In this document: in pieces, positions 1 through 64,000 of the stretch | How the letters are laid out: each line of letters starts with the position of its first letter | Numbering within the stretch: position 1 is the stretch's first letter | Source: Catenuloplanes niger | Lineage (GTDB): Bacteria > Actinomycetota > Actinomycetes > Mycobacteriales > Micromonosporaceae | NCBI RefSeq assembly: GCF_031458255.1 | Contig: NZ_JAVDYC010000001.1 | Location: forward strand, 806,001-870,000 | Length of the DNA: 64,000 bases | Direction of reading: 5' to 3' | Notes under the pieces: generated by a model | The model's database searches: none | Told to the model about the DNA's origin: nothing | What the model saw: only the letters and a program-made list of their open reading frames with translations | Program-made: the position numbers and the translations under genes

Positions 1-330
1 GATCAGCAGCCGCGAGCCGTCGTCGCTGGTCAGCCGGAAACCGTACGTACCCGCGGCGGTGATGTTGATGTTTCCGATGACCTCGGACTGGAAGAAGTTG
101 TCGACGCCGAAATCCGCCGCGGCCGACCAGTTGATCGTCGGCATCAGCTTGTCCACGTTCGGCGTCTGACCGGGCTTGAGCGTGCAGAGCGAGTCACGGG
201 ACGTCTGCAGATCGAACGTCCGCAGCGTGACTCCCGGCTCCTGCGGTGGCACGTCGGCCGCGACGGCCGGTAAGGCGGGCAGCAGTCCCGCGAGCGTGGC
301 GGCGGCGAGCAGCACTATCCGTGTCTTCAT
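1..330 (-). CDS. Secreted PA14-domain protein, N-terminal part (cut by window edge)
   Basis: The frame opens with ATG at 328-330 and runs off the left edge, so only the first 110 residues are visible. Residues 1-24 form a Sec signal peptide (MKTR, hydrophobic core, AVA-A cleavage site). The visible remainder contains a tryptophan followed by a beta-rich stretch ending GTYGFRLTSDDGSRLLI, which is the hallmark core of a PA14 domain (beta-barrel, usually glycan binding). PA14 modules of this type occur in secreted sugar dehydrogenases, ThuA-like proteins and glycosidases. The catalytic part would lie outside the window, so the enzyme class cannot be named. Confidence 0.85.
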   Translation of the reverse strand, partial: MKTRIVLLAAATLAGLLPALPAVAADVPPQEPGVTLRTFDLQTSRDSLCTLKPGQTPNVDKLMPTINWSAAADFGVDNFFQSEVIGNINITAAGTYGFRLTSDDGSRLLI

Positions 331-718
331 CGGACCACCCCAGACCTCGACATAAATCGATGCCTCGGGACGCTAGACCCCTTTTGCTCACGCGTCCATA
401 ACTTCCGCACGATTATCTAAAAGTTTGTTTCCAGTAACGGCGCGCGGCGTTGCCAACCGGCTACCGAACTACGCCGAACCGCCGAAAACGGGCGTACGTC
501 GGGCCCGACCACGACGTGCGCGGCGCCGGACACCGTCGTGCGTGGACGCTCGCGGGGTGGACCACGCCGCCGCATCGACCGTGCCGCCGCACCGACCGCG
601 GCGTCGAAGCCGGCCGAGCGGCCGATCGGGCCCGGCGCCCGCGGCGTTCCGTCGCGTGCGGGTGCGGGGTTGGCCGACCGCCCGACCGGCAGGGAGGAGC
701 CCCTGGGCGACGACCGGT
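331..718. other. Intergenic region, no convincing gene
   Basis: Between the PA14 gene start and the first dispersed repeat there are several overlapping open frames in arginine/proline-rich compositions, typical of GC-rich non-coding DNA. None has a ribosome-binding site or a recognisable domain. The AT-rich stretch at about 395-430, upstream of the PA14 gene, is the likely promoter zone of that gene, but I cannot assign -35/-10 boxes with confidence. Confidence 0.5.
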
Positions 719-759
719 GCCCGCGGGAGCACTCGGGACGCGACCACGCCGGAAGCGGG
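719..759 (+). repeat. Dispersed intergenic repeat, copy 1
   Basis: This copy starts GCCCGCGGGAGC and ends CCACGCCGGAAGCGGG. Closely similar copies occur at 19232-19278 (minus), 24455-24494 (plus) and 53532-53578 (plus), all in gene-free DNA. Copy 1 is the most diverged in the middle (ACTCGGGACGCG against ATGCGGGCCGCA). Confidence 0.8.
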
Positions 760-763
760 AAAC

Positions 764-807
764 GGGGTTTCGTGGTGTGCGGGGTGGGGTTTCGTGGTGT
801 GCGGGTC
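764..807. repeat. 22-bp tandem duplication reaching a stop codon
   Basis: Two nearly identical 22-bp units (764-785 and 786-807) begin GGGGTTTCGTGGTGTGCGGG. The second unit runs into the TGA stop (806-808) of the minus-strand TetR gene. A related motif, GCGGGGTGGGGTTCGTGGTG, is found at 24391-24410 just before another repeat copy, so the two motifs travel together. Confidence 0.75.
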
Positions 808-2032
808 AGCTCAGCGCGCCGGCGGCGAGCGCGGTGACGGTGTCGCGGTTGGCGGGGGTGTCGTGCCAGCGCAGCGCGCGGCCGGCCTCGACGACGACGC
901 CGAACGCCGCGTGGGTGAGCACGCGGGCCGCGCGGGCGTCCAGGCCGGGACGGGCGGCGCGGATCTGGTGTTCCCAGACCGCGATGTGCTCGCGCTGAGC
1001 GATGATCAGCGGGCGGCGCAGGGCATCCGGCAGGCCGCGGACCTCGGCCTCGGCCACGCTGTTGAGGGCGTTGTGCTCGAAGCTGTAGGCGACGTAGGCC
1101 GCGACCAGCGCCGTGTGCGGGCCGACCGCCGTGTGCGGGCCGGCCGCCGTGTGCGGGCCGGCCGGCGAGCGCGGGCCGGCCGGCGAGCGCGGGCCGGCCG
1201 GCGAGCGCGGGCCGCGGTCGACCGCCTGGGCGAGCAGGCCGGCCGCCTGCAGGCAGGCGGCGACCAGGATGTCGACCTTGCCGGGGTAGTGCCGGTAGAT
1301 CGCGGACGGGGCCAGGCCGACCGCCTGGGCGATCTGGCCGTTCGTGACGTTCGCGAACCCGTCCCGGGCGAACAGCGGCACGGCCGCGGCCAGGATCTCG
1401 GCGCGCCGGGTGCGCGGCACCGGCCGGCCGGGCAGCTCGACCCGGGCCGCGCTGCCGGCGGCCGACGCCGGATCGGTGGTGGCCACGCGCGTCGCGGACG
1501 CCAGCACCAGCTCCTCGATCCGGCGCGGCGCGATCGAGGTGTGGTGCATGGTGACCGAGCCGATCGCGCCGAGCGCGGCCACGGCCCGCAGGCGCGGCTC
1601 CGGCAGCGGGGCGGCCCGGTGTACCGCCTCGGTCACCCGGTCCACGACGTGCGCGAACTTCGCGCGCAGGCGCCGCCGGTCGTCCCGGGCGAGGTAGCGG
1701 GCCTCCCACCGGTATAGGCCGCCGGACGCGCGGTGCGCGACCGTGACCCGGACCAGCGCGGCCAGCAGGTCCCGCAGGGAAGCGTCCGGCGGCACCGTGT
1801 CCAGCGCCGCGACCAGGCCGTCGACCATGACGTCGGCGCACGCGGCGAACAGCGCGTACTTGTTCGGGAAGTGCCGGTAGAGCGCGGCCGCGCTGATCCC
1901 GACGCCACCGGCGATCTCCTCCATCGACGCCGCGTGGTACCCGCGCTCGCTGAACACCGCGCCGGCCGCGTCGACGATGAGCTGCCTGCGGTTGTGCGGC
2001 CGGGTGGCGGCGGCGGGCCCGGCGGACGTCAT
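806..2032 (-). CDS. Tandem (two-in-one) TetR-family transcriptional regulator
   Basis: This 408-residue protein carries two complete TetR-type DNA-binding domains. The first is at residues about 12-60 (AAGAVFSERGYHAASMEEIA, then AALYRHFPNKYALF). The second is at about 205-255 (AAVPLFARDGFANVTNGQIA, then SAIYRHYPGKVDIL). Each is followed by a helical ligand-binding-like region. Ordinary TetR proteins have about 200 residues and work as homodimers, so this looks like a covalent dimer with two different recognition helices. A run of six 6-residue repeats (GPRSPA/GPHTAA) interrupts the second ligand-binding half at the DNA repeat 1110-1217. ATG at 2030-2032 opens the frame. No obvious target operator was found nearby. 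Confidence 0.9.
   Translation of the reverse strand: MTSAGPAAATRPHNRRQLIVDAAGAVFSERGYHAASMEEIAGGVGISAAALYRHFPNKYALFAACADVMVDGLVAALDTVPPDASLRDLLAALVRVTVAHRASGGLYRWEARYLARDDRRRLRAKFAHVVDRVTEAVHRAAPLPEPRLRAVAALGAIGSVTMHHTSIAPRRIEELVLASATRVATTDPASAAGSAARVELPGRPVPRTRRAEILAAAVPLFARDGFANVTNGQIAQAVGLAPSAIYRHYPGKVDILVAACLQAAGLLAQAVDRGPRSPAGPRSPAGPRSPAGPHTAAGPHTAVGPHTALVAAYVAYSFEHNALNSVAEAEVRGLPDALRRPLIIAQREHIAVWEHQIRAARPGLDARAARVLTHAAFGVVVEAGRALRWHDTPANRDTVTALAAGALS
1110..1217. repeat. In-frame minisatellite, 6 x 18 bp, in the tandem TetR gene
   Basis: Six consecutive 18-bp units are visible. Three are of the type GCCGTGTGCGGGCCGGCC and three of the type GGCGAGCGCGGGCCGGCC. They encode a Gly-Pro-rich 6-residue repeat on the minus strand. 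The period is a multiple of three, so copy-number change keeps the frame. Confidence 0.9.
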
Positions 2033-2194
2033 ACGCGACAGTCAATCACGCGGCCCCGCCCCGCCTCATCCTCGCGCCGGTGGGCACGGACCGGTCGTGG
2101 CTGCGTGCGGGACACGGCTTCGTCGCGGGGGACGTTCGTGGACACCGCGCCGGTGCGCACCGGCAGAATGAGGGGTGAGGAAAGGACAACGAAC

Positions 2195-2383
2195 ATGGTG
2201 AGACAACCCAGTGACTCTCTCGGGCGCCGGTCCGGCCGCGGCAAGGACTCGGCGACGCTCGCCGGCCGCGTCGCGAACCAGAGCGAGGCGGCCCAGCGCC
2301 GGCAGAGCCTCGTCGAGAAGATGCGCGCCCGCACCCGCGACGCGGAAACGCCGGACGAGACCGGCGGCGCGCCGACCGAGTGA
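2195..2383 (+). CDS. Small basic protein, DUF6243-like
   Basis: A 62-residue protein starts at ATG 2195 behind a purine-rich Shine-Dalgarno region (GGTGAGGAAAGG, about 8 nt upstream). It is hydrophilic: a G/R/S-rich head, then a predicted helix with QSEAAQRRQSLVEKMRARTRD, then an acidic tail. Small actinobacterial DUF6243 proteins share this plan, with the conserved K-x-x-L-V-x-K-M-R helix. Their function is unknown. It stands alone, followed by a hairpin terminator. The family assignment is from memory of the motif and is moderately certain. Confidence 0.6.
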   Translation: MVRQPSDSLGRRSGRGKDSATLAGRVANQSEAAQRRQSLVEKMRARTRDAETPDETGGAPTE

Positions 2384-2388
2384 CCCAC

Positions 2389-2431
2389 GACCGGCCGCAC
2401 CCACGGACGTGAGCCGTGCGCGCGGCCGGTC
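2389..2431. terminator. Hairpin between convergent genes
   Basis: GACCGGCCGC (2389-2398) pairs perfectly with GCGGCCGGTC (2422-2431), and an inner CACGG/CCGTG stem lies at 2402-2418. It sits in the 53-bp gap between the convergent genes ending at 2383 and 2437 and has no U tract, like most hairpins in this window. Confidence 0.65.
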
Positions 2432-2436
2432 AGCCG

Positions 2437-3078
2437 TCAGCTCACGGCCGTGAGCCGGGCGCCGGACCGGCGGCCGGCGCGGGCGCCCCGGTAGGCGTCC
2501 GCGCGCAGCGCCGCGATCGGGCCGGGCAGGACCAGGCCGGGCAGCGGGTGCAGCACCGGGTCGAACGTGATCGGCTCGTCCGGGCCGGGCGCGCCCAGCA
2601 CCAGCAGCCCGAGCTCGCAGGCCCGGCCGCCCGGCCCGGCCGCGGAGAGCAGCAACAGCGGCCCGCCGCGCCGGACCGGGCGCGGCCGGGCCGTGATCGT
2701 CACCCGGCGGCGCCCGGCCCGGTACGGGAACACGGTCGTGTACCCGCCACGGAACGGGTCCCGCCGCACGGTCAGCAGGTGTCGGGTCACCCGGCCGGTG
2801 CCGCCGGTGGACAGCAGCAGGTCGTGCCGGGCGCCGTCCGGCGTGGTGAAGCCGAACGCGAGGCCGAGCACGTCCGGCAGCGGCCGGGGCAGTCCGGCGC
2901 CGCGGGAGACGCGGACCACCCCGGTGTCCTCGCCCGGCTCGTCCAGCCACGGCACGCCCCACCGGCCGCCGCCGCGGCGGATCAGGCGGGCCTCGTACAC
3001 CCGGCCGGTGGTGTGTATGGGTTTGCCGCCGCGCAGTCGCGCGAGCCCGCCGAAGACGCCGTCCACTCCCCAGGTCAT
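2437..3078 (-). CDS. Conserved protein with a catalase-fold-like motif (often labelled phosphodiesterase)
   Basis: The protein has 213 residues and no signal peptide. The diagnostic stretch is GVPWLDEPGEDTGVVRVSRG followed by AGLPRPLPDVLGLAFGF, then LLLSTGGTGRVTRHLL. Actinobacterial proteins with this pattern are frequently annotated as phosphodiesterase. The arrangement of R-x-S-x-G, L-x-D-V-x-G-x-A and D-x-L-L also resembles the core of the catalase superfamily (KatE-like haem-binding fold), but the haem-ligand tyrosine region is not evident. I would treat the function as unknown. Its start at 3078 lies 25 bp from the stop of the upstream amidohydrolase gene on the same strand, so the two may be co-transcribed. 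Confidence 0.8.
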   Translation of the reverse strand: MTWGVDGVFGGLARLRGGKPIHTTGRVYEARLIRRGGGRWGVPWLDEPGEDTGVVRVSRGAGLPRPLPDVLGLAFGFTTPDGARHDLLLSTGGTGRVTRHLLTVRRDPFRGGYTTVFPYRAGRRRVTITARPRPVRRGGPLLLLSAAGPGGRACELGLLVLGAPGPDEPITFDPVLHPLPGLVLPGPIAALRADAYRGARAGRRSGARLTAVS

Positions 3079-3102
3079 GACGACCGGATACCCACGATCA
3101 CC

Positions 3103-4521
3103 TCAGGCGAACAGGTTCCGCGTGATGCCGGCGGCGGTGAACAGGTGGTCGCGGGAGTCCTCCAGTTCGCCGCGGAGCCGGTCGAGGTCCGCGTCGAGCA
3201 GCCGGCCCCGCCACTTCCGGACCGTGCCGCCGACGATCACGGTCTCCACGTTCGTCCGGTCCATCAGCGTCACCACGGCGCCGGGCGCGCTGTTCATCGG
3301 TGCCACGTTGAGCGCGGTCGCGTCCAGGATGACGATGTCCGCCTCCTTGCCCGGGCTCAGCGAGCCGGTCCGGTGGCCGAGCCCGAGGTGCTCGGCGCCG
3401 TTGACGGTGGCGAAGCGCAGCACGTCCCGGTCGAGCAGCAGCTCCGGCGTGCCCGGCGCCGGGGTGGGCCAGAAGTTCTCCGCCGTACGGCCCGGCTGCG
3501 CGAAGACCCGCTCGTGGACCTGCATGCGCTGCAGCGTCAGCGTGGCGCGCATCAGCGTGAACGGGTCCGCGGCCATCGTGGTCTCGACGTCGGAGCTCAG
3601 CGACGGTTCCATGCCGAGCGCCTGCGCGGTGAGCAGCGGCGGGGTGCCGTGCCGCATGGACATCTCGATCGGCACCGCGAGCGAGACCCGCACACCGGCG
3701 TCGCGGACCGACTGCCACACCGCGTCGGAGACCTCGACCATGTGGATGAACAGCACGTCCGGGCCGAGCCCGACGCCCCGGTCACCGCGGGCCAGGCCCT
3801 GCATGATCGGCTCCATCATGAAGCCGAGCGCGTGCGCGGCGATCGGCACGTCCAGCTCGCGCGCGAGCGTCCAGACCGGGGCGTACGCGTCGATGCCGCC
3901 CATGATCTCGCCACCCATCGCCATGGTCAGCAGCCCGTCGCCGGTGAAGTACGCATCCCGCAGCCGGCGGGCGTCCTCCGGGAACCGCGAGCCGGGACGG
4001 CCGTCACCGGCCCAGTAGCCGGCCACGGACCGGGCACCCGCGTCGGTCAGCGCCGCGACCGCGGCGTCGCTGTGCTCGGGCGTGTGGTGGATCTGCGAGG
4101 TGTCGAGCACGGTGGTGACGCCCGCGTCGAGCTGGGACAGCCGCCCGTACAGCATGCTGATGTAGACGTCCTGCGGCCGGTACACCGGGGCGAACCGGCC
4201 GATGATGTGCTCCATGTAGGACGGGTCCGCGCTCGGCGAGCCGGACCCGTCGTTGATCAGCAGGCCGTTCGGCAGGTACGAGCGCAGCGCCGTCTCGAAC
4301 AGGTGATGGTGGGTGTCGACGAAGCCGGGCATGACGACCCGGCCGCGCGCGTCGATCACGTCCGCGTCCGGTGCGTCGACGCCGGGCCCGACCGCGACGA
4401 TCCGCCCGCCGTCGACCAGCACGTCGGCGCTCTCGAAGTCGCCGACGGCCGGGTCCATCGACATGACGGTGCCGCCGCGGATGACGTACGGCCGGCCGGG
4501 GGTGGGAGCAGTGTCGTTCAT
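3103..4521 (-). CDS. Amidohydrolase family protein (cytosine/guanine-deaminase-like metallohydrolase)
   Basis: This is a 472-residue cytoplasmic TIM-barrel metallohydrolase. Metal ligands visible are H71/H73 in DTHHHLFE, H230 in [10 protein letters not shown]260 in FIHMV and D311 in LSSDVETTM. The family hydrolyses C-N or C-Cl bonds of purines, pyrimidines, triazines or thioadenosines; the substrate cannot be told. ATG at 4519-4521 is preferred over the longer frame because the extra N-terminus is not domain-like and the family begins near YVIRGGTV. An imperfect 19-bp palindrome lies just upstream (4544-4562). A paralogue with the same plan is at 22747-24168. Confidence 0.9.
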
Positions 4522-4543
4522 GCGGCCAGCGTGCCGCGCCGCA

Positions 4544-4562
4544 CTTGCAGGATCCTTACAAG
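4544..4562. promoter_or_regulatory. Candidate operator upstream of the amidohydrolase gene
   Basis: CTTGCAGGATCCTTACAAG is a 19-bp imperfect palindrome centred on GGATCC, 23 bp before the ATG of the amidohydrolase. It lies between that gene and the gene upstream, so it could bind a dimeric repressor. No regulator is adjacent. Confidence 0.4.
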
Positions 4563-4565
4563 GCC

Positions 4566-5192
4566 CTAGACGATCCATAGACGAGGCGGCGCGGCCAGCA
4601 CCGCCGTGTCGTCGCGGAACCGGGTGACCCGCAGCGACGTGACGACCAGCGGCGGCCAGCGGCGGCCGATGTCCACGGCCCGGCCGACCGGCTGCCCGTT
4701 GATCGCGTCGAAGACCTGCACCCGGCCGTACTGCTCGGTGGCGGTCGCGACGACCGGGCGGCCGTGGCGCTCGCCGAGCGCGATCGCCCGGACGCGGAAG
4801 CCCTCCGGGGTGAGGTTGAGCAGTTGCGCGCCGGTGTCCGCGTCCCAGATCCGCACGCCGTCGAAGTCGCCGCCGGCGGCCAGCACCTCGCGGCCCTCGA
4901 TCCGGCCGGTGGCCAGCACGGACGCGGTGCCGGAGTCGAGGCTGAACGTGGTGTCCTGCCGTTCGCCGGTGGCGGCGTCGAACAGCACGATCGGGCCCGG
5001 GACGTCGGTGCCGGCGACCGCGACCACGGGCCGGCCGCGGTGGGTGAGGAACACCGGCGCGACGGCCAGGGTGGCGTACCCGGGGTCCAGCGGCACGTCC
5101 GCGCGGATCTCCCCGGTGGTCAGGTCGACGAGCCGCAGCCGTTGGGGAACGCTAACCGGTCGCTGACAAGCCACCGCCACGGTTGTCCGCAT
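4566..5192 (-). CDS. WD40-type beta-propeller fragment
   Basis: The 208-residue product shows about four degenerate WD40-like blades. Examples are [34 protein letters not shown] and [12 protein letters not shown], with GRPVVAVAG turns between them. A full WD40 propeller needs 6-7 blades, and related actinobacterial proteins are several times longer and have kinase, caspase or AAA heads. The frame starts at an ATG that overlaps the start codon of the divergent lipoprotein gene, leaving no room for two promoters. I suspect an eroded remnant of a larger gene, and the true start may be inside. Confidence 0.55.
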
Positions 5193-5748
5193 GCGAATGA
5201 GAAGCGTGTGCGTGGCGGCGGCCGCGGTGCTGGCCGTGTCCGCGTGCGGTGGTCAGCCGGAGCCGGGCCCGGCCGGGGACGGCGTGGTGACGCTGCGGAC
5301 CCCCGGTGCGGCGGCGTCGCCGACGGCCGGGAACCGCCCGATCATCCGGCCGGACATGACCGTCGAGGAGATCTGGCGGCAGGACGACGCAATGTGGGCG
5401 TGCATGGCCGAGCACGGCGTCCCGAACCGGCAGGGTGCGACGGCCGGCGACCGGCAGTCGATCGCGCCGGTCGACGACGCGGTGCTGACCGCCGCGTCGG
5501 AGGCGTGCGCGCACCTGGAGCCGGAGCACTGGACCGTCGTCGAGGAGCGGACCAACCCGGAGTATCCGGACCTGATGCGGGAGGTGGTCGCCTGCGTCCA
5601 GCGGAACGGGCATCCGCACGCGGAGCTGAAGCAGGAGACCACCTGGTACATCGCCTACGGCGGCAACGACTCGGCGAACGCCGCGTACGAGGTCGAGGAG
5701 GAGTGCCGGCGGCAGGTGTTCGCCGACCGGATCAAGCTGTACGAATAG
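5191..5748 (+). CDS. Putative lipoprotein of unknown function
   Basis: The 185-residue precursor has a short basic N-terminus, a hydrophobic core and a lipobox ending AVSAC-GG, so it is probably lipid-anchored on the outer face of the membrane. The mature part begins with a Pro/Gly-rich spacer. It then has a helical domain with four cysteines (C71, C109, C135 and C173, counted approximately), which could form two disulfides. I do not recognise the family. A second start at 5197 is possible. The gene converges on, and overlaps by 17 bp, the histidine kinase gene. Confidence 0.75.
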   Translation: MRMRSVCVAAAAVLAVSACGGQPEPGPAGDGVVTLRTPGAAASPTAGNRPIIRPDMTVEEIWRQDDAMWACMAEHGVPNRQGATAGDRQSIAPVDDAVLTAASEACAHLEPEHWTVVEERTNPEYPDLMREVVACVQRNGHPHAELKQETTWYIAYGGNDSANAAYEVEEECRRQVFADRIKLYE

Positions 5749-7492
5749 GGATCCGCACCGTCACGGTGGTGCCGCTGCCGAGCGCGCTGACCGCGTCCAC
5801 ACTGCCGTGATGCGCGCCGACCAGGTCGCGGACGATGGCCAGGCCGAGGCCGCTCCCGCCGGTGCCCCGCCGGCGGGAGGGGTCGGCCCGCCAGAACCGG
5901 TCGAACACGTGCGGCAGGTCCGCCGGCGCGATGCCGGTGCCGGTGTCGGTGACCATGACGACCAGATCGGTGCCGACCGGGCCGGCCCGGAGCGCGACCG
6001 TACCGCCGGGTGGCGTGTGCCGGATCGCGTTGGAGAGCAGGTTGCCGGTCACCTGGCGCATCCGCACCGGGTCGGCGACGATCGTCATCTCCGGGTCGAA
6101 GCCGGTACGCAGCCGCACGCCGCCGTTCTCCGCCGCGCCGCGATGGGCGTCCGCGGCCGGGCCGAGCACGTCGCCGAGCCGGATCGGCTCCGGGTGGATG
6201 CGCAGCGTGCCGGCGTCCGCGGCGGCCAGGTCGCGCAGGTCGTCGAGGATCCGGGACAGCTGTGACGTCTCGTCCAGCAGCAGCGCGAGCAGGCGCGCGT
6301 CCGCGGGCGTGACGCCGTCCTCGGCCGCCTCCAGCCAGCTGCGGATGTTCGTCATCGGGTTGCGCAGCTCGTGCGCGATGTCGTTGATCATCTCTTTCCG
6401 CTGCCGTTCCGCGCGCTCCCGGCGGTCGGCCAGATCGTTGAGCACGGTGGCCAGCCTGCCGATCTCGTCGCGGCCGGTGACCGGCATCGGCCGGGCGGAC
6501 AGCGGCGCGCCGGCCGCCTCGGTGAGCGCCCGCAGCGGCCGGACCAGGCGCAGCCCGGCCAGCACCGTGACCGCCACGGTCACCGCCAGCACCGCGCCGG
6601 TGACCAGCGTGATCCGCACCAGGTTGTCGCGGGAGAGGCTGAAGACCTCGGGCCGGGTGCCGGCGGCCGGATCGGTGATGAACAGCAGCGCGGGCGGCGC
6701 CGTGTGCGGGCGCAACTGCTCCTCGCGCCCCTGCGCCACGCAGTCCGCGATGTCCCGCTCGGCGACGGTCCGCCCGGTGGCCGTGCGGTAGTCGGTGGTG
6801 AAGTCCACCGAGATGTACAGGTCGATCTCCGGCCGGGCCGGGTCGTCGCCGAGGCAGCCGAGCACGCGCGTGGCCAGCTCGCCGAGCGCGGCCTTCTCGG
6901 TCGGGGTGGGCGGTTCGAGCTCCGCCGGTGCACAGCGGTCGGGCAACCGGTGGACCGCGTCGGCGGGCACCACCAGGTCGGTGCGGCCGGTCGGCCGTTC
7001 GGAGGTCCGCACCGGCACGCCGAGCTCGGCGACGCAGTCGGCGATCGCCTGCGCCTGCTCGCGCAGCCGCTGGCGTTCGTCGTCCGGCAGCCGGTAGGGG
7101 CCGGTGGCCCGCGGGTCGATCTCCCGGGCGCCGTTCACCCGGAGCGGGTCCACCGTGGCGGTCGGCGGGCCGGCGGCCGGCGCGGGTCCCGGCGCCGACT
7201 CGGCGATCGGCTGCCGGTCCTCGGTGTGGAGGGCGATCCGGTGCCCGGTCCGCTCGGCCAGCCGGCGCAGCAGCGCGTCGACGCCGTCCCAGGAGCGGTG
7301 CGTGGCCGCGAAGCCCAGCACCTCGCCGTAGACGGCCTGGTCCTCGGCGAGCGACCGGCCCTGCTGCTGCTGGATGGCCCGGGTGGTGGTCTGCACCGCG
7401 AGCCAGGCGGTGCCGACCACCGCGCACACCGCCACCAGCGTCGACGTGGCCAGCAGCCGGACCAGGATGCTGCGGTGCAGCGGCACGCCCAT
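5732..7492 (-). CDS. Sensor histidine kinase
   Basis: This 586-residue membrane kinase has TM1 at residues 8-33, an extracytoplasmic sensor region at about 34-290, TM2 at 291-316, then HAMP (about 313-365). The phosphoacceptor H374 is in DIAHELRNPM. The ATPase domain has the N box (GNLLSNAIRHTPPGG, N488), the G1 box DTGTGIAP, the F box FDRFWRAD and the G2 box GTGGSGLGLAI. The sensor region carries four cysteines (ADC, DRC, LGC, ADC), suggesting disulfides. TGATG couples its start to the stop of the response regulator gene, so the two form an operon. The ligand is unknown. Confidence 0.95.
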   Translation of the reverse strand: MGVPLHRSILVRLLATSTLVAVCAVVGTAWLAVQTTTRAIQQQQGRSLAEDQAVYGEVLGFAATHRSWDGVDALLRRLAERTGHRIALHTEDRQPIAESAPGPAPAAGPPTATVDPLRVNGAREIDPRATGPYRLPDDERQRLREQAQAIADCVAELGVPVRTSERPTGRTDLVVPADAVHRLPDRCAPAELEPPTPTEKAALGELATRVLGCLGDDPARPEIDLYISVDFTTDYRTATGRTVAERDIADCVAQGREEQLRPHTAPPALLFITDPAAGTRPEVFSLSRDNLVRITLVTGAVLAVTVAVTVLAGLRLVRPLRALTEAAGAPLSARPMPVTGRDEIGRLATVLNDLADRRERAERQRKEMINDIAHELRNPMTNIRSWLEAAEDGVTPADARLLALLLDETSQLSRILDDLRDLAAADAGTLRIHPEPIRLGDVLGPAADAHRGAAENGGVRLRTGFDPEMTIVADPVRMRQVTGNLLSNAIRHTPPGGTVALRAGPVGTDLVVMVTDTGTGIAPADLPHVFDRFWRADPSRRRGTGGSGLGLAIVRDLVGAHHGSVDAVSALGSGTTVTVRIPIRTA

Positions 7493-8178
7493 CAGGTGCC
7501 GCCGGTGAGCTTGTAGCCGACGCCGTACACGGTGACCAGCAGCTCCGGCCGCCGTGAGTCGACCTCGATCTTGCGACGCAGGTTGAGGACGTGCACGTCG
7601 ATCGCCCGCCGGGTGGCGTTCCGGTCCAGCCCGTTCGCCACGGCCAGCAGCTGGTTGCGGGTGAAGACGCGCTCCGGCTGCTCGCTCATCGCCTCGAGGA
7701 TCGCGAACTCGGCGCGCGTGCACTCGATCCGCCGGCCGTCCCGGGACACCTCGTGACGCCCGGGATCGACGACCAGCGGCCCGATCCGGCGCGGTCCGGC
7801 CGGGTTCGGGGTGGCCGCCGAGCGGCGCAGCAGGCCGCGGACGCGGGCCATCAGCACGCGCGGGCTGTACGGCTTCGCCAGATAGTCGTCCGCGCCGAGC
7901 TCCAGGCCGACCAGCTGGTCCTCCTCCTCGGTGCGGGCGGTCAGCATCAGCACCGGCACGGACGACTCCTGCCGCAGCCGCCGGCACACCTGCAAACCGC
8001 TGACCAGCGGCAGCATCACGTCCAGCACGATCAGGTCGGGGCCGGTCCGCAGCGCCCGGTCGAGCGCGGCCCGCCCGTCGTGCACCACACCCACCCGGTG
8101 GCCGTCGGCCTCCAGGTATTGGCGCAGCACCTCGGCCTGACGCTCGTCGTCCTCGGCGACCAGCACATATGCACACAC
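7492..8178 (-). CDS. OmpR-family response regulator
   Basis: The 228-residue protein has a receiver domain (acidic pocket E9/D10/D11, phosphoacceptor D53 in IVLDVMLP, K102 in AKPYSP). A C-terminal winged helix follows, with CTRAEFAILEAM and RAIDVHVLNLRRKIE. It is the partner of the downstream kinase; the stop and start codons overlap as TGATG. A longer frame opens at 8277, but GTG at 8176-8178 fits better. It puts the receiver at the very N-terminus and lies exactly 7 nt after a TATAGT -10 box, as expected for a leaderless mRNA. Confidence 0.93.
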   Translation of the reverse strand: MCAYVLVAEDDERQAEVLRQYLEADGHRVGVVHDGRAALDRALRTGPDLIVLDVMLPLVSGLQVCRRLRQESSVPVLMLTARTEEEDQLVGLELGADDYLAKPYSPRVLMARVRGLLRRSAATPNPAGPRRIGPLVVDPGRHEVSRDGRRIECTRAEFAILEAMSEQPERVFTRNQLLAVANGLDRNATRRAIDVHVLNLRRKIEVDSRRPELLVTVYGVGYKLTGGT

Positions 8179-8185
8179 GCCGCGC

Positions 8186-8191
8186 ACTATA
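8186..8191 (-). promoter_or_regulatory. -10 box of a leaderless promoter for the two-component operon
   Basis: Read on the minus strand the hexamer is TATAGT, followed by 7 nt and the GTG start of the response regulator at 8178. No Shine-Dalgarno is present. This spacing argues for transcription starting at or next to the GTG. Confidence 0.6.
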
Positions 8192-8304
8192 GGCAGATCG
8201 CGCCGCCGATTTCGCCGTGCCGATCGTTGTCGCCCGCTAACAGGTTCCTGACCACTCGCCGCGATGAGAGCTCGCATGCACGGCCGCGCCGGCCGTCGCC
8301 TGAA

Positions 8305-8352
8305 CCCTAAATAAGTTTAGGGCGGCGCCCCCTGGACCGGATCTGTTAACAG
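8305..8352. promoter_or_regulatory. Candidate control region of the chitinase gene
   Basis: Two short perfect palindromes lie in a local AT-rich patch upstream of the chitinase. They are CCCTAAATAAGTTTAGGG (8305-8322, 7-bp arms and 4-bp spacer) and CTGTTAACAG (8343-8352). CCTAATAATT at 8354-8363 could contain the -10 element. The elements are seen; their role is inferred. Confidence 0.45.
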
Positions 8353-8403
8353 TCCTAATAATTGGCGAACCCCAATACCTCCGGCTCCACTGGATGGTCC
8401 GCC

Positions 8404-9597
8404 ATGTCACTCCGCCGTTCGTTCGTCGCCGCGATCGCCACCGCCCTGGCCGGTACCGCGATCGCGGCGTCGGTCACGCTCGCCCCGGGCGCCTCCGCCG
8501 CGGTGGCCTGCGCCCCCGCCTGGAGCGCGTCCGCCGTCTACGTCAAGGACAACACGGTCTCCCACGCGTCGCGCAACTACACCGCGAGGTGGTGGACCCA
8601 GAACGAGATCCCGGGCGCCGGCGGCCAGTGGGGCGTCTGGGCCGACGGCGGCGCGTGCGGCACCGTCGCCCCGCCGACCACGCCACCGCCGACCGGTCCG
8701 GGCACGCCGCCGCCGGCGACCGGCACCAAGATGGCGTCCGCGCCGTACATCTACCCCGGCTGGGGCAACCCGCCGGCGCCGGCGACCGTGATGAACGCGA
8801 CCGGGATCAAGGCGTTCACCATCGCGTTCGTGCTGGCCAACGGCTGCAACCCGGTCTGGGACGGGGAGAGCGGGCTGACCGGCGGCGTGCACGCGAGCAC
8901 GATCGCGGCGATCCAGGCGGCCGGCGGCAGCGTCGTCCCGTCGATCGGCGGCTGGAGCGGCAACAAGCTCGGCCCGAACTGCGCCACGCCGGAGGCGCTC
9001 GCCGGCGCGTACCAGAAGGTCATCAACGCCTTCGGCCTGAAGGCCATCGACATCGACATCGAGAACACCGACGAGTTCGAGAACTACGTGGTCCAGGACC
9101 GCATCCTCGGCGCCCTGAAGATCATCAAGCGGAACAACCCGGGCGTGACGACGATCCTGACCTTCGGCACCACGCCGGCCGGCCCGAACGCGCACGGCAT
9201 CCGCCTGATCAACCAGGCCAAGGCGCTCGGCGCGAACATCGACGTCTTCACCCAGATGCCGTTCGACTTCGGCGGCGGCGCGGACATGTACGCCAGCACG
9301 GTCGGCGCGTCCGAGGGCCTGAAGAAGCAGCTCACGGCCACGTTCGGCTGGACCGACGCGCAGGCGTACACGCACATGGGCATCTCCGGCATGAACGGCC
9401 TCTCCGACCAGCAGGAGCTGACCACGGTCGAGAGCTGGACCCGGATCCGCGACTACGCCCGCGCCAACAACTTCGCCCGCTTCACGTTCTGGGCCGTCAA
9501 CCGCGACCGCGGCTGCCCCGGCGGCGGCGTCGTCTCCGACTGCAGCGGCATCGCGCAGTCCGACTGGGCCTTCACCAAGGTCAGCGCCGGATTCTAG
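8404..9597 (+). CDS. Secreted GH18 chitinase with N-terminal chitin-binding CBM5/12
   Basis: The 397-residue precursor starts at ATG 8404. The frame is open to 8362, but a normal signal peptide begins at MSLRRSF and ends near ASA-AV. Residues about 34-83 are a CBM5/12 module (YVKDNTVSHASRNYTARWWT and WGVWADGGACG), followed by a Thr/Pro linker. The GH18 barrel follows, with SIGGWSG on strand 3. The catalytic strand is AIDIDIENT, where E220 is the acid and D216/D218 the assisting aspartates; the usual first Asp of DGxDxDxE is replaced. This is the family of compact ChiC/ChiD-like chitinases. The gene ends at a strong bidirectional hairpin. Confidence 0.93.
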   Translation: MSLRRSFVAAIATALAGTAIAASVTLAPGASAAVACAPAWSASAVYVKDNTVSHASRNYTARWWTQNEIPGAGGQWGVWADGGACGTVAPPTTPPPTGPGTPPPATGTKMASAPYIYPGWGNPPAPATVMNATGIKAFTIAFVLANGCNPVWDGESGLTGGVHASTIAAIQAAGGSVVPSIGGWSGNKLGPNCATPEALAGAYQKVINAFGLKAIDIDIENTDEFENYVVQDRILGALKIIKRNNPGVTTILTFGTTPAGPNAHGIRLINQAKALGANIDVFTQMPFDFGGGADMYASTVGASEGLKKQLTATFGWTDAQAYTHMGISGMNGLSDQQELTTVESWTRIRDYARANNFARFTFWAVNRDRGCPGGGVVSDCSGIAQSDWAFTKVSAGF

Positions 9598-9605
9598 AAC
9601 CGGCC

Positions 9606-9644
9606 GCGGGCCGCCGGGGGTACACCGTGCCCCCGGCGGCCCGC
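9606..9644. terminator. Bidirectional hairpin terminator
   Basis: A perfect 15-bp stem (9606-9620 with 9630-9644, starting GCGGGCCGCC) has a 9-nt loop. It fills the 49-bp gap between the convergent chitinase and TetR genes. Confidence 0.75.
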
Positions 9645-9646
9645 CG

Positions 9647-10234
9647 TCAGGTCAGCGACGCGAGGATGACGTCCGAGGCGGCGCGGCTGACGTCCGGGAC
9701 GGCGGACGGCTCCCGGCCGGCCCGCTCGGCACCGGCCCGCAGCACGCCGGACAGCAGCTCCACCGTGAGCGGCACGTCGCCGACGTCGCGGAACTCGCCC
9801 CGCGCGATCCCGTCCCGCACGACCCGCTCCACCTCGGTCACGATCGCCTGGAACGGGCTGTCCGGCCCCTTCGGCACGACCGTCCCCACCGGCCGGAACA
9901 TCAGCTGCAGCACCGGGTCCGTCAACGCCGCCAGCACCACCTCGACGATCTCCCGCAGCCGTTCGGCCGCCGGATCCGCCGACCGGGCGGCGATGCCGGC
10001 CACCCGCTCCGCCGTGGGCCGGGCGATCCGCTCGGTCAGCGCCACGATCAGCGCGCTCCGGTCCCGGGCGTAGTTGTAGAGCGTGTTGCGGGCGAGCCCG
10101 GCCCGGGCCCCGATGTGGCCCATGGTGATCGAGTCGTAGTCGCGTTCGCGCAGCAGCTCCCGCGTCGCCTCGGCCAGCCCGGCCCACACCATCTCGTGGT
10201 GCTCCCCGATGCTGGCTCCCCTGATCCGCGGCAT
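9647..10234 (-). CDS. TetR-family regulator
   Basis: The protein has 195 residues. The N-terminal helix-turn-helix (residues about 17-60) reads ATRELLRERDYDSITMGHIG, then AGLARNTLYNYARDRSALI. The C-terminal part is a helical ligand-binding domain of the TetR_C type. ATG at 10232-10234 is chosen over an upstream in-frame ATG at 10252 because the shorter form already covers the whole domain. It lies 105 bp downstream of the SnoaL-like gene on the same strand. It may be co-transcribed from the operator-flanked promoter at 10813-10850 and so be autoregulated; that link is inferred. Confidence 0.9.
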   Translation of the reverse strand: MPRIRGASIGEHHEMVWAGLAEATRELLRERDYDSITMGHIGARAGLARNTLYNYARDRSALIVALTERIARPTAERVAGIAARSADPAAERLREIVEVVLAALTDPVLQLMFRPVGTVVPKGPDSPFQAIVTEVERVVRDGIARGEFRDVGDVPLTVELLSGVLRAGAERAGREPSAVPDVSRAASDVILASLT

Positions 10235-10339
10235 CCGGCCATCCTCCCCCACCGGCGTCCCGCGGCCCGGCCGCGGCCCCCGAGGATCAGAACACAGAAG
10301 ATCCTGGGCCGCAGTGCCCCTCGCGGCGCCGCGCCGGTG

Positions 10340-10795
10340 TCAGCCGGTCCGGACGGCGGCGCGCGAGAGGTGCGCGTTCTCCTGGTGGGTGGCGGTCAGG
10401 CGAACCCGGCTCAGGCGCCAGCCACCGGCCGTGCGGATCGCCTCGTTGTCGTAGAACCCGGCCACCAGCCATCGGTCCGGCCCGTCGCCGGCGGTCCCGG
10501 CCGGCAGCCAGTGCTCGGCGCGCACGTGTGCGTGAATGGTCGCCCGGTCGCCGTCGATCTCGACGACGTGGCCGGTGATGACGTGGTGGGTCGCGGCGAA
10601 CGCGGCGAACGAGGACCGCAGGACGCCGGTGTAGTCGTCGAGCGGCACGGTCATCGGCGGGATCCCGGCGACGGACTCGAAGTCGACCGCGACCGGGTCG
10701 GTGAGGACGCGGCCGGGCAGGTCGGTGAACTCCTTCAGGTCGGCGATGTCGGCGTATCGGCCCATCAGCTCGATGAGCGCGGCGCGATCGTCCAT
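10340..10795 (-). CDS. SnoaL-like / NTF2-fold protein
   Basis: The 151-residue single-domain protein opens with DDRAALIELMGRYADIADLK, followed by VDFESVAG, ATHHVITGHVVEIDGDRATI and GGWRLSRVRLT. This is the alpha-beta barrel pattern of the SnoaL_4/NTF2-like superfamily, whose members include polyketide cyclases, dehydratases and stress-associated small enzymes. H70/H71 in the ATHH motif face the pocket in relatives. It has a clear CGGAGG ribosome-binding site 5 nt before the ATG and sits directly behind a promoter framed by two palindromic operators. Confidence 0.85.
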   Translation of the reverse strand: MDDRAALIELMGRYADIADLKEFTDLPGRVLTDPVAVDFESVAGIPPMTVPLDDYTGVLRSSFAAFAATHHVITGHVVEIDGDRATIHAHVRAEHWLPAGTAGDGPDRWLVAGFYDNEAIRTAGGWRLSRVRLTATHQENAHLSRAAVRTG

Positions 10796-10812
10796 GCGGT
10801 CCTCCGTTTATG

Positions 10813-10850
10813 CGACAGTCTGTCGCAAAAGATTACGACAGACTGTCGCG
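10813..10850 (-). promoter_or_regulatory. Nested operator pair flanking a -10 box
   Basis: GCGACAGTCTGTCG (10813-10826) and CGACAGACTGTCGC (10837-10850) are exact reverse complements, so together they form a 14-bp inverted repeat. Each arm is itself a palindrome (CGACAG-N-CTGTCG). The 10-nt spacer reads TAATCTTTTG on the minus strand, giving a good -10 hexamer (TAATCT) between the two sites, about 31-36 nt upstream of the SnoaL-like start. Half-sites of this kind are typical for TetR dimers, and the nearby TetR (9647-10234) is the natural candidate. Confidence 0.7.
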
Positions 10851-10861
10851 AAAAGGAAGGG

Positions 10862-11689
10862 TCACCCCTTGCCGATGCCGCTGGTGAGGCCGCCGACCAG
10901 CTGACGTTCCGCGAAGGCGTAGCAGAGCAGGGCCGGGATCATCGCGAGCGTGACGTAGGCGAGGATGCGGGCGGTGTCGGCCGAGTACTGGGACTGGAAC
11001 TGCTGGACGCCGAGCGGCAGCGTCCACCAGCGTGAGTCGTTGAAGACGATCAGTGGCAGCAGGTAGTTGTTCCAGCTGCCGACGACCGCGAGGACCGAGA
11101 CCGTGCCGAGCGCCGGACGGGACATCGGCAGCAGGATGCGCCAGAAGAACCGGACCGGGCCGGCGCCGTCGAGCACCGCGGACTCCTCGACCTCGGGCGG
11201 GATGCCGCGGAAGAAGCCGCGCAGGACCACGATGGTGACCGGCAGGCCGAACGCGATCTGCGGCAGCACCACGCCGAGCGGATTGCCGAGCAGGCCCATC
11301 TCGCGCAGCAGCACGAACAGCGGCAGGATCGCCACCGCGAACGGGAACATCAGGCCGATCGCGAAGACGGTGAACAGCGTCTCCCGGCCGGGGAACGCGT
11401 ACCGCGCGAAGATGTACGCGGCCATCGCGCCGATCCCGACCACGCCCACGGTGGTGGCGATCGCGATGCCGACGCTGTTGCCGGCCTGCCGCCAGAACGC
11501 GCCGGAGCCGAGGATGTCGGTGTAGTTGCCGGGGATCCACGGATCGGGCAGGCCGAACGGGTTCGTGAACAGCTGGCCGTTGTCCTTGAAGCCACCCAGC
11601 ACGCCGAACACGATCGGCACCACGATGGCCGCGCCCACCAGGATGCTGGCCAGGTGCAGCGCGCCGTGCCGGGCCGCGCGTGCGCTCAT
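10862..11689 (-). CDS. Sugar ABC transporter permease (MalG/BxlG type)
   Basis: The 275-residue integral membrane protein has six predicted helices and the binding-protein-dependent transport signature EESAVLDGAGPVRFFWRILL (EAA loop) that docks to the ATPase. The N-terminus is short and cytoplasmic, as in CUT1 MalG-type subunits. Its ATG overlaps the stop of the first permease gene by 4 bp (ATGA), so translation is coupled. No ATP-binding subunit is encoded here; actinobacterial CUT1 importers usually borrow the shared MsiK-type ATPase. Confidence 0.93.
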   Translation of the reverse strand: MSARAARHGALHLASILVGAAIVVPIVFGVLGGFKDNGQLFTNPFGLPDPWIPGNYTDILGSGAFWRQAGNSVGIAIATTVGVVGIGAMAAYIFARYAFPGRETLFTVFAIGLMFPFAVAILPLFVLLREMGLLGNPLGVVLPQIAFGLPVTIVVLRGFFRGIPPEVEESAVLDGAGPVRFFWRILLPMSRPALGTVSVLAVVGSWNNYLLPLIVFNDSRWWTLPLGVQQFQSQYSADTARILAYVTLAMIPALLCYAFAERQLVGGLTSGIGKG

Positions 11690-12651
11690 CGCCGGTCTCC
11701 CATCGTGGTGACCGCGCCCTCGAGGTCGCGGCGCAGGACGAAACGCTGGTAGAGCAGGCCGAAGAAGAGACTGATCAGGAAGATGGCCATGCTGATCGCG
11801 CTCGCGTAGCCGACGTGGAACCGCTTGAACCCCTCCTGGAACATGGTCACCGCGAGCGTCTCCGAGGAGCGGATCGGCCCGCCGCCGGTGAGCACCCAGA
11901 CCATGTCGAAGAGCTGGACCGTGCCGAGCACGGACAGGAACACGCTGATCCGGATGGTTGGCCCGAGCAGCGGCAGCGTGATGTGGCGGAACGCGCGCCA
12001 CGGGCCCGCGCCGTCGGTCGCGGCCGCGTCGTGCAGTTCCGGCGGGATGCTCTGCCGGGCGGCCAGGTAGAGCAGCGTGTGGAAGCCGAAGTACTTCCAC
12101 GAGATGACCAGGAACAGCGAGTACATCACGGTGTCCGGGTCGGCGAGCCAGGTCGCGCCGAGGTCGCCGAGACCGATCAGCCGGGTGATGTGGTTGGCCA
12201 AACCCTGGTTCGGCGAGAAGATCATGGTGAACAGCACCGCGGTGACCACTTCGGACAGCACGTACGGCGCGAAGAACACCAGCCGGTACGCCCGCCGCCC
12301 GCGCAGCGGCTGGTTGAGCAGCATCGCCAGCACCAGCGAGAACGGCAGCTGGATGCCGATCGACAGGGTCACCAGCAGCAGCGTGCGCCGCAGGTCGCCG
12401 GCGAAGATCTCGTCGGTGAGCAGCCGCCGGAAGTTCTCCAGACCCACGAACTGGGTGGGTACGCCGAAGCCGTTCCAGGTGAACAGGCTCGCGTACCCGG
12501 CGACCACGATCGGCGCGAGCACGAGCAGCCCGAACAGCAGCAGCGCGGGCGCGAGGAACAGCACGATGGTCGGCCAGGGACGACGGCGCCGGGACCGGGA
12601 ACGGACCGGCGGCCGGGCCGGTGCGGCCGGCCGCCGTTCGATGATGACCAC
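11686..12651 (-). CDS. Sugar ABC transporter permease (MalF/BxlF type)
   Basis: The 321-residue inner-membrane subunit has a basic cytoplasmic head (RSRSRRRRP), six or seven membrane helices and the EAA loop (HDAAATDGAGPWRAFRHITL). It pairs with the downstream permease, overlapping it by 4 bp, and follows the binding-protein gene by 6 bp, so all three are one operon. GTG at 12649-12651 is the start. The CUT1 subfamily transports di- and oligosaccharides. Confidence 0.93.
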   Translation of the reverse strand: MVIIERRPAAPARPPVRSRSRRRRPWPTIVLFLAPALLLFGLLVLAPIVVAGYASLFTWNGFGVPTQFVGLENFRRLLTDEIFAGDLRRTLLLVTLSIGIQLPFSLVLAMLLNQPLRGRRAYRLVFFAPYVLSEVVTAVLFTMIFSPNQGLANHITRLIGLGDLGATWLADPDTVMYSLFLVISWKYFGFHTLLYLAARQSIPPELHDAAATDGAGPWRAFRHITLPLLGPTIRISVFLSVLGTVQLFDMVWVLTGGGPIRSSETLAVTMFQEGFKRFHVGYASAISMAIFLISLFFGLLYQRFVLRRDLEGAVTTMGDRR

Positions 12652-12657
12652 CGTTCG

Positions 12658-13944
12658 TCAGCCCTGCTTCGCCGCGGTGGTGATGGCCGCGGCCACGTCC
12701 TCCGGGCTGGCCTGGCCGGCCAGCAGCTCGGCCACGCTGTCGTTGACCTGCTGGCCGACCGCGGGCGCGAACGCCTGGTCGAGGTAGAGCTGGAACCCGG
12801 TCGAGGAGGCGAGCGTGTCCGCCACGCTCTTCAGGTTCGGGTCGGTGACCGCGTCCTGGGCGGCCTTCACCACCGGCAGCACCCCGGCGGTCCTCGCCTC
12901 GATGCGCGCGTTGTCCGGCTGGGCGATGAACCGCAGGAACTCGATCGCCGTGTCCGGCGCGTTCCGGCCGACCGCGAACCCGCCGCCGCCGCCGAACGCG
13001 TCGGTGATCCGCCCCTTGCCGCCGTCGACCGCGGGGAACGGGAAGAAGCCGAGCTTGTCGCCGAGCCCGGCCTTGCCGGCCGAGGAGTCCTTCTGCACGG
13101 TCGGCGCCCACTGACCCATCAGTTCCATCGCCGCCTTGCCGTTGCCCATCGTCGCGGCCTGCCCGTCCGCGGTGGAGTAGCCCGCGGCGAGGAAGCCGGT
13201 CTGGAACGGCTGCAGCGCGACCAGCTCCGCGAGCCGGGTGCCGGCGGTGACGAAGTCCGGCGCGGCGAAGCTCTTGTCGGCCGCGGCCTGTCGCATCAGG
13301 TCCAGCCCGCCGATCCGCAGCGCCAGGTAGGCCCAGTAGTAGTGGCCCGGCCACTTCTCCTTGCCGGCCAACGCGATCGGCGTGACGTCCGTGCCCTTCA
13401 GCCTGCGGACCGCGTCCAGCAGACCGGCCCAGGTGACCGGCGGCGTCGTGACGCCGGCCCTGGCGAAGAGCTCCTTGTTGTACCAGAAGCCGACCATGCC
13501 GGTGTCCACCGCGGACGCGTACACCGCGCCGTCGACGGTGTAGGCGTCGAGCGCGGACGGGATCAGCTGGTCGCGCCAGCCGCCGACGTCGCCCGTGAGG
13601 TCCTTGACCATGCCGGCCTCGACCTGCTGGGCGAGGACGCCACCGCCCCAGCTGTGGAAGATGTCCGGCGGGTCACCGGCCTGGATGTTCGTGGTCAGCT
13701 TGGTCTTGAACGCCTCGTTCTCCAGCGCGGTGATCTCGATGGTCACGCCGGGGTTCGCGGCCTCGAACCGGCGGGCCATGTCCGCCCACGCGGAGAGCAT
13801 CGGATCGGTGTTGGCGATGTGCCACCACCGGATCGTCCCGCCCCCGCTCGCGCTCCCACCGTCACCGGCACCGCATCCGCCGAGCGCCAGCCCGGCGGCT
13901 CCGGCACCGGCCAGGCCCAGCAACGACCTGCGACTGATTCGCAT
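12658..13944 (-). CDS. Sugar-binding lipoprotein of the ABC importer
   Basis: The 428-residue precursor begins MRISRRSLLG, a twin-arginine-like signal, with lipobox ALGGC (C24), so it is anchored outside the membrane. The mature protein has the family-1 solute-binding fold: TIRWWHIANTDP, ENEAFKTKLTTNIQAGDPPD with FHSWGGG, VGFWYNKELFARAG, and LMGQWAP. ATG 13944 is chosen because the longer frame adds a non-signal N-terminus. The gene leads the importer operon. A CGAAACTTTCG palindrome 55 bp upstream of the start is the class of operator known from Streptomyces xylan genes, so xylobiose/xylo-oligosaccharides are the likely cargo (inference). Confidence 0.93.
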   Translation of the reverse strand: MRISRRSLLGLAGAGAAGLALGGCGAGDGGSASGGGTIRWWHIANTDPMLSAWADMARRFEAANPGVTIEITALENEAFKTKLTTNIQAGDPPDIFHSWGGGVLAQQVEAGMVKDLTGDVGGWRDQLIPSALDAYTVDGAVYASAVDTGMVGFWYNKELFARAGVTTPPVTWAGLLDAVRRLKGTDVTPIALAGKEKWPGHYYWAYLALRIGGLDLMRQAAADKSFAAPDFVTAGTRLAELVALQPFQTGFLAAGYSTADGQAATMGNGKAAMELMGQWAPTVQKDSSAGKAGLGDKLGFFPFPAVDGGKGRITDAFGGGGGFAVGRNAPDTAIEFLRFIAQPDNARIEARTAGVLPVVKAAQDAVTDPNLKSVADTLASSTGFQLYLDQAFAPAVGQQVNDSVAELLAGQASPEDVAAAITTAAKQG

Positions 13945-13998
13945 CACCAGGGACCCCTTTCCGAAAGGGTGTATCGGAACGGCCGGTTTCGCGATCAC

Positions 13999-14009
13999 CG
14001 AAACTTTCG
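13999..14009. promoter_or_regulatory. Xylan-type operator CGAAA-N-TTTCG of the importer operon
   Basis: CGAAACTTTCG is a perfect 11-bp palindrome 55 bp upstream of the binding-protein ATG. A one-mismatch relative, CGAAAGTTTTG, lies at 14197-14207. The same palindrome with G in the centre occurs upstream of the GH11 xylanase gene (45235-45245). Inverted repeats of this form are described for xylanase promoters and the BxlR-controlled xylobiose transporter of Streptomyces. No matching regulator is encoded in the window. Confidence 0.7.
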
Positions 14010-14223
14010 CTCATCGACCGGAATTTGCGAAGCTGCAATCGCACGGTACGAGACGGTGATCGATGGGTCAAGGGGAGGAATCGTCCTGCCCAACGGCGTG
14101 CGACCTGCGGATCTTGCCGGTCATAACACTTATTCGGCGAAGCGCTCCGGAGTCGCCGTGCACGAATCGCGCAGCCGAACAAATCCGTACGTAAACCGAA
14201 AGTTTTGGATTTCCGGGCCGGAA

Positions 14224-15189
14224 TCAGAGCCCGTGCCGGGGCCCGAGCCCGGCGGCGAGGTCGGCCACGGTGTGCGCGCGGACGCCGGACGGGGGCGATC
14301 CGGCGACGCGCTCCGCCACGTCACGCACGTGCGCCTCGGCGGTCCGCGCGAGCCCGTCGTAGACGGCGGCGAACAGGTTCCGGGCGGCCTCGCGCGGCCA
14401 GTCCGCCGGGAGCAGCCGGGCCGGCAGCGCGGGATCGAGGACCGGCAGCCGCCGGTAGTCGTCCATCACCTCGGTCCGGACCCGCACCGCGCCGGCACCG
14501 GTGATCGACCCGGCGGACATCCGGGCCGGCGTCGCGCGCCAGCGCCGGATGAACGCGGCGTACTCCGCCCCGATCGCGGCGAGGTCCCAGGCGTCGATCG
14601 GGGCGCGCCCGGCCGCCGCGCCGACGTCGACGTGCCGGGCCCGGAACACGGTCAGCGCGCCGGGCGCGAGCCGGTCCAGCTCCGCGCGCGCCGGGTCGCC
14701 GAGCGCACGCGGCGAGACCCACAGCCCGTCGTACAGCGGGGCGTACCCCATCCACCGCAGCTGCGTGCGCAGCCCGCGCCGGCGAGCGGTCTCGGCCTGC
14801 GGCAGCGAGAACGCGATCAGCGTCCAGCACTCGTCCCACGGTTCGGCACCGGCCGGCGAGACGATCGCGCTGCCGCCCACGGCCAGGAAGCCGGCCGCGG
14901 CGGCGGTGAGCCGGTAGGAGCTCTGCCGCCCGCGCCGGCTGCCCTCCAGGACGCCGCGACGGGCGAGCCGGCTGATCGCGGTGCGGGCCCCGGCCGGGCT
15001 CACCCCGGCCTCGCCGAGCAGCGCGACGACCGCGGCCGACGGCAGCCAGGCCCGGGTCCGCAGCGTGTAGTCGGCCAGCAACGTCACGGTCAGGCCCTGC
15101 GGCGAGTTGCCGGCCTGGCGCCGCGGCAGCCGCACCGCGCCCGCCGCGTCCTCCGGGAAGATCTCCTCGATGTCGTACGGGCTGGTCAC
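14224..15189 (-). CDS. PaaX-family transcriptional regulator
   Basis: The 321-residue protein has an N-terminal winged helix (residues about 25-95: LLADYTLRTRAWLPSAAVVA, then GVSPAGARTAISRLARRGVL). The PaaX-like dimer/effector region follows (WDECWTLIAFSLPQ, LRTQLRWMGYAPLYDGLWVS) and a C-terminal PaaX_C-type helical domain. PaaX of Escherichia coli represses phenylacetate catabolism, but actinobacterial relatives control diverse genes. GTG 15189 is preferred over a longer frame because an 8-bp inverted repeat and promoter elements for the divergent esterase occupy the upstream DNA. The divergent pair suggests it controls the esterase or itself. Confidence 0.88.
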   Translation of the reverse strand: MTSPYDIEEIFPEDAAGAVRLPRRQAGNSPQGLTVTLLADYTLRTRAWLPSAAVVALLGEAGVSPAGARTAISRLARRGVLEGSRRGRQSSYRLTAAAAGFLAVGGSAIVSPAGAEPWDECWTLIAFSLPQAETARRRGLRTQLRWMGYAPLYDGLWVSPRALGDPARAELDRLAPGALTVFRARHVDVGAAAGRAPIDAWDLAAIGAEYAAFIRRWRATPARMSAGSITGAGAVRVRTEVMDDYRRLPVLDPALPARLLPADWPREAARNLFAAVYDGLARTAEAHVRDVAERVAGSPPSGVRAHTVADLAAGLGPRHGL

Positions 15190-15249
15190 GCGACGCTCCG
15201 GCGGGCTGCTGAGGACGGTCGATCTCGACTGTAGACCGCCACACCCGAC

Positions 15250-15296
15250 ATCAATCGAGGAGCGTCGATTGACAGTTGGGCGGTCGCGGAGCAATC
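15250..15296 (+). promoter_or_regulatory. Operator overlapping the -35 box of the esterase promoter
   Basis: TCAATCGA (15250-15257) and TCGATTGA (15264-15271) form a perfect inverted repeat with a 6-nt spacer. The right arm overlaps a consensus -35 hexamer TTGACA (15268-15273). After a 17-nt spacer comes CAATCT (15291-15296) as -10. A protein bound here would block the esterase promoter; PaaX (14224-15189), transcribed away from it, is the likely ligand. Confidence 0.65.
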
Positions 15297-15442
15297 TAAG
15301 TGTCACACGTCGCTCCGCGCCGGGCCGCGCGAGCCGACCAGGGCCGGGCGCTCACCGACTCCCGTGCCCGACACGTCGGCGGATCGCCGCCGCCTCTCGC
15401 CCGCCCCGTGCGGCACCCCGCCTCCCTCGAGGAGTTGCCACC

Positions 15443-16765
15443 ATGAAGTTCAGACAGACCCTGCTGCTGTCCACGGCCGCCCTGACGATCGTCGCCGGCC
15501 TGGCCGTGCCGGCGAGCCGGCCCGCGTTCGCCGCGTCGCTGACCGAGGTCACCGACTTCGGCGGCAACCCGGGCGGCATGCGCATGCACGTCTACGTCCC
15601 GGACACCCGCCCCACGAACCCACCGATCGTGGTGGCCATGCACGGCTGCGGCGGCTCCGGTCCCGGCTTCTACGCCGGCAGCGAGTTCGCCGCGCTGGCC
15701 GACCGGCACGGGTTCATCGTGATCTACCCGTCCGCGATGCAGGAGGCCGGCTTCGGCAGATGCTTCGACACCTGGTCGGCCGCGGCGAAACGGCGCGGTG
15801 GCGGCAGCGACCCGGTCTCGATCGCGTCGATGGTCGCCTACGCCGGCCGGCAGTACGGCGGCGACCAGAACCGGGTCTACGCGACCGGCAGCTCCTCCGG
15901 TGGCATGATGACCCAGCACCTGCTCGCCCTCTATCCCGACCTGTTCCGGGCCGGCGCGTCGTTCATGGGCGTGCCGTTCGACTGCTTCGCGAACGCGGCC
16001 GACTACCCGCCCGGCGCCAGCCGGTGCACCGGCGGCGCGATGAACCGCACACCACGCCAGTGGGGTGACGCGGTCCGCCAGGCCTACCCGGGATACACCG
16101 GGCCGCGGCCCCGCGTGCAACTGTGGCACGGCACCAACGACACGCTGGTGCCGTACTCGCTGCTCCAGGAGTCGGTGGAGCAGTGGACCGACGTGGCCGG
16201 GCTCAGCCAGACCCCGACGTCCACCGACACCCCGCAGGCCGGCTGGAACCGCCGCCGGTTCGCGGACGCCACCGGTGACGTCCGGGTCGAGGCGTACGCG
16301 ATCCAGGGCGCCGGGCACACGCTGCCGAGCGGTGGCATGGCCGCGGCGGCCGTCGCGTTCTTCGGCCTCACCACGCCGCCGTCCACGCCCACACCGCCGT
16401 CCACGCCCACCCCGACACCGCCGTCCACGCCCACGCCGCCGGTGACCGGGACGTGCCGGGTCACCGACGCGATCAACGCGTGGAACACCGGGCTGACGTC
16501 GGCCATCACCGTCACCAACACCGGCACCGCCCGCGTCGACGGCTGGACGCTGTCGTTCACGCTGCCCGCCGGCCAGACCATCACGTCCGGGTGGAACGCG
16601 TCGTACGCGCCGTCCACCGGCCAGGTCACCGCGCGCAACGCCGGCCACAACGCGGCGATCGCGCCCGGCGCCTCCGTCTCCCTCGGCTTCCAGGCCACCC
16701 ACACCGGCAACACGTCCGCACCGTCGTCGTTCAGCCTGAACGGCGCCGTCTGCACCACCGCCTGA
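15443..16765 (+). CDS. Secreted CE1/PHB-depolymerase-type esterase with C-terminal CBM2
   Basis: The 440-residue precursor has a signal peptide to about residue 32 (AFA-A), then an alpha/beta-hydrolase with the triad S151 (ATGSSSGGM), D233 (GTNDTLVP) and H292 (GAGHTLP). A Pro/Thr linker with PPSTPT repeats follows, then a CBM2 module from C338 (INAWNTGLTSAITVTNTG, DGWTLSFTLPAGQ). Enzymes with this plan are acetylxylan or feruloyl esterases that remove side groups from plant cell-wall xylan; CBM2 binds cellulose or xylan. The start has a GAGGAG site 7-8 nt upstream. It follows the PaaX-type operator and is followed by a second esterase gene. Confidence 0.9.
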   Translation: MKFRQTLLLSTAALTIVAGLAVPASRPAFAASLTEVTDFGGNPGGMRMHVYVPDTRPTNPPIVVAMHGCGGSGPGFYAGSEFAALADRHGFIVIYPSAMQEAGFGRCFDTWSAAAKRRGGGSDPVSIASMVAYAGRQYGGDQNRVYATGSSSGGMMTQHLLALYPDLFRAGASFMGVPFDCFANAADYPPGASRCTGGAMNRTPRQWGDAVRQAYPGYTGPRPRVQLWHGTNDTLVPYSLLQESVEQWTDVAGLSQTPTSTDTPQAGWNRRRFADATGDVRVEAYAIQGAGHTLPSGGMAAAAVAFFGLTTPPSTPTPPSTPTPTPPSTPTPPVTGTCRVTDAINAWNTGLTSAITVTNTGTARVDGWTLSFTLPAGQTITSGWNASYAPSTGQVTARNAGHNAAIAPGASVSLGFQATHTGNTSAPSSFSLNGAVCTTA

Positions 16766-16787
16766 ACCACGGTTCCCCGTCAGCACC

Positions 16788-16808
16788 GCGCCCGGCCCGG
16801 CCGGGCGC
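16788..16808 (+). terminator. Short hairpin between the two esterase genes
   Basis: GCGCCCGG (16788-16795) pairs with CCGGGCGC (16801-16808) over a 5-nt loop. It could be a weak terminator or mRNA-stability element in the 65-bp gap between two co-directional genes. Confidence 0.45.
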
Positions 16809-16830
16809 CCCACCGCAGGAGTGAGCACCG

Positions 16831-18132
16831 ATGACCGGACAACCCGCACGGAGACATCGCATACTCGGCACGGCCGTCGCGGCCGCGCTGCTGGCCGTGG
16901 CCGGAGCGGCCGCGCTGACCGGCGGGACGGCCGCGGCCGGGCAGACCGGCACGCTCGCCGCCACCGCCGGGTGCGGCAAGAACCCGACGCTGCGCGACGG
17001 GACCTACACGATCCAGAGCGGCGGACGCGCGCGGACGTACCAGCTGCGGCTGCCCGGCAACTACGACAACAACCGGGCGTACCGGCTGGTGGTCGGGCTG
17101 CACTGGCTCAACGGCAGCGCGAGCGACGTGGTCGGCAACGGGTTCTACGGCCTGCAGGCGCAGGCGGGCGGCAGCGCGATCTTCGTGGCACCGCAGGGCC
17201 TCGACGCCGGCTGGGCGAACACCGGCGGCCGGGACGTCACGCTCGTCGACGACATCCTGCGCACGATCGAGAACGACCTGTGCGTCGACACGTCGCAGCG
17301 GTTCGCGCTCGGGTTCAGCTACGGCGGCGCGATGAGCTTCGCGCTGGCCTGCGCCCGGCCGGCCGTGTTCCGGGCGGTGGCGCCGATCGCCGGCGCGAAC
17401 CTCAGCGGCGGATGCTCGACGGCGTCGCAGCCGGTCGCCTACTTCGGCATCCACGGCACCCGGGACAGCGTCCTGAACATCTCGTCGGGCCGGTCGATCC
17501 GGGACGTGTTCGTCCGCGCGAACGGCTGCACCGCGCAGAACCCGCCGGAGCCGGCGCAGAACAGCGGCACCCACATCACCACCGCGTACGCGGGCTGCCG
17601 ACCCGGATATCCGGTGCAGTGGGCGGCACACGACGGCGACCACGTGCCGCTGCCGACCGACCGCAACGCCGGTACGTCCTGGGTGGGTGCCGAGGTGTGG
17701 CGGTTCTTCAGCCAGTTCGCCAGCGTGACACCGCCGACCACTCCCCCGCCGACGACACCGACCGGCCCGCCGCCCACGACACCGACCGGCCCGCCGCCGA
17801 CCACGCCGCCGGCCGGCGACCCGGCGTGCCGCGCGAGCGCGACCGTGAACGCGTGGAACACCGGGCTGACCGCGAACGTCACGGTCACCAACACCGGCCG
17901 CACCGCGCTGAACGGCTGGAACCTCGCCTTCACCCTGCCGGCCGGCCAGACCGTCACCAACGGCTGGAACGCCACGTACACGCCCACGTCCGGCCGGGTC
18001 ACGGCCACCAACGTCGGGCACAACGCGCAGCTGGCACCGGGCGCGTCCGTCACGTTCGGTTTCCAGGCCACGCACACCGGCGACAGCGGCGCGCCAGCCG
18101 CGTACGCGCTGAACGGCTCCGCCTGCGCCTGA
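16831..18132 (+). CDS. Secreted LpqC/feruloyl-esterase-like hydrolase with C-terminal CBM2
   Basis: The 433-residue precursor has a signal peptide to about residue 36, then an alpha/beta-hydrolase with S163 (GFSYGGAMS), D212 (GTRDSV) and H271 (GDHVP). A PPTTPTGPP linker precedes a CBM2 module (NAWNTGLTANVTVTNTGRTA, LNGWNLAFTLPAGQ). It is related in plan, but not closely in the catalytic domain, to the preceding esterase. The pair gives two different de-esterifying activities on the same polymer, plausibly acetyl and feruloyl groups of xylan (inference). ATG 16831 has GCAGGAG upstream. Confidence 0.88.
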   Translation: MTGQPARRHRILGTAVAAALLAVAGAAALTGGTAAAGQTGTLAATAGCGKNPTLRDGTYTIQSGGRARTYQLRLPGNYDNNRAYRLVVGLHWLNGSASDVVGNGFYGLQAQAGGSAIFVAPQGLDAGWANTGGRDVTLVDDILRTIENDLCVDTSQRFALGFSYGGAMSFALACARPAVFRAVAPIAGANLSGGCSTASQPVAYFGIHGTRDSVLNISSGRSIRDVFVRANGCTAQNPPEPAQNSGTHITTAYAGCRPGYPVQWAAHDGDHVPLPTDRNAGTSWVGAEVWRFFSQFASVTPPTTPPPTTPTGPPPTTPTGPPPTTPPAGDPACRASATVNAWNTGLTANVTVTNTGRTALNGWNLAFTLPAGQTVTNGWNATYTPTSGRVTATNVGHNAQLAPGASVTFGFQATHTGDSGAPAAYALNGSACA

Positions 18133-18135
18133 CCG

Positions 18136-18174
18136 CACGCAGGGGTGGCACCGGCCCGGTGCCGCCCCTGCGTG
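18136..18174 (+). terminator. Strong hairpin terminator after the esterase pair
   Basis: CACGCAGGGG...CCCCTGCGTG with inner GGCACCG/CGGTGCC forms an almost perfect 18-bp stem (one T-G pair) with a 3-nt loop. It starts 4 bp after the stop codon. Confidence 0.75.
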
Positions 18175-18399
18175 TCGCGGTGCCGTTCCCGGCCGGTGCG
18201 GGCACGGTCCCCACACCGGCCGGCAACGCGGCGACCGGCCGGAGCCACCGGCACGCAGCCGGACCGTCTGAGCAGTCCGTCAGGATGGCTGAACGCCCCT
18301 CGCCCACCGGCGGCGACGTCCGGCGGACCGGGCTACGACACCGCGGAACACCGTGCCGCCCGGGTGGTCCGGGTCCGGCCGCCGGGTGGGCGCGCGGCG

Positions 18400-18405
18400 T
18401 ACACT
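18400..18405 (+). promoter_or_regulatory. -10 box of a leaderless promoter
   Basis: TACACT lies 8 nt before the GTG start at 18414, with no Shine-Dalgarno between. This suggests that the nucleosidase mRNA begins at its start codon. Confidence 0.55.
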
Positions 18406-18413
18406 TCCGGCCT

Positions 18414-18989
18414 GTGAAGATCAGTGCACCCATCAGCGCAGACCGCCCACTCCTGGTCATGGCGATCGATCTGGAGGCCGAGCACCTCGGCACCGATCTG
18501 CCGATCCTCTTCACCGGGATGGGCAAGGTCAACGCGGCCGTCGCGGTCGCCGCCGCACTGTCCGCCGGACCCCGGCCCAGCGAGATCATCAACCTGGGCA
18601 CGGCGGGCGCGCTCCGCGGCGGACTGTCCGGCACGCACGTGGTCGGCACCGTCGTCCAGCACGACTTCGACGAGGAGACGCTGTTCCGGCTGACCGGCGT
18701 GCTCAGCAGCCCGCCGCTGACCGTCGGCCCCGAGGACGCGGTCACGCTCGCCACCGGCGACTCGTTCATCGCGGACGACACGGTCCGCGCCCGCCTCGCC
18801 GAACACGCCGCACTGGTCGACATGGAGGGTTACGCGATCGCGGCCGCCGCGCACGCCGCGGGCGTACCGGTCCGCCTGGTCAAGCACGTCAGCGACGAGG
18901 CCGGCGCGGGCGCGGACCGCACCTGGCGGGAGTCGGTGGCCGACTGCTCCCGCGCACTCGGCGCCTGGCTCGCCCAGCGAACCGCCTGA
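18414..18989 (+). CDS. Purine-nucleoside phosphorylase / MTA-SAH-nucleosidase-like protein
   Basis: The 191-residue cytoplasmic protein belongs to the PNP_UDP_1 fold: TGMGKVNAAVAVAAAL near the N-terminus, IINLGTAGALRGGLSGTHVV in the middle, VDMEGYAIAAAAHAAGVPV carrying the ribose-binding M-E pair, then KHVSDEAG with the purine-contacting Asp. The family cleaves the N-glycosidic bond of nucleosides; MTA/SAH nucleosidase is the usual label. It is shorter than the typical 230 residues. Start GTG 18414 is chosen for the leaderless promoter and domain fit. Confidence 0.88.
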   Translation: MKISAPISADRPLLVMAIDLEAEHLGTDLPILFTGMGKVNAAVAVAAALSAGPRPSEIINLGTAGALRGGLSGTHVVGTVVQHDFDEETLFRLTGVLSSPPLTVGPEDAVTLATGDSFIADDTVRARLAEHAALVDMEGYAIAAAAHAAGVPVRLVKHVSDEAGAGADRTWRESVADCSRALGAWLAQRTA

Positions 18990-19596
18990 CGGCACACCAC
19001 GGGCGGGTCGCCGGCCGGCCGCCGGTCACGCCGTCACTCGCGGCCGCACCGCCCCACGGCCGGCGATCCCGGCACCCGGCGCCGGTGTCGCCACGGTGCC
19101 GGGCAGGATTCCCCCGGCATCCAGCGCGGTTCTGGGCGGGGCGCCGGGACCTCGCATCCGGCGCACCGCGTACCGGCGCCGGCGTCGCCCCGCGTCGGGA
19201 GGCTTTGCCTTAGAACCCGAGCGAGGCAATGTTCCCGCTTCCGGCGTGGTGCGGCCCGCATGCTCCCGCGGGCCAACCTCCGGTGCTCCGAAGACTGCGC
19301 CCGCGCTCCGCTTCGGAGCACCGATCGGAGCCGGTGCCGCCGTGGCCCGGACGAACGGGTTCCGCGGTGACCCGGACCCGAAGCGAACCACGCGTTTCCC
19401 GCTCCGCCGGCGCCCGGCGGAACCGCGATGTCCGCGGCGCCGCGGGCACCGGATTCCCCGGCGGCGCCTGATCCCGGGTGATACCGACACGTCCGGCGAC
19501 GCGGCCGCTCCGGCGGCACGGGATCACCGGGAGCGCGGATGCGCTCGCCGCGTCAGGCGGCACGGGAACCCCGGGAGCGCGGATGCGCTCGCCGGG
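18990..19596. other. 607-bp gene-free region with repeats and a hairpin
   Basis: No frame here has a start signal or domain. It holds a dispersed repeat copy (19232-19278), a perfect 13-bp hairpin CGGTGCTCCGAAG (19281-19293) with CTTCGGAGCACCG (19311-19323), and a 44-bp direct duplication (from 19512) that runs into the stop codon of the LacI gene. Confidence 0.6.
19232..19278 (-). repeat. Dispersed intergenic repeat, copy 2, with adjoining hairpin
   Basis: On the minus strand these 47 bp are identical to 53532-53578. The next 40 bp form the 13-bp-stem hairpin at 19281-19323. A similar but diverged CGGAGC-rich inverted repeat precedes the copy at 53532, so the repeat unit is probably about 100 bp. 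Confidence 0.85.
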
Positions 19597-19599
19597 TCA
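19512..19599. repeat. 44-bp direct tandem duplication ending at the LacI stop codon
   Basis: Units 19512-19555 and 19556-19599 both begin GGCGGCACGGGA and share GGGAGCGCGGATGCGCTCGC. They differ at a few positions. The second ends on the TGA (19597-19599) of the minus-strand LacI gene. Confidence 0.75.
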
Positions 19600-20586
19600 G
19601 GCGGGGCCGGAACTCCGGCGCACCCGCAGCACCGCGGGGAACTCACCGCGCCAGTGCGCCGCGAGTTGCCGCTTCACCAGCGCGCGGACCGCGGCGGCCG
19701 CCATCTCCTCGACGGGCTGCCGGACCGAGGACATCGGCGGGGTGGTGCACAGCGCGATCACGCTGTCGTCGAAGCCCACGATCGCCACGTCGTCCGGCAC
19801 CCGCCGGCCCGCGTCGGCCAGCGCCTGCATCGCGCCGGCCGCCACCGCGTCACTGCCGGCGAAGATCGCGTCCAGCGCCGGCTCCCGGTGCAGCAGCCGG
19901 CCGGTCAGGTCGTACCCGGAGTCACGGTGGAACTCGCCGGTCGCGGCCAGGTCCGGCAGCCCGAGCTCGTGCACCGCCCGCCGGTACCCCTCCCGCCGCC
20001 CGTCCGCGTCGGTGTGGCCGGCCGGGCCGTGCAGCGCGGCGATGCGGCGACGACCGGTGTCGAACAGGTGCCGGACCGCCGCGTACGCCCCACCGGCGTT
20101 GTCCACCCCGACGAACGGCACCGCGGGGGCGCGCACCCCCATCGAGACCACCCGGTCGCACCGGGTGTAGAACTCGCCCGCGATCTCCGCCGGCACGTTG
20201 AGCAGCACCACGCCCACGCTCACCGTGCCGGCGACGGCGTCGAGGAGCGCGGCCACGCCGGACCGGTCCACCAGGTGCACCTGCAGCTGGAGGTTGCTGC
20301 CGGCCAGCTCCTGGAGCATCCCGGCGGTCACCCGGCCGTAATAGGGGCTCACGCCGAAGGCCGCCGCGTCCTCGACCACGACCAGTTCGACGACCTCGCC
20401 GCGCCCGACGGCCAGCGCGCGGGCGACCGGGTCCGGTCGGTACCCGAGCCGGGTGATCACCTCTTGGACCCGCGCCCGGGTCTGCTCGGCGACGCCGGGG
20501 GCGTCGTTGATCACCCGCGAGACGGCGGCCTTGGACACGCCCGCACCGGCGGCGACGTCCGCGAGGGTCGGCCGCTTAGGAGACAT
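19597..20586 (-). CDS. LacI-family transcriptional regulator
   Basis: The 329-residue protein has a helix-turn-helix at residues 6-27 (TLADVAAGAGVSKAAVSRVI) and the hinge helix GYRPDPVARALAVG. A periplasmic-binding-protein-like effector domain follows (VELVVVEDAAAF, DAIFAGSDAVAAGAMQAL, DVAIVGFDDS). It is the only LacI regulator in the window and a candidate to read the LacI-type palindromes upstream of the GH62/GH64 genes and of its own divergent neighbour. ATG 20584-20586 is chosen because the longer frame adds 134 residues of low-complexity sequence. The effector sugar cannot be told. Confidence 0.93.
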   Translation of the reverse strand: MSPKRPTLADVAAGAGVSKAAVSRVINDAPGVAEQTRARVQEVITRLGYRPDPVARALAVGRGEVVELVVVEDAAAFGVSPYYGRVTAGMLQELAGSNLQLQVHLVDRSGVAALLDAVAGTVSVGVVLLNVPAEIAGEFYTRCDRVVSMGVRAPAVPFVGVDNAGGAYAAVRHLFDTGRRRIAALHGPAGHTDADGRREGYRRAVHELGLPDLAATGEFHRDSGYDLTGRLLHREPALDAIFAGSDAVAAGAMQALADAGRRVPDDVAIVGFDDSVIALCTTPPMSSVRQPVEEMAAAAVRALVKRQLAAHWRGEFPAVLRVRRSSGPA

Positions 20587-20655
20587 TGGACGATCATATC
20601 GCCATTGATCATCACCCTCGCATGCCCTGATCACCGCGTCCGACACATCCACGTA

Positions 20656-20709
20656 TCGACATCCGTGCCGATATAGCCGTAGGATCGCGGCCGGTCCACC
20701 GTGGACCGG
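20656..20709 (+). promoter_or_regulatory. Promoter with a palindromic operator for the secreted protease gene
   Basis: TCGACA (20656-20661), an 18-nt spacer and TAGGAT (20680-20685) form a good promoter. The 19-bp perfect palindrome CCGGTCCACCGTGGACCGG (20691-20709) covers the expected transcription start. It sits between the divergent LacI gene and the protease gene (GTG 20732, preceded by GGGGG), so the LacI protein is a natural candidate repressor. Confidence 0.65.
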
Positions 20710-20731
20710 TCCAGGAAATCGGGGGATTTCT

Positions 20732-22567
20732 GTGTCGTTGTCGCGACGCGTTCTCGCCGCGTTCACCGTGCTGATGGCGGCCACCGGCGCCGCTCTCACC
20801 GGTCCGGCGCACGCCGCACCACCCGCACCCGCACCACCCGCACCAGCAGCCGCGGCCGCGTCGGCCGACGTCGTCCGGGAACCGCTGCCACCCGGCTTCG
20901 ACGGCACCGCGCCCGCGCCGCTGCCCACCGCCGTGACCCGGGCCGAGATGGCCGCGAACGCGGTCCGCTGCGAGGGCGACGGCGTCACCGGTAAGCGGGT
21001 CGAGGTGCTCTACGTCCGCGAGGCCGCCCAGGCCAGCCGCTACGCGCTCTACGCGCCGACGATCCGCACCTGGATGGCGAACGTCGACGACGCGTTCAAC
21101 GACAGCGCCGCGAAGACCGGCGGCAGCCGGCACGTGCGCTTCGTGACCGAGGCGGCCGGCACCGGCTGCCAGGTCGTGGTCCGCAACGTCACGGTGCCCA
21201 ACGGCACGTTCACCGGCAACAACTGGGCCACCATCAAGGCGGCCGTGGCGGCGCAGGGCTACAACCGCACCGACCGCAAGTACATGGTCTTCGACGAGAA
21301 CAGCGCGGTCTGCGGCGGCGCCGACCCGGACAACGACGAGACGCCCGGCCCGTCGAGCCGGTGGAACCTCGGCCCCCGCTACCTGGAGGTCGGCCCCGGC
21401 TGCTGGGGCGCGAACGCGGCCGCCCACGAGCTCGGGCACCTGTTCGGCGCCGTGCGCGACTCCGCACCGCACGCGGACGGTGCCGGGCACTGCGTCGAGG
21501 AGTGGGACCTGATGTGCTACGGCTCCGCCGTCAGCGCGTACACCTGCGGAGAGAAGGACCACGACCGGCTGCTCGACTGCGGCAACGACGACTACTTCCA
21601 CACCAACCCGCCGGCCGGCAGCTACCTGGCCACGCACTGGAACTCGGCGAACAGCGAGTTCCTGATCAAGGGCAGCACGCCGGACAACGACGACGGACAC
21701 CTGCGCGGCGGCAGGTCTTACGTGATCACCAATGCCGCCACCGGGCACGCGCTGGAGCCGCTGAACGGCAGCACCGCGCCACTGACCGAGATCAGTCAGC
21801 GGCCGGTCTCCGGCGCGCAGACGCAGCGCTGGCTGCTCAACTACGCGACCGGCTGGCGGCTGGTCAACGTGGCCAGTCAGCTGTGCCTGGACGACTACTA
21901 CAGCCAGACCGCGCCGGGGACCACGTCGCTGCAGTACTACTGCGAGCAGTCCAACGGCATGGCCTGGGCGCTGCAGCCGGTCGGCAACGGCCGGTACGCG
22001 ATGATCAATTACCTGACCGGGTACGCGCTGACCAGCCAGGGCGCGCACCCGGCGAAGCTGGCCCAGTACCCGTACACCGGTGACGTCACGCAGCAGTTCA
22101 CGCTCACCCCGGTGGCCGAGTCCGCACCGGCCGCCGGCAACACGTACACGTTCACCAGCCGGCACGGCACGCACATGTCGGTGCCGAACGCCACGGTCGG
22201 CGCGTTCGTCACGCACACCGCGATCGGCACCGCGACCATCCAGCGGTGGACGCTGCAGGCCGGCAACGCGGCCGGCCGCTTCCGGATCGTCAACGCCGCC
22301 ACCGGCCTGTGCCTGCGGCCGGAGACCACCGCGACGACCGCCGGCCTGCGCCTGCAACAGGTCACCTGCGGCACCGGCAACGAGCAGAACTGGACGATCC
22401 GCCGGTACGCCGACACCCGCTACGGGTTCATCAACGTGGCGACCGGCCAGGCCGCGTCGCTGCTCACCGGTGCCGCCGGGGCGAACGTCACGCAGCAGCC
22501 CTACCAGGGCGGTGACTCCTCCGGTGGCCTCGCCGACCGGGTCTGGGGCCTGATCAAGGTCTCCTGA
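20732..22567 (+). CDS. Secreted zinc metalloprotease with tandem ricin-type lectin domains
   Basis: The 611-residue precursor has a signal peptide to about residue 28 (AHA-A) and a Pro/Ala spacer. The catalytic region (about 60-310) has the zincin motif H232-E233-L-G-H236 and a downstream CYGS/ACG-type turn with several cysteines that probably form disulfides. From about residue 328 two beta-trefoil (RICIN/CBM13-like) domains follow, with QxW-type repeats: TQRWLLNYATGWRLVNV, MAWALQPVGNGRY, IQRWTLQ, NEQNWTI. Secreted HEXXH-ricin proteins are common in actinomycetes; the substrate is unknown. The start codon is GTG with a GGGGGAT site 7 nt upstream. Confidence 0.88.
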   Translation: MSLSRRVLAAFTVLMAATGAALTGPAHAAPPAPAPPAPAAAAASADVVREPLPPGFDGTAPAPLPTAVTRAEMAANAVRCEGDGVTGKRVEVLYVREAAQASRYALYAPTIRTWMANVDDAFNDSAAKTGGSRHVRFVTEAAGTGCQVVVRNVTVPNGTFTGNNWATIKAAVAAQGYNRTDRKYMVFDENSAVCGGADPDNDETPGPSSRWNLGPRYLEVGPGCWGANAAAHELGHLFGAVRDSAPHADGAGHCVEEWDLMCYGSAVSAYTCGEKDHDRLLDCGNDDYFHTNPPAGSYLATHWNSANSEFLIKGSTPDNDDGHLRGGRSYVITNAATGHALEPLNGSTAPLTEISQRPVSGAQTQRWLLNYATGWRLVNVASQLCLDDYYSQTAPGTTSLQYYCEQSNGMAWALQPVGNGRYAMINYLTGYALTSQGAHPAKLAQYPYTGDVTQQFTLTPVAESAPAAGNTYTFTSRHGTHMSVPNATVGAFVTHTAIGTATIQRWTLQAGNAAGRFRIVNAATGLCLRPETTATTAGLRLQQVTCGTGNEQNWTIRRYADTRYGFINVATGQAASLLTGAAGANVTQQPYQGGDSSGGLADRVWGLIKVS

Positions 22568-22575
22568 CCCACCCC

Positions 22576-22613
22576 GCCGGTCCTCGCGGCACGCCCCCGT
22601 CGCGAGGACCGGC
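22576..22613 (+). terminator. Hairpin terminator
   Basis: GCCGGTCCTCGCG (22576-22588) pairs perfectly with CGCGAGGACCGGC (22601-22613) over a 12-nt loop, starting 9 bp after the protease stop codon. Confidence 0.75.
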
Positions 22614-22732
22614 CCCTTCGCGGGGTTCCGGGCGCCCGCGGTGACCCCGGCCGGGCCGCCGAGCGGTCCGGGGTGGCGCGCAGGTACCGACGGCCTGGCG
22701 CGCAGGTTCACGTCCGGGTCCCGGGATCTGCC

Positions 22733-22738
22733 TAGGCT
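22733..22738 (+). promoter_or_regulatory. -10 box of a leaderless promoter
   Basis: TAGGCT lies 8 nt before the GTG start of the amidohydrolase at 22747. No Shine-Dalgarno is visible. Confidence 0.5.
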
Positions 22739-22746
22739 TCATCGAC

Positions 22747-24168
22747 GTGACAACCGAGAATCACCCCACCACGATCATCTTCCGGCGCGGCATCGTGCTC
22801 ACCATGGAGCCGGGGCGAGCGGAGCTGTACGACACCGACGTGCTGGTCGAGGACGGCCGGATCACGGCCGTCGGCACCGGCCTCGAGGCGCCGGCCACGG
22901 CCCTGGAGATCGACGCGGCCGGCGGCATCCTGATGCCCGGCATGATCGACACGCACCGGCACATGTGGCAGACCGCGCAGCGCGGATACGGCTCCGACTG
23001 GACGCTGACCAACTACTTCTACTTCTACTACATCAACCACGTGCACGCGTTCCGGCCGGAGGACGTCTACGCCGGGAACCTGCTCGCCGCGCTGGAGTCG
23101 ATGAACGCCGGCGTCACCACCACCGTGGACTGGTCGCACGGGCTGCGTACCACCGCGCACGCGGACGCGGCCGCCGACGCGCTGGACCGGGTGCCGGGCC
23201 GGTTCGTGCTCGCCTACGGAAACCACGCGCAGGCGCCGTGGGAGTGGTCCACGACCGGGGAGTTCCGCGACTTCGCCGACCGCCGCGGGACCACCGGGCT
23301 GCGCACGCTGCAGCTCGCGTTCGACATGAGCGCCGACCCGGCGTTCCCGGAGCGGGCCGTGTTCGACGTGGCACGCGACCTGGGCCTGCGGATCACCACG
23401 CACGCCGGCGTGTGGGGCGGCTCCGACGACGCCGGGCTGCGCCGGATGGCCGACCACGGCGTGCTCGACGACCGGATCACCTACGTGCACACCGGGTCGC
23501 TGTCCGAGGACTCGTACCAGCGGATCGCGGCGACCGGCGGGCACGTCTCCGTCGCCACCGAGAGCGAGTCCGCGGCCGGGCAGGGCTACTCGCCGACCCG
23601 GCGGCTGCGCCGGCACGGCATCCGCACCTCGCTGTCCACCGACAGCAGCGTGCTGGTCAGCGGCGACATGTTCCACGCGATGCGCGCCGCGCTCGGCGCC
23701 GACCGCGCGCTCGGCCACCTGGAGGCGCACGCGGCCGGCGGGACCGTCACCGACAACGAGCTGCGTGCCTCCGACGTGATCCGCTACGCCACGCTCGGCG
23801 GCGCGGAGGCGATCGGCCTGGACGACCGGATCGGCAGCATCACCGTGGGCAAGCGCGCCGACCTGGTGCTGATCAAGAACGACCGGAACCCGGCCATGTT
23901 CCCGATCATCCATCCGGCCGGCCACGTGGTACAGCAGGCCGGCACCGGCGACGTGCACACGGTCCTGGTCGACGGGCGCCTGGTCAAGAAGGACGGTGTC
24001 CTGCTGCTCGGCGCCCGGCTGGCCGAGGCGCGCCGGCTGGTCGCGGACAGCGTCGGCCGGTTGCGCGACGGCATGGACGAGGCGGCCTGGAACGCCGGAC
24101 TGCGGCCGGACCGGCCGGACGTCGAACTGGTCCACAACCCGTACCACTACGGCCGGAACGCCGAGTAG
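22747..24168 (+). CDS. Amidohydrolase family protein (chlorohydrolase/deaminase-like)
   Basis: The 473-residue cytoplasmic metallohydrolase has metal-ligand motifs MIDTHRHMW (H70, H72), ITTHAGVWG (H219), YVHTGSLS (H248) and LSTDSSV (D299), then a C-terminal [14 protein letters not shown] typical of the family. It shares the overall plan with the amidohydrolase at 3103-4521 and differs mainly in the substrate-loop regions, for example the aromatic [11 protein letters not shown]. The reaction is probably deamination or dechlorination of an N-heterocycle; the substrate is unknown. Confidence 0.9.
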
Positions 24169-24250
24169 GACGGCCGGTCGTCCGCGCCGTGGCAGCGCAC
24201 CGCCGATCCGGTCCGCGGGGCCACAACGCGGTGTGGCGGGCGCCGTGTCG

Positions 24251-24410
24251 CCGGCCGGCTGCCGGCCGGTGGAACCGAACGGTGGCCGGCCGGTGGACGC
24301 GGACGGCGGCCGGACGGTGGCCGGACGGTGGCCGGACGGTGGACGCGGACGGCTACCGGCCGGTGAACGCGGACGGTTACCGGACGGTGCGCGGGGTGGG
24401 GTTCGTGGTG
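24251..24410. repeat. Degenerate intergenic tandem repeats (GGCCGGACGGT / ACGCGGACGG units)
   Basis: The region is built of imperfect 12- and 24-bp units such as GGTGGCCGGACGGTGGCC and GAACGCGGACGGTTACCGG, followed at 24391-24410 by GCGGGGTGGGGTTCGTGGTG. That last module also occurs, duplicated, at 764-807. There is no coding potential. Confidence 0.65.
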
Positions 24411-24454
24411 ACCGGCGGCGGGACGTGCAGGGAGGCCGCCCGCGGCCGACCGGT

Positions 24455-24494
24455 GCCCGCGGGAGCGTGCGGGTCGCACCACGCCGGAAGCGGG
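24455..24494 (+). repeat. Dispersed intergenic repeat, copy 3
   Basis: It reads GCCCGCGGGAGCGTGCGGGT and continues to CCACGCCGGAAGCGGG, with two or three differences from the 47-bp identical pair (copies 2 and 4). Like copy 1 it is preceded by CGACCGGT. Confidence 0.8.
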
Positions 24495-24536
24495 CACAAC
24501 GGCTTCGGCCCTTGGGACGGAGCACGATGGACGGTC

Positions 24537-25481
24537 CTATTCGGACGGTTGCCGGGCGTCGTCGCCGGGGGTGCGGCCGTAGCGGCGTTTGAACGCGCGG
24601 GTGAAGTGGCTGCCGTCGGCGAACTGGTAGCGGGCGGCGGCCTCCGCGACGCCGAGGCGGCCGGTGGCGGCGGTCAGGGCGGCGCGGGCCTCGGCGAGTC
24701 GCTGGTCACGGACGTATCCCATGATCGACTCACCGGTCGCGGCGAACGCGCGCTGCAGCGTGCGCAGCGAGACGTTGAGGTCACCCGCCAGTGCGGCCGG
24801 GGTGAGGCCCGGATCGGTCAGGCGGCGGCGCGCGAGGTCCTTCGCGGTCCGCACGAGCGTCGGCTCCAGTCGCGGGTCGGCCGGGTCGGCGGCGCCGCGG
24901 ACGACGGTGCGGGCCAGCTCGATCAGCACGGTGGCGGCGGTGTCCACGCCGGCCGGGGTCAGCTCGGGCAGCGTGCGCCGGACCATCTCGGCGTGCGTGG
25001 CCAGCAGGCGCAGTTCGGCGGTGCGGGCGGAGCCGGTCACCGCGCGGCCGCCGAGCAGCGGCAGCAGCGCGTCGGCGGGCAGGATGACGACGTCGGCCGT
25101 GGTGCCGGGCGGGAACCGGAAGTGCGCCAGCGGCTCCGCGTGCCGGATCAGGAACCCGCCCGCGGGCACGGTGTGCAGGCTGTCCTCCCGGGCGCCGCCG
25201 AGCACGACCGCGCCGCTGCGCACGATCCACAGGCGGACGAACTCCTCGTCCCGGCAGGGCGGCCCGGCGGTGCGCGCCGGGGTGGCCCCGCGCAGCCGCA
25301 GCGAGACCGTGTCGCGGACCCGGGCGACCCGCATCCGGAACCGGAAGTCGGCGAGCGTACCCGCGCTGAAGTGCGGGAACGCGAACCGGTCGCCGACGTG
25401 ACGCAGCCAGTCGTCGCCGAGGTCGGACACGGGTGCGCGCGCCCCGTCGAAGGCGAACGCCCCGGCCGTCGTGTCGCTCAT
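24537..25481 (-). CDS. AraC-family regulator
   Basis: The 314-residue protein has an N-terminal AraC-binding-like (cupin-type) domain with RLWIVRSGAVVL, HTVPAGGFLIRHAEPLAHF. Two C-terminal helix-turn-helices follow (LAGDLNVSLRTLQRAFAATG and AAARYQFADGSHFTRAFKRR, ending YGRTPGDDAR). This is the architecture of the NimR/FeaR-like AraC_binding_2 group. A paralogue with the same plan is encoded at 35641-36564. It lies upstream of nothing obvious; the NmrA-like gene precedes it on the same strand by 88 bp. Confidence 0.9.
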   Translation of the reverse strand: MSDTTAGAFAFDGARAPVSDLGDDWLRHVGDRFAFPHFSAGTLADFRFRMRVARVRDTVSLRLRGATPARTAGPPCRDEEFVRLWIVRSGAVVLGGAREDSLHTVPAGGFLIRHAEPLAHFRFPPGTTADVVILPADALLPLLGGRAVTGSARTAELRLLATHAEMVRRTLPELTPAGVDTAATVLIELARTVVRGAADPADPRLEPTLVRTAKDLARRRLTDPGLTPAALAGDLNVSLRTLQRAFAATGESIMGYVRDQRLAEARAALTAATGRLGVAEAAARYQFADGSHFTRAFKRRYGRTPGDDARQPSE

Positions 25482-25569
25482 GATCTGCCGAGTCTGCCGC
25501 GTACGACCCCGCACCCGCCAGTCCGGACCGGCGGCCACGTCGGTGCGCGGGTACGGGTGCCGCCGCCGC

Positions 25570-26214
25570 TCAGTACGCCAGGTTGAGGTGTGCGCGGTGG
25601 TGCTCGCGCCGCTCGATGAGGTCGACGAAGCCGATCGCGTAGTCCGGGCCGGAGATCTCGCCGCCGCCGGGCCGGAGGGCGACGTCGTCACCGACGCGGT
25701 AGGTGTCGCGCCGCTCGCCGGGCGCGAACGAGCCGAACGTCCCGGCCGGGCTGACGAACACCCAGTCGAGCGTCTCCGGCGTGGCCGGGAGGTCCTCGTC
25801 GACCACCGCGGTCATGGTGAGCAGCTCGTTGTGGATCTCGGCGGGCGCGTGGCTGAGGTCGGTCGCGAACCGTGGCGCGCCGGCCGCCGGGCGCAGCGAC
25901 GAGTAGCCGCCGACCACGAAGAGCGGCGCGTTCCCGGCGTCGGCGAGGCGGGCGACGGTGCGGTAGACGTCGCGCAGCACGCCGGCCAGCGCGCCGCGCG
26001 GCGCGAGCGCGCCCACCACGACGTCGGCGCCGGAGACGGCCTTCGCCAGCGCGGCCTCGTCCGCGGCGTCGCCCTGGACGTAGGTCACGCCGGCCACCGG
26101 CTCGGCCGGGAGCGAGCGGCTGAACGCGGTGACCTGGTGACCGCGCGCGGCGGCCTCCGCGACGATGGCCGATCCGGCGTATCCGGTGCCGCCGATGACG
26201 CTGATCCGGGACAT
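25570..26214 (-). CDS. NAD(P)-binding reductase, NmrA/SDR-a type
   Basis: The 214-residue protein has the Rossmann motif GGTGYAGSAIV at residues 8-18, then GADVVVGALAP, LFVVGGYSS, LDWVFVSPAGTF and RVGDDVAL. It is an atypical short-chain dehydrogenase like those often called NAD(P)H-binding or YwnB-like oxidoreductases. It is divergent from the HxlR regulator gene, and two small palindromes lie between them. This gene pair is common in actinobacteria; HxlR regulators often respond to aldehydes or oxidative stress. ATG 26214 is chosen because the longer frame crosses the divergent promoter region. Confidence 0.9.
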   Translation of the reverse strand: MSRISVIGGTGYAGSAIVAEAAARGHQVTAFSRSLPAEPVAGVTYVQGDAADEAALAKAVSGADVVVGALAPRGALAGVLRDVYRTVARLADAGNAPLFVVGGYSSLRPAAGAPRFATDLSHAPAEIHNELLTMTAVVDEDLPATPETLDWVFVSPAGTFGSFAPGERRDTYRVGDDVALRPGGGEISGPDYAIGFVDLIERREHHRAHLNLAY

Positions 26215-26262
26215 GGTGGTGCCTTTCTCCGCAGGGTTCGCGCAGCCCACGACCGGGCCACA

Positions 26263-26319
26263 ACGGTTACCGTAGGAGAGCAGATCTCCATGGGGAAGAA
26301 GGCACTTCGTGGTAACCAC
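26263..26319. promoter_or_regulatory. Two related palindromes between divergent NmrA-like and HxlR genes
   Basis: ACGGTTACCGT (26263-26273) and GTGGTAACCAC (26309-26319) are perfect 11-bp palindromes with the same GGT-N-ACC core, 46 bp apart. They flank GGAGAGCAGATCTCC. The second overlaps the GTG start of the HxlR gene, so binding could block both genes. Confidence 0.55.
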
Positions 26320-26677
26320 GTTCATGGGCGACCCGTACGTCGCGGACTGTCCGACCCGGCGCATCCTCGACCGGATCGGCGACCGGTGGACCGTGCTGAT
26401 CATCGGTGTGCTGGGCGACGGCGACGCCCGCTTCTCCGAGCTGCGCCGGCGCGTCGAGGGCGTGTCGCAGAAGATGCTCACCCAGACACTGCGCGGCCTG
26501 GAGCGCGACGGCCTGGTCCGCCGCACGGTCCACCCGGAGGTGCCGGTCCGCGTCGAGTACGCGCTCACCGACGCCGGCCGGACGCTGCTGGAGCCACTCC
26601 GCGCGTTGCAGCGCTGGTCGATCGAGCACCTCGGCGACGTGACGGCCGCACAGGAGGCCTACGACCACACACGGTGA
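26309..26677 (+). CDS. HxlR-family transcriptional regulator
   Basis: The 122-residue winged-helix protein has the family cysteine in VADCPTRRILDRIGDRWTV, then FSELRRRVEGVSQKMLTQTL (recognition helix), LERDGLVRRTVHPEVPVRVE and YALTDAGRTL (wing). GTG 26309 has a GAAGAAGG site 6-7 nt upstream; ATG 26324 would leave the palindrome outside the gene but has no Shine-Dalgarno. It is divergent from the NmrA-like reductase, which it probably controls. Confidence 0.92.
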   Translation: MVTTFMGDPYVADCPTRRILDRIGDRWTVLIIGVLGDGDARFSELRRRVEGVSQKMLTQTLRGLERDGLVRRTVHPEVPVRVEYALTDAGRTLLEPLRALQRWSIEHLGDVTAAQEAYDHTR

Positions 26678-26709
26678 CAGGCCCGGCGCACGGCCGGGCC
26701 TGTCACCGT
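26671..26709. terminator. Bidirectional hairpin containing the HxlR stop codon
   Basis: A perfect 17-bp stem (26671-26687 with 26693-26709, starting ACGGTGACAGGCCCGGC) has a 5-nt loop. The TGA of the HxlR gene (26675-26677) is part of the stem. It lies between convergent genes. Confidence 0.8.
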
Positions 26710-26717
26710 CGTCGCCG

Positions 26718-26775
26718 GCGTCCGCCGGTTCAGCGTCCGCCGGTTCAGCGTTGCAGGGTCAGCGTTGCAGGGTCA
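26718..26775. repeat. Two adjacent tandem duplications at the GH62 stop codon
   Basis: GCGTCCGCCGGTTCA occurs twice (26718-26732, 26733-26747), followed directly by GCGTTGCAGGGTCA twice (26748-26761, 26762-26775). The TGA stop of the minus-strand GH62 gene (26759-26761) is the end of one 14-bp unit. Confidence 0.9.
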
Positions 26776-28294
26776 GCAGCCCCGGGCGGTACGGCAGCAG
26801 GCCGTAGTCGCCGCCGGAGCTGGGGTTGCGGCCCTGGTAGAGCAGTCGCAGGTTGCACGGGTCGATCGTCATGGTCTGGTCCGCGCTGACCCGCAGCAGC
26901 TCACCGTGGCTGATGTCGTTCGTCCAGGTGGCGCCGCTGTTCGCCTTCCCGGCGAACGGGTTGCTCTCGGTGGCGGCCTGCGGTGTCCACGAGCCGCCGA
27001 GGCTGGAGGCGGTGAACGACCGGAAGTAGCGGCCGTTCGCGCCGATCGCCTCGACGATCATCAGGTACTGGTTCTGGCCCTGCACCTTGTACACCTGCAC
27101 GGCCTCGAACAGGTTGTTGGTGGTGTCGCTCATGACGATCGTCGAGGAGGAACCGAAGCTGCCCGGGAAGTTCCCGATCGGCATGCTGGCCCGGTAGATC
27201 TTGCCGTTGTCCCCGGCGAAGAACAGGTACATGTTCGTGCCGTCACCGATCACCGCCTGGTCGATCGGCCCGGTCCCGGAGCCGGTGATGCTGCCGGAGA
27301 ACAGCGTCTGCGGCGCCGACCAGCCGTTCGGGTTCGTCGGGTCGCTGGACGTCCGGTAGGAGAACGCCGGACCGCCCCACTGGTAGGCGAGCACCCAGAT
27401 GTTGCGCGGCGCGAAGTAGAACAGTGACGGCGCCACAGTCCCGGACGACATCGCGTTCTGGCTCGCCGAGGCCATCTCCGAGTAGTTCGTGAACAGGCTG
27501 AAGTTCATCGAGCCCCAGCTGGTGCCGAAGTCGTGCGTGGTGGCGTAGACCAGCTGCCGGCCGTTGTACGGCGCCACCGTGAAGTCCTTCAGCGACACCC
27601 AGCCCGAGCGCGGCTGCGCCAGCGGGCCGGACGAGCTCCAGCGGTACGTCGACGGCAGCCCGCACGCACCGCCGGGCGGTGGCGTGGTGGGCGTGCCGGA
27701 GCCGAGCCGGACCAGCTGCCACTGCTGGTTGACGCCGTTCCAGTCGCCGTACTGCACGATGTTGCCGCCGTCCGCGGTGGACGCGCCCTGCACCTCCAGC
27801 GCCTTGCCGCTGTTGCGGTTGATCAGCTGGATGTGGCCGTCGACGTCCTGCACGCTGAACTGCTGGTTGGCCGCGTTGCTGTCGGTCCACTGCACGACCG
27901 ATCCACCGTCCGCGGTCGACCAGTTGTAGACGTCCAGCACCTTTCCGGACAGCCGTGACTTGAGCCGGTAGTAGCCGCCGCCGGAATCGACGAACTGCCA
28001 CTGCTGCTGGGTGCCGTCGTTGCGGGCCCACTGGGTGATCCGGGCGCCGTCCGTGGTGGCCAGGTTGTAGACGTCCAGGGCCTTGCCGCTGTTGCGGTTG
28101 ACCAGCACGTACCACGCGCCGGTGTCGATCGTCGCGGCCGACGCCGCGGTCGCGGTCACCACCGCGGTCACGCTGCCGACGAGCGTGGCGACCAGCGCGA
28201 CCGTCAGCGCGAGCCGCCGTCTGCTCCGGTGCTTCATGGAGGCGGCGGTGCGGGCGAACACCGCCGGCATCCGTCGCCGGTGAGGGCTTGTCAT
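26759..28294 (-). CDS. Secreted GH62 alpha-L-arabinofuranosidase with N-terminal ricin/CBM13 domain
   Basis: The 511-residue precursor has a basic n-region and hydrophobic stretch to about residue 53 (ASA-AT). A beta-trefoil CBM13 follows (three repeats: [36 protein letters not shown], with QQQW/NQQF/NQQW). After a Thr/Pro linker comes a GH62 five-blade propeller from C211: WVSLKDFT (D237, base), GPIDQAV (D345), NLFEAVQVY (E397, acid). The assignments are by analogy with Streptomyces Abf62 enzymes. GH62 removes arabinofuranose from arabinoxylan. ATG 28294 has AAAGGAA about 10 nt upstream. Confidence 0.93.
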
Positions 28295-28396
28295 GCGAAT
28301 CGGTTCCTTTCGGGTACGGGCCGCGGGTGGAGCATCCGCGGCCGGGAACAGACAGTGACGGTGATGCCGACTCGAGCGTCCAGCTCGCGACGCCCA

Positions 28397-28452
28397 TGAG
28401 AGCGCTAACATCTCTGATCGCCAATATTGCCAGCTCATTTCGACACAATCAA
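28397..28452 (-). promoter_or_regulatory. Promoter and LacI-type operator of the GH62 gene
   Basis: On the minus strand TTGATT (28447-28452), 17 nt and CAATAT (28424-28429) form a promoter. TGAGAGCGCTAACA (28397-28410) lies over or just after the start site. It has the AGCGCT core of LacI-family operators such as CebR (TGGGAGCGCTCCCA), with an imperfect right half. Confidence 0.6.
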
Positions 28453-28684
28453 GGATGGCTATCGCGAGGAATGGCACCGATACGCATCGTCGCAGCCAGC
28501 AGGCTTTCATAGCGACCGGTCGACAATGGCACGACTCGGCGGGGCATGCGCTCGTAACGGTTTTTGCCGACATACTTCTACGTCATGCCGAGAAAGTTCA
28601 CGGCGCATTTCCGGGCCCGGGACACGATCACCGAAAGTAGTTGCATCCACCGGCGGGGTTCATCGTTGAAGTGATGACCGCCTA

Positions 28685-28725
28685 TTGACACACCTTCTTA
28701 ACAGTTTCAAGCTGAGAGCGCTCTC
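28685..28725 (+). promoter_or_regulatory. Promoter and LacI-type operator of the GH64 gene
   Basis: Consensus TTGACA (28685-28690), 17 nt, then CAAGCT (28708-28713), followed at once by the perfect 12-bp palindrome GAGAGCGCTCTC (28714-28725). It shares the GAGCGCTC core of CebR-type operators. The divergent GH62 gene has a related site 300 bp away, so one repressor may control both. Confidence 0.65.
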
Positions 28726-28779
28726 CGCTGCTCGGCGGCGGTGAGCCAAGGTTCGTCGGCCCGCCCCGAGGGAGTCCCC

Positions 28780-30372
28780 GTGCGTACCAGGACAAGGCTC
28801 GTGCATCTGCTCGCCGCGCTCGCCGTGAGCATTCCGGTCACCGCCACCGCCGCCCGCCCCGCCGAGGCGGCCGGCCCGGCCCTGCTCCCCGTCACCGTCA
28901 TCAACGACACCGGCCGCGGTGACGCCGTCCACCTCTACGTCATCGGCACCGACCTGAACACCGGCCGGCTCGGCTACGTCAACGCGGCCGGCACGTTCGC
29001 GCCGTGGCCGGCCGGGTCGATCCCACCCTCCCCCGCGCCGGACGTCGCGATCAACGGGCCGGGCCCCGGCGGTTCGGCCACCATCCGGTTCCCGCGCGGC
29101 TTCTCCGGCCGCGCCTACTTCTCGTTCGGCGAGAAGCTCAGGCTCTTCCTCACCCCGGACGGGTTCGTCCAGCCGGCGCCGTGGAACAGCGGGGACGCCA
29201 ACCACAACATCCTGTTCGACTGGAGCGAGTTCACCTACAACGACGCGGGACTGTGGCTGAACAGCACGCAGGTGGACATGCTCTCGGTGCCGCACGCGGT
29301 CACCGTCACCGGCGCGAACGGTGCCACGAGACGCACCGGCGACCTGGTGGCCAACGGACGCAACGCGGTCTTCGACGCGATCCGGTCCCAGCCCGGATGG
29401 GCCAACACGATCAAGACCCGCTCCGACGGTACGGTGCTGCGCGCGCTCGCCCCGGGCAAGGCCGCGGAGGCGGGACTGCTGGACGCCGGCTACCTGGACT
29501 CGTACATCACGTCCGCGTGGAACGCGTACACCGCGAGGACGCTGACCGTCGTGCCGTTCGCGGACCGGCCGGCGGTCCGGTACTTCGGGCGCACCACCGG
29601 CACCGTCATGCGGTTCACCGACGGCGCCGGTGCGGTGGTGGCCTCGTTCAACAAGCCGTCCTCGGCGTCGGTGTGGGGCTGCGACCGCGACCTGTTCGCC
29701 CCGAACGACCAGGTGGTCGGCCCGATCGCCCGGACGCTGTGCGCCGCGCTGAACCGGGGCACGCTGGGCACGATCGACACCCAGCCGTCGACGGACCCGT
29801 CCCGGTTCTACCGGAACGCCACGCCGAACCACTACGCGCGGATCATCCACCAGCACATGGTCGACGGCAGGGCGTACGCGTTCGCGTTCGACGACGTCGG
29901 CGCGTTCGAGTCACTGGTGCACGACGGCGACCCGCGCGCCGCCTCGATCGTCCTGACCCCGTTCGGCGCCGGCGGTGGCACGCCGCCCCCGGTCGGCGCA
30001 CCGCTGGTCAGCGACTGGAACGGCAAGTGCGTCGACGTGCCGAACGGCTCGTTCGTGGACGGCGCGCCGCTGCGGATGTGGACCTGCAACGGTTCCGCCG
30101 CCCAGCGGTGGACGTTCACCGGCGACACGGTCCGGGCCGGCGACCGGTGCATGGACGTGGCCTCCGGCGCGACCGGCAACGGCGCCCCGATCCAGCTCTA
30201 CGCCTGCAACGGCACCGGCGCGCAGCGGTTCGTCCTCTCCGCCACCGGCGATCTGGTCAACGTGGCCGCGAACCGGTGCGTCGACATCAGCGAGTGGAAC
30301 GCCGCCGACGGTGCCCGCCTCCAGCTGTGGGACTGCGCCGGCACCGCGAACCAGAAGTGGCACCGGGGCTGA
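28780..30372 (+). CDS. Secreted GH64 endo-beta-1,3-glucanase with C-terminal ricin/CBM13 domain
   Basis: The 530-residue precursor has a signal peptide to about residue 30 (AEA-A). The GH64 catalytic domain spans about 35-395. Motifs typical of laminaripentaose-producing glucanases are LPVTVINDTG, VHLYVIGTD, FSFGEKLRLFLTPDGFVQPA, ILFDWSEFTYND, GLWLNSTQVDMLSVPHAV, and NHYARIIHQHMVDGRAYAFA with FDDVG. The C-terminal beta-trefoil (from about 405) has three Q-x-W-type repeats (AAQRWTF, GAQRFVL, ANQKWHRG). It degrades fungal or algal beta-1,3-glucan. GTG 28780 is preferred; GAGGGAG lies 5-6 nt upstream. Confidence 0.9.
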   Translation: MRTRTRLVHLLAALAVSIPVTATAARPAEAAGPALLPVTVINDTGRGDAVHLYVIGTDLNTGRLGYVNAAGTFAPWPAGSIPPSPAPDVAINGPGPGGSATIRFPRGFSGRAYFSFGEKLRLFLTPDGFVQPAPWNSGDANHNILFDWSEFTYNDAGLWLNSTQVDMLSVPHAVTVTGANGATRRTGDLVANGRNAVFDAIRSQPGWANTIKTRSDGTVLRALAPGKAAEAGLLDAGYLDSYITSAWNAYTARTLTVVPFADRPAVRYFGRTTGTVMRFTDGAGAVVASFNKPSSASVWGCDRDLFAPNDQVVGPIARTLCAALNRGTLGTIDTQPSTDPSRFYRNATPNHYARIIHQHMVDGRAYAFAFDDVGAFESLVHDGDPRAASIVLTPFGAGGGTPPPVGAPLVSDWNGKCVDVPNGSFVDGAPLRMWTCNGSAAQRWTFTGDTVRAGDRCMDVASGATGNGAPIQLYACNGTGAQRFVLSATGDLVNVAANRCVDISEWNAADGARLQLWDCAGTANQKWHRG

Positions 30373-30380
30373 CGCCGCGT

Positions 30381-30411
30381 GGAGCAGCACCGGCGCGGCC
30401 GGTGCTGCTCC
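30381..30411. terminator. Bidirectional hairpin terminator
   Basis: GGAGCAGCACCGG (30381-30393) pairs perfectly with CCGGTGCTGCTCC (30399-30411) over a 5-nt loop, between the convergent GH64 and I36-type genes. Confidence 0.8.
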
Positions 30412-30418
30412 GGCGCGC

Positions 30419-30793
30419 TCAGTAGACGAGGATGCTGTTCGCCGCGAACGAGATGCTCGGGTACTGCCCCTGCGGGGACAGCTGGTAGGACGTGCCGGTG
30501 CAGTCGGTGCCGGTGTACAGCTTGGCGGGGCGGGTGCCGGTGTTCGTGCCGGACTTCGCGCGACCGTTGCCCCAGCCGTGCCAGGCGAGGTCGACGCAGG
30601 CCGCGACGTCCGGGTTGAGCGACGACACGGTGAACCGGTTGCCGGCGTAGTCGGCCGCGTCCCACAGGCAGACGGTCCGGGTGAACTCGCAGGACGGTGC
30701 GGCGGCCGCGGAGGTGGCGGCCGACGCCGTGCCGGGCAGCGCGACCACGGCGGTGGCGATCGCGGCGGTGGCGGCGAGCAGGAGGCGCTTCAT
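30419..30793 (-). CDS. Secreted peptidase-inhibitor I36 / crystallin-like small protein
   Basis: The 124-residue precursor has a signal peptide (MKRLLLAATAAIATAVVALP, ASA-A). The mature part has four cysteines and the pattern CLWDAADYAGNRFTVSS, SGTNTGTRPAKLYTGTDCTG, then SFAANSILVY. This matches the beta/gamma-crystallin-like family grouped as peptidase inhibitor I36 (SMI of Streptomyces nigrescens). It may protect secreted enzymes from proteases or bind ions. It lies between the GH64 and GH2 genes. Confidence 0.88.
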   Translation of the reverse strand: MKRLLLAATAAIATAVVALPGTASAATSAAAAPSCEFTRTVCLWDAADYAGNRFTVSSLNPDVAACVDLAWHGWGNGRAKSGTNTGTRPAKLYTGTDCTGTSYQLSPQGQYPSISFAANSILVY

Positions 30794-31011
30794 GATGGTC
30801 CCCGTTCGTGACGGGCGGCCGGCGTCGCGGCCGCGCGGAGAGGGCGCCGGCACCGGTGGCCGCCACGCTCGCGCGGGCCCCGGCCGGTGCACGGTGTCGC
30901 CGGCCGAGCCTAACATCAGCGGAAATCGATGCATATTGACGACGGCGCGCTCGCGGAGAAACATGCAGGGTGATCGATGAGCTTCACCGCCGACCACACA
31001 GGAGCGTCCCG

Positions 31012-34000
31012 ATGCGTCGTACGCCCGGCCGTGCCATCGCGTTCGCAGCAGCGCTCGTCGTCGTGCTGACTCCCGGGGCGGGGGCCGCCGCTCCCCCGGG
31101 AGCCGCCGCCCGCCCGGAGCCCGCGCCGGCGGCCGAGGTGGCCGCGGCCGGCGCCGCCGCACGGGCCGCGACCGCGGCGACCACGCCGGTGGACCCGGCG
31201 GGCGGGCCGAGGACGACCGAGGAGCTGTACCGCTACCTCGAGGATCCCGGGCTGGTCGGTGAGGGGCAGCAGCCGCAGCACTCGGACCTGCGGCCGTACC
31301 CGGACGCACGCGCCGCGGTAGCGGACCTGACCGACCGCCGCGCCCGGAACCCGCACGTGCTCCCGCTCAACGGGCAGTGGCGGTTGAAGATCCACGACCG
31401 GCCGGCGGACGTGCCCGCCGCGTTCCGCACGGACGGCTTCGACGCGTCCGGGTGGCCGGCCGCGACGGTGCCGCACACCTGGCAGTCGGACTTCATCGAC
31501 CACCCGATGTTCCGCAACATCCCGGAGGAGTTCCCGGACGATCCGCCACGCGTGCCCCGCGACGTCAACCCCACCGGCGCGTACGTGCGCACCGTCGACC
31601 TGCCCGCGGACTGGGACGGCGACCGGGTGTTCCTCCGGTTCGAGGGCGTCACCAGCGCGTACCTGATCTGGGTCAACGGCGGCTACGTCGGGTACGACCA
31701 GGGCGGCTACACGCCGGCCGAGTTCGACGTCACCGACCGGCTGCGCCCGGGCCGCAACCAGATCGCGGTGCAGGTGCACCGCTGGAGCTCCGGCTCCTAC
31801 CTGGAGGACGTCGACCAGTGGCGCTTCAGCGGCATCTTCCGGGACGTGTGGCTGTACCGGACCGCGCAGACCCGCCTGCAGGACGCGTACCTCACCACGG
31901 ACCTGGACGCGGACTACCGCGACGCCACGCTGCACGCCCGCGTCGACGTGGCCGGCCCGGCGGCCGGGCACACCGTCCGAGCCACGCTGCGGGACCCGCG
32001 GAACCGGACGGTGGCCACCGCCGACGTGCCGGCCGGCACCGCGCTGACCATGCCGGTGACCGATCCGGCGAAGTGGAGCGCGGAGGAACCGAACCTGTAC
32101 GCGCTGGTGCTCGAACTGCTCGCCCCGGACGGCACCGCGCTGCACACCACGGCGCAGCCGGTCGGCTTCCGCGAGATCGAGGTGCGCGACCGGCAGATCC
32201 TGGTCAACGGGAAACGCATCCTGATCAAGGGGACGAACCGGGCCGAGACGGATCCGGACACCGGCCGCTACAACACGCCGCAGCGCCAGCGCGACGACGT
32301 GTTCCTGATGAAACGGCTGCACCTCAACGCGGTCCGCACCTCGCACTACCCGTCCGACCCGTACCTGTACCGGCTGGCCGACCGGCACGGACTGTGGGTG
32401 GACGACGAGGTCGACATCGAGACCCACTCGCACGAGACCTGCCCGTCCAACTGCCTGGCCGACCGGCCGGAGTGGCAGGCCGCGTTCGCCGACCGGTTCC
32501 AGGCGATGGTGGCCCGGGACAAGAACCATCCGAGCGTCATCTTCTGGGACACCGGCAACGAGGCCGGGCTCGGCGCCGCGCACCACGCGATGGCCGCGTG
32601 GGCGGACGCGAACGAGCCGACCAGGCTGCTCTACCACCAGTCGAACAACCCGGACGGGGACGCGCCGTTCGCCGACGTGGACGGCCCGCGCTACCCCACG
32701 CCGGCCCGGCTGGAGAACCGGGTCAACTCCTCCACCAAGCCGGTCGTGATGGGCGAGTACGCGCACGCGATGGGCAACGGCCTCGGCAACTTCGACCAGT
32801 TCTGGGCGCTGGCCAGGCGTTACCCGCAGATGCAGGGCGGCTTCATCTGGGACTGGGCCGACCAGAACCTGCGACAGCCGCTGATCCTCACGCCGGACTC
32901 GTCACCGAACCGGATCCAGGCGTTCGGCGTCGGCAAACCGGAACCGGCGCCCGGCCGGCGCGGCCAGGCGGTGTCGCTGTCCGGCCTGGACGACTTCGTG
33001 GACGTGTTCCGGGACCGGCGGCTGGATCTGACCGGCCCGCTCACGCTGGACGCGTGGGTGAAACCGGGCGAGTGGACCGGCAGCTTCCCGATCCTGACCA
33101 AGGGGCAGGGCTACGCCCTGCAGATGCGCGACGCCGGCACGCTCGAGTTCGGCGTCGACGCGGGCGGCTGGGCGGCCGTGAGCGCGGCCGTGCCGGACGA
33201 CTGGTACGGCGCCTGGCACCGGGTCACCGGCGTCTACGACGGCGCGGCGCTGCGGCTCTACATCGACGGCGTCGAGGCGGGCAGCGTGCCGCGCACCGGC
33301 CCGGTCGACCCCGGCCTGTTCGAGGTGAACGTCGGCCGTAACGCCGACACCCAGCAGGACAACGACCTGTGGAGCATCCGGCTCGGCCGCGGCCTGGTCG
33401 ACGACGCCCGGATCTACGGCCGCGCGCTGACCCCGGCGGAGCTGGCCGGTGACCCGGCCGGGCAGGCCGTGCTCGCGCTGAACTTCGACACGTACCAGCG
33501 CCGGGGTGACTTCCTCAGCCTCGGCATCAGCCTGTCCGGCACGGACGGCCTGGTCGGCTCCGACCGCTACCTGCAGCCGGAGACCGCGGAGCTGGCGTGG
33601 GCGCAGGCCCCGATCCGTTTCACCGCCGCGGATCCGGTCCGCGGCCGGGTGACCGTCCACAACGAACAGCAGGCCGGCGCGTACGAGCTGCGGCTCGACT
33701 GGAGCCTGACCGAGCAGGCCCGGACGCTGCGGTCCGGCAGCCGCACGCTGCGCCTGGCGCCCGGCGAGACCGTCGCGCTGGACCTGGGCGCGGCACCGGC
33801 GAACCCGGACGACCGGGAGCGGATGCTGAACCTGACCGCGGTCACCACCCGCGACGTCGCCTGGGCCGGGCGGGGCTGGACGATCGGCTACGACCAGTTC
33901 TCCGCCGGCGGCCGGGCGGTGCCGGGCATCCTGCCCGCGCCGGTCCGCGGCGCACCGGCCGTGACCACCCGCGGCGACGCGATCACGGTGTCCGGGACCG

Positions 34001-35625
34001 GCTTCGCCTACCGATTCGACGCCGGCGCGCTCACCTCGATGCGCGCGGACGGACGGGAACTGCTGGCCGGACCGCCCACACTGGACGTGTACCGGCCGCC
34101 GACCAGCAACGAGACCTACGACTGGGGCACCGACGACCGGCGGATCTGGCACGACCTCGGCCTGGACCGGTTGCGGACCACGGTCACCGGCGTGCAGACC
34201 CGCACCGAGGCGGACGCGGTGGTGGTCGAGGTGCGCAGCACGGTCGACGGGACCGGCATCTCGTTCGCGCAGACGCTGCGCTACCGGATCGACCGCGGCG
34301 GAACGGTGACGCTCACCCAGGACGTGGCCGCGACCGGCAGCGGGGTGACCACGCTGCCGTACCTGCCCCGGGTCGGGATCGCACTGCGGCTGCCGGACGA
34401 GATGCAGCGGTTCGCCTTCTACGGGCGCGGGCCGCACGAGTCGTACAACGACCGGCGCAGCGCCGCGCGGCTCGGCGTCTACCGCAGCACCGTCGAGCAG
34501 GAGTACGTGCGCTACTCCCGGCCGCAGGCCTACGGCAACCACACCGACACGCGTTGGGCGACGCTGCACGACGGCCGGGCCGGACTGCTCGTCGGCGGCG
34601 CCCGGGACGTGAGCGTGACACCGTTCGACGACCTGGACCGCGCCGAGTACGACCACCAGCTCCCGCTGGTCCGCAACCGGGGCTGGGTGACGCTGCACGC
34701 GCTGGCCGGCGAGACCGGCATGGGCGAGACGCCGAACTCGGTGCTCGACCCGTTCCGGTTGTCACCGTCCCGGCCGTACTCGCACGAGCTGGTGCTGCGC
34801 CCGCTGACCCGCGCCGAGGTGCGGGCCGGCGGTGTCCCGGACTCCGACGTCGCGGCACCGTGCGCGCCGGACGTCACGGCCGCCACCGACGGCGCGATCG
34901 AGCCCGGCACGCCGGAACGGGTCGAGGTCACCGTGGCCGCCCGGTGCGCGGACGGCCTGCGCACGGCCACGGCCGCGCTCGCCGCACCCGACGGCTGGAC
35001 GGTCACGCCGGCACAGGCCGACCTCGGCACGGTCGCGGCCGGCAGCCCGGAGACGGCCGCGTTCACGGTCACCGCGCCGCCGGGCACGGACCTCGGCCGG
35101 TACGAGCTGACCGCCACGGTGACGTCCGGCAACGCGGCCGGCTACCGCACCGCGGTCACCGCGGTCACCGCGACGGAGGCGCCGCTGCCCGCCGGTTACC
35201 AGTGGCTCAGCGACCGGCCGTGGGTGCAGCAGGCCAACGGCTGGGGACCGGTCGAGAAGGACCGCAGCAACGGTGAGCAGGGCCCGGCCGACGGCAACCC
35301 GATGAGCATCGGCGGCGTCCGGTACGCGAAGGGCCTCGGCGTGCACGCCTACTCCAGCGTGCTCGTCGACGTCGGCGGCACCTGCACCCGGTTCCGCGCC
35401 GATGTCGGCGTCGACGACGAGGCGTCCGGCTCGGTCGAGTTCGAGGTCTGGGCCGACGGCACGCTCCGCGCCCGCAGCGGCACCGTCACCGGTGCGGGCA
35501 ACGCCGTCCGCCTCGACGTCGACGTCACCGGCGCCCGGCAGCTCGACCTGCGCGTCACCGACGCCGGCAACGGCAACGGCATGGACCACGCCGACTGGGC
35601 CGCCGCCCGCCTCGCCTGCGACTGA
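31012..35625 (+). CDS. Very large secreted GH2 glycosidase (beta-galactosidase-like) with LamG, NEW3 and NPCBM domains
   Basis: The 1537-residue precursor is about 500 residues longer than LacZ. In order: signal peptide to about 24; Ala-rich spacer; GH2 sugar-binding domain with WRLKIHDRPADVPAAF; immunoglobulin-like domain; GH2 barrel with acid/base E517 (DTGNEAGLG) and nucleophile E582 (VMGEYAHAMGNG). A LamG/concanavalin-like insert follows at about 645-825 (LTLDAWVKPGEWTGSFPILT, RLYIDGVEAG), then the C-terminal beta-galactosidase small-chain domain (about 985-1270, FYGRGPHESYNDR), a NEW3-type beta-sandwich (about 1283-1375) and an NPCBM carbohydrate-binding domain (about 1395-1537). Secretion suggests action on plant or microbial polysaccharide. 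AGGAG lies 7 nt before ATG 31012. Confidence 0.92.
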   Translation: MRRTPGRAIAFAAALVVVLTPGAGAAAPPGAAARPEPAPAAEVAAAGAAARAATAATTPVDPAGGPRTTEELYRYLEDPGLVGEGQQPQHSDLRPYPDARAAVADLTDRRARNPHVLPLNGQWRLKIHDRPADVPAAFRTDGFDASGWPAATVPHTWQSDFIDHPMFRNIPEEFPDDPPRVPRDVNPTGAYVRTVDLPADWDGDRVFLRFEGVTSAYLIWVNGGYVGYDQGGYTPAEFDVTDRLRPGRNQIAVQVHRWSSGSYLEDVDQWRFSGIFRDVWLYRTAQTRLQDAYLTTDLDADYRDATLHARVDVAGPAAGHTVRATLRDPRNRTVATADVPAGTALTMPVTDPAKWSAEEPNLYALVLELLAPDGTALHTTAQPVGFREIEVRDRQILVNGKRILIKGTNRAETDPDTGRYNTPQRQRDDVFLMKRLHLNAVRTSHYPSDPYLYRLADRHGLWVDDEVDIETHSHETCPSNCLADRPEWQAAFADRFQAMVARDKNHPSVIFWDTGNEAGLGAAHHAMAAWADANEPTRLLYHQSNNPDGDAPFADVDGPRYPTPARLENRVNSSTKPVVMGEYAHAMGNGLGNFDQFWALARRYPQMQGGFIWDWADQNLRQPLILTPDSSPNRIQAFGVGKPEPAPGRRGQAVSLSGLDDFVDVFRDRRLDLTGPLTLDAWVKPGEWTGSFPILTKGQGYALQMRDAGTLEFGVDAGGWAAVSAAVPDDWYGAWHRVTGVYDGAALRLYIDGVEAGSVPRTGPVDPGLFEVNVGRNADTQQDNDLWSIRLGRGLVDDARIYGRALTPAELAGDPAGQAVLALNFDTYQRRGDFLSLGISLSGTDGLVGSDRYLQPETAELAWAQAPIRFTAADPVRGRVTVHNEQQAGAYELRLDWSLTEQARTLRSGSRTLRLAPGETVALDLGAAPANPDDRERMLNLTAVTTRDVAWAGRGWTIGYDQFSAGGRAVPGILPAPVRGAPAVTTRGDAITVSGTGFAYRFDAGALTSMRADGRELLAGPPTLDVYRPPTSNETYDWGTDDRRIWHDLGLDRLRTTVTGVQTRTEADAVVVEVRSTVDGTGISFAQTLRYRIDRGGTVTLTQDVAATGSGVTTLPYLPRVGIALRLPDEMQRFAFYGRGPHESYNDRRSAARLGVYRSTVEQEYVRYSRPQAYGNHTDTRWATLHDGRAGLLVGGARDVSVTPFDDLDRAEYDHQLPLVRNRGWVTLHALAGETGMGETPNSVLDPFRLSPSRPYSHELVLRPLTRAEVRAGGVPDSDVAAPCAPDVTAATDGAIEPGTPERVEVTVAARCADGLRTATAALAAPDGWTVTPAQADLGTVAAGSPETAAFTVTAPPGTDLGRYELTATVTSGNAAGYRTAVTAVTATEAPLPAGYQWLSDRPWVQQANGWGPVEKDRSNGEQGPADGNPMSIGGVRYAKGLGVHAYSSVLVDVGGTCTRFRADVGVDDEASGSVEFEVWADGTLRARSGTVTGAGNAVRLDVDVTGARQLDLRVTDAGNGNGMDHADWAAARLACD

Positions 35626-35640
35626 CCGCACGGTGGAACG

Positions 35641-36564
35641 TCACCGCGGCGCCGGGCCGTCGTCGCTGGGGCGGTGGCCGTAGCGGCGTCGGAAGGCCCG
35701 GGCGAAGTGGCCGCTGTCGGCGAACTGCCAGCGGGCGGCGATCTCGCTGATGGTCATGCGGCGGTCCGGGGCGGTCAGGGCCCGCCGGGCGGCGTCCAGG
35801 CGGCGGTCGCGGATGTAGGCACCGATCGCCTGGCCGTCGGCGGCGAACGCGCGCTGCAGCGTGCGCACTGAGACGTTGAGTTCCCCGGCCAGCATGGGCG
35901 CGCCCAGGTCGGGCTCGGTGAGGCGCCGGTCGGCCAGCTCGCGGGCCGCCTGGGCGAGCAGCGGGGCCGAGCGGGACTCGGCGTCGTCGAAGCGGCCGGT
36001 GACCGCGGCGCGGGCCAGCTCGACCAGGGCGGTGCGGGCCGCGCCGGCGCCGTCCGGGCCGAGGTCGCCGAGCACCCGGCCGACCATTCCGGCGTACGTG
36101 GTCAGCAGCCGCACCTCCGCGGTGCCGGCCGGGCCTGCGGACGGACGCCGGGACGGGCGGGGCAGCGACCCGGCGGGCAGCACCAGGATCCGGATGCGGG
36201 CGCCGGCCGTCGCGGCGAAGTGGGTCAGCCGGCCGGTCTGCACGAGCAGCCGGCCGGCCGGGACAGTGTGCTCGGTGCCACGTGGCTCGCCGACGCGCCA
36301 CGTGCCGCGACTGACCATCCACAGGCGTACGCAGTCGTCCCGCCCCGCGTGGCCGCCGGCCGTCCGTACCGCGGCATCGGTCTGGAAGTCGTTGTACATC
36401 ACGTCCTTGAGCCGGAACCCCTGTGTGCGCGCCCGGAACCCGGCGACCGTCTCCGGGCTGAACGGTGCCAGCCGGAACGACCGTCCCATCCGGGCCTGCC
36501 ACTCGTCCGCGAAGTCGCGGAACGCGGTTACGCCGGCCGTTCTCACCACGATCGACTCGTGCAT
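35641..36564 (-). CDS. AraC-family regulator (paralogue of the one at 24537)
   Basis: The 307-residue protein has the same plan as the 24537-25481 product: DEWQARMGRSFRLAPFSPET, RLWMVSRGTWRVGE, HTVPAGRLLVQTGRLTHFAA, then LAGELNVSVRTLQRAFAADG and AARWQFADSGHFARAFRRRY, ending GHRPSDDG. Both share the AraC_binding-like head and a conserved double helix-turn-helix. It is divergent from an SDR gene, the natural target. It converges on the GH2 gene with only 15 bp between stops. ATG 36564 is chosen; the much longer frame is out of family. Confidence 0.9.
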   Translation of the reverse strand: MHESIVVRTAGVTAFRDFADEWQARMGRSFRLAPFSPETVAGFRARTQGFRLKDVMYNDFQTDAAVRTAGGHAGRDDCVRLWMVSRGTWRVGEPRGTEHTVPAGRLLVQTGRLTHFAATAGARIRILVLPAGSLPRPSRRPSAGPAGTAEVRLLTTYAGMVGRVLGDLGPDGAGAARTALVELARAAVTGRFDDAESRSAPLLAQAARELADRRLTEPDLGAPMLAGELNVSVRTLQRAFAADGQAIGAYIRDRRLDAARRALTAPDRRMTISEIAARWQFADSGHFARAFRRRYGHRPSDDGPAPR

Positions 36565-36669
36565 CGCTGTCGCGAATCTCCGTTCCGGGTTGGCGCGCGG
36601 ATCCGAGTGCCCGGCACACCGTTCCTGCCATCGTGGCCCGAGCACAGGCTGATGAACGAGGTGACAGAC

Positions 36670-37398
36670 GTGAGCACGATAGCCATCGTGGGTGCGGGCC
36701 CGCAGCTGGGCCGCGCGATCGGGCGGCGCTTCGCGGCGGAGGGATTCGACGTCGCGTTGATCGCGCGGACGCGGTCGACGCTGGAGACGATCGCCGGCGA
36801 CCTGACCGGCGGAGGCCGCCGGGCGGAGGTCTTCCCGGCCGACGTCACCGACCGGGACGCGCTGCGCGACGCGCTGACCGCGGCCGAGCAGCGGCTGGGC
36901 CCGATCGACGTGCTCGAGTACTCCCCCGCGCCGACCCCGGCCGACCTGCGGCGCGCGCCGCTGGTGCGGGCGCGCGAGGTCGCCGTGGACGGGGTGCTGG
37001 CCGCCCAGCTGGACCTCTATCTGCTCGGCGGCGTGGCCGCGGTCACGCACGTGCTGCCCGGCATGCTGGCGCGCGGCACCGGCACGGTCCTGGTCAGCAG
37101 CGGCGCGGGCTCGGGGCCGCTGATCGCGCCGTACGCGGCCAGCGTCCAGATCGCCACCGGCGGGCTGCGCAACTGGATCCTCAACCTGCACGCCGACCTG
37201 GCCGGCACCGGCGTGTACGCCGCGCACGTGGCGATCGCCGCGTTCATCGGCCAGGGCGGTCCGGCGTCGGACCCGGCCACGATCGCCGACGCCTACTGGC
37301 GGCTGCACGCCACGCGCGCCGACGCGGAGCTGGTCATCGACGATCTCCCGGCGGACTTCCGGGAACGCGGCCTGGCCGACAAGTTCCTGACGGGCTGA
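36670..37398 (+). CDS. SDR-family protein with altered active site
   Basis: The 242-residue Rossmann protein has a dinucleotide motif IVGAGPQLGRAIGRRF, then VFPADVTDRDAL and VLVSSGAGSGPLIAPYAASV. In classical SDRs the tyrosine is followed three residues later by lysine (YxxxK); here Y-A-A-S-V has valine, and the usual NNAG is replaced (EYSPAP). It may bind NAD(P) without normal SDR chemistry, as NmrA-like sensors do. GTG 36670 is chosen for the ACGAGG site 8 nt upstream; ATG 36652 is an alternative. It is divergent from the AraC regulator. Confidence 0.85.
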   Translation: MSTIAIVGAGPQLGRAIGRRFAAEGFDVALIARTRSTLETIAGDLTGGGRRAEVFPADVTDRDALRDALTAAEQRLGPIDVLEYSPAPTPADLRRAPLVRAREVAVDGVLAAQLDLYLLGGVAAVTHVLPGMLARGTGTVLVSSGAGSGPLIAPYAASVQIATGGLRNWILNLHADLAGTGVYAAHVAIAAFIGQGGPASDPATIADAYWRLHATRADAELVIDDLPADFRERGLADKFLTG

Positions 37399-37437
37399 AC
37401 CGAGAACCCGCCTCCCGGCGGGGCGGTGCCACGTGAC

Positions 37438-37461
37438 CCGCGGTTCCGGGCGGAACCGCGG
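37438..37461. terminator. Hairpin terminator
   Basis: CCGCGGTTCC (37438-37447) pairs perfectly with GGAACCGCGG (37452-37461) over GGGC, between convergent genes ending at 37398 and 37481. Confidence 0.7.
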
Positions 37462-37480
37462 CTCACGGGCCCGGCGTCGG

Positions 37481-38164
37481 TCAGCGGCCGAACAGTTCGC
37501 CCTGTGCGGTCGGCAGGCCGATCGCCTCGCGGAGCGCGAGCTCGCCGGCGGTCGGGGCCCAGCCGCCGATCGCGGCCAGCGCCGCCTCGAACTCGGCCTC
37601 GGTGGCCGCTGTCGTGGCCGGCGTCCACGTCTCCGCCAGCCGCGCGTCCTCGGCGGCCATCGCCTCGACCTGCGGTCGCACGGTGTCGAATCCGTTACGG
37701 ACGATCGGCGTCGTCCGGGAGAGATAGCTCGCGGCAACCTCCCGGGCGGCCTGTCGCCGGGGCCTGAACGAGACCCGCTCGTCGAACGCCCGCGCCGCCG
37801 CGAGCCGCGCCTTCTCCACCACGAACAGAAAACGCTGCTGGTCCTCGGTGACGACAGACGGGACGACGTCCACCGTGCGGGTCGGCAGGTCACCGTCGGA
37901 CGCGAACCAGCAGTAGATGCCGCGCTGCCCGTCCGCCCACTGCCGCTCGGTCGGCACGTACCAGCGGATCTCCGCGTTGACCGGCAGCGTCATCGTGTCG
38001 AAGACCTGTCGGTACAGCGTGGACGAGCAACCGGAGCCCTCGTCGGTGAGTTCCTGCGCGGTGGGGTACTCGTCCGGGTAGTGCGCGGGCTCCCAGCCGT
38101 TGTGCTCCAGCATTTCCGCGTCGTGCGGAGCGGTGCACGACACCTTCTCCAGGCCGTCCGGCAC
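37481..38164 (-). CDS. Septum-formation-type protein, 5'-truncated (possible pseudogene)
   Basis: The recognisable part begins at once with CLVPDGLEKVSCTAPHDAEM, the middle of the actinobacterial septum-formation/DUF4190-associated domain. It continues with GCSSTLYRQVF, VPTERQWADGQRGIYCWFAS and then a helical C-terminus. Family members normally have a signal or membrane segment and a G-x-C-L strand before this. The frame upstream of 38164 has GRCL in phase but then runs through low-complexity sequence to a stop at about 38278 with no ATG, GTG or TTG. The 5' end is therefore missing or replaced; a strong hairpin sits exactly there. GTG 38164 is the only available start. Confidence 0.6.
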   Translation of the reverse strand: MPDGLEKVSCTAPHDAEMLEHNGWEPAHYPDEYPTAQELTDEGSGCSSTLYRQVFDTMTLPVNAEIRWYVPTERQWADGQRGIYCWFASDGDLPTRTVDVVPSVVTEDQQRFLFVVEKARLAAARAFDERVSFRPRRQAAREVAASYLSRTTPIVRNGFDTVRPQVEAMAAEDARLAETWTPATTAATEAEFEAALAAIGGWAPTAGELALREAIGLPTAQGELFGR

Positions 38165-38170
38165 GAGGCA

Positions 38171-38197
38171 CCGGCCGGGGCGGGACGCCCCGGCCGG
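38171..38197. terminator. GC hairpin at the junction of two broken genes
   Basis: CCGGCCGGGGCG (38171-38182) pairs perfectly with CGCCCCGGCCGG (38186-38197) over a 3-nt loop. It follows the redox operon and marks the 5' edge of the truncated septum-formation gene. Confidence 0.7.
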
Positions 38198-38205
38198 GGG
38201 TGGAG

Positions 38206-38310
38206 TCAGGCGACCGTCGCCTCCAGGGTGCCGTCGAGCAGGCCGTCGTTCGTACGGGGCCGGCCGCCGGCGCGGCCGTCACCGATCGCGGTGCGGAGCG
38301 TCCCGGACAC
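38206..38310 (-). pseudogene. N-terminal fragment of an Ohr/OsmC-type peroxide-resistance gene
   Basis: A 34-codon frame starts at GTG 38308-38310 behind a textbook AAAGGAGATCACC site and ends with TGA at 38206. It encodes SGTLRTAIGDGRAGGRPRTN followed by DGLLDGTLEATVA. This resembles the start of organic-hydroperoxide-resistance (Ohr) proteins (T-A-x-x-x-G-x-GR-x-G-x-x-x-x-x-DG-x-LD-x-x-L), which are about 140 residues with two redox cysteines; none of that follows. It sits 15 bp downstream of a flavoprotein disulfide reductase gene, a sensible partner. It may be a gene remnant or a real micropeptide. Confidence 0.45.
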
Positions 38311-38325
38311 GGTGATCTCCTTTGG

Positions 38326-39657
38326 TCAGAGGGGATAGTTCTCGAGCAGCCGCAGCCAGACCTCGCTGACCGTCGGGTACGCGGGGACGGCGTGCCAGAG
38401 CCGGTGCAGCGGGACCTCGCCGACGATCGCGATCGTGGCGGCGTGCAGCAGTTCCGCGACGTCCGGGCCGGCGAGCGTGAAGCCCACGATGACGGACCGG
38501 TCCTCGTCGACGACCATGCGCGCGTGCCCGCGGTAGCCGTCCGCGTGCAGCGTCGCGCCCGCGACCGCGCCGAGGTCGTAGTCGACGACCCGGGTTCGCA
38601 GCCCGGCCTCGGCCGCCGCGGCCGCGGTCAGGCCGACCGAGGCGATCTCCGGGTCGGTGAAGACCACCTGCGGTACGACGCCGGAGTCGACGTGGGTGAC
38701 CGGCTTGCCGTGCGCGCGGGCGACGATCGCGTCGCCGGCCAGCCGCGCCTGGTACTTGCCCTGGTGGGTGAGCAGCGCGCGCCCGTTGACGTCGCCGACC
38801 GCGTAGAGCCACTCGTTGACCCGCATCGTGTCGTCGACGGTCAGGAACTCGCCGTCCTCGGTGTTCGGCGTGCGGCCGGTGGCGACCAGCACCTCGTCCG
38901 CCGCGACCACGGTGTCGTCGGCGAGCGTGAGCCGCACGGTGCCGTCGGTGTCCCGGCTCGCGGCGGTGACGGCGGCACCGAGCCGCACGGTCACGCCGGA
39001 CTCGCGCAGTGACTCCACGACGCGCTCACCGGCGAACGGCTCGAACGTGCCGAGCACCCCGGAGCGGGCCAGCAGCGTCACGGAACTGCCCAGCGCCGCG
39101 AACGCGGTGGCCATCTCGGTCGCCACCACGCCGCCGCCGATGATCGCCAGCCGGCCGGGCACCGAGGTGGCGGCGGCCGCCTCCCGGCTGGTCCACGGCG
39201 AGACGTCCCGCAGCCCGGGGATGTCCGGGACGAACGCGCGGGTGCCGGTGGCGACGACGACGGCGTGCCGGGCGGTGAGGCGGGCGGTGCCGGTCTCGAC
39301 GACCCGGTCGGCGACGATCCGCCCGTCGCCCCGGTGCAGCGCGATCCCGGCCTGCTCCAGCCAGGAGACCTGGCCGTCGTCCTTCCAGTGCGCGGCGAAC
39401 TCGTCCCGGCGGCGCAGCACCGCGGCCGGGTCGAGCTCACCGACCGGCACCCCGGGCACGCCCAGCGCGGCGCGGCGCACCGCCGCGCCGCGCAGCAGTG
39501 CCTTGGTGGGCATGCACGCCCAGTAGGAGCATTCGCCGCCGACCAGCTCGCGTTCGATGATCGCGGCGGTCAGGCCGCCCTTGACCGCCCGGTCGGCCAC
39601 GTTCTCGCCGGCGGGCCCGGCGCCGATCACGACCACGTCGTACGTAAAGGTGTTCAT
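38326..39657 (-). CDS. Pyridine nucleotide-disulfide oxidoreductase (dihydrolipoamide-dehydrogenase/mercuric-reductase-like)
   Basis: The 443-residue flavoprotein has an FAD motif VVVIGAGPAGENV, a redox-active pair C43/C48 in GGECSYWACMPTKAL, an NAD motif AIIGGGVVATEMATAFAALG, and a second FAD motif LYAVGDVNGR. The C-terminal dimer domain has PAYPTVSE, where lipoamide dehydrogenase has H-P-T-x-S-E: the catalytic histidine is Tyr427 here. That suggests a reductase for something other than lipoamide, for example a small disulfide or quinone. ATG 39657 starts 1 nt after the TGA of the membrane gene, so the genes are coupled and probably controlled by the TetR at 40259. Confidence 0.92.
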   Translation of the reverse strand: MNTFTYDVVVIGAGPAGENVADRAVKGGLTAAIIERELVGGECSYWACMPTKALLRGAAVRRAALGVPGVPVGELDPAAVLRRRDEFAAHWKDDGQVSWLEQAGIALHRGDGRIVADRVVETGTARLTARHAVVVATGTRAFVPDIPGLRDVSPWTSREAAAATSVPGRLAIIGGGVVATEMATAFAALGSSVTLLARSGVLGTFEPFAGERVVESLRESGVTVRLGAAVTAASRDTDGTVRLTLADDTVVAADEVLVATGRTPNTEDGEFLTVDDTMRVNEWLYAVGDVNGRALLTHQGKYQARLAGDAIVARAHGKPVTHVDSGVVPQVVFTDPEIASVGLTAAAAAEAGLRTRVVDYDLGAVAGATLHADGYRGHARMVVDEDRSVIVGFTLAGPDVAELLHAATIAIVGEVPLHRLWHAVPAYPTVSEVWLRLLENYPL

Positions 39658-39658
39658 G

Positions 39659-40165
39659 TCAGGACTTTCGCAGGCGGAACGCGGAGATGAGGAAGTACAC
39701 GCCGCCGAGCAGCGCGTAACCGGAGAGCGTGACGAGCGTCGGGTTCTCGGCGCCGAGCTGCAGCAGGAACGTGATGCCGACCAGGACGGACTGGCCGCCA
39801 CTGATGATCATGGGCCACTGACCGCCGAGCGCGCGCCGGCCGAGGGCGACGACGAGCTGGATGGCGCCGGCCGCGACGGCCCACGCGCCCCACACGCCGA
39901 GCACGGCCGGGATGCCGGAGGTGACCGCGACGGCGAGGCCCGCGGCGGTGAGCGTGCTGACCGCGACGTTCGCCCAGAGCGTCGGCGTCGGGCCGTTCGC
40001 GCGGAGGTCGACGATCGCGGCGGCGACGTCGAACAGCGGGTAGCTCACCAGCAGCGCGATGCTGACCGGGTTGAGGTCGGCGCCGGTGCCGAACAGCAGC
40101 GCGGCCCAGGCCAGTGCGAACCCGAATCGGACGAAGTAGAGCTGTCGTAGCGTCACGCGACTCAT
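39659..40165 (-). CDS. Small integral membrane protein (DUF308/HdeD-like)
   Basis: The 168-residue protein has five or six hydrophobic helices (FVRFGFALAWAALLFG, VSIALLVSYPLFDVAAAIVD, LTAAGLAVAVTSGIPAVLGV, GAIQLVVALGR, VLVGITFLLQLG, LLGGVYFLISAFRLRKS). It resembles small HdeD/DUF308-type membrane proteins of unknown role. First gene of a two- or three-gene redox operon, translationally coupled to the disulfide reductase. Divergent from the TetR gene, with a perfect 15-bp inverted repeat between them. Confidence 0.82.
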   Translation of the reverse strand: MSRVTLRQLYFVRFGFALAWAALLFGTGADLNPVSIALLVSYPLFDVAAAIVDLRANGPTPTLWANVAVSTLTAAGLAVAVTSGIPAVLGVWGAWAVAAGAIQLVVALGRRALGGQWPMIISGGQSVLVGITFLLQLGAENPTLVTLSGYALLGGVYFLISAFRLRKS

Positions 40166-40176
40166 CCCCAAAGAGG

Positions 40177-40240
40177 TAGAACGTTCGGTCTCGCAGAACT
40201 GTGGCACCGCGGCCGGGAAAATGCAAGACCGAACGTTCTA
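40177..40240. promoter_or_regulatory. Paired TetR operators between divergent genes
   Basis: TAGAACGTTCGGTCT (40177-40191) and AGACCGAACGTTCTA (40226-40240) are exact reverse complements, and each contains the palindrome AGAACGTTCT. One site abuts each divergent gene, so the TetR protein encoded at 40259 can repress both itself and the redox operon. Confidence 0.8.
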
Positions 40241-40245
40241 TCCGC

Positions 40246-40251
40246 TACGAT
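40246..40251 (+). promoter_or_regulatory. -10 box of the TetR gene
   Basis: TACGAT ends 7 nt before ATG 40259 and overlaps an earlier ATG at 40250. This favours the second ATG as a leaderless start. The right operator lies directly upstream of it. Confidence 0.55.
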
Positions 40252-40258
40252 GGCGGGC

Positions 40259-40813
40259 ATGAGGGAACCGAGGACATCCGAAGCGCGCAACCGCCTACTC
40301 GCGACCGCGACCCGGATCTTCTACGCCGAGGGCATCCACTCGGTCGGCATCGACCGGATCGTGGCGGAGGCGCAGATCACCCGCGCCACGCTCTACCGGC
40401 ACTTCCCCGGCAAGGAGGACCTCGTCGTCGCCTACCTGACCGAGGTCGACCAGGCCATCCGGGCGCAGGTGGACAAGGTGGCCGCGGCCGGGCTGCCACC
40501 GGTGGAGGCGGCGCGGGCGATCGCGCGCGGCATCGCGGACGACATCCGCTCGCCCGGCTTCCGCGGCTGCGCGTTCCTCAACGCCGCCACGGAGTATCCC
40601 GACCCGGCACACCCGGTGCACCGGGTCGTCATGGCACACCGCCGGTGGTTCGCGGACACCGTCGCGGAGCTGCTCGCCGAGCCCGCGGCCAGCCGGTTCG
40701 TGCTGCTCCGCGACGGCGCGATGGCCTCCGGCTGCCTGACCGAACCGGCCGCGGTCGGCGAGACGTTCCTGCTCGGCGTGGAGGCGTTGCTGCGCGACCA
40801 GGACCGGCCCTAG
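40259..40813 (+). CDS. TetR-family regulator of the redox cluster
   Basis: The 184-residue protein has a helix-turn-helix at about 10-55 (ATRIFYAEGIHSVGIDRIVA, then QITRATLYRHFPGKEDLVVA). The C-terminal domain is of the TetR_C_6/AcrR-like type, with GCAFLNAATEYPDPAHPVHR (one cysteine in a position often sensing electrophiles) and a second CLTEP cysteine. The divergent arrangement with a perfect operator pair makes the membrane-protein/reductase operon its target. The cysteines and the redox targets suggest a thiol-reactive inducer (inference). Confidence 0.92.
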   Translation: MREPRTSEARNRLLATATRIFYAEGIHSVGIDRIVAEAQITRATLYRHFPGKEDLVVAYLTEVDQAIRAQVDKVAAAGLPPVEAARAIARGIADDIRSPGFRGCAFLNAATEYPDPAHPVHRVVMAHRRWFADTVAELLAEPAASRFVLLRDGAMASGCLTEPAAVGETFLLGVEALLRDQDRP

Positions 40814-40823
40814 GGGACCGGTG

Positions 40824-40848
40824 TCGCACGGCCGGAGCGGCCGTGCGA
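40824..40848. terminator. Hairpin terminator
   Basis: TCGCACGGCCG (40824-40834) pairs perfectly with CGGCCGTGCGA (40838-40848) over a 3-nt loop, between convergent TetR and methyltransferase genes. Confidence 0.75.
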
Positions 40849-40875
40849 TCCGGCACCGGGCCCGGCCGCGGCGGG

Positions 40876-41667
40876 TCAGCGGGTGCCGGCCGCGACCCAG
40901 ATGGTGAGCGTGACCAGGAACGTGCCGTCCGCGGCCGCGCGGTCCAGGTCGGCCAGCCAGCCGGCGGCGCGGTCGGCCATGCCCACGACCTCGAATATCT
41001 CCGGGCCGAACGGCATGATCGTCCGGGCCTCGTCCAAGTCCGTGAAGACCAGCGTCACCGCCTCGGTGCGGACCTCGGTCAGGCCGGCCGTGATGAGCCG
41101 GCGCCGCAGCGTGCGGCCGGACGGCGGGCTGTCGACCGAACGGGCCCGCGCCTGCAAGTCCGCGAACAGCTCCAGGCCGTTGTCGTGGAAGCGCTCCGGG
41201 GAGCCGTCGAACTGCAGCGACTGCCAGTCGGTGTCGATCAGGCACAGCCGGCCGCCGGGCCGCAGCACCCGGGCCATCCCGGCCACCGCCCGGTCCGGGT
41301 CGGTGAGATGCTGCAGCACCCGCTCGCTGCGCACCCCGTCGAAGTGCCCGTCCGGGTACGGCAGGTCGTACACGTCGCCCACCTCGTACGTCACCCGGCT
41401 GCCGTCGTGCAGCCCGGCGGCCGCGGCGATCGCGTCCGCCGAGTGGTCCACCGCGGTCACCTCGGCGTCCGGCAGCAGCCCGGACAGCTCCCGGGCCACC
41501 TCGCCGTTGCCGCAGCCGACGTCGAGCAGGCGGCCGCCGCCGACCGCCCACATCGCCAGGCCGGTCGCCCGCACCCGCCGGATGGCGGACGATCCGGCCG
41601 CGGCGGAGAGGTAGTCCCGAAGCTGCGCGCTCTGCGCCGTACCGCTGAAATCCGAGATTGTTTCCAT
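40876..41667 (-). CDS. SAM-dependent class I methyltransferase (UbiE/BioC-like)
   Basis: The 263-residue protein has the SAM motif I LLDVGCGNGEVARELS, motif II DVYDLPYPDGHFDGV, and post-motif VLRPGGRLCLIDTDWQSL. The C-terminal part (FGPEIFEVVGMADRAAGWLA) resembles Methyltransf_11 proteins that modify small molecules. Substrate unknown. It stands alone between the TetR and the epimerase genes. Confidence 0.9.
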   Translation of the reverse strand: METISDFSGTAQSAQLRDYLSAAAGSSAIRRVRATGLAMWAVGGGRLLDVGCGNGEVARELSGLLPDAEVTAVDHSADAIAAAAGLHDGSRVTYEVGDVYDLPYPDGHFDGVRSERVLQHLTDPDRAVAGMARVLRPGGRLCLIDTDWQSLQFDGSPERFHDNGLELFADLQARARSVDSPPSGRTLRRRLITAGLTEVRTEAVTLVFTDLDEARTIMPFGPEIFEVVGMADRAAGWLADLDRAAADGTFLVTLTIWVAAGTR

Positions 41668-41768
41668 GACGACCAGACGGACCGCGGCCGTCCCGGGTTC
41701 GCGCGTGTGACCGATCTGTCCGTTCCGCCCGCATGCTCATCCGGGACCCGGCAGGCCGCGCCGGACGT

Positions 41769-42803
41769 TCAGCGAGACGCCGGGCGGGCCAGGCCGAGGT
41801 CGATCAGGCTCTGGGCGGTGTCGCGCAGCATCTCCGCGGGCGGGCGCATGGTCCAGCCCAGCTCGCCGATCGCCCGCGCGCTGGACAGCGGCTCGGTGCG
41901 GCCGACGAAACCGAGGGCCAGGCGGACCGTCGGGTCGACGCGGGCGATGAGCCACATCAGCCAGTACGGCAGGCGGCGGGTCGGGACCCGGAATCCGCGC
42001 GGGCCGAACTCGGCGGCCAGCATGCCGGCCATCTCCTCCATCCAGACCTCCGGGCCGGCCAGGATGTAACGGTTGCCCGGCGCCTCCGGGCGCTCCATGG
42101 CCAGCCGGTGCCCGGTGGCGACGTCCCGGACGTCGACGAGGCTCCAGCTGAGCCGGGGAACGGCCGGCATGGCGTGGGTGAGCAGCCGTTGCACGCTCTC
42201 GACCGAGGTGGTGACGACGGGTCGCTGCAGCGGCCCGACGATCAGGCCGGGGATCAGCACGACCAGCTCGAACCGGCGCTGCGCGGGCAGCCCGGCGTGG
42301 AACTCCCAGGCGGCGAGCTCGGCGAGGGCCTTGCTGCGGCCGTACGGCGCGGTCCGCTCGACGATCGCCCAGTCGTCCTCGGTGTACGGCCGGGACACCG
42401 GCCCGGTGTGCCCCCCGGTGACCGACAGCGACGATCCGGTCAGGACCACCCGGCGGACGGTACCGCTCGCGGCCGCGGCGCGCAGCACGCGCAGGGTGCC
42501 GTCGACCGCGGGGCGGATCAGGTCGTTCTCGTCGCGCGGCACGGTGGGCGGGTTCGGTGAGGCGGTGTGCAGCACGGCGGTGCAGCCGGCGACCGCCTCC
42601 GGCCAGCCCTCGTCGCGGTCGAGCTCCGCGGCCACGAACTCGAGGCGCCCGCCGAGCGCGGTGGCCAGCGCGGTCAGGTGGGCGACCTTCCCGGTCTGCG
42701 CGAGGTCCCGGACCGTGCCCCGCACGGCGTACCCGTGCCGGAGCAGGTCCTCGATGAGGTGCCCGGCCAGAAAGCCGGTGGCACCGGTGACCAGTACGGT
42801 CAT
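41769..42803 (-). CDS. NAD-dependent epimerase/reductase (dihydroflavonol-4-reductase-like extended SDR)
   Basis: The 344-residue protein has the dinucleotide motif MTVLVTGATGFLAGHLIEDL, then VLHTASPNPPT, VVLTGSSLSVTGG and the catalytic pair Y154/K158 in PYGRSKALAE, followed by VVLIPGLIVGPL. This group reduces aldehydes or ketones of small molecules. It is divergent from the TetR gene at 42899, with repeated operator-like elements between them, so it is the likely target of that regulator. Confidence 0.92.
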   Translation of the reverse strand: MTVLVTGATGFLAGHLIEDLLRHGYAVRGTVRDLAQTGKVAHLTALATALGGRLEFVAAELDRDEGWPEAVAGCTAVLHTASPNPPTVPRDENDLIRPAVDGTLRVLRAAAASGTVRRVVLTGSSLSVTGGHTGPVSRPYTEDDWAIVERTAPYGRSKALAELAAWEFHAGLPAQRRFELVVLIPGLIVGPLQRPVVTTSVESVQRLLTHAMPAVPRLSWSLVDVRDVATGHRLAMERPEAPGNRYILAGPEVWMEEMAGMLAAEFGPRGFRVPTRRLPYWLMWLIARVDPTVRLALGFVGRTEPLSSARAIGELGWTMRPPAEMLRDTAQSLIDLGLARPASR

Positions 42804-42830
42804 AAACGCCTCCACGTGCGGAAATTTTAG

Positions 42831-42884
42831 TTCCGTTCGGTACGGAACAGAAGGTAGCACTTCCGTGCCGAGTGGAACAGAAGG
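42831..42884. promoter_or_regulatory. Direct repeat of TetR-type operator elements
   Basis: Two 24-bp elements 30 bp apart (42831-42854 and 42861-42884) share TTCCGT...GGAACAGAAGG. The first contains the inverted repeat GTTCCGT/ACGGAAC (5-nt spacer, from 42830). They lie between the divergent reductase and TetR genes. The second ends just before the -10 box TACCAT (42887-42892). Confidence 0.6.
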
Positions 42885-42898
42885 GCTACCATCACCGG

Positions 42899-43507
42899 GT
42901 GGACGACATGCGGAAGGCACCGATCGGCCGGCCTCGCGGGTTCGACGCGGACGCCGCGCTGGAGCGGGCGATGGTGGTCTTCTGGCGGGAGGGCTACGAC
43001 GGGGTGAGCCTCAGCGAGCTCGCCCGGGCCATGGGCATCACCAAGACCAGCCTGTACGCCGCGTTCGGCGGCAAGGAGGACCTGTTCCGGCGGGCCCTGG
43101 AACGCTACGCCGAGGGCCCGGCCTCGTACGCGGCCCGCGCGCTGACCGCACCGACCGCGCGGGACGTCGCCCACGCGTACCTCACCGGCGCGGTGCGGGC
43201 CTCCACCCAGCCGGACTGTCCCGCGGGATGCCTCGGCGTGCAGGGCTTCCTCGCGGCCGGCCACCTCGGCGCCGGCGCCCGCGCCGCCCTGTTCGCCTGG
43301 CAGGACGAGAACCGCGCCCGCCTGCGCGACCGCTTCCGGCGCGCGGCCGACGACGGCGACCTGCCGGCCGGCACCGACCCGGACACGCTGGCCGGCTACC
43401 TCGTCACGCTGGCCAACGGCATCGCCGTGCAGGCCGCCGGCGGCACCGGCCGCGACGACCTGCAGCGCTTGGCCGACACCGTGCTGCGGGTGTTCCCGCC
43501 GTTCTAG
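42899..43507 (+). CDS. TetR-family regulator
   Basis: The 202-residue protein has a helix-turn-helix (AMVVFWREGYDGVSLSELAR, then GITKTSLYAAFGGKEDLFRR) of the TetR group whose recognition helix reads TSLYAAFGGK, usually with a TetR_C_16-like effector domain. A cysteine pair (QPDCPAGCLG) lies in the ligand domain. GTG 42899 is 7 nt after TACCAT, a leaderless arrangement; ATG 42908 is the alternative. An earlier GTG at 42872 lies inside the operator repeat and is unlikely. It is divergent from the reductase gene. Confidence 0.88.
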   Translation: MDDMRKAPIGRPRGFDADAALERAMVVFWREGYDGVSLSELARAMGITKTSLYAAFGGKEDLFRRALERYAEGPASYAARALTAPTARDVAHAYLTGAVRASTQPDCPAGCLGVQGFLAAGHLGAGARAALFAWQDENRARLRDRFRRAADDGDLPAGTDPDTLAGYLVTLANGIAVQAAGGTGRDDLQRLADTVLRVFPPF

Positions 43508-43518
43508 GGCGGGGGCGG

Positions 43519-45147
43519 CTACCTGCTCTCGGTCAGCGGCTCCAGCGGTACGCCGGGGTGGCGGGCGGCGACCGAGCGCAGCCGGTACTGATTCGGGAAC
43601 AGCGCCAGCAGCGCGTCGTCCTGGGTGCGGCGGAGCACCTCGACGCCGGCCTCGGACTGCAGCTCGTCGCGGCCCTCCAGCGTGGTGCGCACGGCGAACT
43701 CGTACGGCAGCCGGTCGAGCGTGGTGCGGACGCCGAACTCGGCGGCGAGCCGGTGCGTGGCCACCTCGAACTGCATCGTGCCGACCGCGGCCAGCACCGG
43801 GGCCTGCTCGCCGCGCAGCTCGGAGCGCAGCACCTGGACCACACCCTCGGCGTCGAGCTGCTCGATGCCGCGGCGGAAGCGCTTGAACGTGGAGGAGTCG
43901 ACCGCGCGCACCACGGCGAAGTGCTCCGGCGGGAACGCCGGCAGCGCGGGGAAGCGCACCTTCGGACCGGTGTGCAGCGTGTCGCCGATGCCGAGCGCGG
44001 TCGCGTTGACCAGGCCGATCACGTCGCCCGGGTACGCCTCGTCGAGCGTGTCCCGGTCCCGGCCGAAGATCTGCTGCGCGTACTTCGTGGTGAACGGCCG
44101 GCCGGTGGTGCCGTGCGTGACGATCATGCCGCGGGTGAACCGGCCGGAGCAGACCCGCACGAACGCCACCTGGTCGCGGTGCGACGGGTCCATGTTCGCC
44201 TGGATCTTGAAGACGAAGCCGGAGAAGTCGGAGTCCAGCGGCCGGCTGCCGCCGTCCGTGGTGGGCCGGGCGGCCGGCGCCGGGGCCAGCTCGACCAGGA
44301 CGTCCAGCAACTGCCGCACGCCGATGTTGGTCACCGCGGCACCGAACAGCACCGGCGTGCTGCGCGCGGCCTGGAAGCTCTCCTCGTCGTGCTCGGCGCC
44401 GGAGAGCGTGAGCAGCTCCAGCTCCTCGATCGCGCCGGCCCAGTCCGCACCGTACCGTCGCGACGCCTCGTCCGCGTCGAGGTGTTCCTCGAGGGCGATC
44501 CCGGCGCCGCCCGGGGCACGCTCGAACCGGATCATGCCGCCGGCGTCGCGGTCGACCAGCCCGTGGAAGTGCCCGGCCACACCGACCGGCCAGTTCAGCG
44601 GCGTCGGCGTGAGCTGGATGCGGCTCTCGATCTCGTCGAGCAGCGCGAGCGCGTCGTGGCCGGGCCGGTCCCACTTGTTGATGAACGTGATCACCGGGAT
44701 CTGCCGCTGCCGGCAGACCTCGAACAGCTTGAGCGTCTGCGGCTCCAGGCCCTTGGCCGCGTCGAGCAGCATGACCGCGCAGTCGACCGCGGTCAGCACC
44801 CGGTAGGTGTCCTCGGAGAAGTCGGCGTGGCCGGGCGTGTCCAGCAGGTTCACCACCACGTCGCGGTAGGCGAACTGCAGGGCCGCGGAGGTGATCGAGA
44901 TGCCGCGGTCGCGCTCCATCGCCATCCAGTCCGACACCGTGCCGCGCCGCTCGCCCTTGCCGTGCACGGCGCCGGCCTGCCCGATCACCCGCGCGTGCAG
45001 CGCCAGCGCCTCGGTCAGCGTCGACTTGCCGGCGTCCGGATGGGAGATGACGGCGAACGTCCTGCGCCGGGCCGCCTCCCGCACGACCTCACGCGAGGTG
45101 ACCGACACCGGGGCACTCAACTCATCGACCTCTTCCGCGGTTCGCAC
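43519..45147 (-). CDS. prfC: Peptide chain release factor 3 (RF3)
   Basis: This translational GTPase of 533-542 residues recycles RF1/RF2 from the ribosome. G1 is SHPDAGKSTLTEAL, the switch region RGISITSAALQF, G3 DTPGHADFSEDTYR, G4 FINKWDRPG. RF3-specific domain features are GPKVRFPALPAFPPEHFAVV, DAEGVVQVLRSELR and AAVGTMQFEVATHRLAAEFG. GTG 45147 opens the frame; TTG 45120 is preceded by GAAGAGG at 8 nt and may be the true start. A -10-like TACGGT lies at 45165-45170 on the minus strand. Confidence 0.95.
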   Translation of the reverse strand: MRTAEEVDELSAPVSVTSREVVREAARRRTFAVISHPDAGKSTLTEALALHARVIGQAGAVHGKGERRGTVSDWMAMERDRGISITSAALQFAYRDVVVNLLDTPGHADFSEDTYRVLTAVDCAVMLLDAAKGLEPQTLKLFEVCRQRQIPVITFINKWDRPGHDALALLDEIESRIQLTPTPLNWPVGVAGHFHGLVDRDAGGMIRFERAPGGAGIALEEHLDADEASRRYGADWAGAIEELELLTLSGAEHDEESFQAARSTPVLFGAAVTNIGVRQLLDVLVELAPAPAARPTTDGGSRPLDSDFSGFVFKIQANMDPSHRDQVAFVRVCSGRFTRGMIVTHGTTGRPFTTKYAQQIFGRDRDTLDEAYPGDVIGLVNATALGIGDTLHTGPKVRFPALPAFPPEHFAVVRAVDSSTFKRFRRGIEQLDAEGVVQVLRSELRGEQAPVLAAVGTMQFEVATHRLAAEFGVRTTLDRLPYEFAVRTTLEGRDELQSEAGVEVLRRTQDDALLALFPNQYRLRSVAARHPGVPLEPLTESR

Positions 45148-45234
45148 GTCACGACAACCCGATCACCGTATCGCCACCCGCCCGGCGCGGCGCAACAGCG
45201 TACCCGCCTCGATGTTCGCGCTGCCGAAAGCCTT

Positions 45235-45245
45235 CGAAAGTTTCG
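45235..45245. promoter_or_regulatory. Xylan-type operator CGAAA-N-TTTCG upstream of the GH11 xylanase
   Basis: CGAAAGTTTCG is a perfect palindrome about 170 bp before the GH11 start, in the 270-bp gap shared with the divergent prfC gene. A partial site, CCGAAAATTCTTG, is at 45331-45343. The motif matches the site upstream of the sugar importer (13999-14009). Confidence 0.7.
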
Positions 45246-45411
45246 GTCTTCAATGATCAATGGTTCCGGCGAGCAGACCAACACAATCGCCCCGGCCATG
45301 GGAATCATGCACATTGCTTCCGGAGTATTACCGAAAATTCTTGCCAAGGTTACGAGTGTGATCCTACGATTGCCGTCGATGGACATAAACGTCCGTCGAT
45401 GAGGAGGATGA

Positions 45412-46449
<1,038 letters not shown>

Positions 46450-46473
46450 CCCACCACACCGGGCGGCGGCACG

Positions 46474-46506
46474 CGGCCGGGAGGACCTGTTCGGTCCTCC
46501 CGGCCG
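46474..46506. terminator. Bidirectional hairpin terminator
   Basis: CGGCCGGGAGGACC (46474-46487) pairs perfectly with GGTCCTCCCGGCCG (46493-46506) over TGTTC, between the convergent xylanase and hydrolase genes. Confidence 0.8.
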
Positions 46507-46534
46507 TGTCATTGCGCGATCCCTCGCGGCCGGG

Positions 46535-47245
46535 TCATCCCGCGATGATCCGAGCGACCCGGGCCGGGTCGGCGAGGTGCGGGAAGTGGCCGCCCGGCAC
46601 GACCGTGACCGCCGCGCCCGGTGCGTGCGCGCGCAGCCAGGACAGGTAGCGCTCGGACGGCTCACGGCCGGTCACCCAGTGGTATCCGGCCCCGCGGGCC
46701 GTGATCGTGCGCAGCCGCGCGGCCGCCTCCGCCTCGATCTCCTCCGCCGGCCGTTCGATGATCTCGGACCAGTAGCCGAGCAGCAGGTCCGGGCGCGGAT
46801 CGGTGGCCGTTTCGACCAGCGTGCGGGCCGCGTCCGGCAGCGACTCGATGCCCATGCCGGCCAGCATCCGGTCCCAGACCGTCCGCCAGTGCGGGCCGCG
46901 CAGCACCGGCACGGCCTCCCGGACCGCCGTGCCGAACGGGCCGACCAGCAGCACCTGGTCGACGTTGACGACGCGGGACACCGGGTGGACGGCGGCGTAC
47001 GCGGTCGCGACGACCGCGCCGAGCGAGTGCCCGGCGACCACCGGCCGCACCAGCCCGGCCGCCTCGGCCCGCGCGTGGATCACCTCGACGACCTCGCTCA
47101 GCGAGTACGACGCCCGGCGTGGCGCGGTGCCGTGGCCGGGCAGGTCCGGTGCGAGGACGCGGTGGCCCGGCGCGAGCTCGGCGCGTACCGGGTCCCAGGT
47201 GCGGTGGTCGTAGGTCAGGCCGTGCAGCAGCAGCAGATCGGTCAC
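46535..47245 (-). CDS. Alpha/beta-hydrolase
   Basis: The 236-residue cytoplasmic protein has an oxyanion strand LLLHGLTYDHRTWDPV, nucleophile elbow VAGHSLGAV (S74) and catalytic histidine H220 (VVPGGHFPHLADP). The acid is probably in TATDPRPD or a nearby turn. It is an esterase/lyase of the Abhydrolase_1/6 type with unknown substrate. GTG 47245 starts the frame. A 13-bp palindrome (47271-47283) lies 25 bp upstream. Confidence 0.88.
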   Translation of the reverse strand: MTDLLLLHGLTYDHRTWDPVRAELAPGHRVLAPDLPGHGTAPRRASYSLSEVVEVIHARAEAAGLVRPVVAGHSLGAVVATAYAAVHPVSRVVNVDQVLLVGPFGTAVREAVPVLRGPHWRTVWDRMLAGMGIESLPDAARTLVETATDPRPDLLLGYWSEIIERPAEEIEAEAAARLRTITARGAGYHWVTGREPSERYLSWLRAHAPGAAVTVVPGGHFPHLADPARVARIIAG

Positions 47246-47270
47246 GTACCGGAACGCGTTCCCCCGGGTG

Positions 47271-47283
47271 GAACGAATCGTTC
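47271..47283. promoter_or_regulatory. Small palindrome upstream of the hydrolase gene
   Basis: GAACGAATCGTTC (6-bp arms, 1-bp centre) lies in the 48-bp gap between the upstream gene's stop and the hydrolase start. It could be an operator. Confidence 0.35.
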
Positions 47284-47293
47284 GTCGCGCCGG

Positions 47294-49378
47294 TCACACC
47301 CGCCAGCGCGCCGGGCCGCCCGGTCCCGGCTGGTAACGCAGCCGGGCGCCGGTCCGCAGCGAGGCGCGCAGGTGCAGCGCGACGAGCGGCGCGGCGGCGT
47401 CCAGGCGGGTGAGCACGGTGGACAGCGCCCGGGTGGCGTTGATCCGGGCGCGTTCGGCCTCCGCGCCGTGCCGCCGGGGCCGGCCGCCGGCACCGGTCGC
47501 GGCACGCAGGTGCGCCAACAGCGCGGTCCGCTCGCGCGTCAGGTCCGCGCCCCCGGCCACGTCGCCGGTGCGGTCGGCCGCGTCCAGCCGGGCGTCCAGC
47601 TCCGCGAGCCGGCGCCGGTAGGCGGCACGCGCGGCCGCGTCCAGCAGCGGGCCGGCCGGCGCGGCACGCAGCCCGGCACCACCGGCGACCAGGTCAAGAG
47701 CCTCGATCTCCTGCCCGGGTACGGCGAGGAGCGCGCGCAGATAGTGCAGGCCACGCACGTCACGGAGCCGGACGGGGTCCGCACCGGCCGCGAGGATCCA
47801 GTCGTCGCCGTCGCGGTACAGCCGCCACTCCGCACCGTCCGGCGCGGGCTCCGGCGGCCTCACCCGTCTCTCCCCCGCTGCTAGCTCCTCCGCCGCGGTG
47901 GGCGCTTCCACCGCGGCGGGTTCTTCCGTCGCGGCCGGTTCCTCCGTCGCGGCCGGTTCCTCCGTCGCGGCCGGTTCCTCCGTCGTCGCCGGACCGGGCG
48001 CCGGTGCGGGGTTCGCGTACCGTGGCGGCTCCGGGCCTGTGCGGGGTTCGGTCGCCGTCGCGGGTTCCGGCCGCTCGTCGAGTGTCATGCCGAGGCGGGC
48101 CGCGACGGATCGGGCCCGGTCCCGGTCGCCGGGGCGCTGCCGGGCGTGCAGCGTGACGGCGAGCCAGGCCAGCGCACCCAGCCTCGTCTCCTGCGCCACC
48201 GCCCGGTCGAAGTGGTCGAGGGCCTCGGCCACCCGCCCGAGCCGCCGGGCGAGACGCCCGAGCAGGTCGTCGACCGGCCCGGTGATCGTGTTCGCGCACC
48301 CCCAGACGACCAGCCGCCCCCGGTAGGGCAGCAGCGCCTCGTAGAGTGCCCGCACCGCCTCCGCCGGCCCGCCGCGCGCCGCCGTGAACGCCAGGTCCGC
48401 GACCGCGCCGAGCCAGCGCGGCCCGGTCCCGGCCAGCACCGCGGGCAGCAGCCGCTCCAGTTCCAGCAGGGCCTCGTCGTCGCGGCCGGCCGCGACCAGC
48501 GCCCGCGCGACCGTGGCGCCGAAGAAGTGGCCGGGCAGCTGCCGGGCCAGCTCGCGCAGCGGCGCGATCTCCGGCTCGGGCCGCCCGCGCAGCATCGCCA
48601 GCTGGCCGCGCAGCGACGCGGTCAGCCGGTCGGTGTCGGCCAGGCCCGCCCGGCGGCCGGCCACCTCCACCTCGCCGGTGAGCCGCGCGGCGAGCGCCAG
48701 CTCGCCCCGGGCCAGCGCGAACACGGCCTGCCGGGACAGCACGACCGCCGCGGCCGCCGCGTCGCCGAGCAGCTCACCGGTCCGGCCGTAGGTGACCAGC
48801 GCCGCCTCCGCCGCGTCCAGGTCGCCCAGCTCGGCCAGCGCCGTGAACCGCCACAGCAGCCCGCGCAGCTCGATCTCCGCGTCCCCGGCCGCGCGAGCCA
48901 GCGTGACGATCTCCGCCGCGGACGCCAGCCGGTCCTCGGCCGCGGCCGGATCCCACAGCGCGTGCAGCCGCCCGTCGAGTGCCCGCGCCAGCGCGCGTTC
49001 GTCGCCGTGACCGCGGGCCAGCGCCACGGCCTCGTCCACCAGCGCCTCGCGACGGCCGGTGCTGCTGGGGTCGCCGAGCAGCTCGCGGGCCAGCCGGATG
49101 AGCACCCGGGCCCGGTCGGCGGCGGGCAGCGGCCGGGCGGCGGCGGTCTCCAGCAGCCGGATCAGCGCGACGTCCGGGATCAGGAACCCGGTCCGCGACG
49201 GCACCCGCAACGCCAGCTCCGCCACCGGGTCACCGGTGCCGTCGCCGACGGTGGCCGCCAGCTCCCGCGCCGGCCCCGGGCGGCCGCCGGTGACCAGCCA
49301 GATCGCGTGCACGACCGCGCGGTCGACGCCGGGCAGCAGCGCGCCGAGCCGGTCGACGGACAGCGGGGCGCTCTGCAC
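47294..49378 (-). CDS. TPR-rich C-terminal part of a large AAA/LuxR-type ATPase regulator (N-terminally truncated)
   Basis: The 694-residue protein starts inside the last helices of a STAND-type ATPase domain (GALLPGVDRAVVHAIWLVTGG RPGPARELA-like segment). It continues as Ala/Leu-rich TPR helices (to about 450), then a low-complexity (TEEPAA)n linker, and ends with a conserved tail (DGDDWILAAGADPVRLRDVR, then RINATRALSTVLTRLDAAAP). Full-length relatives begin with a P-loop ATPase, which is absent here and not encoded upstream in any frame I can see. It looks like an N-terminally lost gene that still has an intact frame. Confidence 0.7.
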   Translation of the reverse strand: MQSAPLSVDRLGALLPGVDRAVVHAIWLVTGGRPGPARELAATVGDGTGDPVAELALRVPSRTGFLIPDVALIRLLETAAARPLPAADRARVLIRLARELLGDPSSTGRREALVDEAVALARGHGDERALARALDGRLHALWDPAAAEDRLASAAEIVTLARAAGDAEIELRGLLWRFTALAELGDLDAAEAALVTYGRTGELLGDAAAAAVVLSRQAVFALARGELALAARLTGEVEVAGRRAGLADTDRLTASLRGQLAMLRGRPEPEIAPLRELARQLPGHFFGATVARALVAAGRDDEALLELERLLPAVLAGTGPRWLGAVADLAFTAARGGPAEAVRALYEALLPYRGRLVVWGCANTITGPVDDLLGRLARRLGRVAEALDHFDRAVAQETRLGALAWLAVTLHARQRPGDRDRARSVAARLGMTLDERPEPATATEPRTGPEPPRYANPAPAPGPATTEEPAATEEPAATEEPAATEEPAAVEAPTAAEELAAGERRVRPPEPAPDGAEWRLYRDGDDWILAAGADPVRLRDVRGLHYLRALLAVPGQEIEALDLVAGGAGLRAAPAGPLLDAAARAAYRRRLAELDARLDAADRTGDVAGGADLTRERTALLAHLRAATGAGGRPRRHGAEAERARINATRALSTVLTRLDAAAPLVALHLRASLRTGARLRYQPGPGGPARWRV
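47919..47990. repeat. In-frame minisatellite, 4 x 18 bp
   Basis: Four units of the type GGTTCCTCCGTCGCGGCC encode the acidic TEEPAA repeat in the linker of the TPR protein. Degenerate half-units precede it. Confidence 0.9.
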
Positions 49379-49406
49379 GAGCCAAGCGTAGGGGACCCGG
49401 CCGCGA

Positions 49407-49441
49407 CGACGGTTCCGGTCCGCGCGGGACCGGAACCGTCG
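49407..49441 (-). terminator. Hairpin terminator after the acetyltransferase gene
   Basis: A perfect 15-bp stem (49407-49421 with 49427-49441, starting CGACGGTTCCGGTCC) has a 5-nt loop, in the gap between two minus-strand genes. Confidence 0.75.
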
Positions 49442-49492
49442 CGGGCGGCGACGTCAGCGGTGGAGGCCGGCGCCGGGGCGCGGCCGGCCGTG

Positions 49493-49551
49493 CACCGCGG
49501 TACGGCGGCGGCGAAGGGCCGGCCGCCCGGTGCCGCCGCCGTACCGCGGTG
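49493..49551. repeat. Perfect 20-bp inverted repeat
   Basis: CACCGCGGTACGGCGGCGGC (49493-49512) and its exact reverse complement (49532-49551) enclose a 19-nt loop. Together with the hairpin at 49407-49441 it fills most of the 267-bp space between the minus-strand genes. It is longer than needed for a terminator. Confidence 0.8.
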
Positions 49552-49645
49552 TCACCGTGCCGCCGGGCACGCCGGGCCGTCTCGCGGGCCCGGGCCGCGC
49601 GCGACTCCCGTCGCATCCGGTCGGGCGTGGCCGTCGTGCCGGTCG

Positions 49646-50212
49646 TTACAGGCCGAGGTCGGCGCGGATCAGGCCGTGGACGGCGTGATCCGTGCGGCCG
49701 CCGTCGCGCAGGACGGCGGCGCTGCGCAGCAGTCCCTCGAGCCGGAAACCGGCCGACTCCGCGACCCGCCGCGACGGCGCGTTACCGGCGGCCGCCCGCA
49801 GCACGATCCGTTCCAGGCCGGCGTCGCGCAGCGCCCATTCCGCCACCGCGCGGGCGCCCTCGCCGGCGTACCCGTTGCCGCGCGCCCATGCCGCGGTCCA
49901 GTAGTGGATCTCGGCGGTCCGGTTGTCCCAGTCGGCGTCGAACAGGCCGACCAGGCCGGCCATCCGGTCCGTGCCGTGCGGCCGCAGCGCGAACTCGGCC
50001 CGGCTCGGGTCCCTCCGGCGGGCTACCGCGCCGGTCGTGCACCACTCGATCGCGGTCGGCAGATCGGCGCGCGCGAACGCGTAGCCCAGCGGCGACCACC
50101 GGACGAGCGACTCGTCCTGCCACACCGCGTGCACCTCGGCGGCGTCGCGCTCCTCGACCGGCCCGAGGACCAGCCGTTCGCTGCGGAGGTCGGCGATCGG
50201 GAACCCGGACAC
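49646..50212 (-). CDS. GNAT-family N-acetyltransferase (RimJ/RimL-like)
   Basis: The 188-residue protein begins IADLRSERLVLGPVEERDAA and has the acetyl-CoA pyrophosphate loop around WARGNGYAGEGARAVAEWAL, then LERIVLRAAAGNAPSRRVAE and SAGFRLEGLLR. This group acetylates N-termini of ribosomal proteins or small amines; the substrate is unknown. GTG 50212 is the start. Confidence 0.9.
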   Translation of the reverse strand: MSGFPIADLRSERLVLGPVEERDAAEVHAVWQDESLVRWSPLGYAFARADLPTAIEWCTTGAVARRRDPSRAEFALRPHGTDRMAGLVGLFDADWDNRTAEIHYWTAAWARGNGYAGEGARAVAEWALRDAGLERIVLRAAAGNAPSRRVAESAGFRLEGLLRSAAVLRDGGRTDHAVHGLIRADLGL

Positions 50213-50376
50213 GGCACCACCCTAGCCACACTCCGCTCGCCCCGGGACCCCGGCTCGGCTCACTTGTCGAACACTGATCGGTTGCTCATCGGCGCACCGC
50301 AGGCTGCATACGAGCCTGCCGGACGGACCGGCACGGCGCGCGGGTGCAACCGGCCCGCGGACGAGGGGAAGAACAG

Positions 50377-51168
50377 ATGGACCTGCAGCTCACCGGGAAG
50401 TCCGCGTTCGTCAGCGGCTCGACTCAAGGCATCGGATACGCGATCGCGCGGGCGCTGGCCGGCGAGGGTGTCGACGTCATCCTGAACGGCCGCGACCCGG
50501 TGCGGCTCGACGCGGCGGTCGAGGCGCTCCGGCACGACGTGCCCGGCGTGTCCGTCACCGGCCTGGCGGCCGACTTCACCGACCCCGGCCAGGTGGAACG
50601 GCTGTGCGCCGAGATCCCGGACGTCGACATCCTGATCAACAACGTCGGGCTCTTCGAGATCAAGGAGTTCGCGCTGGTCACGGACGCGGACTGGCGGACG
50701 TACTTCGAGGTCAACGTGCTCAGCGGGGTCCGGCTGTCCCGGCGGCTGCTGCCGGCGATGCTGGAGCGCGGCTGGGGCCGGGTCGTCTTCGTCAGCAGCG
50801 AGTCCGGCGTCGACATCCCCGCCAACATGATCCACTACGGCACGACCAAGACCGCGATGCTCTCGGTCGGCAACGGCCTCGCGAAGCTCACCAAGGGCAC
50901 CGCCGTGACCGTCAACTCGGTGCTCGGCGGCCCCACCTACTCCGACGGCGTCGCCGCCACGGTCCGGGGACTGGCCGAGGCGCAGGCCGTCCCGGAGGAG
51001 GCGATGAAGGCGGCGATCATCGGCACGAACCAGACCACGCTGCTGGGCCGCTTCATCACACCGGACGAGATCGCGAACGCGGTCACGTTCGTGACCAGCC
51101 CGCTCGCGTCCGCGATCAACGGCTCCGCGGTACGCGTCGACGGCGGCGTGCTGACCACGCTGCTGTAG
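50377..51168 (+). CDS. Short-chain dehydrogenase/reductase
   Basis: The 263-residue classical SDR has SGSTQGIGYAIA (residues 13-24), NNVG, VFVSSESG, catalytic Y154/K158 (IHYGTTKTA) and a C-terminal ITPDEIANAVTFVTSPLASA with VRVDGG. Close in type to 3-oxoacyl-ACP-reductase-like SDRs; the substrate is unknown. ATG 50377 has GAGGGGAAGA upstream. It is divergent from the GNAT gene. Confidence 0.92.
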   Translation: MDLQLTGKSAFVSGSTQGIGYAIARALAGEGVDVILNGRDPVRLDAAVEALRHDVPGVSVTGLAADFTDPGQVERLCAEIPDVDILINNVGLFEIKEFALVTDADWRTYFEVNVLSGVRLSRRLLPAMLERGWGRVVFVSSESGVDIPANMIHYGTTKTAMLSVGNGLAKLTKGTAVTVNSVLGGPTYSDGVAATVRGLAEAQAVPEEAMKAAIIGTNQTTLLGRFITPDEIANAVTFVTSPLASAINGSAVRVDGGVLTTLL

Positions 51169-51303
51169 GCGGGGGCCGGAGCACCGCCGGCGAGCCGGAT
51201 GCCAGAACCGCCTTCCCGCTTCCGGCGGGTCGTTCGGGCCCGACGGGCGCCCCGGCCGGCGGCGGGTTCCCGCGCCCGGTGCCGGCCGATCGCGCCCGGT
51301 TGG

Positions 51304-51309
51304 TACGGT
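51304..51309 (+). promoter_or_regulatory. -10 box of a leaderless promoter
   Basis: TACGGT ends 7 nt before the GTG start at 51317, with no Shine-Dalgarno. This is the same geometry as at 8186, 18400, 22733, 40246 and 42887. Confidence 0.5.
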
Positions 51310-51316
51310 CCGGCCG

Positions 51317-53296
51317 GTGACCGACCCGCCGCTGTTCGCCGCCGCCCATGCCGGAGACCTCGATACGGTCCGGCGCCTGATCCGCGAGGGCGCGGCGCTG
51401 GAGGAGCGCGGTTCCTGGGGCCGCACCCCGTTGGCCGCCGCCGCGCGGGGCGGGCACGCGGACGTGCTGGAGCTGCTGCTGGCGGCCGGCGCGGACCCGG
51501 CCGCCCGGGACAACCAGCGCCACGTCCCGCTCGACCACGCGGCGACCGCCGGTGTCGCCCGGCTGTTGCTCGCCGCCACCGGATCGGCCGAACCGCACGG
51601 CCGCGCCACGGCCGGACCGCACGGCCACGCCACGACCGAACCGCACGGCCGCGCCACGGCCGGACCGCACGGCCACGTCACGGCCGGGATGCACGGCCGC
51701 GTCACGGCCGGGCCGCACGGCCGCGTCATGGCCGGGATGCAGGGCCACGTCACGGCCGGCCGGGACGAGGTCGTGGCGGTGCTGCTCGAGGGTGGCGCGG
51801 ACCCGCACACGCGCGACTCGCACGGACGGTCCGCGCTGCATCACGCCCGTACCGCCGGCATGGTGCGGATGCTGGTGGCCGCCGGTGCCTCACCGCACGC
51901 GATCGACCGGGACGGGCTCACACCGCTGCACGGGGCGCCGGACGCGGGGATCGCGCGGGCGCTGCTGGCCGCCGGTGCCGACCCGCACGCGACCGACCCC
52001 CGGGGTCGCACGCCGCTGCACACCGCGACCGCGCCGGACGTGATCGAGGTCCTGCTCGAGGCGGGCGTGCCGGCCGACGTGCGCGACGGCCGGGGCTGGA
52101 CGCCGCTGGCGTACCTGGCGGGCGGCCACTCCGCGGACTCGGTGCGCGCCATCCGGCTCCTGATCGACGCCGGCGCGGACGTCACCCGCCGGAACGCCGA
52201 CGGGATCGCGCCGATCCACCGGCTGCGGCGGTGGTCGAGCACGCTGCCCGAGTCCGCCGCGCGGGCCGCGATCCGGCGGCGGCAGCTGGCGGTGGCCGAG
52301 CCGGCCGTGCACGCCGGGCTGGTCCGCCGGGTCGCGGCGGACCGGGCGATCGGGCTGCCGCAGCGCTGCGCGGTCGTGCATCCCGGCGGCGCCGAGGCGG
52401 TCACGGCCGGGCCGGACGGCATCCTGGTCCGCTGGTCGCTGGAGGGTGCCGCGCCACGGCCCACCGAGGTCACCGGCACCGACCGGCCGCCGTTCGCCGC
52501 GCTCGCCGTCTCCCCGGACGGCACGCTGCTGGCGCTGGCCGGTGGCGAGAACCAGCCGCTGGAGATCCGCCGCTGGGACCGGCTGGACGAGGTCGTCGCC
52601 GTCGTCGAGGAGCTGCCGTCCTGCGAGTCGGTGTCGTTCTCGCCGGACGGCCGGCTGATCGCGGCCGGCTGGTGGTCACCCGGCGGCGGTCACGGACTCG
52701 CCGTGATCACGCCGGCCGGCCGGCGGGTGTCCTACGTCGACGCGCACGCGCACGGCGTCGAGGGCCTCGCCTTCGCGCCGGACGGCCGACTGGTGGTCTC
52801 CTGGCTGGGCGACGGCGCCGGTGAGCTCGCGCTCGTCGATCCGGACCCGGACGACCCCGGCGACGTCACCTTCGAGGGCATCGCCTGCCGGGTCGAGGCG
52901 CTGTCCTTCGCCCCCGACGGCCGGCGGCTCGCGGTCTGCGGCGCCGCGCCGTCCGACGTGCGCACCTCGACCGCCGAGCCCGGCATGATCGTGGTCTTCG
53001 ACGCCGTCACCCGCCGGCCGGTGTGGGAACTCACCGTCGACCGCCGGGTCAAGCAGCACCTGCAGAGCTGGCACGAGACGGTCAAGCCGCTGTCCGTCTG
53101 CTTCACCCCCGACGGCCGCCGCGTGGTGGCCGGCCTGACCGGTGGCCTGCTGATCCTGGACGCGGACACCGGCGCGGTCGTGCACGCCCGCCCCTGGTGG
53201 CCGCGGAACGTCACCTCCGTCCACGCCGTCGACCCGTCATCGGTCCTGGTCACCACGCCCGACGGCTTCCACCGCATCGCCGTCCCGACCGGCTGA
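51317..53296 (+). CDS. Ankyrin-repeat / WD40 beta-propeller fusion protein
   Basis: The 659-residue cytoplasmic protein has ankyrin repeats at about 1-80 (LFAAAHAGDLDTVRRLIREG, GRTPLAAAARGGHADVLELL). A 56-residue histidine/glycine repeat insertion follows (7 copies of an 8-residue unit like PHGRATAG). More ankyrin repeats lie at about 155-310 (DGLTPLHGAPDAGIARALLA, GRTPLHTA). A WD40-type propeller fills 330-659 (LAVSPDGTLLALAGG, SVSFSPDGRLIAAGW, GLAFAPDGRLVVSW, ALSFAPDGRRLAVCG, CFTPDGRRVVAGL). Both halves are protein-binding scaffolds with no catalytic site visible. The gene starts at a leaderless GTG and stands alone. Confidence 0.88.
   Translation: MTDPPLFAAAHAGDLDTVRRLIREGAALEERGSWGRTPLAAAARGGHADVLELLLAAGADPAARDNQRHVPLDHAATAGVARLLLAATGSAEPHGRATAGPHGHATTEPHGRATAGPHGHVTAGMHGRVTAGPHGRVMAGMQGHVTAGRDEVVAVLLEGGADPHTRDSHGRSALHHARTAGMVRMLVAAGASPHAIDRDGLTPLHGAPDAGIARALLAAGADPHATDPRGRTPLHTATAPDVIEVLLEAGVPADVRDGRGWTPLAYLAGGHSADSVRAIRLLIDAGADVTRRNADGIAPIHRLRRWSSTLPESAARAAIRRRQLAVAEPAVHAGLVRRVAADRAIGLPQRCAVVHPGGAEAVTAGPDGILVRWSLEGAAPRPTEVTGTDRPPFAALAVSPDGTLLALAGGENQPLEIRRWDRLDEVVAVVEELPSCESVSFSPDGRLIAAGWWSPGGGHGLAVITPAGRRVSYVDAHAHGVEGLAFAPDGRLVVSWLGDGAGELALVDPDPDDPGDVTFEGIACRVEALSFAPDGRRLAVCGAAPSDVRTSTAEPGMIVVFDAVTRRPVWELTVDRRVKQHLQSWHETVKPLSVCFTPDGRRVVAGLTGGLLILDADTGAVVHARPWWPRNVTSVHAVDPSSVLVTTPDGFHRIAVPTG
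51590..51757. repeat. In-frame minisatellite, 7 x 24 bp
   Basis: Seven consecutive 24-bp units (GACCGCACGGCCACGCCACG-type) encode an 8-residue His/Gly repeat that interrupts the ankyrin array. All seven keep the frame and differ at only a few positions each. Confidence 0.9.
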
Positions 53297-53812
53297 CACG
53301 CCAGGCGCCCGGCCGGGCAACCGGCCAGACGAACCAGCCGGACAACAGGCCGGGTGACCGGGCCGCGCGACCGAGCCGCGCGACCGAGCGCGCGACAAGC
53401 GACCGGGCCGGACGCGACGCGCGATGTGGATCGGTGCTGGACGGGAGCCGCGGATCTGACCCGGCCGCCCACCGACCGGCTCCGCCGCCGCGGGCGTAGC
53501 GGAGCGCCGGCGGAGTCGGAGCCCTCGGCGCGGTTGGCCCGCGGGAGCATGCGGGCCGCACCACGCCGGAAGCGGGAAAATCGGTGTGCGGGTTCGCGGG
53601 TTCGGCGATGGACGCCGGGCGTGACGTGCGGCATGCGCTGGAGCGTGCCGGGGCGGAGCCGGTCAGCCGGCGGCGTCGCGGTCGCGGCGGGCGGGGATCG
53701 GGACGAGGACGCCGAGGACCATGAACCGGGCCGGCCAGATCCTCCTGCCGCTGGCGTCCTCCACGCCGTCGACGATCGCCGACCGCCGCCGCCCCCTTCG
53801 ACGTGACCGTCC
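53297..53812. other. 516-bp gene-free region
   Basis: After the ankyrin-WD40 gene there is low-complexity GC-rich DNA with short direct repeats (CCGCGCGACCGAG, 53360-53390), then the dispersed repeat copy 4. A 19-codon minus-strand tail follows (about 53669-53731, ending GVLVPIPARRDRDAAG) that resembles the C-terminus of a membrane protein but has no body. No complete gene is visible. Confidence 0.55.
53532..53578 (+). repeat. Dispersed intergenic repeat, copy 4
   Basis: These 47 bp are identical to the minus strand of 19232-19278. An inverted CGGAGC/GCTCCG-rich segment at about 53478-53525 precedes it, matching the hairpin next to copy 2. Confidence 0.85.
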
Positions 53813-54664
53813 TCAGCGCACCCGGCGGGCGGTGAACTGCATGCGTGGCGTGGCGTAGAAGTCCTGGGCCTCGATCAGCTGGAGTTCGCGTTCGCCGGAC
53901 CGGTAGGTGGTCTCGATCAGGTCGAAGACGCTGGACGCCGTGCGCTCCAGCGACACCGCCGCGTCCCGGGTGGCGACGTAGTGCGCGGTGAACAGCGCGG
54001 CCGTGACGTCACCGGAACCGTTGGCCTTGAACGGCAGGTGCGGGGTGGTCACCAGCCAGGCGCCGGTGTCGTCCACGACGAGCATCTCGATCGTGCCCTC
54101 GGCCCGGTCGGGGCGTTCCACGCTGGTGACCAGCACGGTGGCCGGGCCCATGGCACGGGCCAGGTCGGCGGAGGCGAGCGTCGACTCGATGCTCGCCGGT
54201 TCGGTGCCGGTCAGGAAGCCGAGCTCGAACTGGTTCGGCGTGATGATGTCGGCCACCGGCACGACCCGGTCGCGCAGCAGGGCGGGGATCTCGGGTGCGA
54301 CGAAGCACCCGGACTTGGCGTTGCCCATGACCGGATCGCAGGCGTAGAGCGCGGCCGGGTTCGCGGCCTTCACCCGGCGCACGGCGTCGACGATGACGTC
54401 ACCGATGCCGACGCCACCCTGGTAGCCGGAGAGCACCGCGTCGATGCGCGGGAACACCCCGCGCTCCTCCACGCCGAGGATGATCTCGGCCACGTCGGCC
54501 GGTGCGATGAGCGGCCCGCGCCAGGCGCCGTAACCGGTGTGGTTGGAGAAGTTCACCGTCGGCACCGGGACGACCTCGACGCCGATGCGCTGCAACGGGA
54601 ACACCGCCGCGGAGTTGCCGACATGACCGTGGGCAACCGCCGACTGGATGGACAAGACTCGCAT
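53813..54664 (-). CDS. pdxY: Pyridoxal kinase
   Basis: The 283-residue ribokinase-fold enzyme phosphorylates pyridoxal to PLP with ATP. Signatures are VLSIQSAVAHGHVGNSAAVF, the substrate lid FSNHTGYGAWRG, LSGYQGGVG, CDPVMGNAKSGCFV and DIITPNQFELGFLTG. The catalytic GSGD is in PFKANGSGDVTAALFTAHYV. Length and motifs fit PdxY better than PdxK. It is a housekeeping salvage gene without operon partners. Confidence 0.95.
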   Translation of the reverse strand: MRVLSIQSAVAHGHVGNSAAVFPLQRIGVEVVPVPTVNFSNHTGYGAWRGPLIAPADVAEIILGVEERGVFPRIDAVLSGYQGGVGIGDVIVDAVRRVKAANPAALYACDPVMGNAKSGCFVAPEIPALLRDRVVPVADIITPNQFELGFLTGTEPASIESTLASADLARAMGPATVLVTSVERPDRAEGTIEMLVVDDTGAWLVTTPHLPFKANGSGDVTAALFTAHYVATRDAAVSLERTASSVFDLIETTYRSGERELQLIEAQDFYATPRMQFTARRVR

Positions 54665-56300
<1,636 letters not shown>

Positions 56301-56316
56301 CCGTACGCGCATCCGG

Positions 56317-56345
56317 CGCCGGAGGGGCACGCCGCCCCTCCGGCG
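56317..56345. terminator. Bidirectional hairpin terminator
   Basis: CGCCGGAGGGGC (56317-56328) pairs perfectly with GCCCCTCCGGCG (56334-56345) over a 5-nt loop, between the convergent GH10 and sigma-CBM42 genes. It touches the stop codon of the latter. Confidence 0.8.
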
Positions 56346-57890
56346 TCACTCCGCCAGCGGCGCGCGGACCAGGAACGAGCTGTCCGCGCGGAACGCGTCG
56401 GTGCCGTCGGACCGGTCCACCCACAGTTCGCCGCCGCGGTGACGCAGGAAGTAGCCGGGGTAGTTCTTCGACTCCAGCGTCACCGCGCCCGGCCCGGCAC
56501 CGGGCCGCGGGCAGAACGTGGCGTCACCGCGGAACAGTTCGGTGCGGTCGCGGATGTTCAGCACCAGCCGCCAGGACGCGTGCCGCAGATACCGCCCGTC
56601 GGAGAACCGGAACGTTACACAGGCCGGGTCGGCCAAGCCCTCGAGCGCCTCGAACGTCGCCTGGGTGCGGACCGCCTCGGCACCGGCGGGACCGGCCGGG
56701 GTCAGCACGCCGACGCTGCGGGCGACCGCGAGGTAGGTGCCGGGCGCGTTCACGGACTCCAGCGACACCGGGCCGGGCCGCACCACGCCGGGCGCCACCG
56801 CACCGGGCGGCACCGTGCCGGTGGCGGCCGGTGCGGTGCCGCCCGGTGCCGGAGCGGCCACCGGGCCGGGCGCCGCGACCTCGACCGCGCCGACGGTGAC
56901 GCCGGTGGCCAGCACGCCCGCCAGCATCGCCGCCACGATCGGATGCGCCGCGAGCGCCTGGGCCAGCACGCCGGCCGCACCCGCGCCACCGGCCGCGACC
57001 GGTGCGGCGCCCGCGACGGCGCCACCGCCCGCGGTGCCGGCGGCGGTCGTCCCGGCGGCCAGCGCGGTGCCGGCCGCCGCCTTGCCGACCGTCGTCTCGG
57101 CCAGGACCGCGGCCGCCAGGCCGGCCGGGACCGGCAGCAGCGTCAGCGCCGGGAACAGCCGCTCCACCGGGAGCAGACCGCGGGCGGCCGCGCCGCACAC
57201 CGGGCAGCCGCGCACGTGCCGGGCCGCGCGCTTGCGCCACAGCGGTCCCGGCACGCCGTCCCACCGCTGCATCGCGGCCGCGAGTCGCGCGCACCGGGGC
57301 CGGGCCTCCAGCGCGCGCACGACCGCGCGGCTGGTCTCGAGGCGCTCCCGCATCCGCTGGATCCGCACGCCCGCGTGGGCGACGCCGACGCCGAGCGCGG
57401 CCGCCAGCTCCGCGCGGTCCATCTCGCGCGCGCTCTCCAGCCACCACAGCGTCAGCAGCACCCGGTCGTCCGGGTCGAGCCACCGGCCGGCCCGCCGCAC
57501 CGTCCGGCGCTGCGCGAACAGCTCCGCGCGGGCCATCGCACCGGCCTCGAACGCGGCGTCCGGCAGGTCGGCGGCGTCGTCCAGCACGGTCGTCCGCTCG
57601 GCGGCCCGCGCGGAGCGCTCCAGGTGCGTGCCGACGCGGCGGACTGCGATCGACACCAGCCACAGCCGGAAGCTCTCCGGCTCGCGCAGCGACGGAAGGC
57701 GGCGCAGCGCCCGGACCATCACGTCCTGGACCACGTCGTCGACGTCCGGCCGCCCGTCCAGCCCACGGCGCACGATCGTGTAGACCAGCGGAAGGTGCGC
57801 GGTGATCAACTCGTCCAGGGCCCGGGCGTCCCCGGCCCGCGCCGCGACGACCAGGCGTGTCTCGTTCTCGCCGACCGCGCGCAACGTCAC
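56346..57890 (-). CDS. ECF sigma factor fused to zinc-finger motif, membrane segment and extracellular CBM42 (AbfB) domain
   Basis: The 514-residue one-chain sensor has ECF sigma region 2 at about 10-85 (VDDVVQDVMVRALRRLP, SFRLWLVSIAVRRV) and region 4 at about 130-195 (LDPDDRVLLTLWWLESAREM, ELAAALGVGVAHAGVRIQRM). An H225-x3-C229-x2-C232 motif follows (anti-sigma zinc-finger signature), then an Ala/Gly linker and one TM at about 316-338. The C-terminus (375-514) is an AbfB/CBM42 beta-trefoil with three repeats (NAPGTYLAV, DGRYLRHASWRL, NYPGYFLRH), DATFCPR and DAFRADSSF. CBM42 binds arabinofuranose side chains. Inference: substrate binding outside alters sigma activity inside. It lies 88 bp after the DUF4832 gene on the same strand, next to GH10. 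Confidence 0.92.
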   Translation of the reverse strand: MTLRAVGENETRLVVAARAGDARALDELITAHLPLVYTIVRRGLDGRPDVDDVVQDVMVRALRRLPSLREPESFRLWLVSIAVRRVGTHLERSARAAERTTVLDDAADLPDAAFEAGAMARAELFAQRRTVRRAGRWLDPDDRVLLTLWWLESAREMDRAELAAALGVGVAHAGVRIQRMRERLETSRAVVRALEARPRCARLAAAMQRWDGVPGPLWRKRAARHVRGCPVCGAAARGLLPVERLFPALTLLPVPAGLAAAVLAETTVGKAAAGTALAAGTTAAGTAGGGAVAGAAPVAAGGAGAAGVLAQALAAHPIVAAMLAGVLATGVTVGAVEVAAPGPVAAPAPGGTAPAATGTVPPGAVAPGVVRPGPVSLESVNAPGTYLAVARSVGVLTPAGPAGAEAVRTQATFEALEGLADPACVTFRFSDGRYLRHASWRLVLNIRDRTELFRGDATFCPRPGAGPGAVTLESKNYPGYFLRHRGGELWVDRSDGTDAFRADSSFLVRAPLAE

Positions 57891-57978
57891 CTCATCCTCC
57901 GGAGAGGAATCGACTGTGAACGATTGTGGCGGGCCACGTCAACATCTGCCGGGCATCGATGTCGCGGCGCGGCCGGGC

Positions 57979-59763
57979 TCAGCCGACCGTCACGGTCGCG
58001 CCCAGCTGGTTGAAGCCGGTCACCGCCTCCCAGGTGCCGGTGTTCGCGGTGCGGATCGCGTACTCCGGCCGGTCGGGCAGCAGCGGATCCGGCAGGTTGA
58101 GCAGCAGCTGGTAGCTGCCGGGCGCGAGCGTGCCGGGCAGCGTGAGCGTCTCGGTGACGGTCGTGGTGGTGCCGGCCGCCCAGCGGCGCGGGTCCGCGGT
58201 GAGCGGCAACCGGGTGACCGCCCCGGTGGACGTGGCGCGCAGGATCAGCTCGGCGCCGCGCGGGTTGATCGGCGCGGCCCAGCCGTCGTTGCGCACGGTC
58301 AGCCGGACCGGCAGCGCGCCACCGGCCGTGGCCTTCTCCGGGTACGTGCCGTCGACCAGCGTGAACCGGTAGCCGAGCTGCCGTTCCACGGTCGTCAGGC
58401 AGCCACCGGCGCGGAAGCCGTCGATCACGCCCGGGTGGTAGTCGTGGTTGAGGTACGTCCAGTGGAACCGGGCCATCTCCGCGGTCGCGACCGGGCACCG
58501 GGTGCGGGTCTCGTGCACGGCGCACGTCTCGCCGCCCATCGCGGTGTACCGGGTCTCGGCCGCCAGGTACGGGTACTCGGCCGCGGTGTCGGTGTACGTG
58601 CCCTGGTCGGTCGCGTCGGCCAGGAAGCAATCGTTGTGGTGACCGGTGCGGGCGGCCGCGGAGCCGTCGTGGGCCTGCGCGTCCGTGAGCGCCGCGGTGC
58701 CGTACATGGTGCGCTTGAAGTTCGGCGTGCGCAGCTGCACCATCCGGGTGGCCGGCAGCACCTGGAGAATCTTGTCGTGGACCGCCTTGCGGGCGGCCCG
58801 GTCGGCCGCCGTGACGACGCCGTTGTTGCCGAAGTTCTGCGTGTAGTAGCCCTCGCCCCAGGCACCGACGAAGCCGGACTGCATGACCTCGATGACGTCG
58901 GCGTTGCGGCTCAGGTACGGCGCGAGCTGGTCGAGGTGGGCTAGGACGCGGTCCTTCGGGGCGTCGGCGCCGTCCGCGGAGTCGGTGTAGGCGAACCGCA
59001 ACACCATCTTCAGACCCGCCGCGCGTACGGTGTCGAACTGCTTCTGCAGATGGGCCAGCGTCGCCGCGTCGATCGGCCCGGTGCGGAACTCGCGCAGGTA
59101 GAACACGCACATGACCAGGGAGATCTTCGCGTCGGTACGGTACGAGCGCAGCGCCGCCTCGCCGAACGCGGCCGAGTCGCACTCACCGGCGTGCCGGTAC
59201 AGGCCCCGTTCCGGGTTCGCGATGATCTCGTCGGACGCGGCGTAGGTGACGGTGCCGCCCGGAACCGGCGACGCGGGCGGGTCCGACGGAGCCGGTGAGG
59301 CCGGCGCGTCCCCGTGCCGCTGGGTGATCTTCTCGGAGGTCTGCTCCGGCGCCTCGGCCTGGAAGACCAGGTCGGTGTCGCCCGGCGTGGCCGTCTCACC
59401 GATCGCGGCGCGCGGCAGCGTCCAGGTCGCGACGCCGTCCGCGTGCGTGTGCGGGACCGGGGTGACCGGCGTCCAGTTCCAGCCGGCCCCGCCGTGCCGG
59501 TAGAGCGTCGCGTTCTCCAGCAGGAACTCCGCGCCGACCGCACCCTGCGCGAACCCGGTGGCCGCGTCCCGGTCGGTGTCGAGGTACGCCCGGGTGAACT
59601 CCGGCGTCCCGGAGTACGCGAACCGGTAGGTCACGTCCGTGGCGGTGCTGGTGGCCGAGGCCTCGGTGATCGACGCGTTCGCGGTCGCGGCCAGGACGAC
59701 GCCGAGACCGGCGGTCAGCGCGAGCGCGAGCCCACCACCGATCCAGCGGAGTGTCGAGGGCAT
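57979..59763 (-). CDS. Secreted DUF4874/DUF4832 protein
   Basis: The 594-residue precursor has a signal peptide to about residue 30 (ANA-S). A beta-sandwich head follows (about 31-140, VTYRFAYSGTPEFTRAYLDT, RDAATGF), then a Pro-rich linker. A TIM-barrel-like DUF4874 domain (about 175-340) has EIIANPERGLYRH, FDTVRAAGLKMVLRFAYTDS, VIEVMQSGFVGAWGEGYYT and NFKRTMYG. The C-terminal DUF4832 domain (about 345-594) has HHNDCFLADATDQGTY, YPYLAAETRYTAMGGETC, HWTYLNHDYHPGVIDGF and a beta-sandwich PVRLTVRNDGW. Its placement upstream of the sigma-CBM42 gene suggests carbohydrate chemistry. The GEW/GEG-type acidic motif could be catalytic, but activity is unknown. Confidence 0.88.
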   Translation of the reverse strand: MPSTLRWIGGGLALALTAGLGVVLAATANASITEASATSTATDVTYRFAYSGTPEFTRAYLDTDRDAATGFAQGAVGAEFLLENATLYRHGGAGWNWTPVTPVPHTHADGVATWTLPRAAIGETATPGDTDLVFQAEAPEQTSEKITQRHGDAPASPAPSDPPASPVPGGTVTYAASDEIIANPERGLYRHAGECDSAAFGEAALRSYRTDAKISLVMCVFYLREFRTGPIDAATLAHLQKQFDTVRAAGLKMVLRFAYTDSADGADAPKDRVLAHLDQLAPYLSRNADVIEVMQSGFVGAWGEGYYTQNFGNNGVVTAADRAARKAVHDKILQVLPATRMVQLRTPNFKRTMYGTAALTDAQAHDGSAAARTGHHNDCFLADATDQGTYTDTAAEYPYLAAETRYTAMGGETCAVHETRTRCPVATAEMARFHWTYLNHDYHPGVIDGFRAGGCLTTVERQLGYRFTLVDGTYPEKATAGGALPVRLTVRNDGWAAPINPRGAELILRATSTGAVTRLPLTADPRRWAAGTTTTVTETLTLPGTLAPGSYQLLLNLPDPLLPDRPEYAIRTANTGTWEAVTGFNQLGATVTVG

Positions 59764-60100
59764 GCGGGTGCCTTTCTGTGCCGTGGCAGGCGCGCGTCAC
59801 ATGCTGGGACGGCCCGCCTGCCGACGCGTGGACCGCGCCTGAGTCCCGAACGCCCCGGATCCACCGGCTTGCTGCTCACTGTGACCCACGCCACCGAGAG
59901 GCACGCCGAACGAGCGAACCTGCGAGGCGGGCCGGCTCTGCACGCACGCGCCGGGCCGCACCACGGCCGTGACGCAATGCGCAGCGCTTACCACGGGTCG
60001 CGGCACTCGAGATCGCCAACTCCGACAATTCACCCGTTGACGAAGATCACTCGTGTCAAGCTGGAGATCAACACGCTCACCTGCCTGACTTACGGGAACC
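59764..60100. other. 337-bp divergent intergenic region
   Basis: Lies between the DUF4832 gene (minus) and the DUF397 gene (plus). GTTGACGAAGATCACTCGTG followed by TCAAGC (60036-60061) contains TTGACG at 60037-60042 and the weak inverted repeat TTGAC...GTCAA (60037-60041, 60055-60059). This is plausible as the DUF397 promoter. AAGCGCTG at about 59986 (minus strand reading GTAAGCGCTG) has a LacI-like core. Nothing else is convincing. Confidence 0.4.
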
Positions 60101-60313
60101 ATGGACGAAGTCGAGGGAAAAGTGAAGAACGATCACACGCAATGGAAACGATCCACGCGCTGCAAGGCCGCCGACTGCGTCGAAGTAAGCCTGAACAGCG
60201 GCGACGGCGCCGCCGTCCGCGATACGAAGCAGTACCCTGAATCGCCCACACTGAATTTCACCGCCGAGGCATGGACGCATTTCGTCGACCGCCTGAAGAA
60301 TGACGGACGTTAA
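60101..60313 (+). CDS. DUF397 protein, orphan
   Basis: The 70-residue protein has WKRSTRCKAADCVEVSLNSG, AAVRDTKQYPESPTLNFTAE and AWTHFVDRLKNDG, the full DUF397 pattern (W-x-x-S, C-V-E-V, V-x-V-R-D-S-K, W-x-x-F). DUF397 proteins normally sit next to a helix-turn-helix (XRE/BldB-WhiJ-type) partner and act in actinobacterial developmental or antibiotic control (WhiJ system). No such partner is adjacent here. GTG 60122 has GAGGG at 4 nt and would remove seven N-terminal residues; both starts are possible. Lower GC than its neighbours. Confidence 0.85.
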   Translation: MDEVEGKVKNDHTQWKRSTRCKAADCVEVSLNSGDGAAVRDTKQYPESPTLNFTAEAWTHFVDRLKNDGR

Positions 60314-60980
60314 CCGCAAAACCCGCCGAGCACCACACCAGGCGACTTAGAAGCTGCAGACACAAGAGCGACGCGGCCAGCCTGGAGTCGGCCCGCCGGT
60401 CAGGAGTACTGTCCAGTTGCCGGACGGGTTCCACATGAGCGGCGGGCCGCCTGTCGTCAACCACAAGACTGTCGAGCCACGCTGTCTCGTCCGCGAGGAA
60501 GAAGTACTCGTCCGCGATAGCCGCGAACCGGCGCGAGTCCGCACTTCGGCCCTCGACATAGACCACGCGCGCCTCACGCCAGAAATCGCGGCAGTCGTCC
60601 CGCTCGAACAGGCGCGAGAAGGCCCCCCGCAGTTCCAGCTCCTCCAGGTATCCCGAAGCCAGGGCCACGTCGTAATAAACGAAGATCGAGCTGACGTAGG
60701 CGCGATCGATCATCGCGTTCTCCGAAAGCGACGTGGGATATCCCCACAGTGGAAGCAGTCGTGGGTTCTGGAGAGCAAACAGCAGCAGTTCCAGGCGCAT
60801 GCCACGCACCAGGTCCAGTTCTGCCACACGCGTTTGCCGCTTCTCCAGGCCGAGCGACCGGGCCACGCCGAGCAATGCCAGCGCTGATATCAGCGCACTT
60901 AACGTTCCGAACGCCTGACCGATGTCGCTCAAGGTCTTCCAGTCGGCATACGAAACCACCATCGACAATGAATTAGCCAC
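60258..60980 (-). CDS. DUF6082-like membrane-associated protein
   Basis: Starts at GTG 60980 after GGGTGGGAAG. The 240-residue product has an N-terminal hydrophobic helix (AFGTLSALISALALLGVARS). A helical domain follows, with VRGMRLELLLFALQNPRLLP, VSSIFVYYDVALASGYLEEL and SRLFERDDCRDFWREARVVY, ending FAAIADEYFF. This is the DUF6082 plan, found in actinobacteria near regulators and of unknown role. The tail beyond about residue 195 is not family-like and overlaps the opposite DUF397 gene by 56 bp, so the 3' end may be frame-shifted. GC is lower than in neighbouring genes, which hints at recent arrival. Confidence 0.7.
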   Translation of the reverse strand: MANSLSMVVSYADWKTLSDIGQAFGTLSALISALALLGVARSLGLEKRQTRVAELDLVRGMRLELLLFALQNPRLLPLWGYPTSLSENAMIDRAYVSSIFVYYDVALASGYLEELELRGAFSRLFERDDCRDFWREARVVYVEGRSADSRRFAAIADEYFFLADETAWLDSLVVDDRRPAAHVEPVRQLDSTPDRRADSRLAASLLCLQLLSRLVWCSAGFAVNVRHSSGGRRNASMPRR

Positions 60981-61386
60981 GGACTTCCCACCCCCGGGAC
61001 AGAACCAGCCGCACCCACCCACGTACAGCAAACCACGACCCCGCAAGACGCTCCTGACGAGCAGGCGTGAATGAATATTCCGTGCACCATTCCCTCCTGC
61101 ACGGCCGCTATCTGCAACCCCGCAGTCCGGTGTAGCCCGCGTCCTCGATACGAACATGACATTCTCAATGTTGTTTCGGGTATTCCGCCTGCCGAGGAGC
61201 AGAGAACGCTTGGGCCACGCAAACACCGACTCGTGCTGCCTCCCCGCACGCGGTCGATCCTCGACCGCCGCTTTTGGTCGCCCGCATTGCTCACCGCGGC
61301 GAGCAACCTACAGCCGGAATCCGCCGGCGGTTCGCCGCGGCCGTCCGCACGCGGCCCCCGTACCCGCCGAATGGTTCGGCGGTGGG
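60981..61386. other. 406-bp region without a recognised gene
   Basis: It is less GC-rich than the flanks (ATGACATTCTCAATGTTGTT around 61157). It contains the 13-bp palindrome ACATTCTCAATGT (61159-61171) and a CGTGCA/TGCACG inverted repeat near 61081-61103. Open frames exist on both strands but have no ribosome-binding site or domain. Confidence 0.45.
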
Positions 61387-62289
61387 TCAGCTGGCGGCGG
61401 CGTCGGTGAGGGCGGTGAGGACCGGGTGGATGAGCGGGTGTTCCTCGGCGCCGCGGCGGACGGCGGCGAAGACGCGGCGGGTGGGGGCGACGCCGTCGAC
61501 CGGGCGGACCGCGAGGCCGCTGGCGTCCATGCCGCGCAGCGCGGAGCGCGGGACCAGGGCCACGCCGGCGCCGGCGGCGGCCAGGGCGACCACGGCCCGG
61601 AAGTCGTCGGAGGAGTGCGCGATCATCGGCTGGAACCCGGCCACCTCGCAGGCCAGGACCACCACGTCGTGGCAGGGGTTGCCGGGGTACGGGCTGATCC
61701 ACGGCTCCTTGGCCAGGCCGGCCAGCGGCACCGCGTCCGGCGCGGCGAGCGGGTGGCCGGCCGGCAGCACCGCGTCGAACGGCTCGGCGTAGAGCGGCAC
61801 GTGGGTGAGCCGGGGGTCGTCGGCGGCCGGCGCGCCCCGGTACTCGACCGCGATGGCGACGTCGACCTGCCGGTCCAGCACCAGCGGCAGCGCCACGTCG
61901 CCCTCGGCGTCCTGCACCCGGATCCGGATGCCGGGTGCGGTGGCGGCGAGGCCGGCGATCGCGGGCGCGACGACCCGGACGATCGCGGTGGCGAACGACG
62001 CGATGCTGACCGTCCCGGCCGCGCCGGTGTCGAACGCGGCCAGTTCGGCCTCCGCGCGTTCCAGCTGGGCCAGCACGGTGTTGGTGTGGGCGAGCAGGAT
62101 CTCGCCGGCCGGGGTCAGGCGCACGCCCTTGGCGCCACGGTCGACCAGCCGGTGGCCGGTCTCCTGTTCCAGCGCGGTGAGCTGCTGCGACACCGCGGAC
62201 GGGGTGAGAAACAGCGCGGCGGCGGCGGCCGTCACCGTACGGTGATCGGCCACCGCCCGCAGGATGTGCAGTCGCCGGACGTCGATCAT
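61387..62289 (-). CDS. LysR-family transcriptional regulator
   Basis: The 300-residue protein has an N-terminal winged helix (RRLHILRAVADHRTVTAAAA, then LFLTPSAVSQQLTALEQETG, HRLVDRGAKGVRLTPAG). A periplasmic-binding-like effector domain follows (VSIASFATAIVRVVAPAIAG, DVAIAVEY, AAGAGVALVPRSAL). It starts at ATG 62289 and lies 17 bp downstream of kbl on the same strand, so it may be co-transcribed with tdh-kbl. Its target is unknown. Confidence 0.93.
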   Translation of the reverse strand: MIDVRRLHILRAVADHRTVTAAAAALFLTPSAVSQQLTALEQETGHRLVDRGAKGVRLTPAGEILLAHTNTVLAQLERAEAELAAFDTGAAGTVSIASFATAIVRVVAPAIAGLAATAPGIRIRVQDAEGDVALPLVLDRQVDVAIAVEYRGAPAADDPRLTHVPLYAEPFDAVLPAGHPLAAPDAVPLAGLAKEPWISPYPGNPCHDVVVLACEVAGFQPMIAHSSDDFRAVVALAAAGAGVALVPRSALRGMDASGLAVRPVDGVAPTRRVFAAVRRGAEEHPLIHPVLTALTDAAAS

Positions 62290-62306
62290 GTCCGGACGAT
62301 TGTCGC

Positions 62307-63497
62307 TCAGCCCTCCAGCGCCGCGCGGGCGGACACGAACGCTGTGACGGCGCGCTCCACGTCCTCGGCCGAGTGCGCGGCGGACAGCTGCACCCGGATC
62401 CGGGCCTTGTCCTGCGGCACGACCGGGTAGGAGAAGCCGATCACGTACACGCCGCGCTCGAGCAGCAGCTGCGCGAGCCGGTCCGCCTTCGCCGCGTCGC
62501 CGATCATGACGGGCGCGATCGGGTGGTCGCCGGGCAGGATGTCGAAGCCCTCCTCGACCATCCGGCGGCGGAACAGCTCGGTGTTCGCGGTCAGCCGCGC
62601 GCGCAGCTCACCGGCGCCCTCGATCAGGTCGAGCACGGTCAGCGACGCGGCCGCGATCACCGGCGCGAGCGTGTTCGAGAAGAGGTACGGCCGGGAGCGC
62701 TGGCGCAGCAGCGCGACGATCTCGGCGCGGGCCGCGACGTAGCCGCCGGACGCGCCGCCGAGCGCCTTGCCGAGCGTGCCGGTGACGATGTCGATCCGGT
62801 CCAGCACGCCGTGCAGTTCCGGGGTGCCGCGGCCGTGCTCGCCGACGAAGCCGACCGCGTGCGAGTCGTCGACCATGACCATCGCGCCGTACCGGTCGGC
62901 CAGGTCGCAGATCTCGCGGAGCGGCGCGACGTAGCCGTCCATCGAGAAGACGCCGTCCGTGACGATCAGCAGGCGCCGGGCGCCGCCCTCGACCGCGGCG
63001 ACGAGCTGCTTCTCCAGGTCGGCCATGTCCCGGTTGGCGTACCGGAAGCGGCGCGCCTTGGACAGCCGGATGCCGTCGATGATCGAGGCGTGGTTGAGCG
63101 CGTCGGAGATGACCGCGTCCTCCGCGCCGAGCAGCGTCTCGAACACGCCGCCGTTGGCGTCGAAGCAGGAGGAGTAGAGGATCGTGTCCTCCTGGCCGAG
63201 GAACGCCGACAGCCGCGCCTCCAGCTCCTTGTGCACCTCCTGGGTGCCGCAGATGAAGCGCACCGACGCCATGCCGTAGCCCCAGCGGTCCAGCGCGGCG
63301 TGCGCGGACGCGACCACGCGCGGGTCGTCGGCCAGGCCCAGGTAGTTGTTGGCGCAGAAGTTCAGCACCGCGTCACCGGTGGTGACGGTGACGTTCGCCG
63401 ACTGCGGGGTGGTGATCACCCGCTCGGACTTGTGCAGGCCGGCGGCCTTGATCTCGTCGAGGGTGGCGCGCAGGTCGTCGCGCACGGAAGTGAACAC
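62307..63497 (-). CDS. kbl: Glycine C-acetyltransferase (2-amino-3-ketobutyrate CoA ligase)
   Basis: The 396-residue PLP enzyme converts 2-amino-3-oxobutanoate plus CoA to glycine and acetyl-CoA, the second step of threonine degradation. Motifs: [64 protein letters not shown], and the PLP lysine K244 in [15 protein letters not shown]. It starts at GTG 63497, 2 nt after the tdh stop codon, so the genes form an operon. Confidence 0.96.
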
Positions 63498-63499
63498 GG

Positions 63500-64000
63500 T
63501 CAGTTGCTCCAGTCCAGGATGATCTTGCCACTGCGACCGCTCGCGGCGTCGGCGAACGCGGCCTCGAAGTCACGGAAGCCGTACCGTCCGGTGATCACGG
63601 GCGACAGATCAAGACCGCCCTCCAGCAGTACGGACATGGAGTACCAGGTCTCGAAGATCTCCCGGCCGTAGACGCCCTTGATGGTGATCATCGAGGTGAC
63701 CAGGCGGGCCCAGTCGATCGGGAACTCCTGTGCCGGCAGGCCGAGCATCGCGATCTTCCCGCCGTGCGTCATGTTCGCGATCATGTCGCGCATCGCGGAC
63801 GGGTGACCGGACATCTCCAGGCCGACGTCGAAGCCCTCGCGCAGGCCGAGCTGCCGCTGACCGTCCGCGATCGTGGCCTCGGCGACGTTCAGCGCGAGGC
63901 TGACACCGACCTTGCGGGCCAGGTCGAGGCGGTCCTCGCTGACATCCGTGATCATCACGTGCCGGGCGCCGGCGTGCGTGGCCACGGCCGCGGCCATCAG
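63500..64000 (-). CDS. tdh: L-threonine 3-dehydrogenase, C-terminal part (cut by window edge)
   Basis: The visible 166 residues are the NAD-binding half of a zinc-type medium-chain dehydrogenase: [78 protein letters not shown] and [19 protein letters not shown]. This pattern is specific for Tdh, which oxidises threonine to 2-amino-3-oxobutanoate, the substrate of Kbl just downstream. The zinc-binding N-terminal half lies beyond 64000. Confidence 0.95.

Follow-up and report, generated by a model that had tools for sequence, protein, structure and literature searches.

The literature consulted on related sigma systems (PMC5826349, PMC8999054, PMC10766802, PMC4711584, PMC12203970) already includes descriptions of a one-chain plan for the ECF52 and ECF53 groups, together with the hypothesis that such proteins act through proteolysis or a conformational change (PMC5826349, PMC8999054, PMC10766802). 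For SCO4117, the best understood member, a truncated form without the extension is reported to be active, and the excerpted account names no ligand (PMC5826349). A preliminary description of the locus studied here set its one-chain arrangement against the separate RsgI and SigI proteins of Clostridium thermocellum, which overstated the case because the ECF52/ECF53 architecture had already been described. The architecture itself is known; the branch carrying a CBM42 domain, with its linkage to GH62 and GH10 genes, was met in none of the papers listed. None of the literature matches listed concerned a CBM42/AbfB-fused sigma factor, and the primary ECF classifications may list one.

The gene lies in a window of 64,000 nucleotides (the whole stretch of DNA that was analysed) from Catenuloplanes niger, whose 9.74 Mb genome is assembled as one contig. 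We propose, with a rough probability of 0.55, that its product is a membrane-tethered arabinosyl receptor and sigma factor in one chain, kept autoinhibited, and that the gene forms part of an arabinoxylan set.

Domain Architecture

The gene is a single open frame of 514 residues with GTG as start codon, and GGAGG at 57896-57900 lies 5 nt ahead of that start. The following features were assigned along the chain.

56346..57890, minus strand: whole gene, ECF sigma, zinc/anti-sigma-like domain, membrane segment and CBM42 (514 aa, GTG start)
57330..57869, minus strand: sigma-2 and sigma-4, residues 8-187 (Sigma70_r2, TIGR02937, phmmer to AlgU/SigmaE, model)
57147..57293, minus strand: fused zinc anti-sigma-like domain, C200-x24-H225-x3-C229-x2-C232 and the helices after it, residues 200-248 (motif, model helices; putative inhibitor)
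57102..57158, minus strand: first hydrophobic stretch, residues 245-263, probably non-spanning, with an LLPVP motif (hydropathy, insertion score)
56892..56948, minus strand: likely membrane helix, residues 315-333 (hydropathy, insertion score; low model confidence)
56367..56765, minus strand: AbfB/CBM42 beta-trefoil formed by residues 376-508; R436-H437 and D456 in its beta subdomain are invariant, as are C424/C460 (Pfam, 9fnk fold, RsgI5 sequence)

Both sigma regions named in the preliminary description were recovered. Sigma70_r2 matches residues 28-95 (Pfam, E 8e-14), and the ECF model TIGR02937 (NCBIfam) covers residues 24-185 with 67.4 bits against a cut-off of 42.9. The Pfam region 4 model gave no match in the 514-residue protein at E 0.1; region 4 is supported by TIGR02937, by the phmmer alignment of residues 8-187 to AlgU chains and by the model helices, which places the protein among ECF sigma factors with sigma-2 and sigma-4 regions. 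In the AlphaFold2 model, built on 17 aligned sequences, pLDDT is about 90 for most sigma helices (58-74 at residues 91-120), for the zinc-motif helices and for the trefoil, with a dip at 445-452. It falls below 50 for residues 269-365, and pTM is 0.38; the arrangement of the domains is therefore not given by the model. Foldseek ranked 9fnk first for this model, followed by other CBM42/AbfB structures and then by SigmaE-RseA and AlgU-MucA. A frameshift joining two genes, raised in the preliminary description as a possible source of error, is ruled out by the identical fusion in independent assemblies (15 scanned loci and 5/5 genus genomes), with recurrence in 18 further Micromonosporaceae loci.

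The HxxxCxxC motif reported earlier reads HVRGCPVC at residues 225-232 of the window protein, and the motif is common to 38/38 proteins (those of 37 loci and that of the window). C200, a candidate fourth zinc ligand, keeps a 24-residue spacing to H225 in all 38. The spacing (C/H)x24-25-HxxxCxxC defines zinc anti-sigma (ZAS) domains, and the C-x24-HxxxCxxC form occurs throughout the set. Judged by this motif, the chain seems to carry its own fused anti-sigma domain. Hence, of the earlier proposal that a single chain dispenses with an anti-sigma factor, the single chain stands, while an anti-sigma part appears to be built into it.

The one membrane segment of the preliminary description is likely yet unproven, as the chain holds two hydrophobic stretches. 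Their mean hydropathy is 1.95 for residues 245-263 and 2.18 for the stretch ending at 336, and the second scores better as a membrane helix on an insertion scale. A single helix formed by the second stretch is thus the likely topology, followed by a low-complexity linker and then by the trefoil. The CBM42 would then probably lie outside the cell; the C-terminus is placed there because sister proteins hold, at the same position, modules taken as normally secreted, and the invariant Cys pair aligns to a Cys pair of a fungal AbfB. These two observations, along with the LLPVP core and the weaker insertion score of residues 245-263, make it very improbable that both stretches span the membrane, or neither, with a cytoplasmic CBM that binds something else, even though a mean hydropathy of 1.95 would allow the first stretch to be counted as a span.

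The trefoil is complete, as had been claimed, and the profile search assigned AbfB to residues 376-508 (Pfam, E 3.2e-39). Its closest solved structure, both by sequence and by fold, is 9fnk, the CBM42 of the anti-sigma-I factor RsgI5 of C. thermocellum; Foldseek also matched 3kmv and 1wd3, in line with a predicted CBM42 fold. R436-H437 and D456 align to the residues that are R398-H399 and D418 in the chain numbering of 1wd3, a fungal AbfB; its H399 and D418 are presumably the arabinofuranose-binding H416 and D435 of the literature numbering. R436, H437, D456, C424 and C460 are invariant in 17/17 sequences. In the third (gamma) subdomain, H484 is kept in only nine and D503 in 13 of the 17, and the His and Asp residues of the arabinofuranose pockets are present in the window protein. 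Such pockets suggest an arabinosyl ligand. RsgI_N gave no Pfam match in the 514-residue protein up to E 0.1.

Relatives and Paralogs

A scan of genome contigs yielded 45 loci, eight of which (L048 and L050-L056) were excluded because their match was confined to the CBM or to the sigma end. The 37 retained loci comprise 15 AbfB-fused proteins and 22 that have the common chassis but another C-terminus. Pfam, run on nine of the 37, assigned AbfB in four, Glyco_hydro_cc in two, GH99 in two and CAP in one; by alignment to these typed proteins, the 22 sister proteins divide into 19 Glyco_hydro_cc-like, two GH99-like and one CAP-like. The AbfB domain of the fusions was recognized by Pfam in L012, L013, L023 and L049 and by alignment in all 15. 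At L014:6247-9461, Actinoplanes sp. M2I2 has a tandem pair of AbfB-fused sigma genes, the first copy of which has a weaker AbfB score and does not group with the window type in the tree.

The window-type AbfB-fused sigma factor is present in 5/5 Catenuloplanes genomes examined, and so is a second AbfB-fused one, paralog B, which in the source genome (L075:9236-10882; G000:C1:1624253-1625872) has in its vicinity one gene each for a SpoIIE-type, an ATPase-like and a TPR protein. GH62 or GH10 was not found in the 19-20 kb surrounding paralog B in any of the five. The CBM42 might thus serve an envelope or development sensor that perceives the wall or the extracellular arabinosyl polymers of the cell itself. 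Arabinose and xylose are frequent among Micromonosporaceae whole-cell sugars, which would suit this idea; the linkage of window-type loci to plant-polymer enzymes speaks against it, and we consider it improbable. A further chassis protein, C, without an AbfB match, occurs in four of the five genomes, and the region of the fifth (L087) holds no clear frame. In the source genome (L084:7995-10319; G000:C1:2452264-2453085), protein C has Glyco_hydro_cc (Pfam), and its gene adjoins one for a CBM20-bearing alpha-amylase, a hint at a different polysaccharide.

In a tree of the sigma/zinc region, 19 window-type proteins split from 32 others (B-type, C-type, GH-type, CAP and the L014 tandem copy) with support of 100/99. 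The only ECF52-like protein included, the NPCBM-fused L102, fell on the window-type side with an end branch of 7.2, its place being unsure. The AbfB-domain tree is too poorly resolved to tell one AbfB acquisition from two (window-type and B-type).

Linkage to Arabinoxylan Enzyme Genes

The neighbouring GH10 and GH62 genes claimed for the window are both present, and the following genes were considered.

54981..56300, plus strand: GH10 xylanase carrying a CBM2; this gene and the sigma gene are convergent (Pfam; start chosen at 54981)
26759..28573, minus strand: GH62 arabinofuranosidase with a ricin-B lectin domain (Pfam)
57979..59763, minus strand: DUF4832 gene (Pfam)
19597-20988: LacI gene of the window

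The window also holds a GH64 beta-1,3-glucanase gene with ricin-B lectin (28741-30372), divergent from GH62, and an open frame of 659 aa at 51317-53296 with ankyrin repeats and then a WD40-like beta-propeller, in which residues ~90-150 form a low-complexity H/G-rich repeat.

A GH62 and/or GH10 catalytic domain lies within about 8 kb at 11/15 AbfB-fused loci and at 0/22 sister loci, contig ends shortening L019, L024 and L044. Among the 15, GH62 occurs at eight and GH10 at four, with both at L015. The genus regions add linkage at the window and L079 and its absence at L076 and L078 (L077 and L049 are one gene, counted once), while GH62 or GH10 was found in 0/10 B-type and C-type genus regions. 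Taken together, 13/19 window-type loci have GH62 and/or GH10 nearby compared with 0/32 sister and paralogous loci (p 5.7e-8, uncorrected for relatedness), and six of the 19 lack both. The arrangement around the sigma gene varies: GH62 may diverge from it, converge with it or follow it in the same orientation, and GH10 may follow it, converge with it or stand a few kb upstream. Genus genomes of ~9-11 Mb contain only 1-3 GH62 and 3-7 GH10 matches each, so chance proximity to the sigma gene should be rare.

A second sample was drawn from 46 family genomes, 21 of them picked for carrying the promoter element described below, and the best 30 matches were fetched. Within 1.5-kb flanks, GH10 or GH62 was found at 8/22 window-type loci and 0/8 others; this sample overlaps the first by at least two identical loci (L012, L013), and two of the 22 have no AbfB in the fetched stretch. 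A DUF4832 gene was found near chassis genes at 0/37 loci and, among the genus regions fetched, at L079 only. By gene neighbourhood, the link of the sigma gene to arabinoxylan degradation is strong.

Promoters and Operators

The preliminary description proposed that transcription of the enzyme genes is tied directly to the sigma factor and named a shared ECF-type promoter as a check. An ECF-type bipartite promoter was looked for upstream of the sigma, GH62 and GH10 genes and was not found; the GH genes have housekeeping-looking promoters with LacI-type operators, and a direct promoter link is not supported. The candidate sites in the window are as follows.

57913..57942, minus strand: candidate housekeeping-type promoter of the sigma gene, TTGACG-N18-CACAGT
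54895..54923, plus strand: candidate GH10 promoter, TTGCCG-N17-TATGTT (by eye)
54920..54933, plus strand: LacI-type operator-like TGTTGGCGCTCACA at the GH10 promoter
28424..28453, minus strand: promoter element CTTGATTGTGTCGAAATGAGCTGGCAATAT before GH62
28397..28410, minus strand: LacI-type operator-like TGTTAGCGCTCTCA at the GH62 promoter

The true GH62 start probably lies downstream of the promoter at 28397-28453. For the sigma genes, TTGANN-N16-18-YANNNT, a pattern selected after inspecting the upstream regions, occurs within 150 nt upstream of 16/20 AbfB-type genes compared with 0.26/20 in shuffles, and it resembles a housekeeping rather than an ECF-type promoter.

A common operator sequence, GTKARCGYTMAC, was counted at 11 sites in 18 window-type loci (314 kb) and none in 32 control loci (559 kb), the pattern having been composed after viewing the counted loci. 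The sites fall in 7/18 window-type loci, ahead of sigma, GH62, GH10 or GH43 genes. In the window, the GH10 and GH62 promoters carry near versions of it (54920-54933 and 28397-28410), and the sigma gene has only the half-site-like CGTTCACA upstream. An unbiased 8-mer comparison of 28 target and 212 control regions placed CAYCTGCC on top (12 vs 5), which looks like conserved sigma coding sequence. The LacI-type operator word CGYTCACA was present in 10/28 vs 3/212 and AACRCTTT in 7 vs 0; TGAATGCG and CRTAACAG were further words. TAACRCTTTT was tried as a -35 and dropped, with 11 sites vs 4 for the reversed sequence in five genus genomes, occurrence in both orientations and no -10 partner. Separately, a TAACACTTTT-like element lies before GH10 (54796-54806) and, with one mismatch, at 14124-14133 in a gap beside the sugar importer operon; with at most one mismatch, the window has three such sites compared with 0.15 expected.

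The element before GH62 recurs. In the form SGAAANNNNNKGGCARYAT it stands ahead of GH62, GH10 or GH43 at eight sites, counted over the window and the 18 window-type loci together, and has none in 559 kb of control sequence, a count that is not independent as the pattern was drawn from those window-type loci. The genome scans are independent of the pattern, save for the window's own site and G078 (the same as L013). Genus-wide, all seven sites of SGAAANNNNNTGGCARYAT, with T at the K position, precede GH62 (2), GH43 (4) or GH127 (1). In 101 family genomes there were 35 sites compared with four for the reversed control; G089:5490597 and G014:7942285 were excluded from gene assignment, three sites (L118, L120, L134) have no clear gene after them, the frame at L125 has no Pfam match, L128 precedes an amine oxidase gene, and for L116, L117 and L132 the assignment to GH62 follows from position rather than Pfam. 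As a wider observation, TTGA-N7-GAAA-N5-TGGCARYAT (window 28424-28453; L103-L109, L116-L140) precedes many secreted CAZyme genes of Micromonosporaceae. By its sequence, the element resembles a promoter of the type TTGA-N17-CARYAT whose spacer is conserved (GAAA).

Comparison of genomes with and without the sigma factor gave a suggestive association, biased by sampling and phylogeny. The element precedes arabinoxylan-type genes in 13/27 genomes with the sigma factor and 0/24 without (p 5e-5, phylogeny uncorrected), in a sample where 25 no-hit genomes were hand-picked from 76, two of the 27 (G058, G079) have no AbfB in the fetched stretch, and absence of an AbfB-type relative is uncertain, as it rests on the best 32 candidates scored per genome. 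The exact element stands before GH62 in 5/30 upstream regions of genomes with the sigma factor vs 0/29 of those without (p 0.05); with one mismatch allowed, the count becomes 5 vs 2 (p 0.42), and neither result is significant. A similar core with TTGACA and TGGGAGCGCTCCCA was found before GH9-type cellulase genes in seven of 12 element-bearing genomes in which no AbfB-type relative was found, the cellulases being called by CBM_4_9 and CelD_N, with the GH9 domain itself matched in two. The box accompanying that core is presumably CebR-like. Because TTGACA versions stand before GH9-type cellulases and the GH62 test is not significant, we do not assign the element to the AbfB-fused sigma factor as its promoter, nor take it as evidence of direct control.

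These sites bear on a different division of labour, in which the sigma gene is co-repressed with the arabinoxylan locus by a LacI-type regulator and drives other genes (envelope, development, secretion) like SCO4117, while GH62, GH10 and GH43 are transcribed by the housekeeping sigma factor and derepressed by sugars. TTGA-N17-CARYAT-like promoters before GH62, GH10 and GH43, several with LacI-type operators, agree with such a scheme, as do the cellulase promoters just described and the reported effect of SCO4117 on development and antibiotics (PMC5826349, excerpt). It accounts less readily for a sigma gene that stays near GH62 or GH10 across several gene orders and has a matching ligand domain, or for the AbfB-fused sigma factor in 13/13 genomes with the exact element before GH62, GH43, GH10, GH127 or GH27. 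We regard this joint scheme as somewhat unlikely. Tentative as well, with the odds leaning against it, is the fuller proposal of a one-protein arabinoxylan receptor and sigma factor that belongs to an actinobacterial family built, in parallel to the clostridial RsgI set, on one sigma/anti-sigma/membrane chassis with exchangeable outer modules (CBM42, GH-like, CAP), and that would directly drive the GH62, GH43 and GH10 promoters.

Proposed Mechanism

In the autoinhibited receptor that we favour, the zinc anti-sigma-like domain that follows the cytoplasmic ECF sigma factor in the chain would keep that factor inactive, and one membrane helix would carry the CBM42, probably outside the cell. The CBM42 would bind alpha-L-arabinofuranosyl side chains, with arabinoxylan as their most likely source. 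Once bound, or crowded on the polymer, the protein could be cleaved close to or within the membrane and lose its anti-sigma part, freeing the sigma factor for RNA polymerase. Release by proteolysis is probable by analogy with IutY and the truncation of SCO4117. Its location, and in some genomes a common LacI-type operator, would assign the sigma gene to the arabinoxylan set (GH62, GH10, GH43). Against this receptor count the negative search for an ECF-type promoter, the non-significant GH62 test, the six window-type loci that lack GH62 and GH10, the incompletely kept residues of the third CBM subdomain, the presence of two hydrophobic stretches, and the low pTM with its low-confidence linker.

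Comparison with Known Systems

ECF52, represented by SCO4117 of Streptomyces coelicolor, shares with the window protein an actinobacterial origin and the order of ECF sigma, zinc finger, membrane region and carbohydrate-binding module in one chain; SCO4117 differs in its smart00776 module, its Pro-rich linker and its developmental regulon (PMC5826349, excerpt). The C-terminal module of the window protein is AbfB. Membership in ECF52 is not supported, given this difference in the C-terminal module and the long, unsurely placed branch of L102. We take smart00776 to be NPCBM.

ECF53, compared by description only, likewise combines a sigma factor with a fused zinc finger and membrane helices, some members having predicted and unvalidated GH or CBM modules (PMC8999054, PMC10766802, excerpts). 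The window protein shows this architecture of sigma factor, zinc finger, membrane helix and GH/CBM module, and its sister proteins carry Glyco_hydro_cc and GH99, although CBM42 goes unmentioned in the excerpted group descriptions. IutY (ECF243) of Pseudomonas putida also unites sigma and anti-sigma in one chain and undergoes proteolysis with Prc and RseP (PMC8999054, excerpt), but it serves iron-starvation cell-surface signalling and has no CBM.

RsgI5/SigI5 of Clostridium thermocellum uses a CBM42 as the outer sensor of a sigma pathway, and its CBM is the closest one solved. It differs in consisting of two proteins and in its RsgI-type self-cleaving periplasmic domain, where the window protein has a short low-complexity linker. 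SigI is not known to be of the ECF type. The window protein, in contrast to the pairing of a separate RsgI_N anti-sigma factor with SigI, is one ECF-type chain. Other RsgI proteins carry GH10, CBM3 or PA14, a comparable swapping of modules (PMC12203970, excerpt).

Ligand, release and regulon can be tested together in the CBM42 branch, since its ligand is predicted, its pocket is conserved and candidate enzyme genes lie nearby in genera that are in culture; an old guess about such proteins thereby becomes testable. Set beside RsgI5, this branch suggests that one sugar-binding fold was recruited for sigma control in two phyla.
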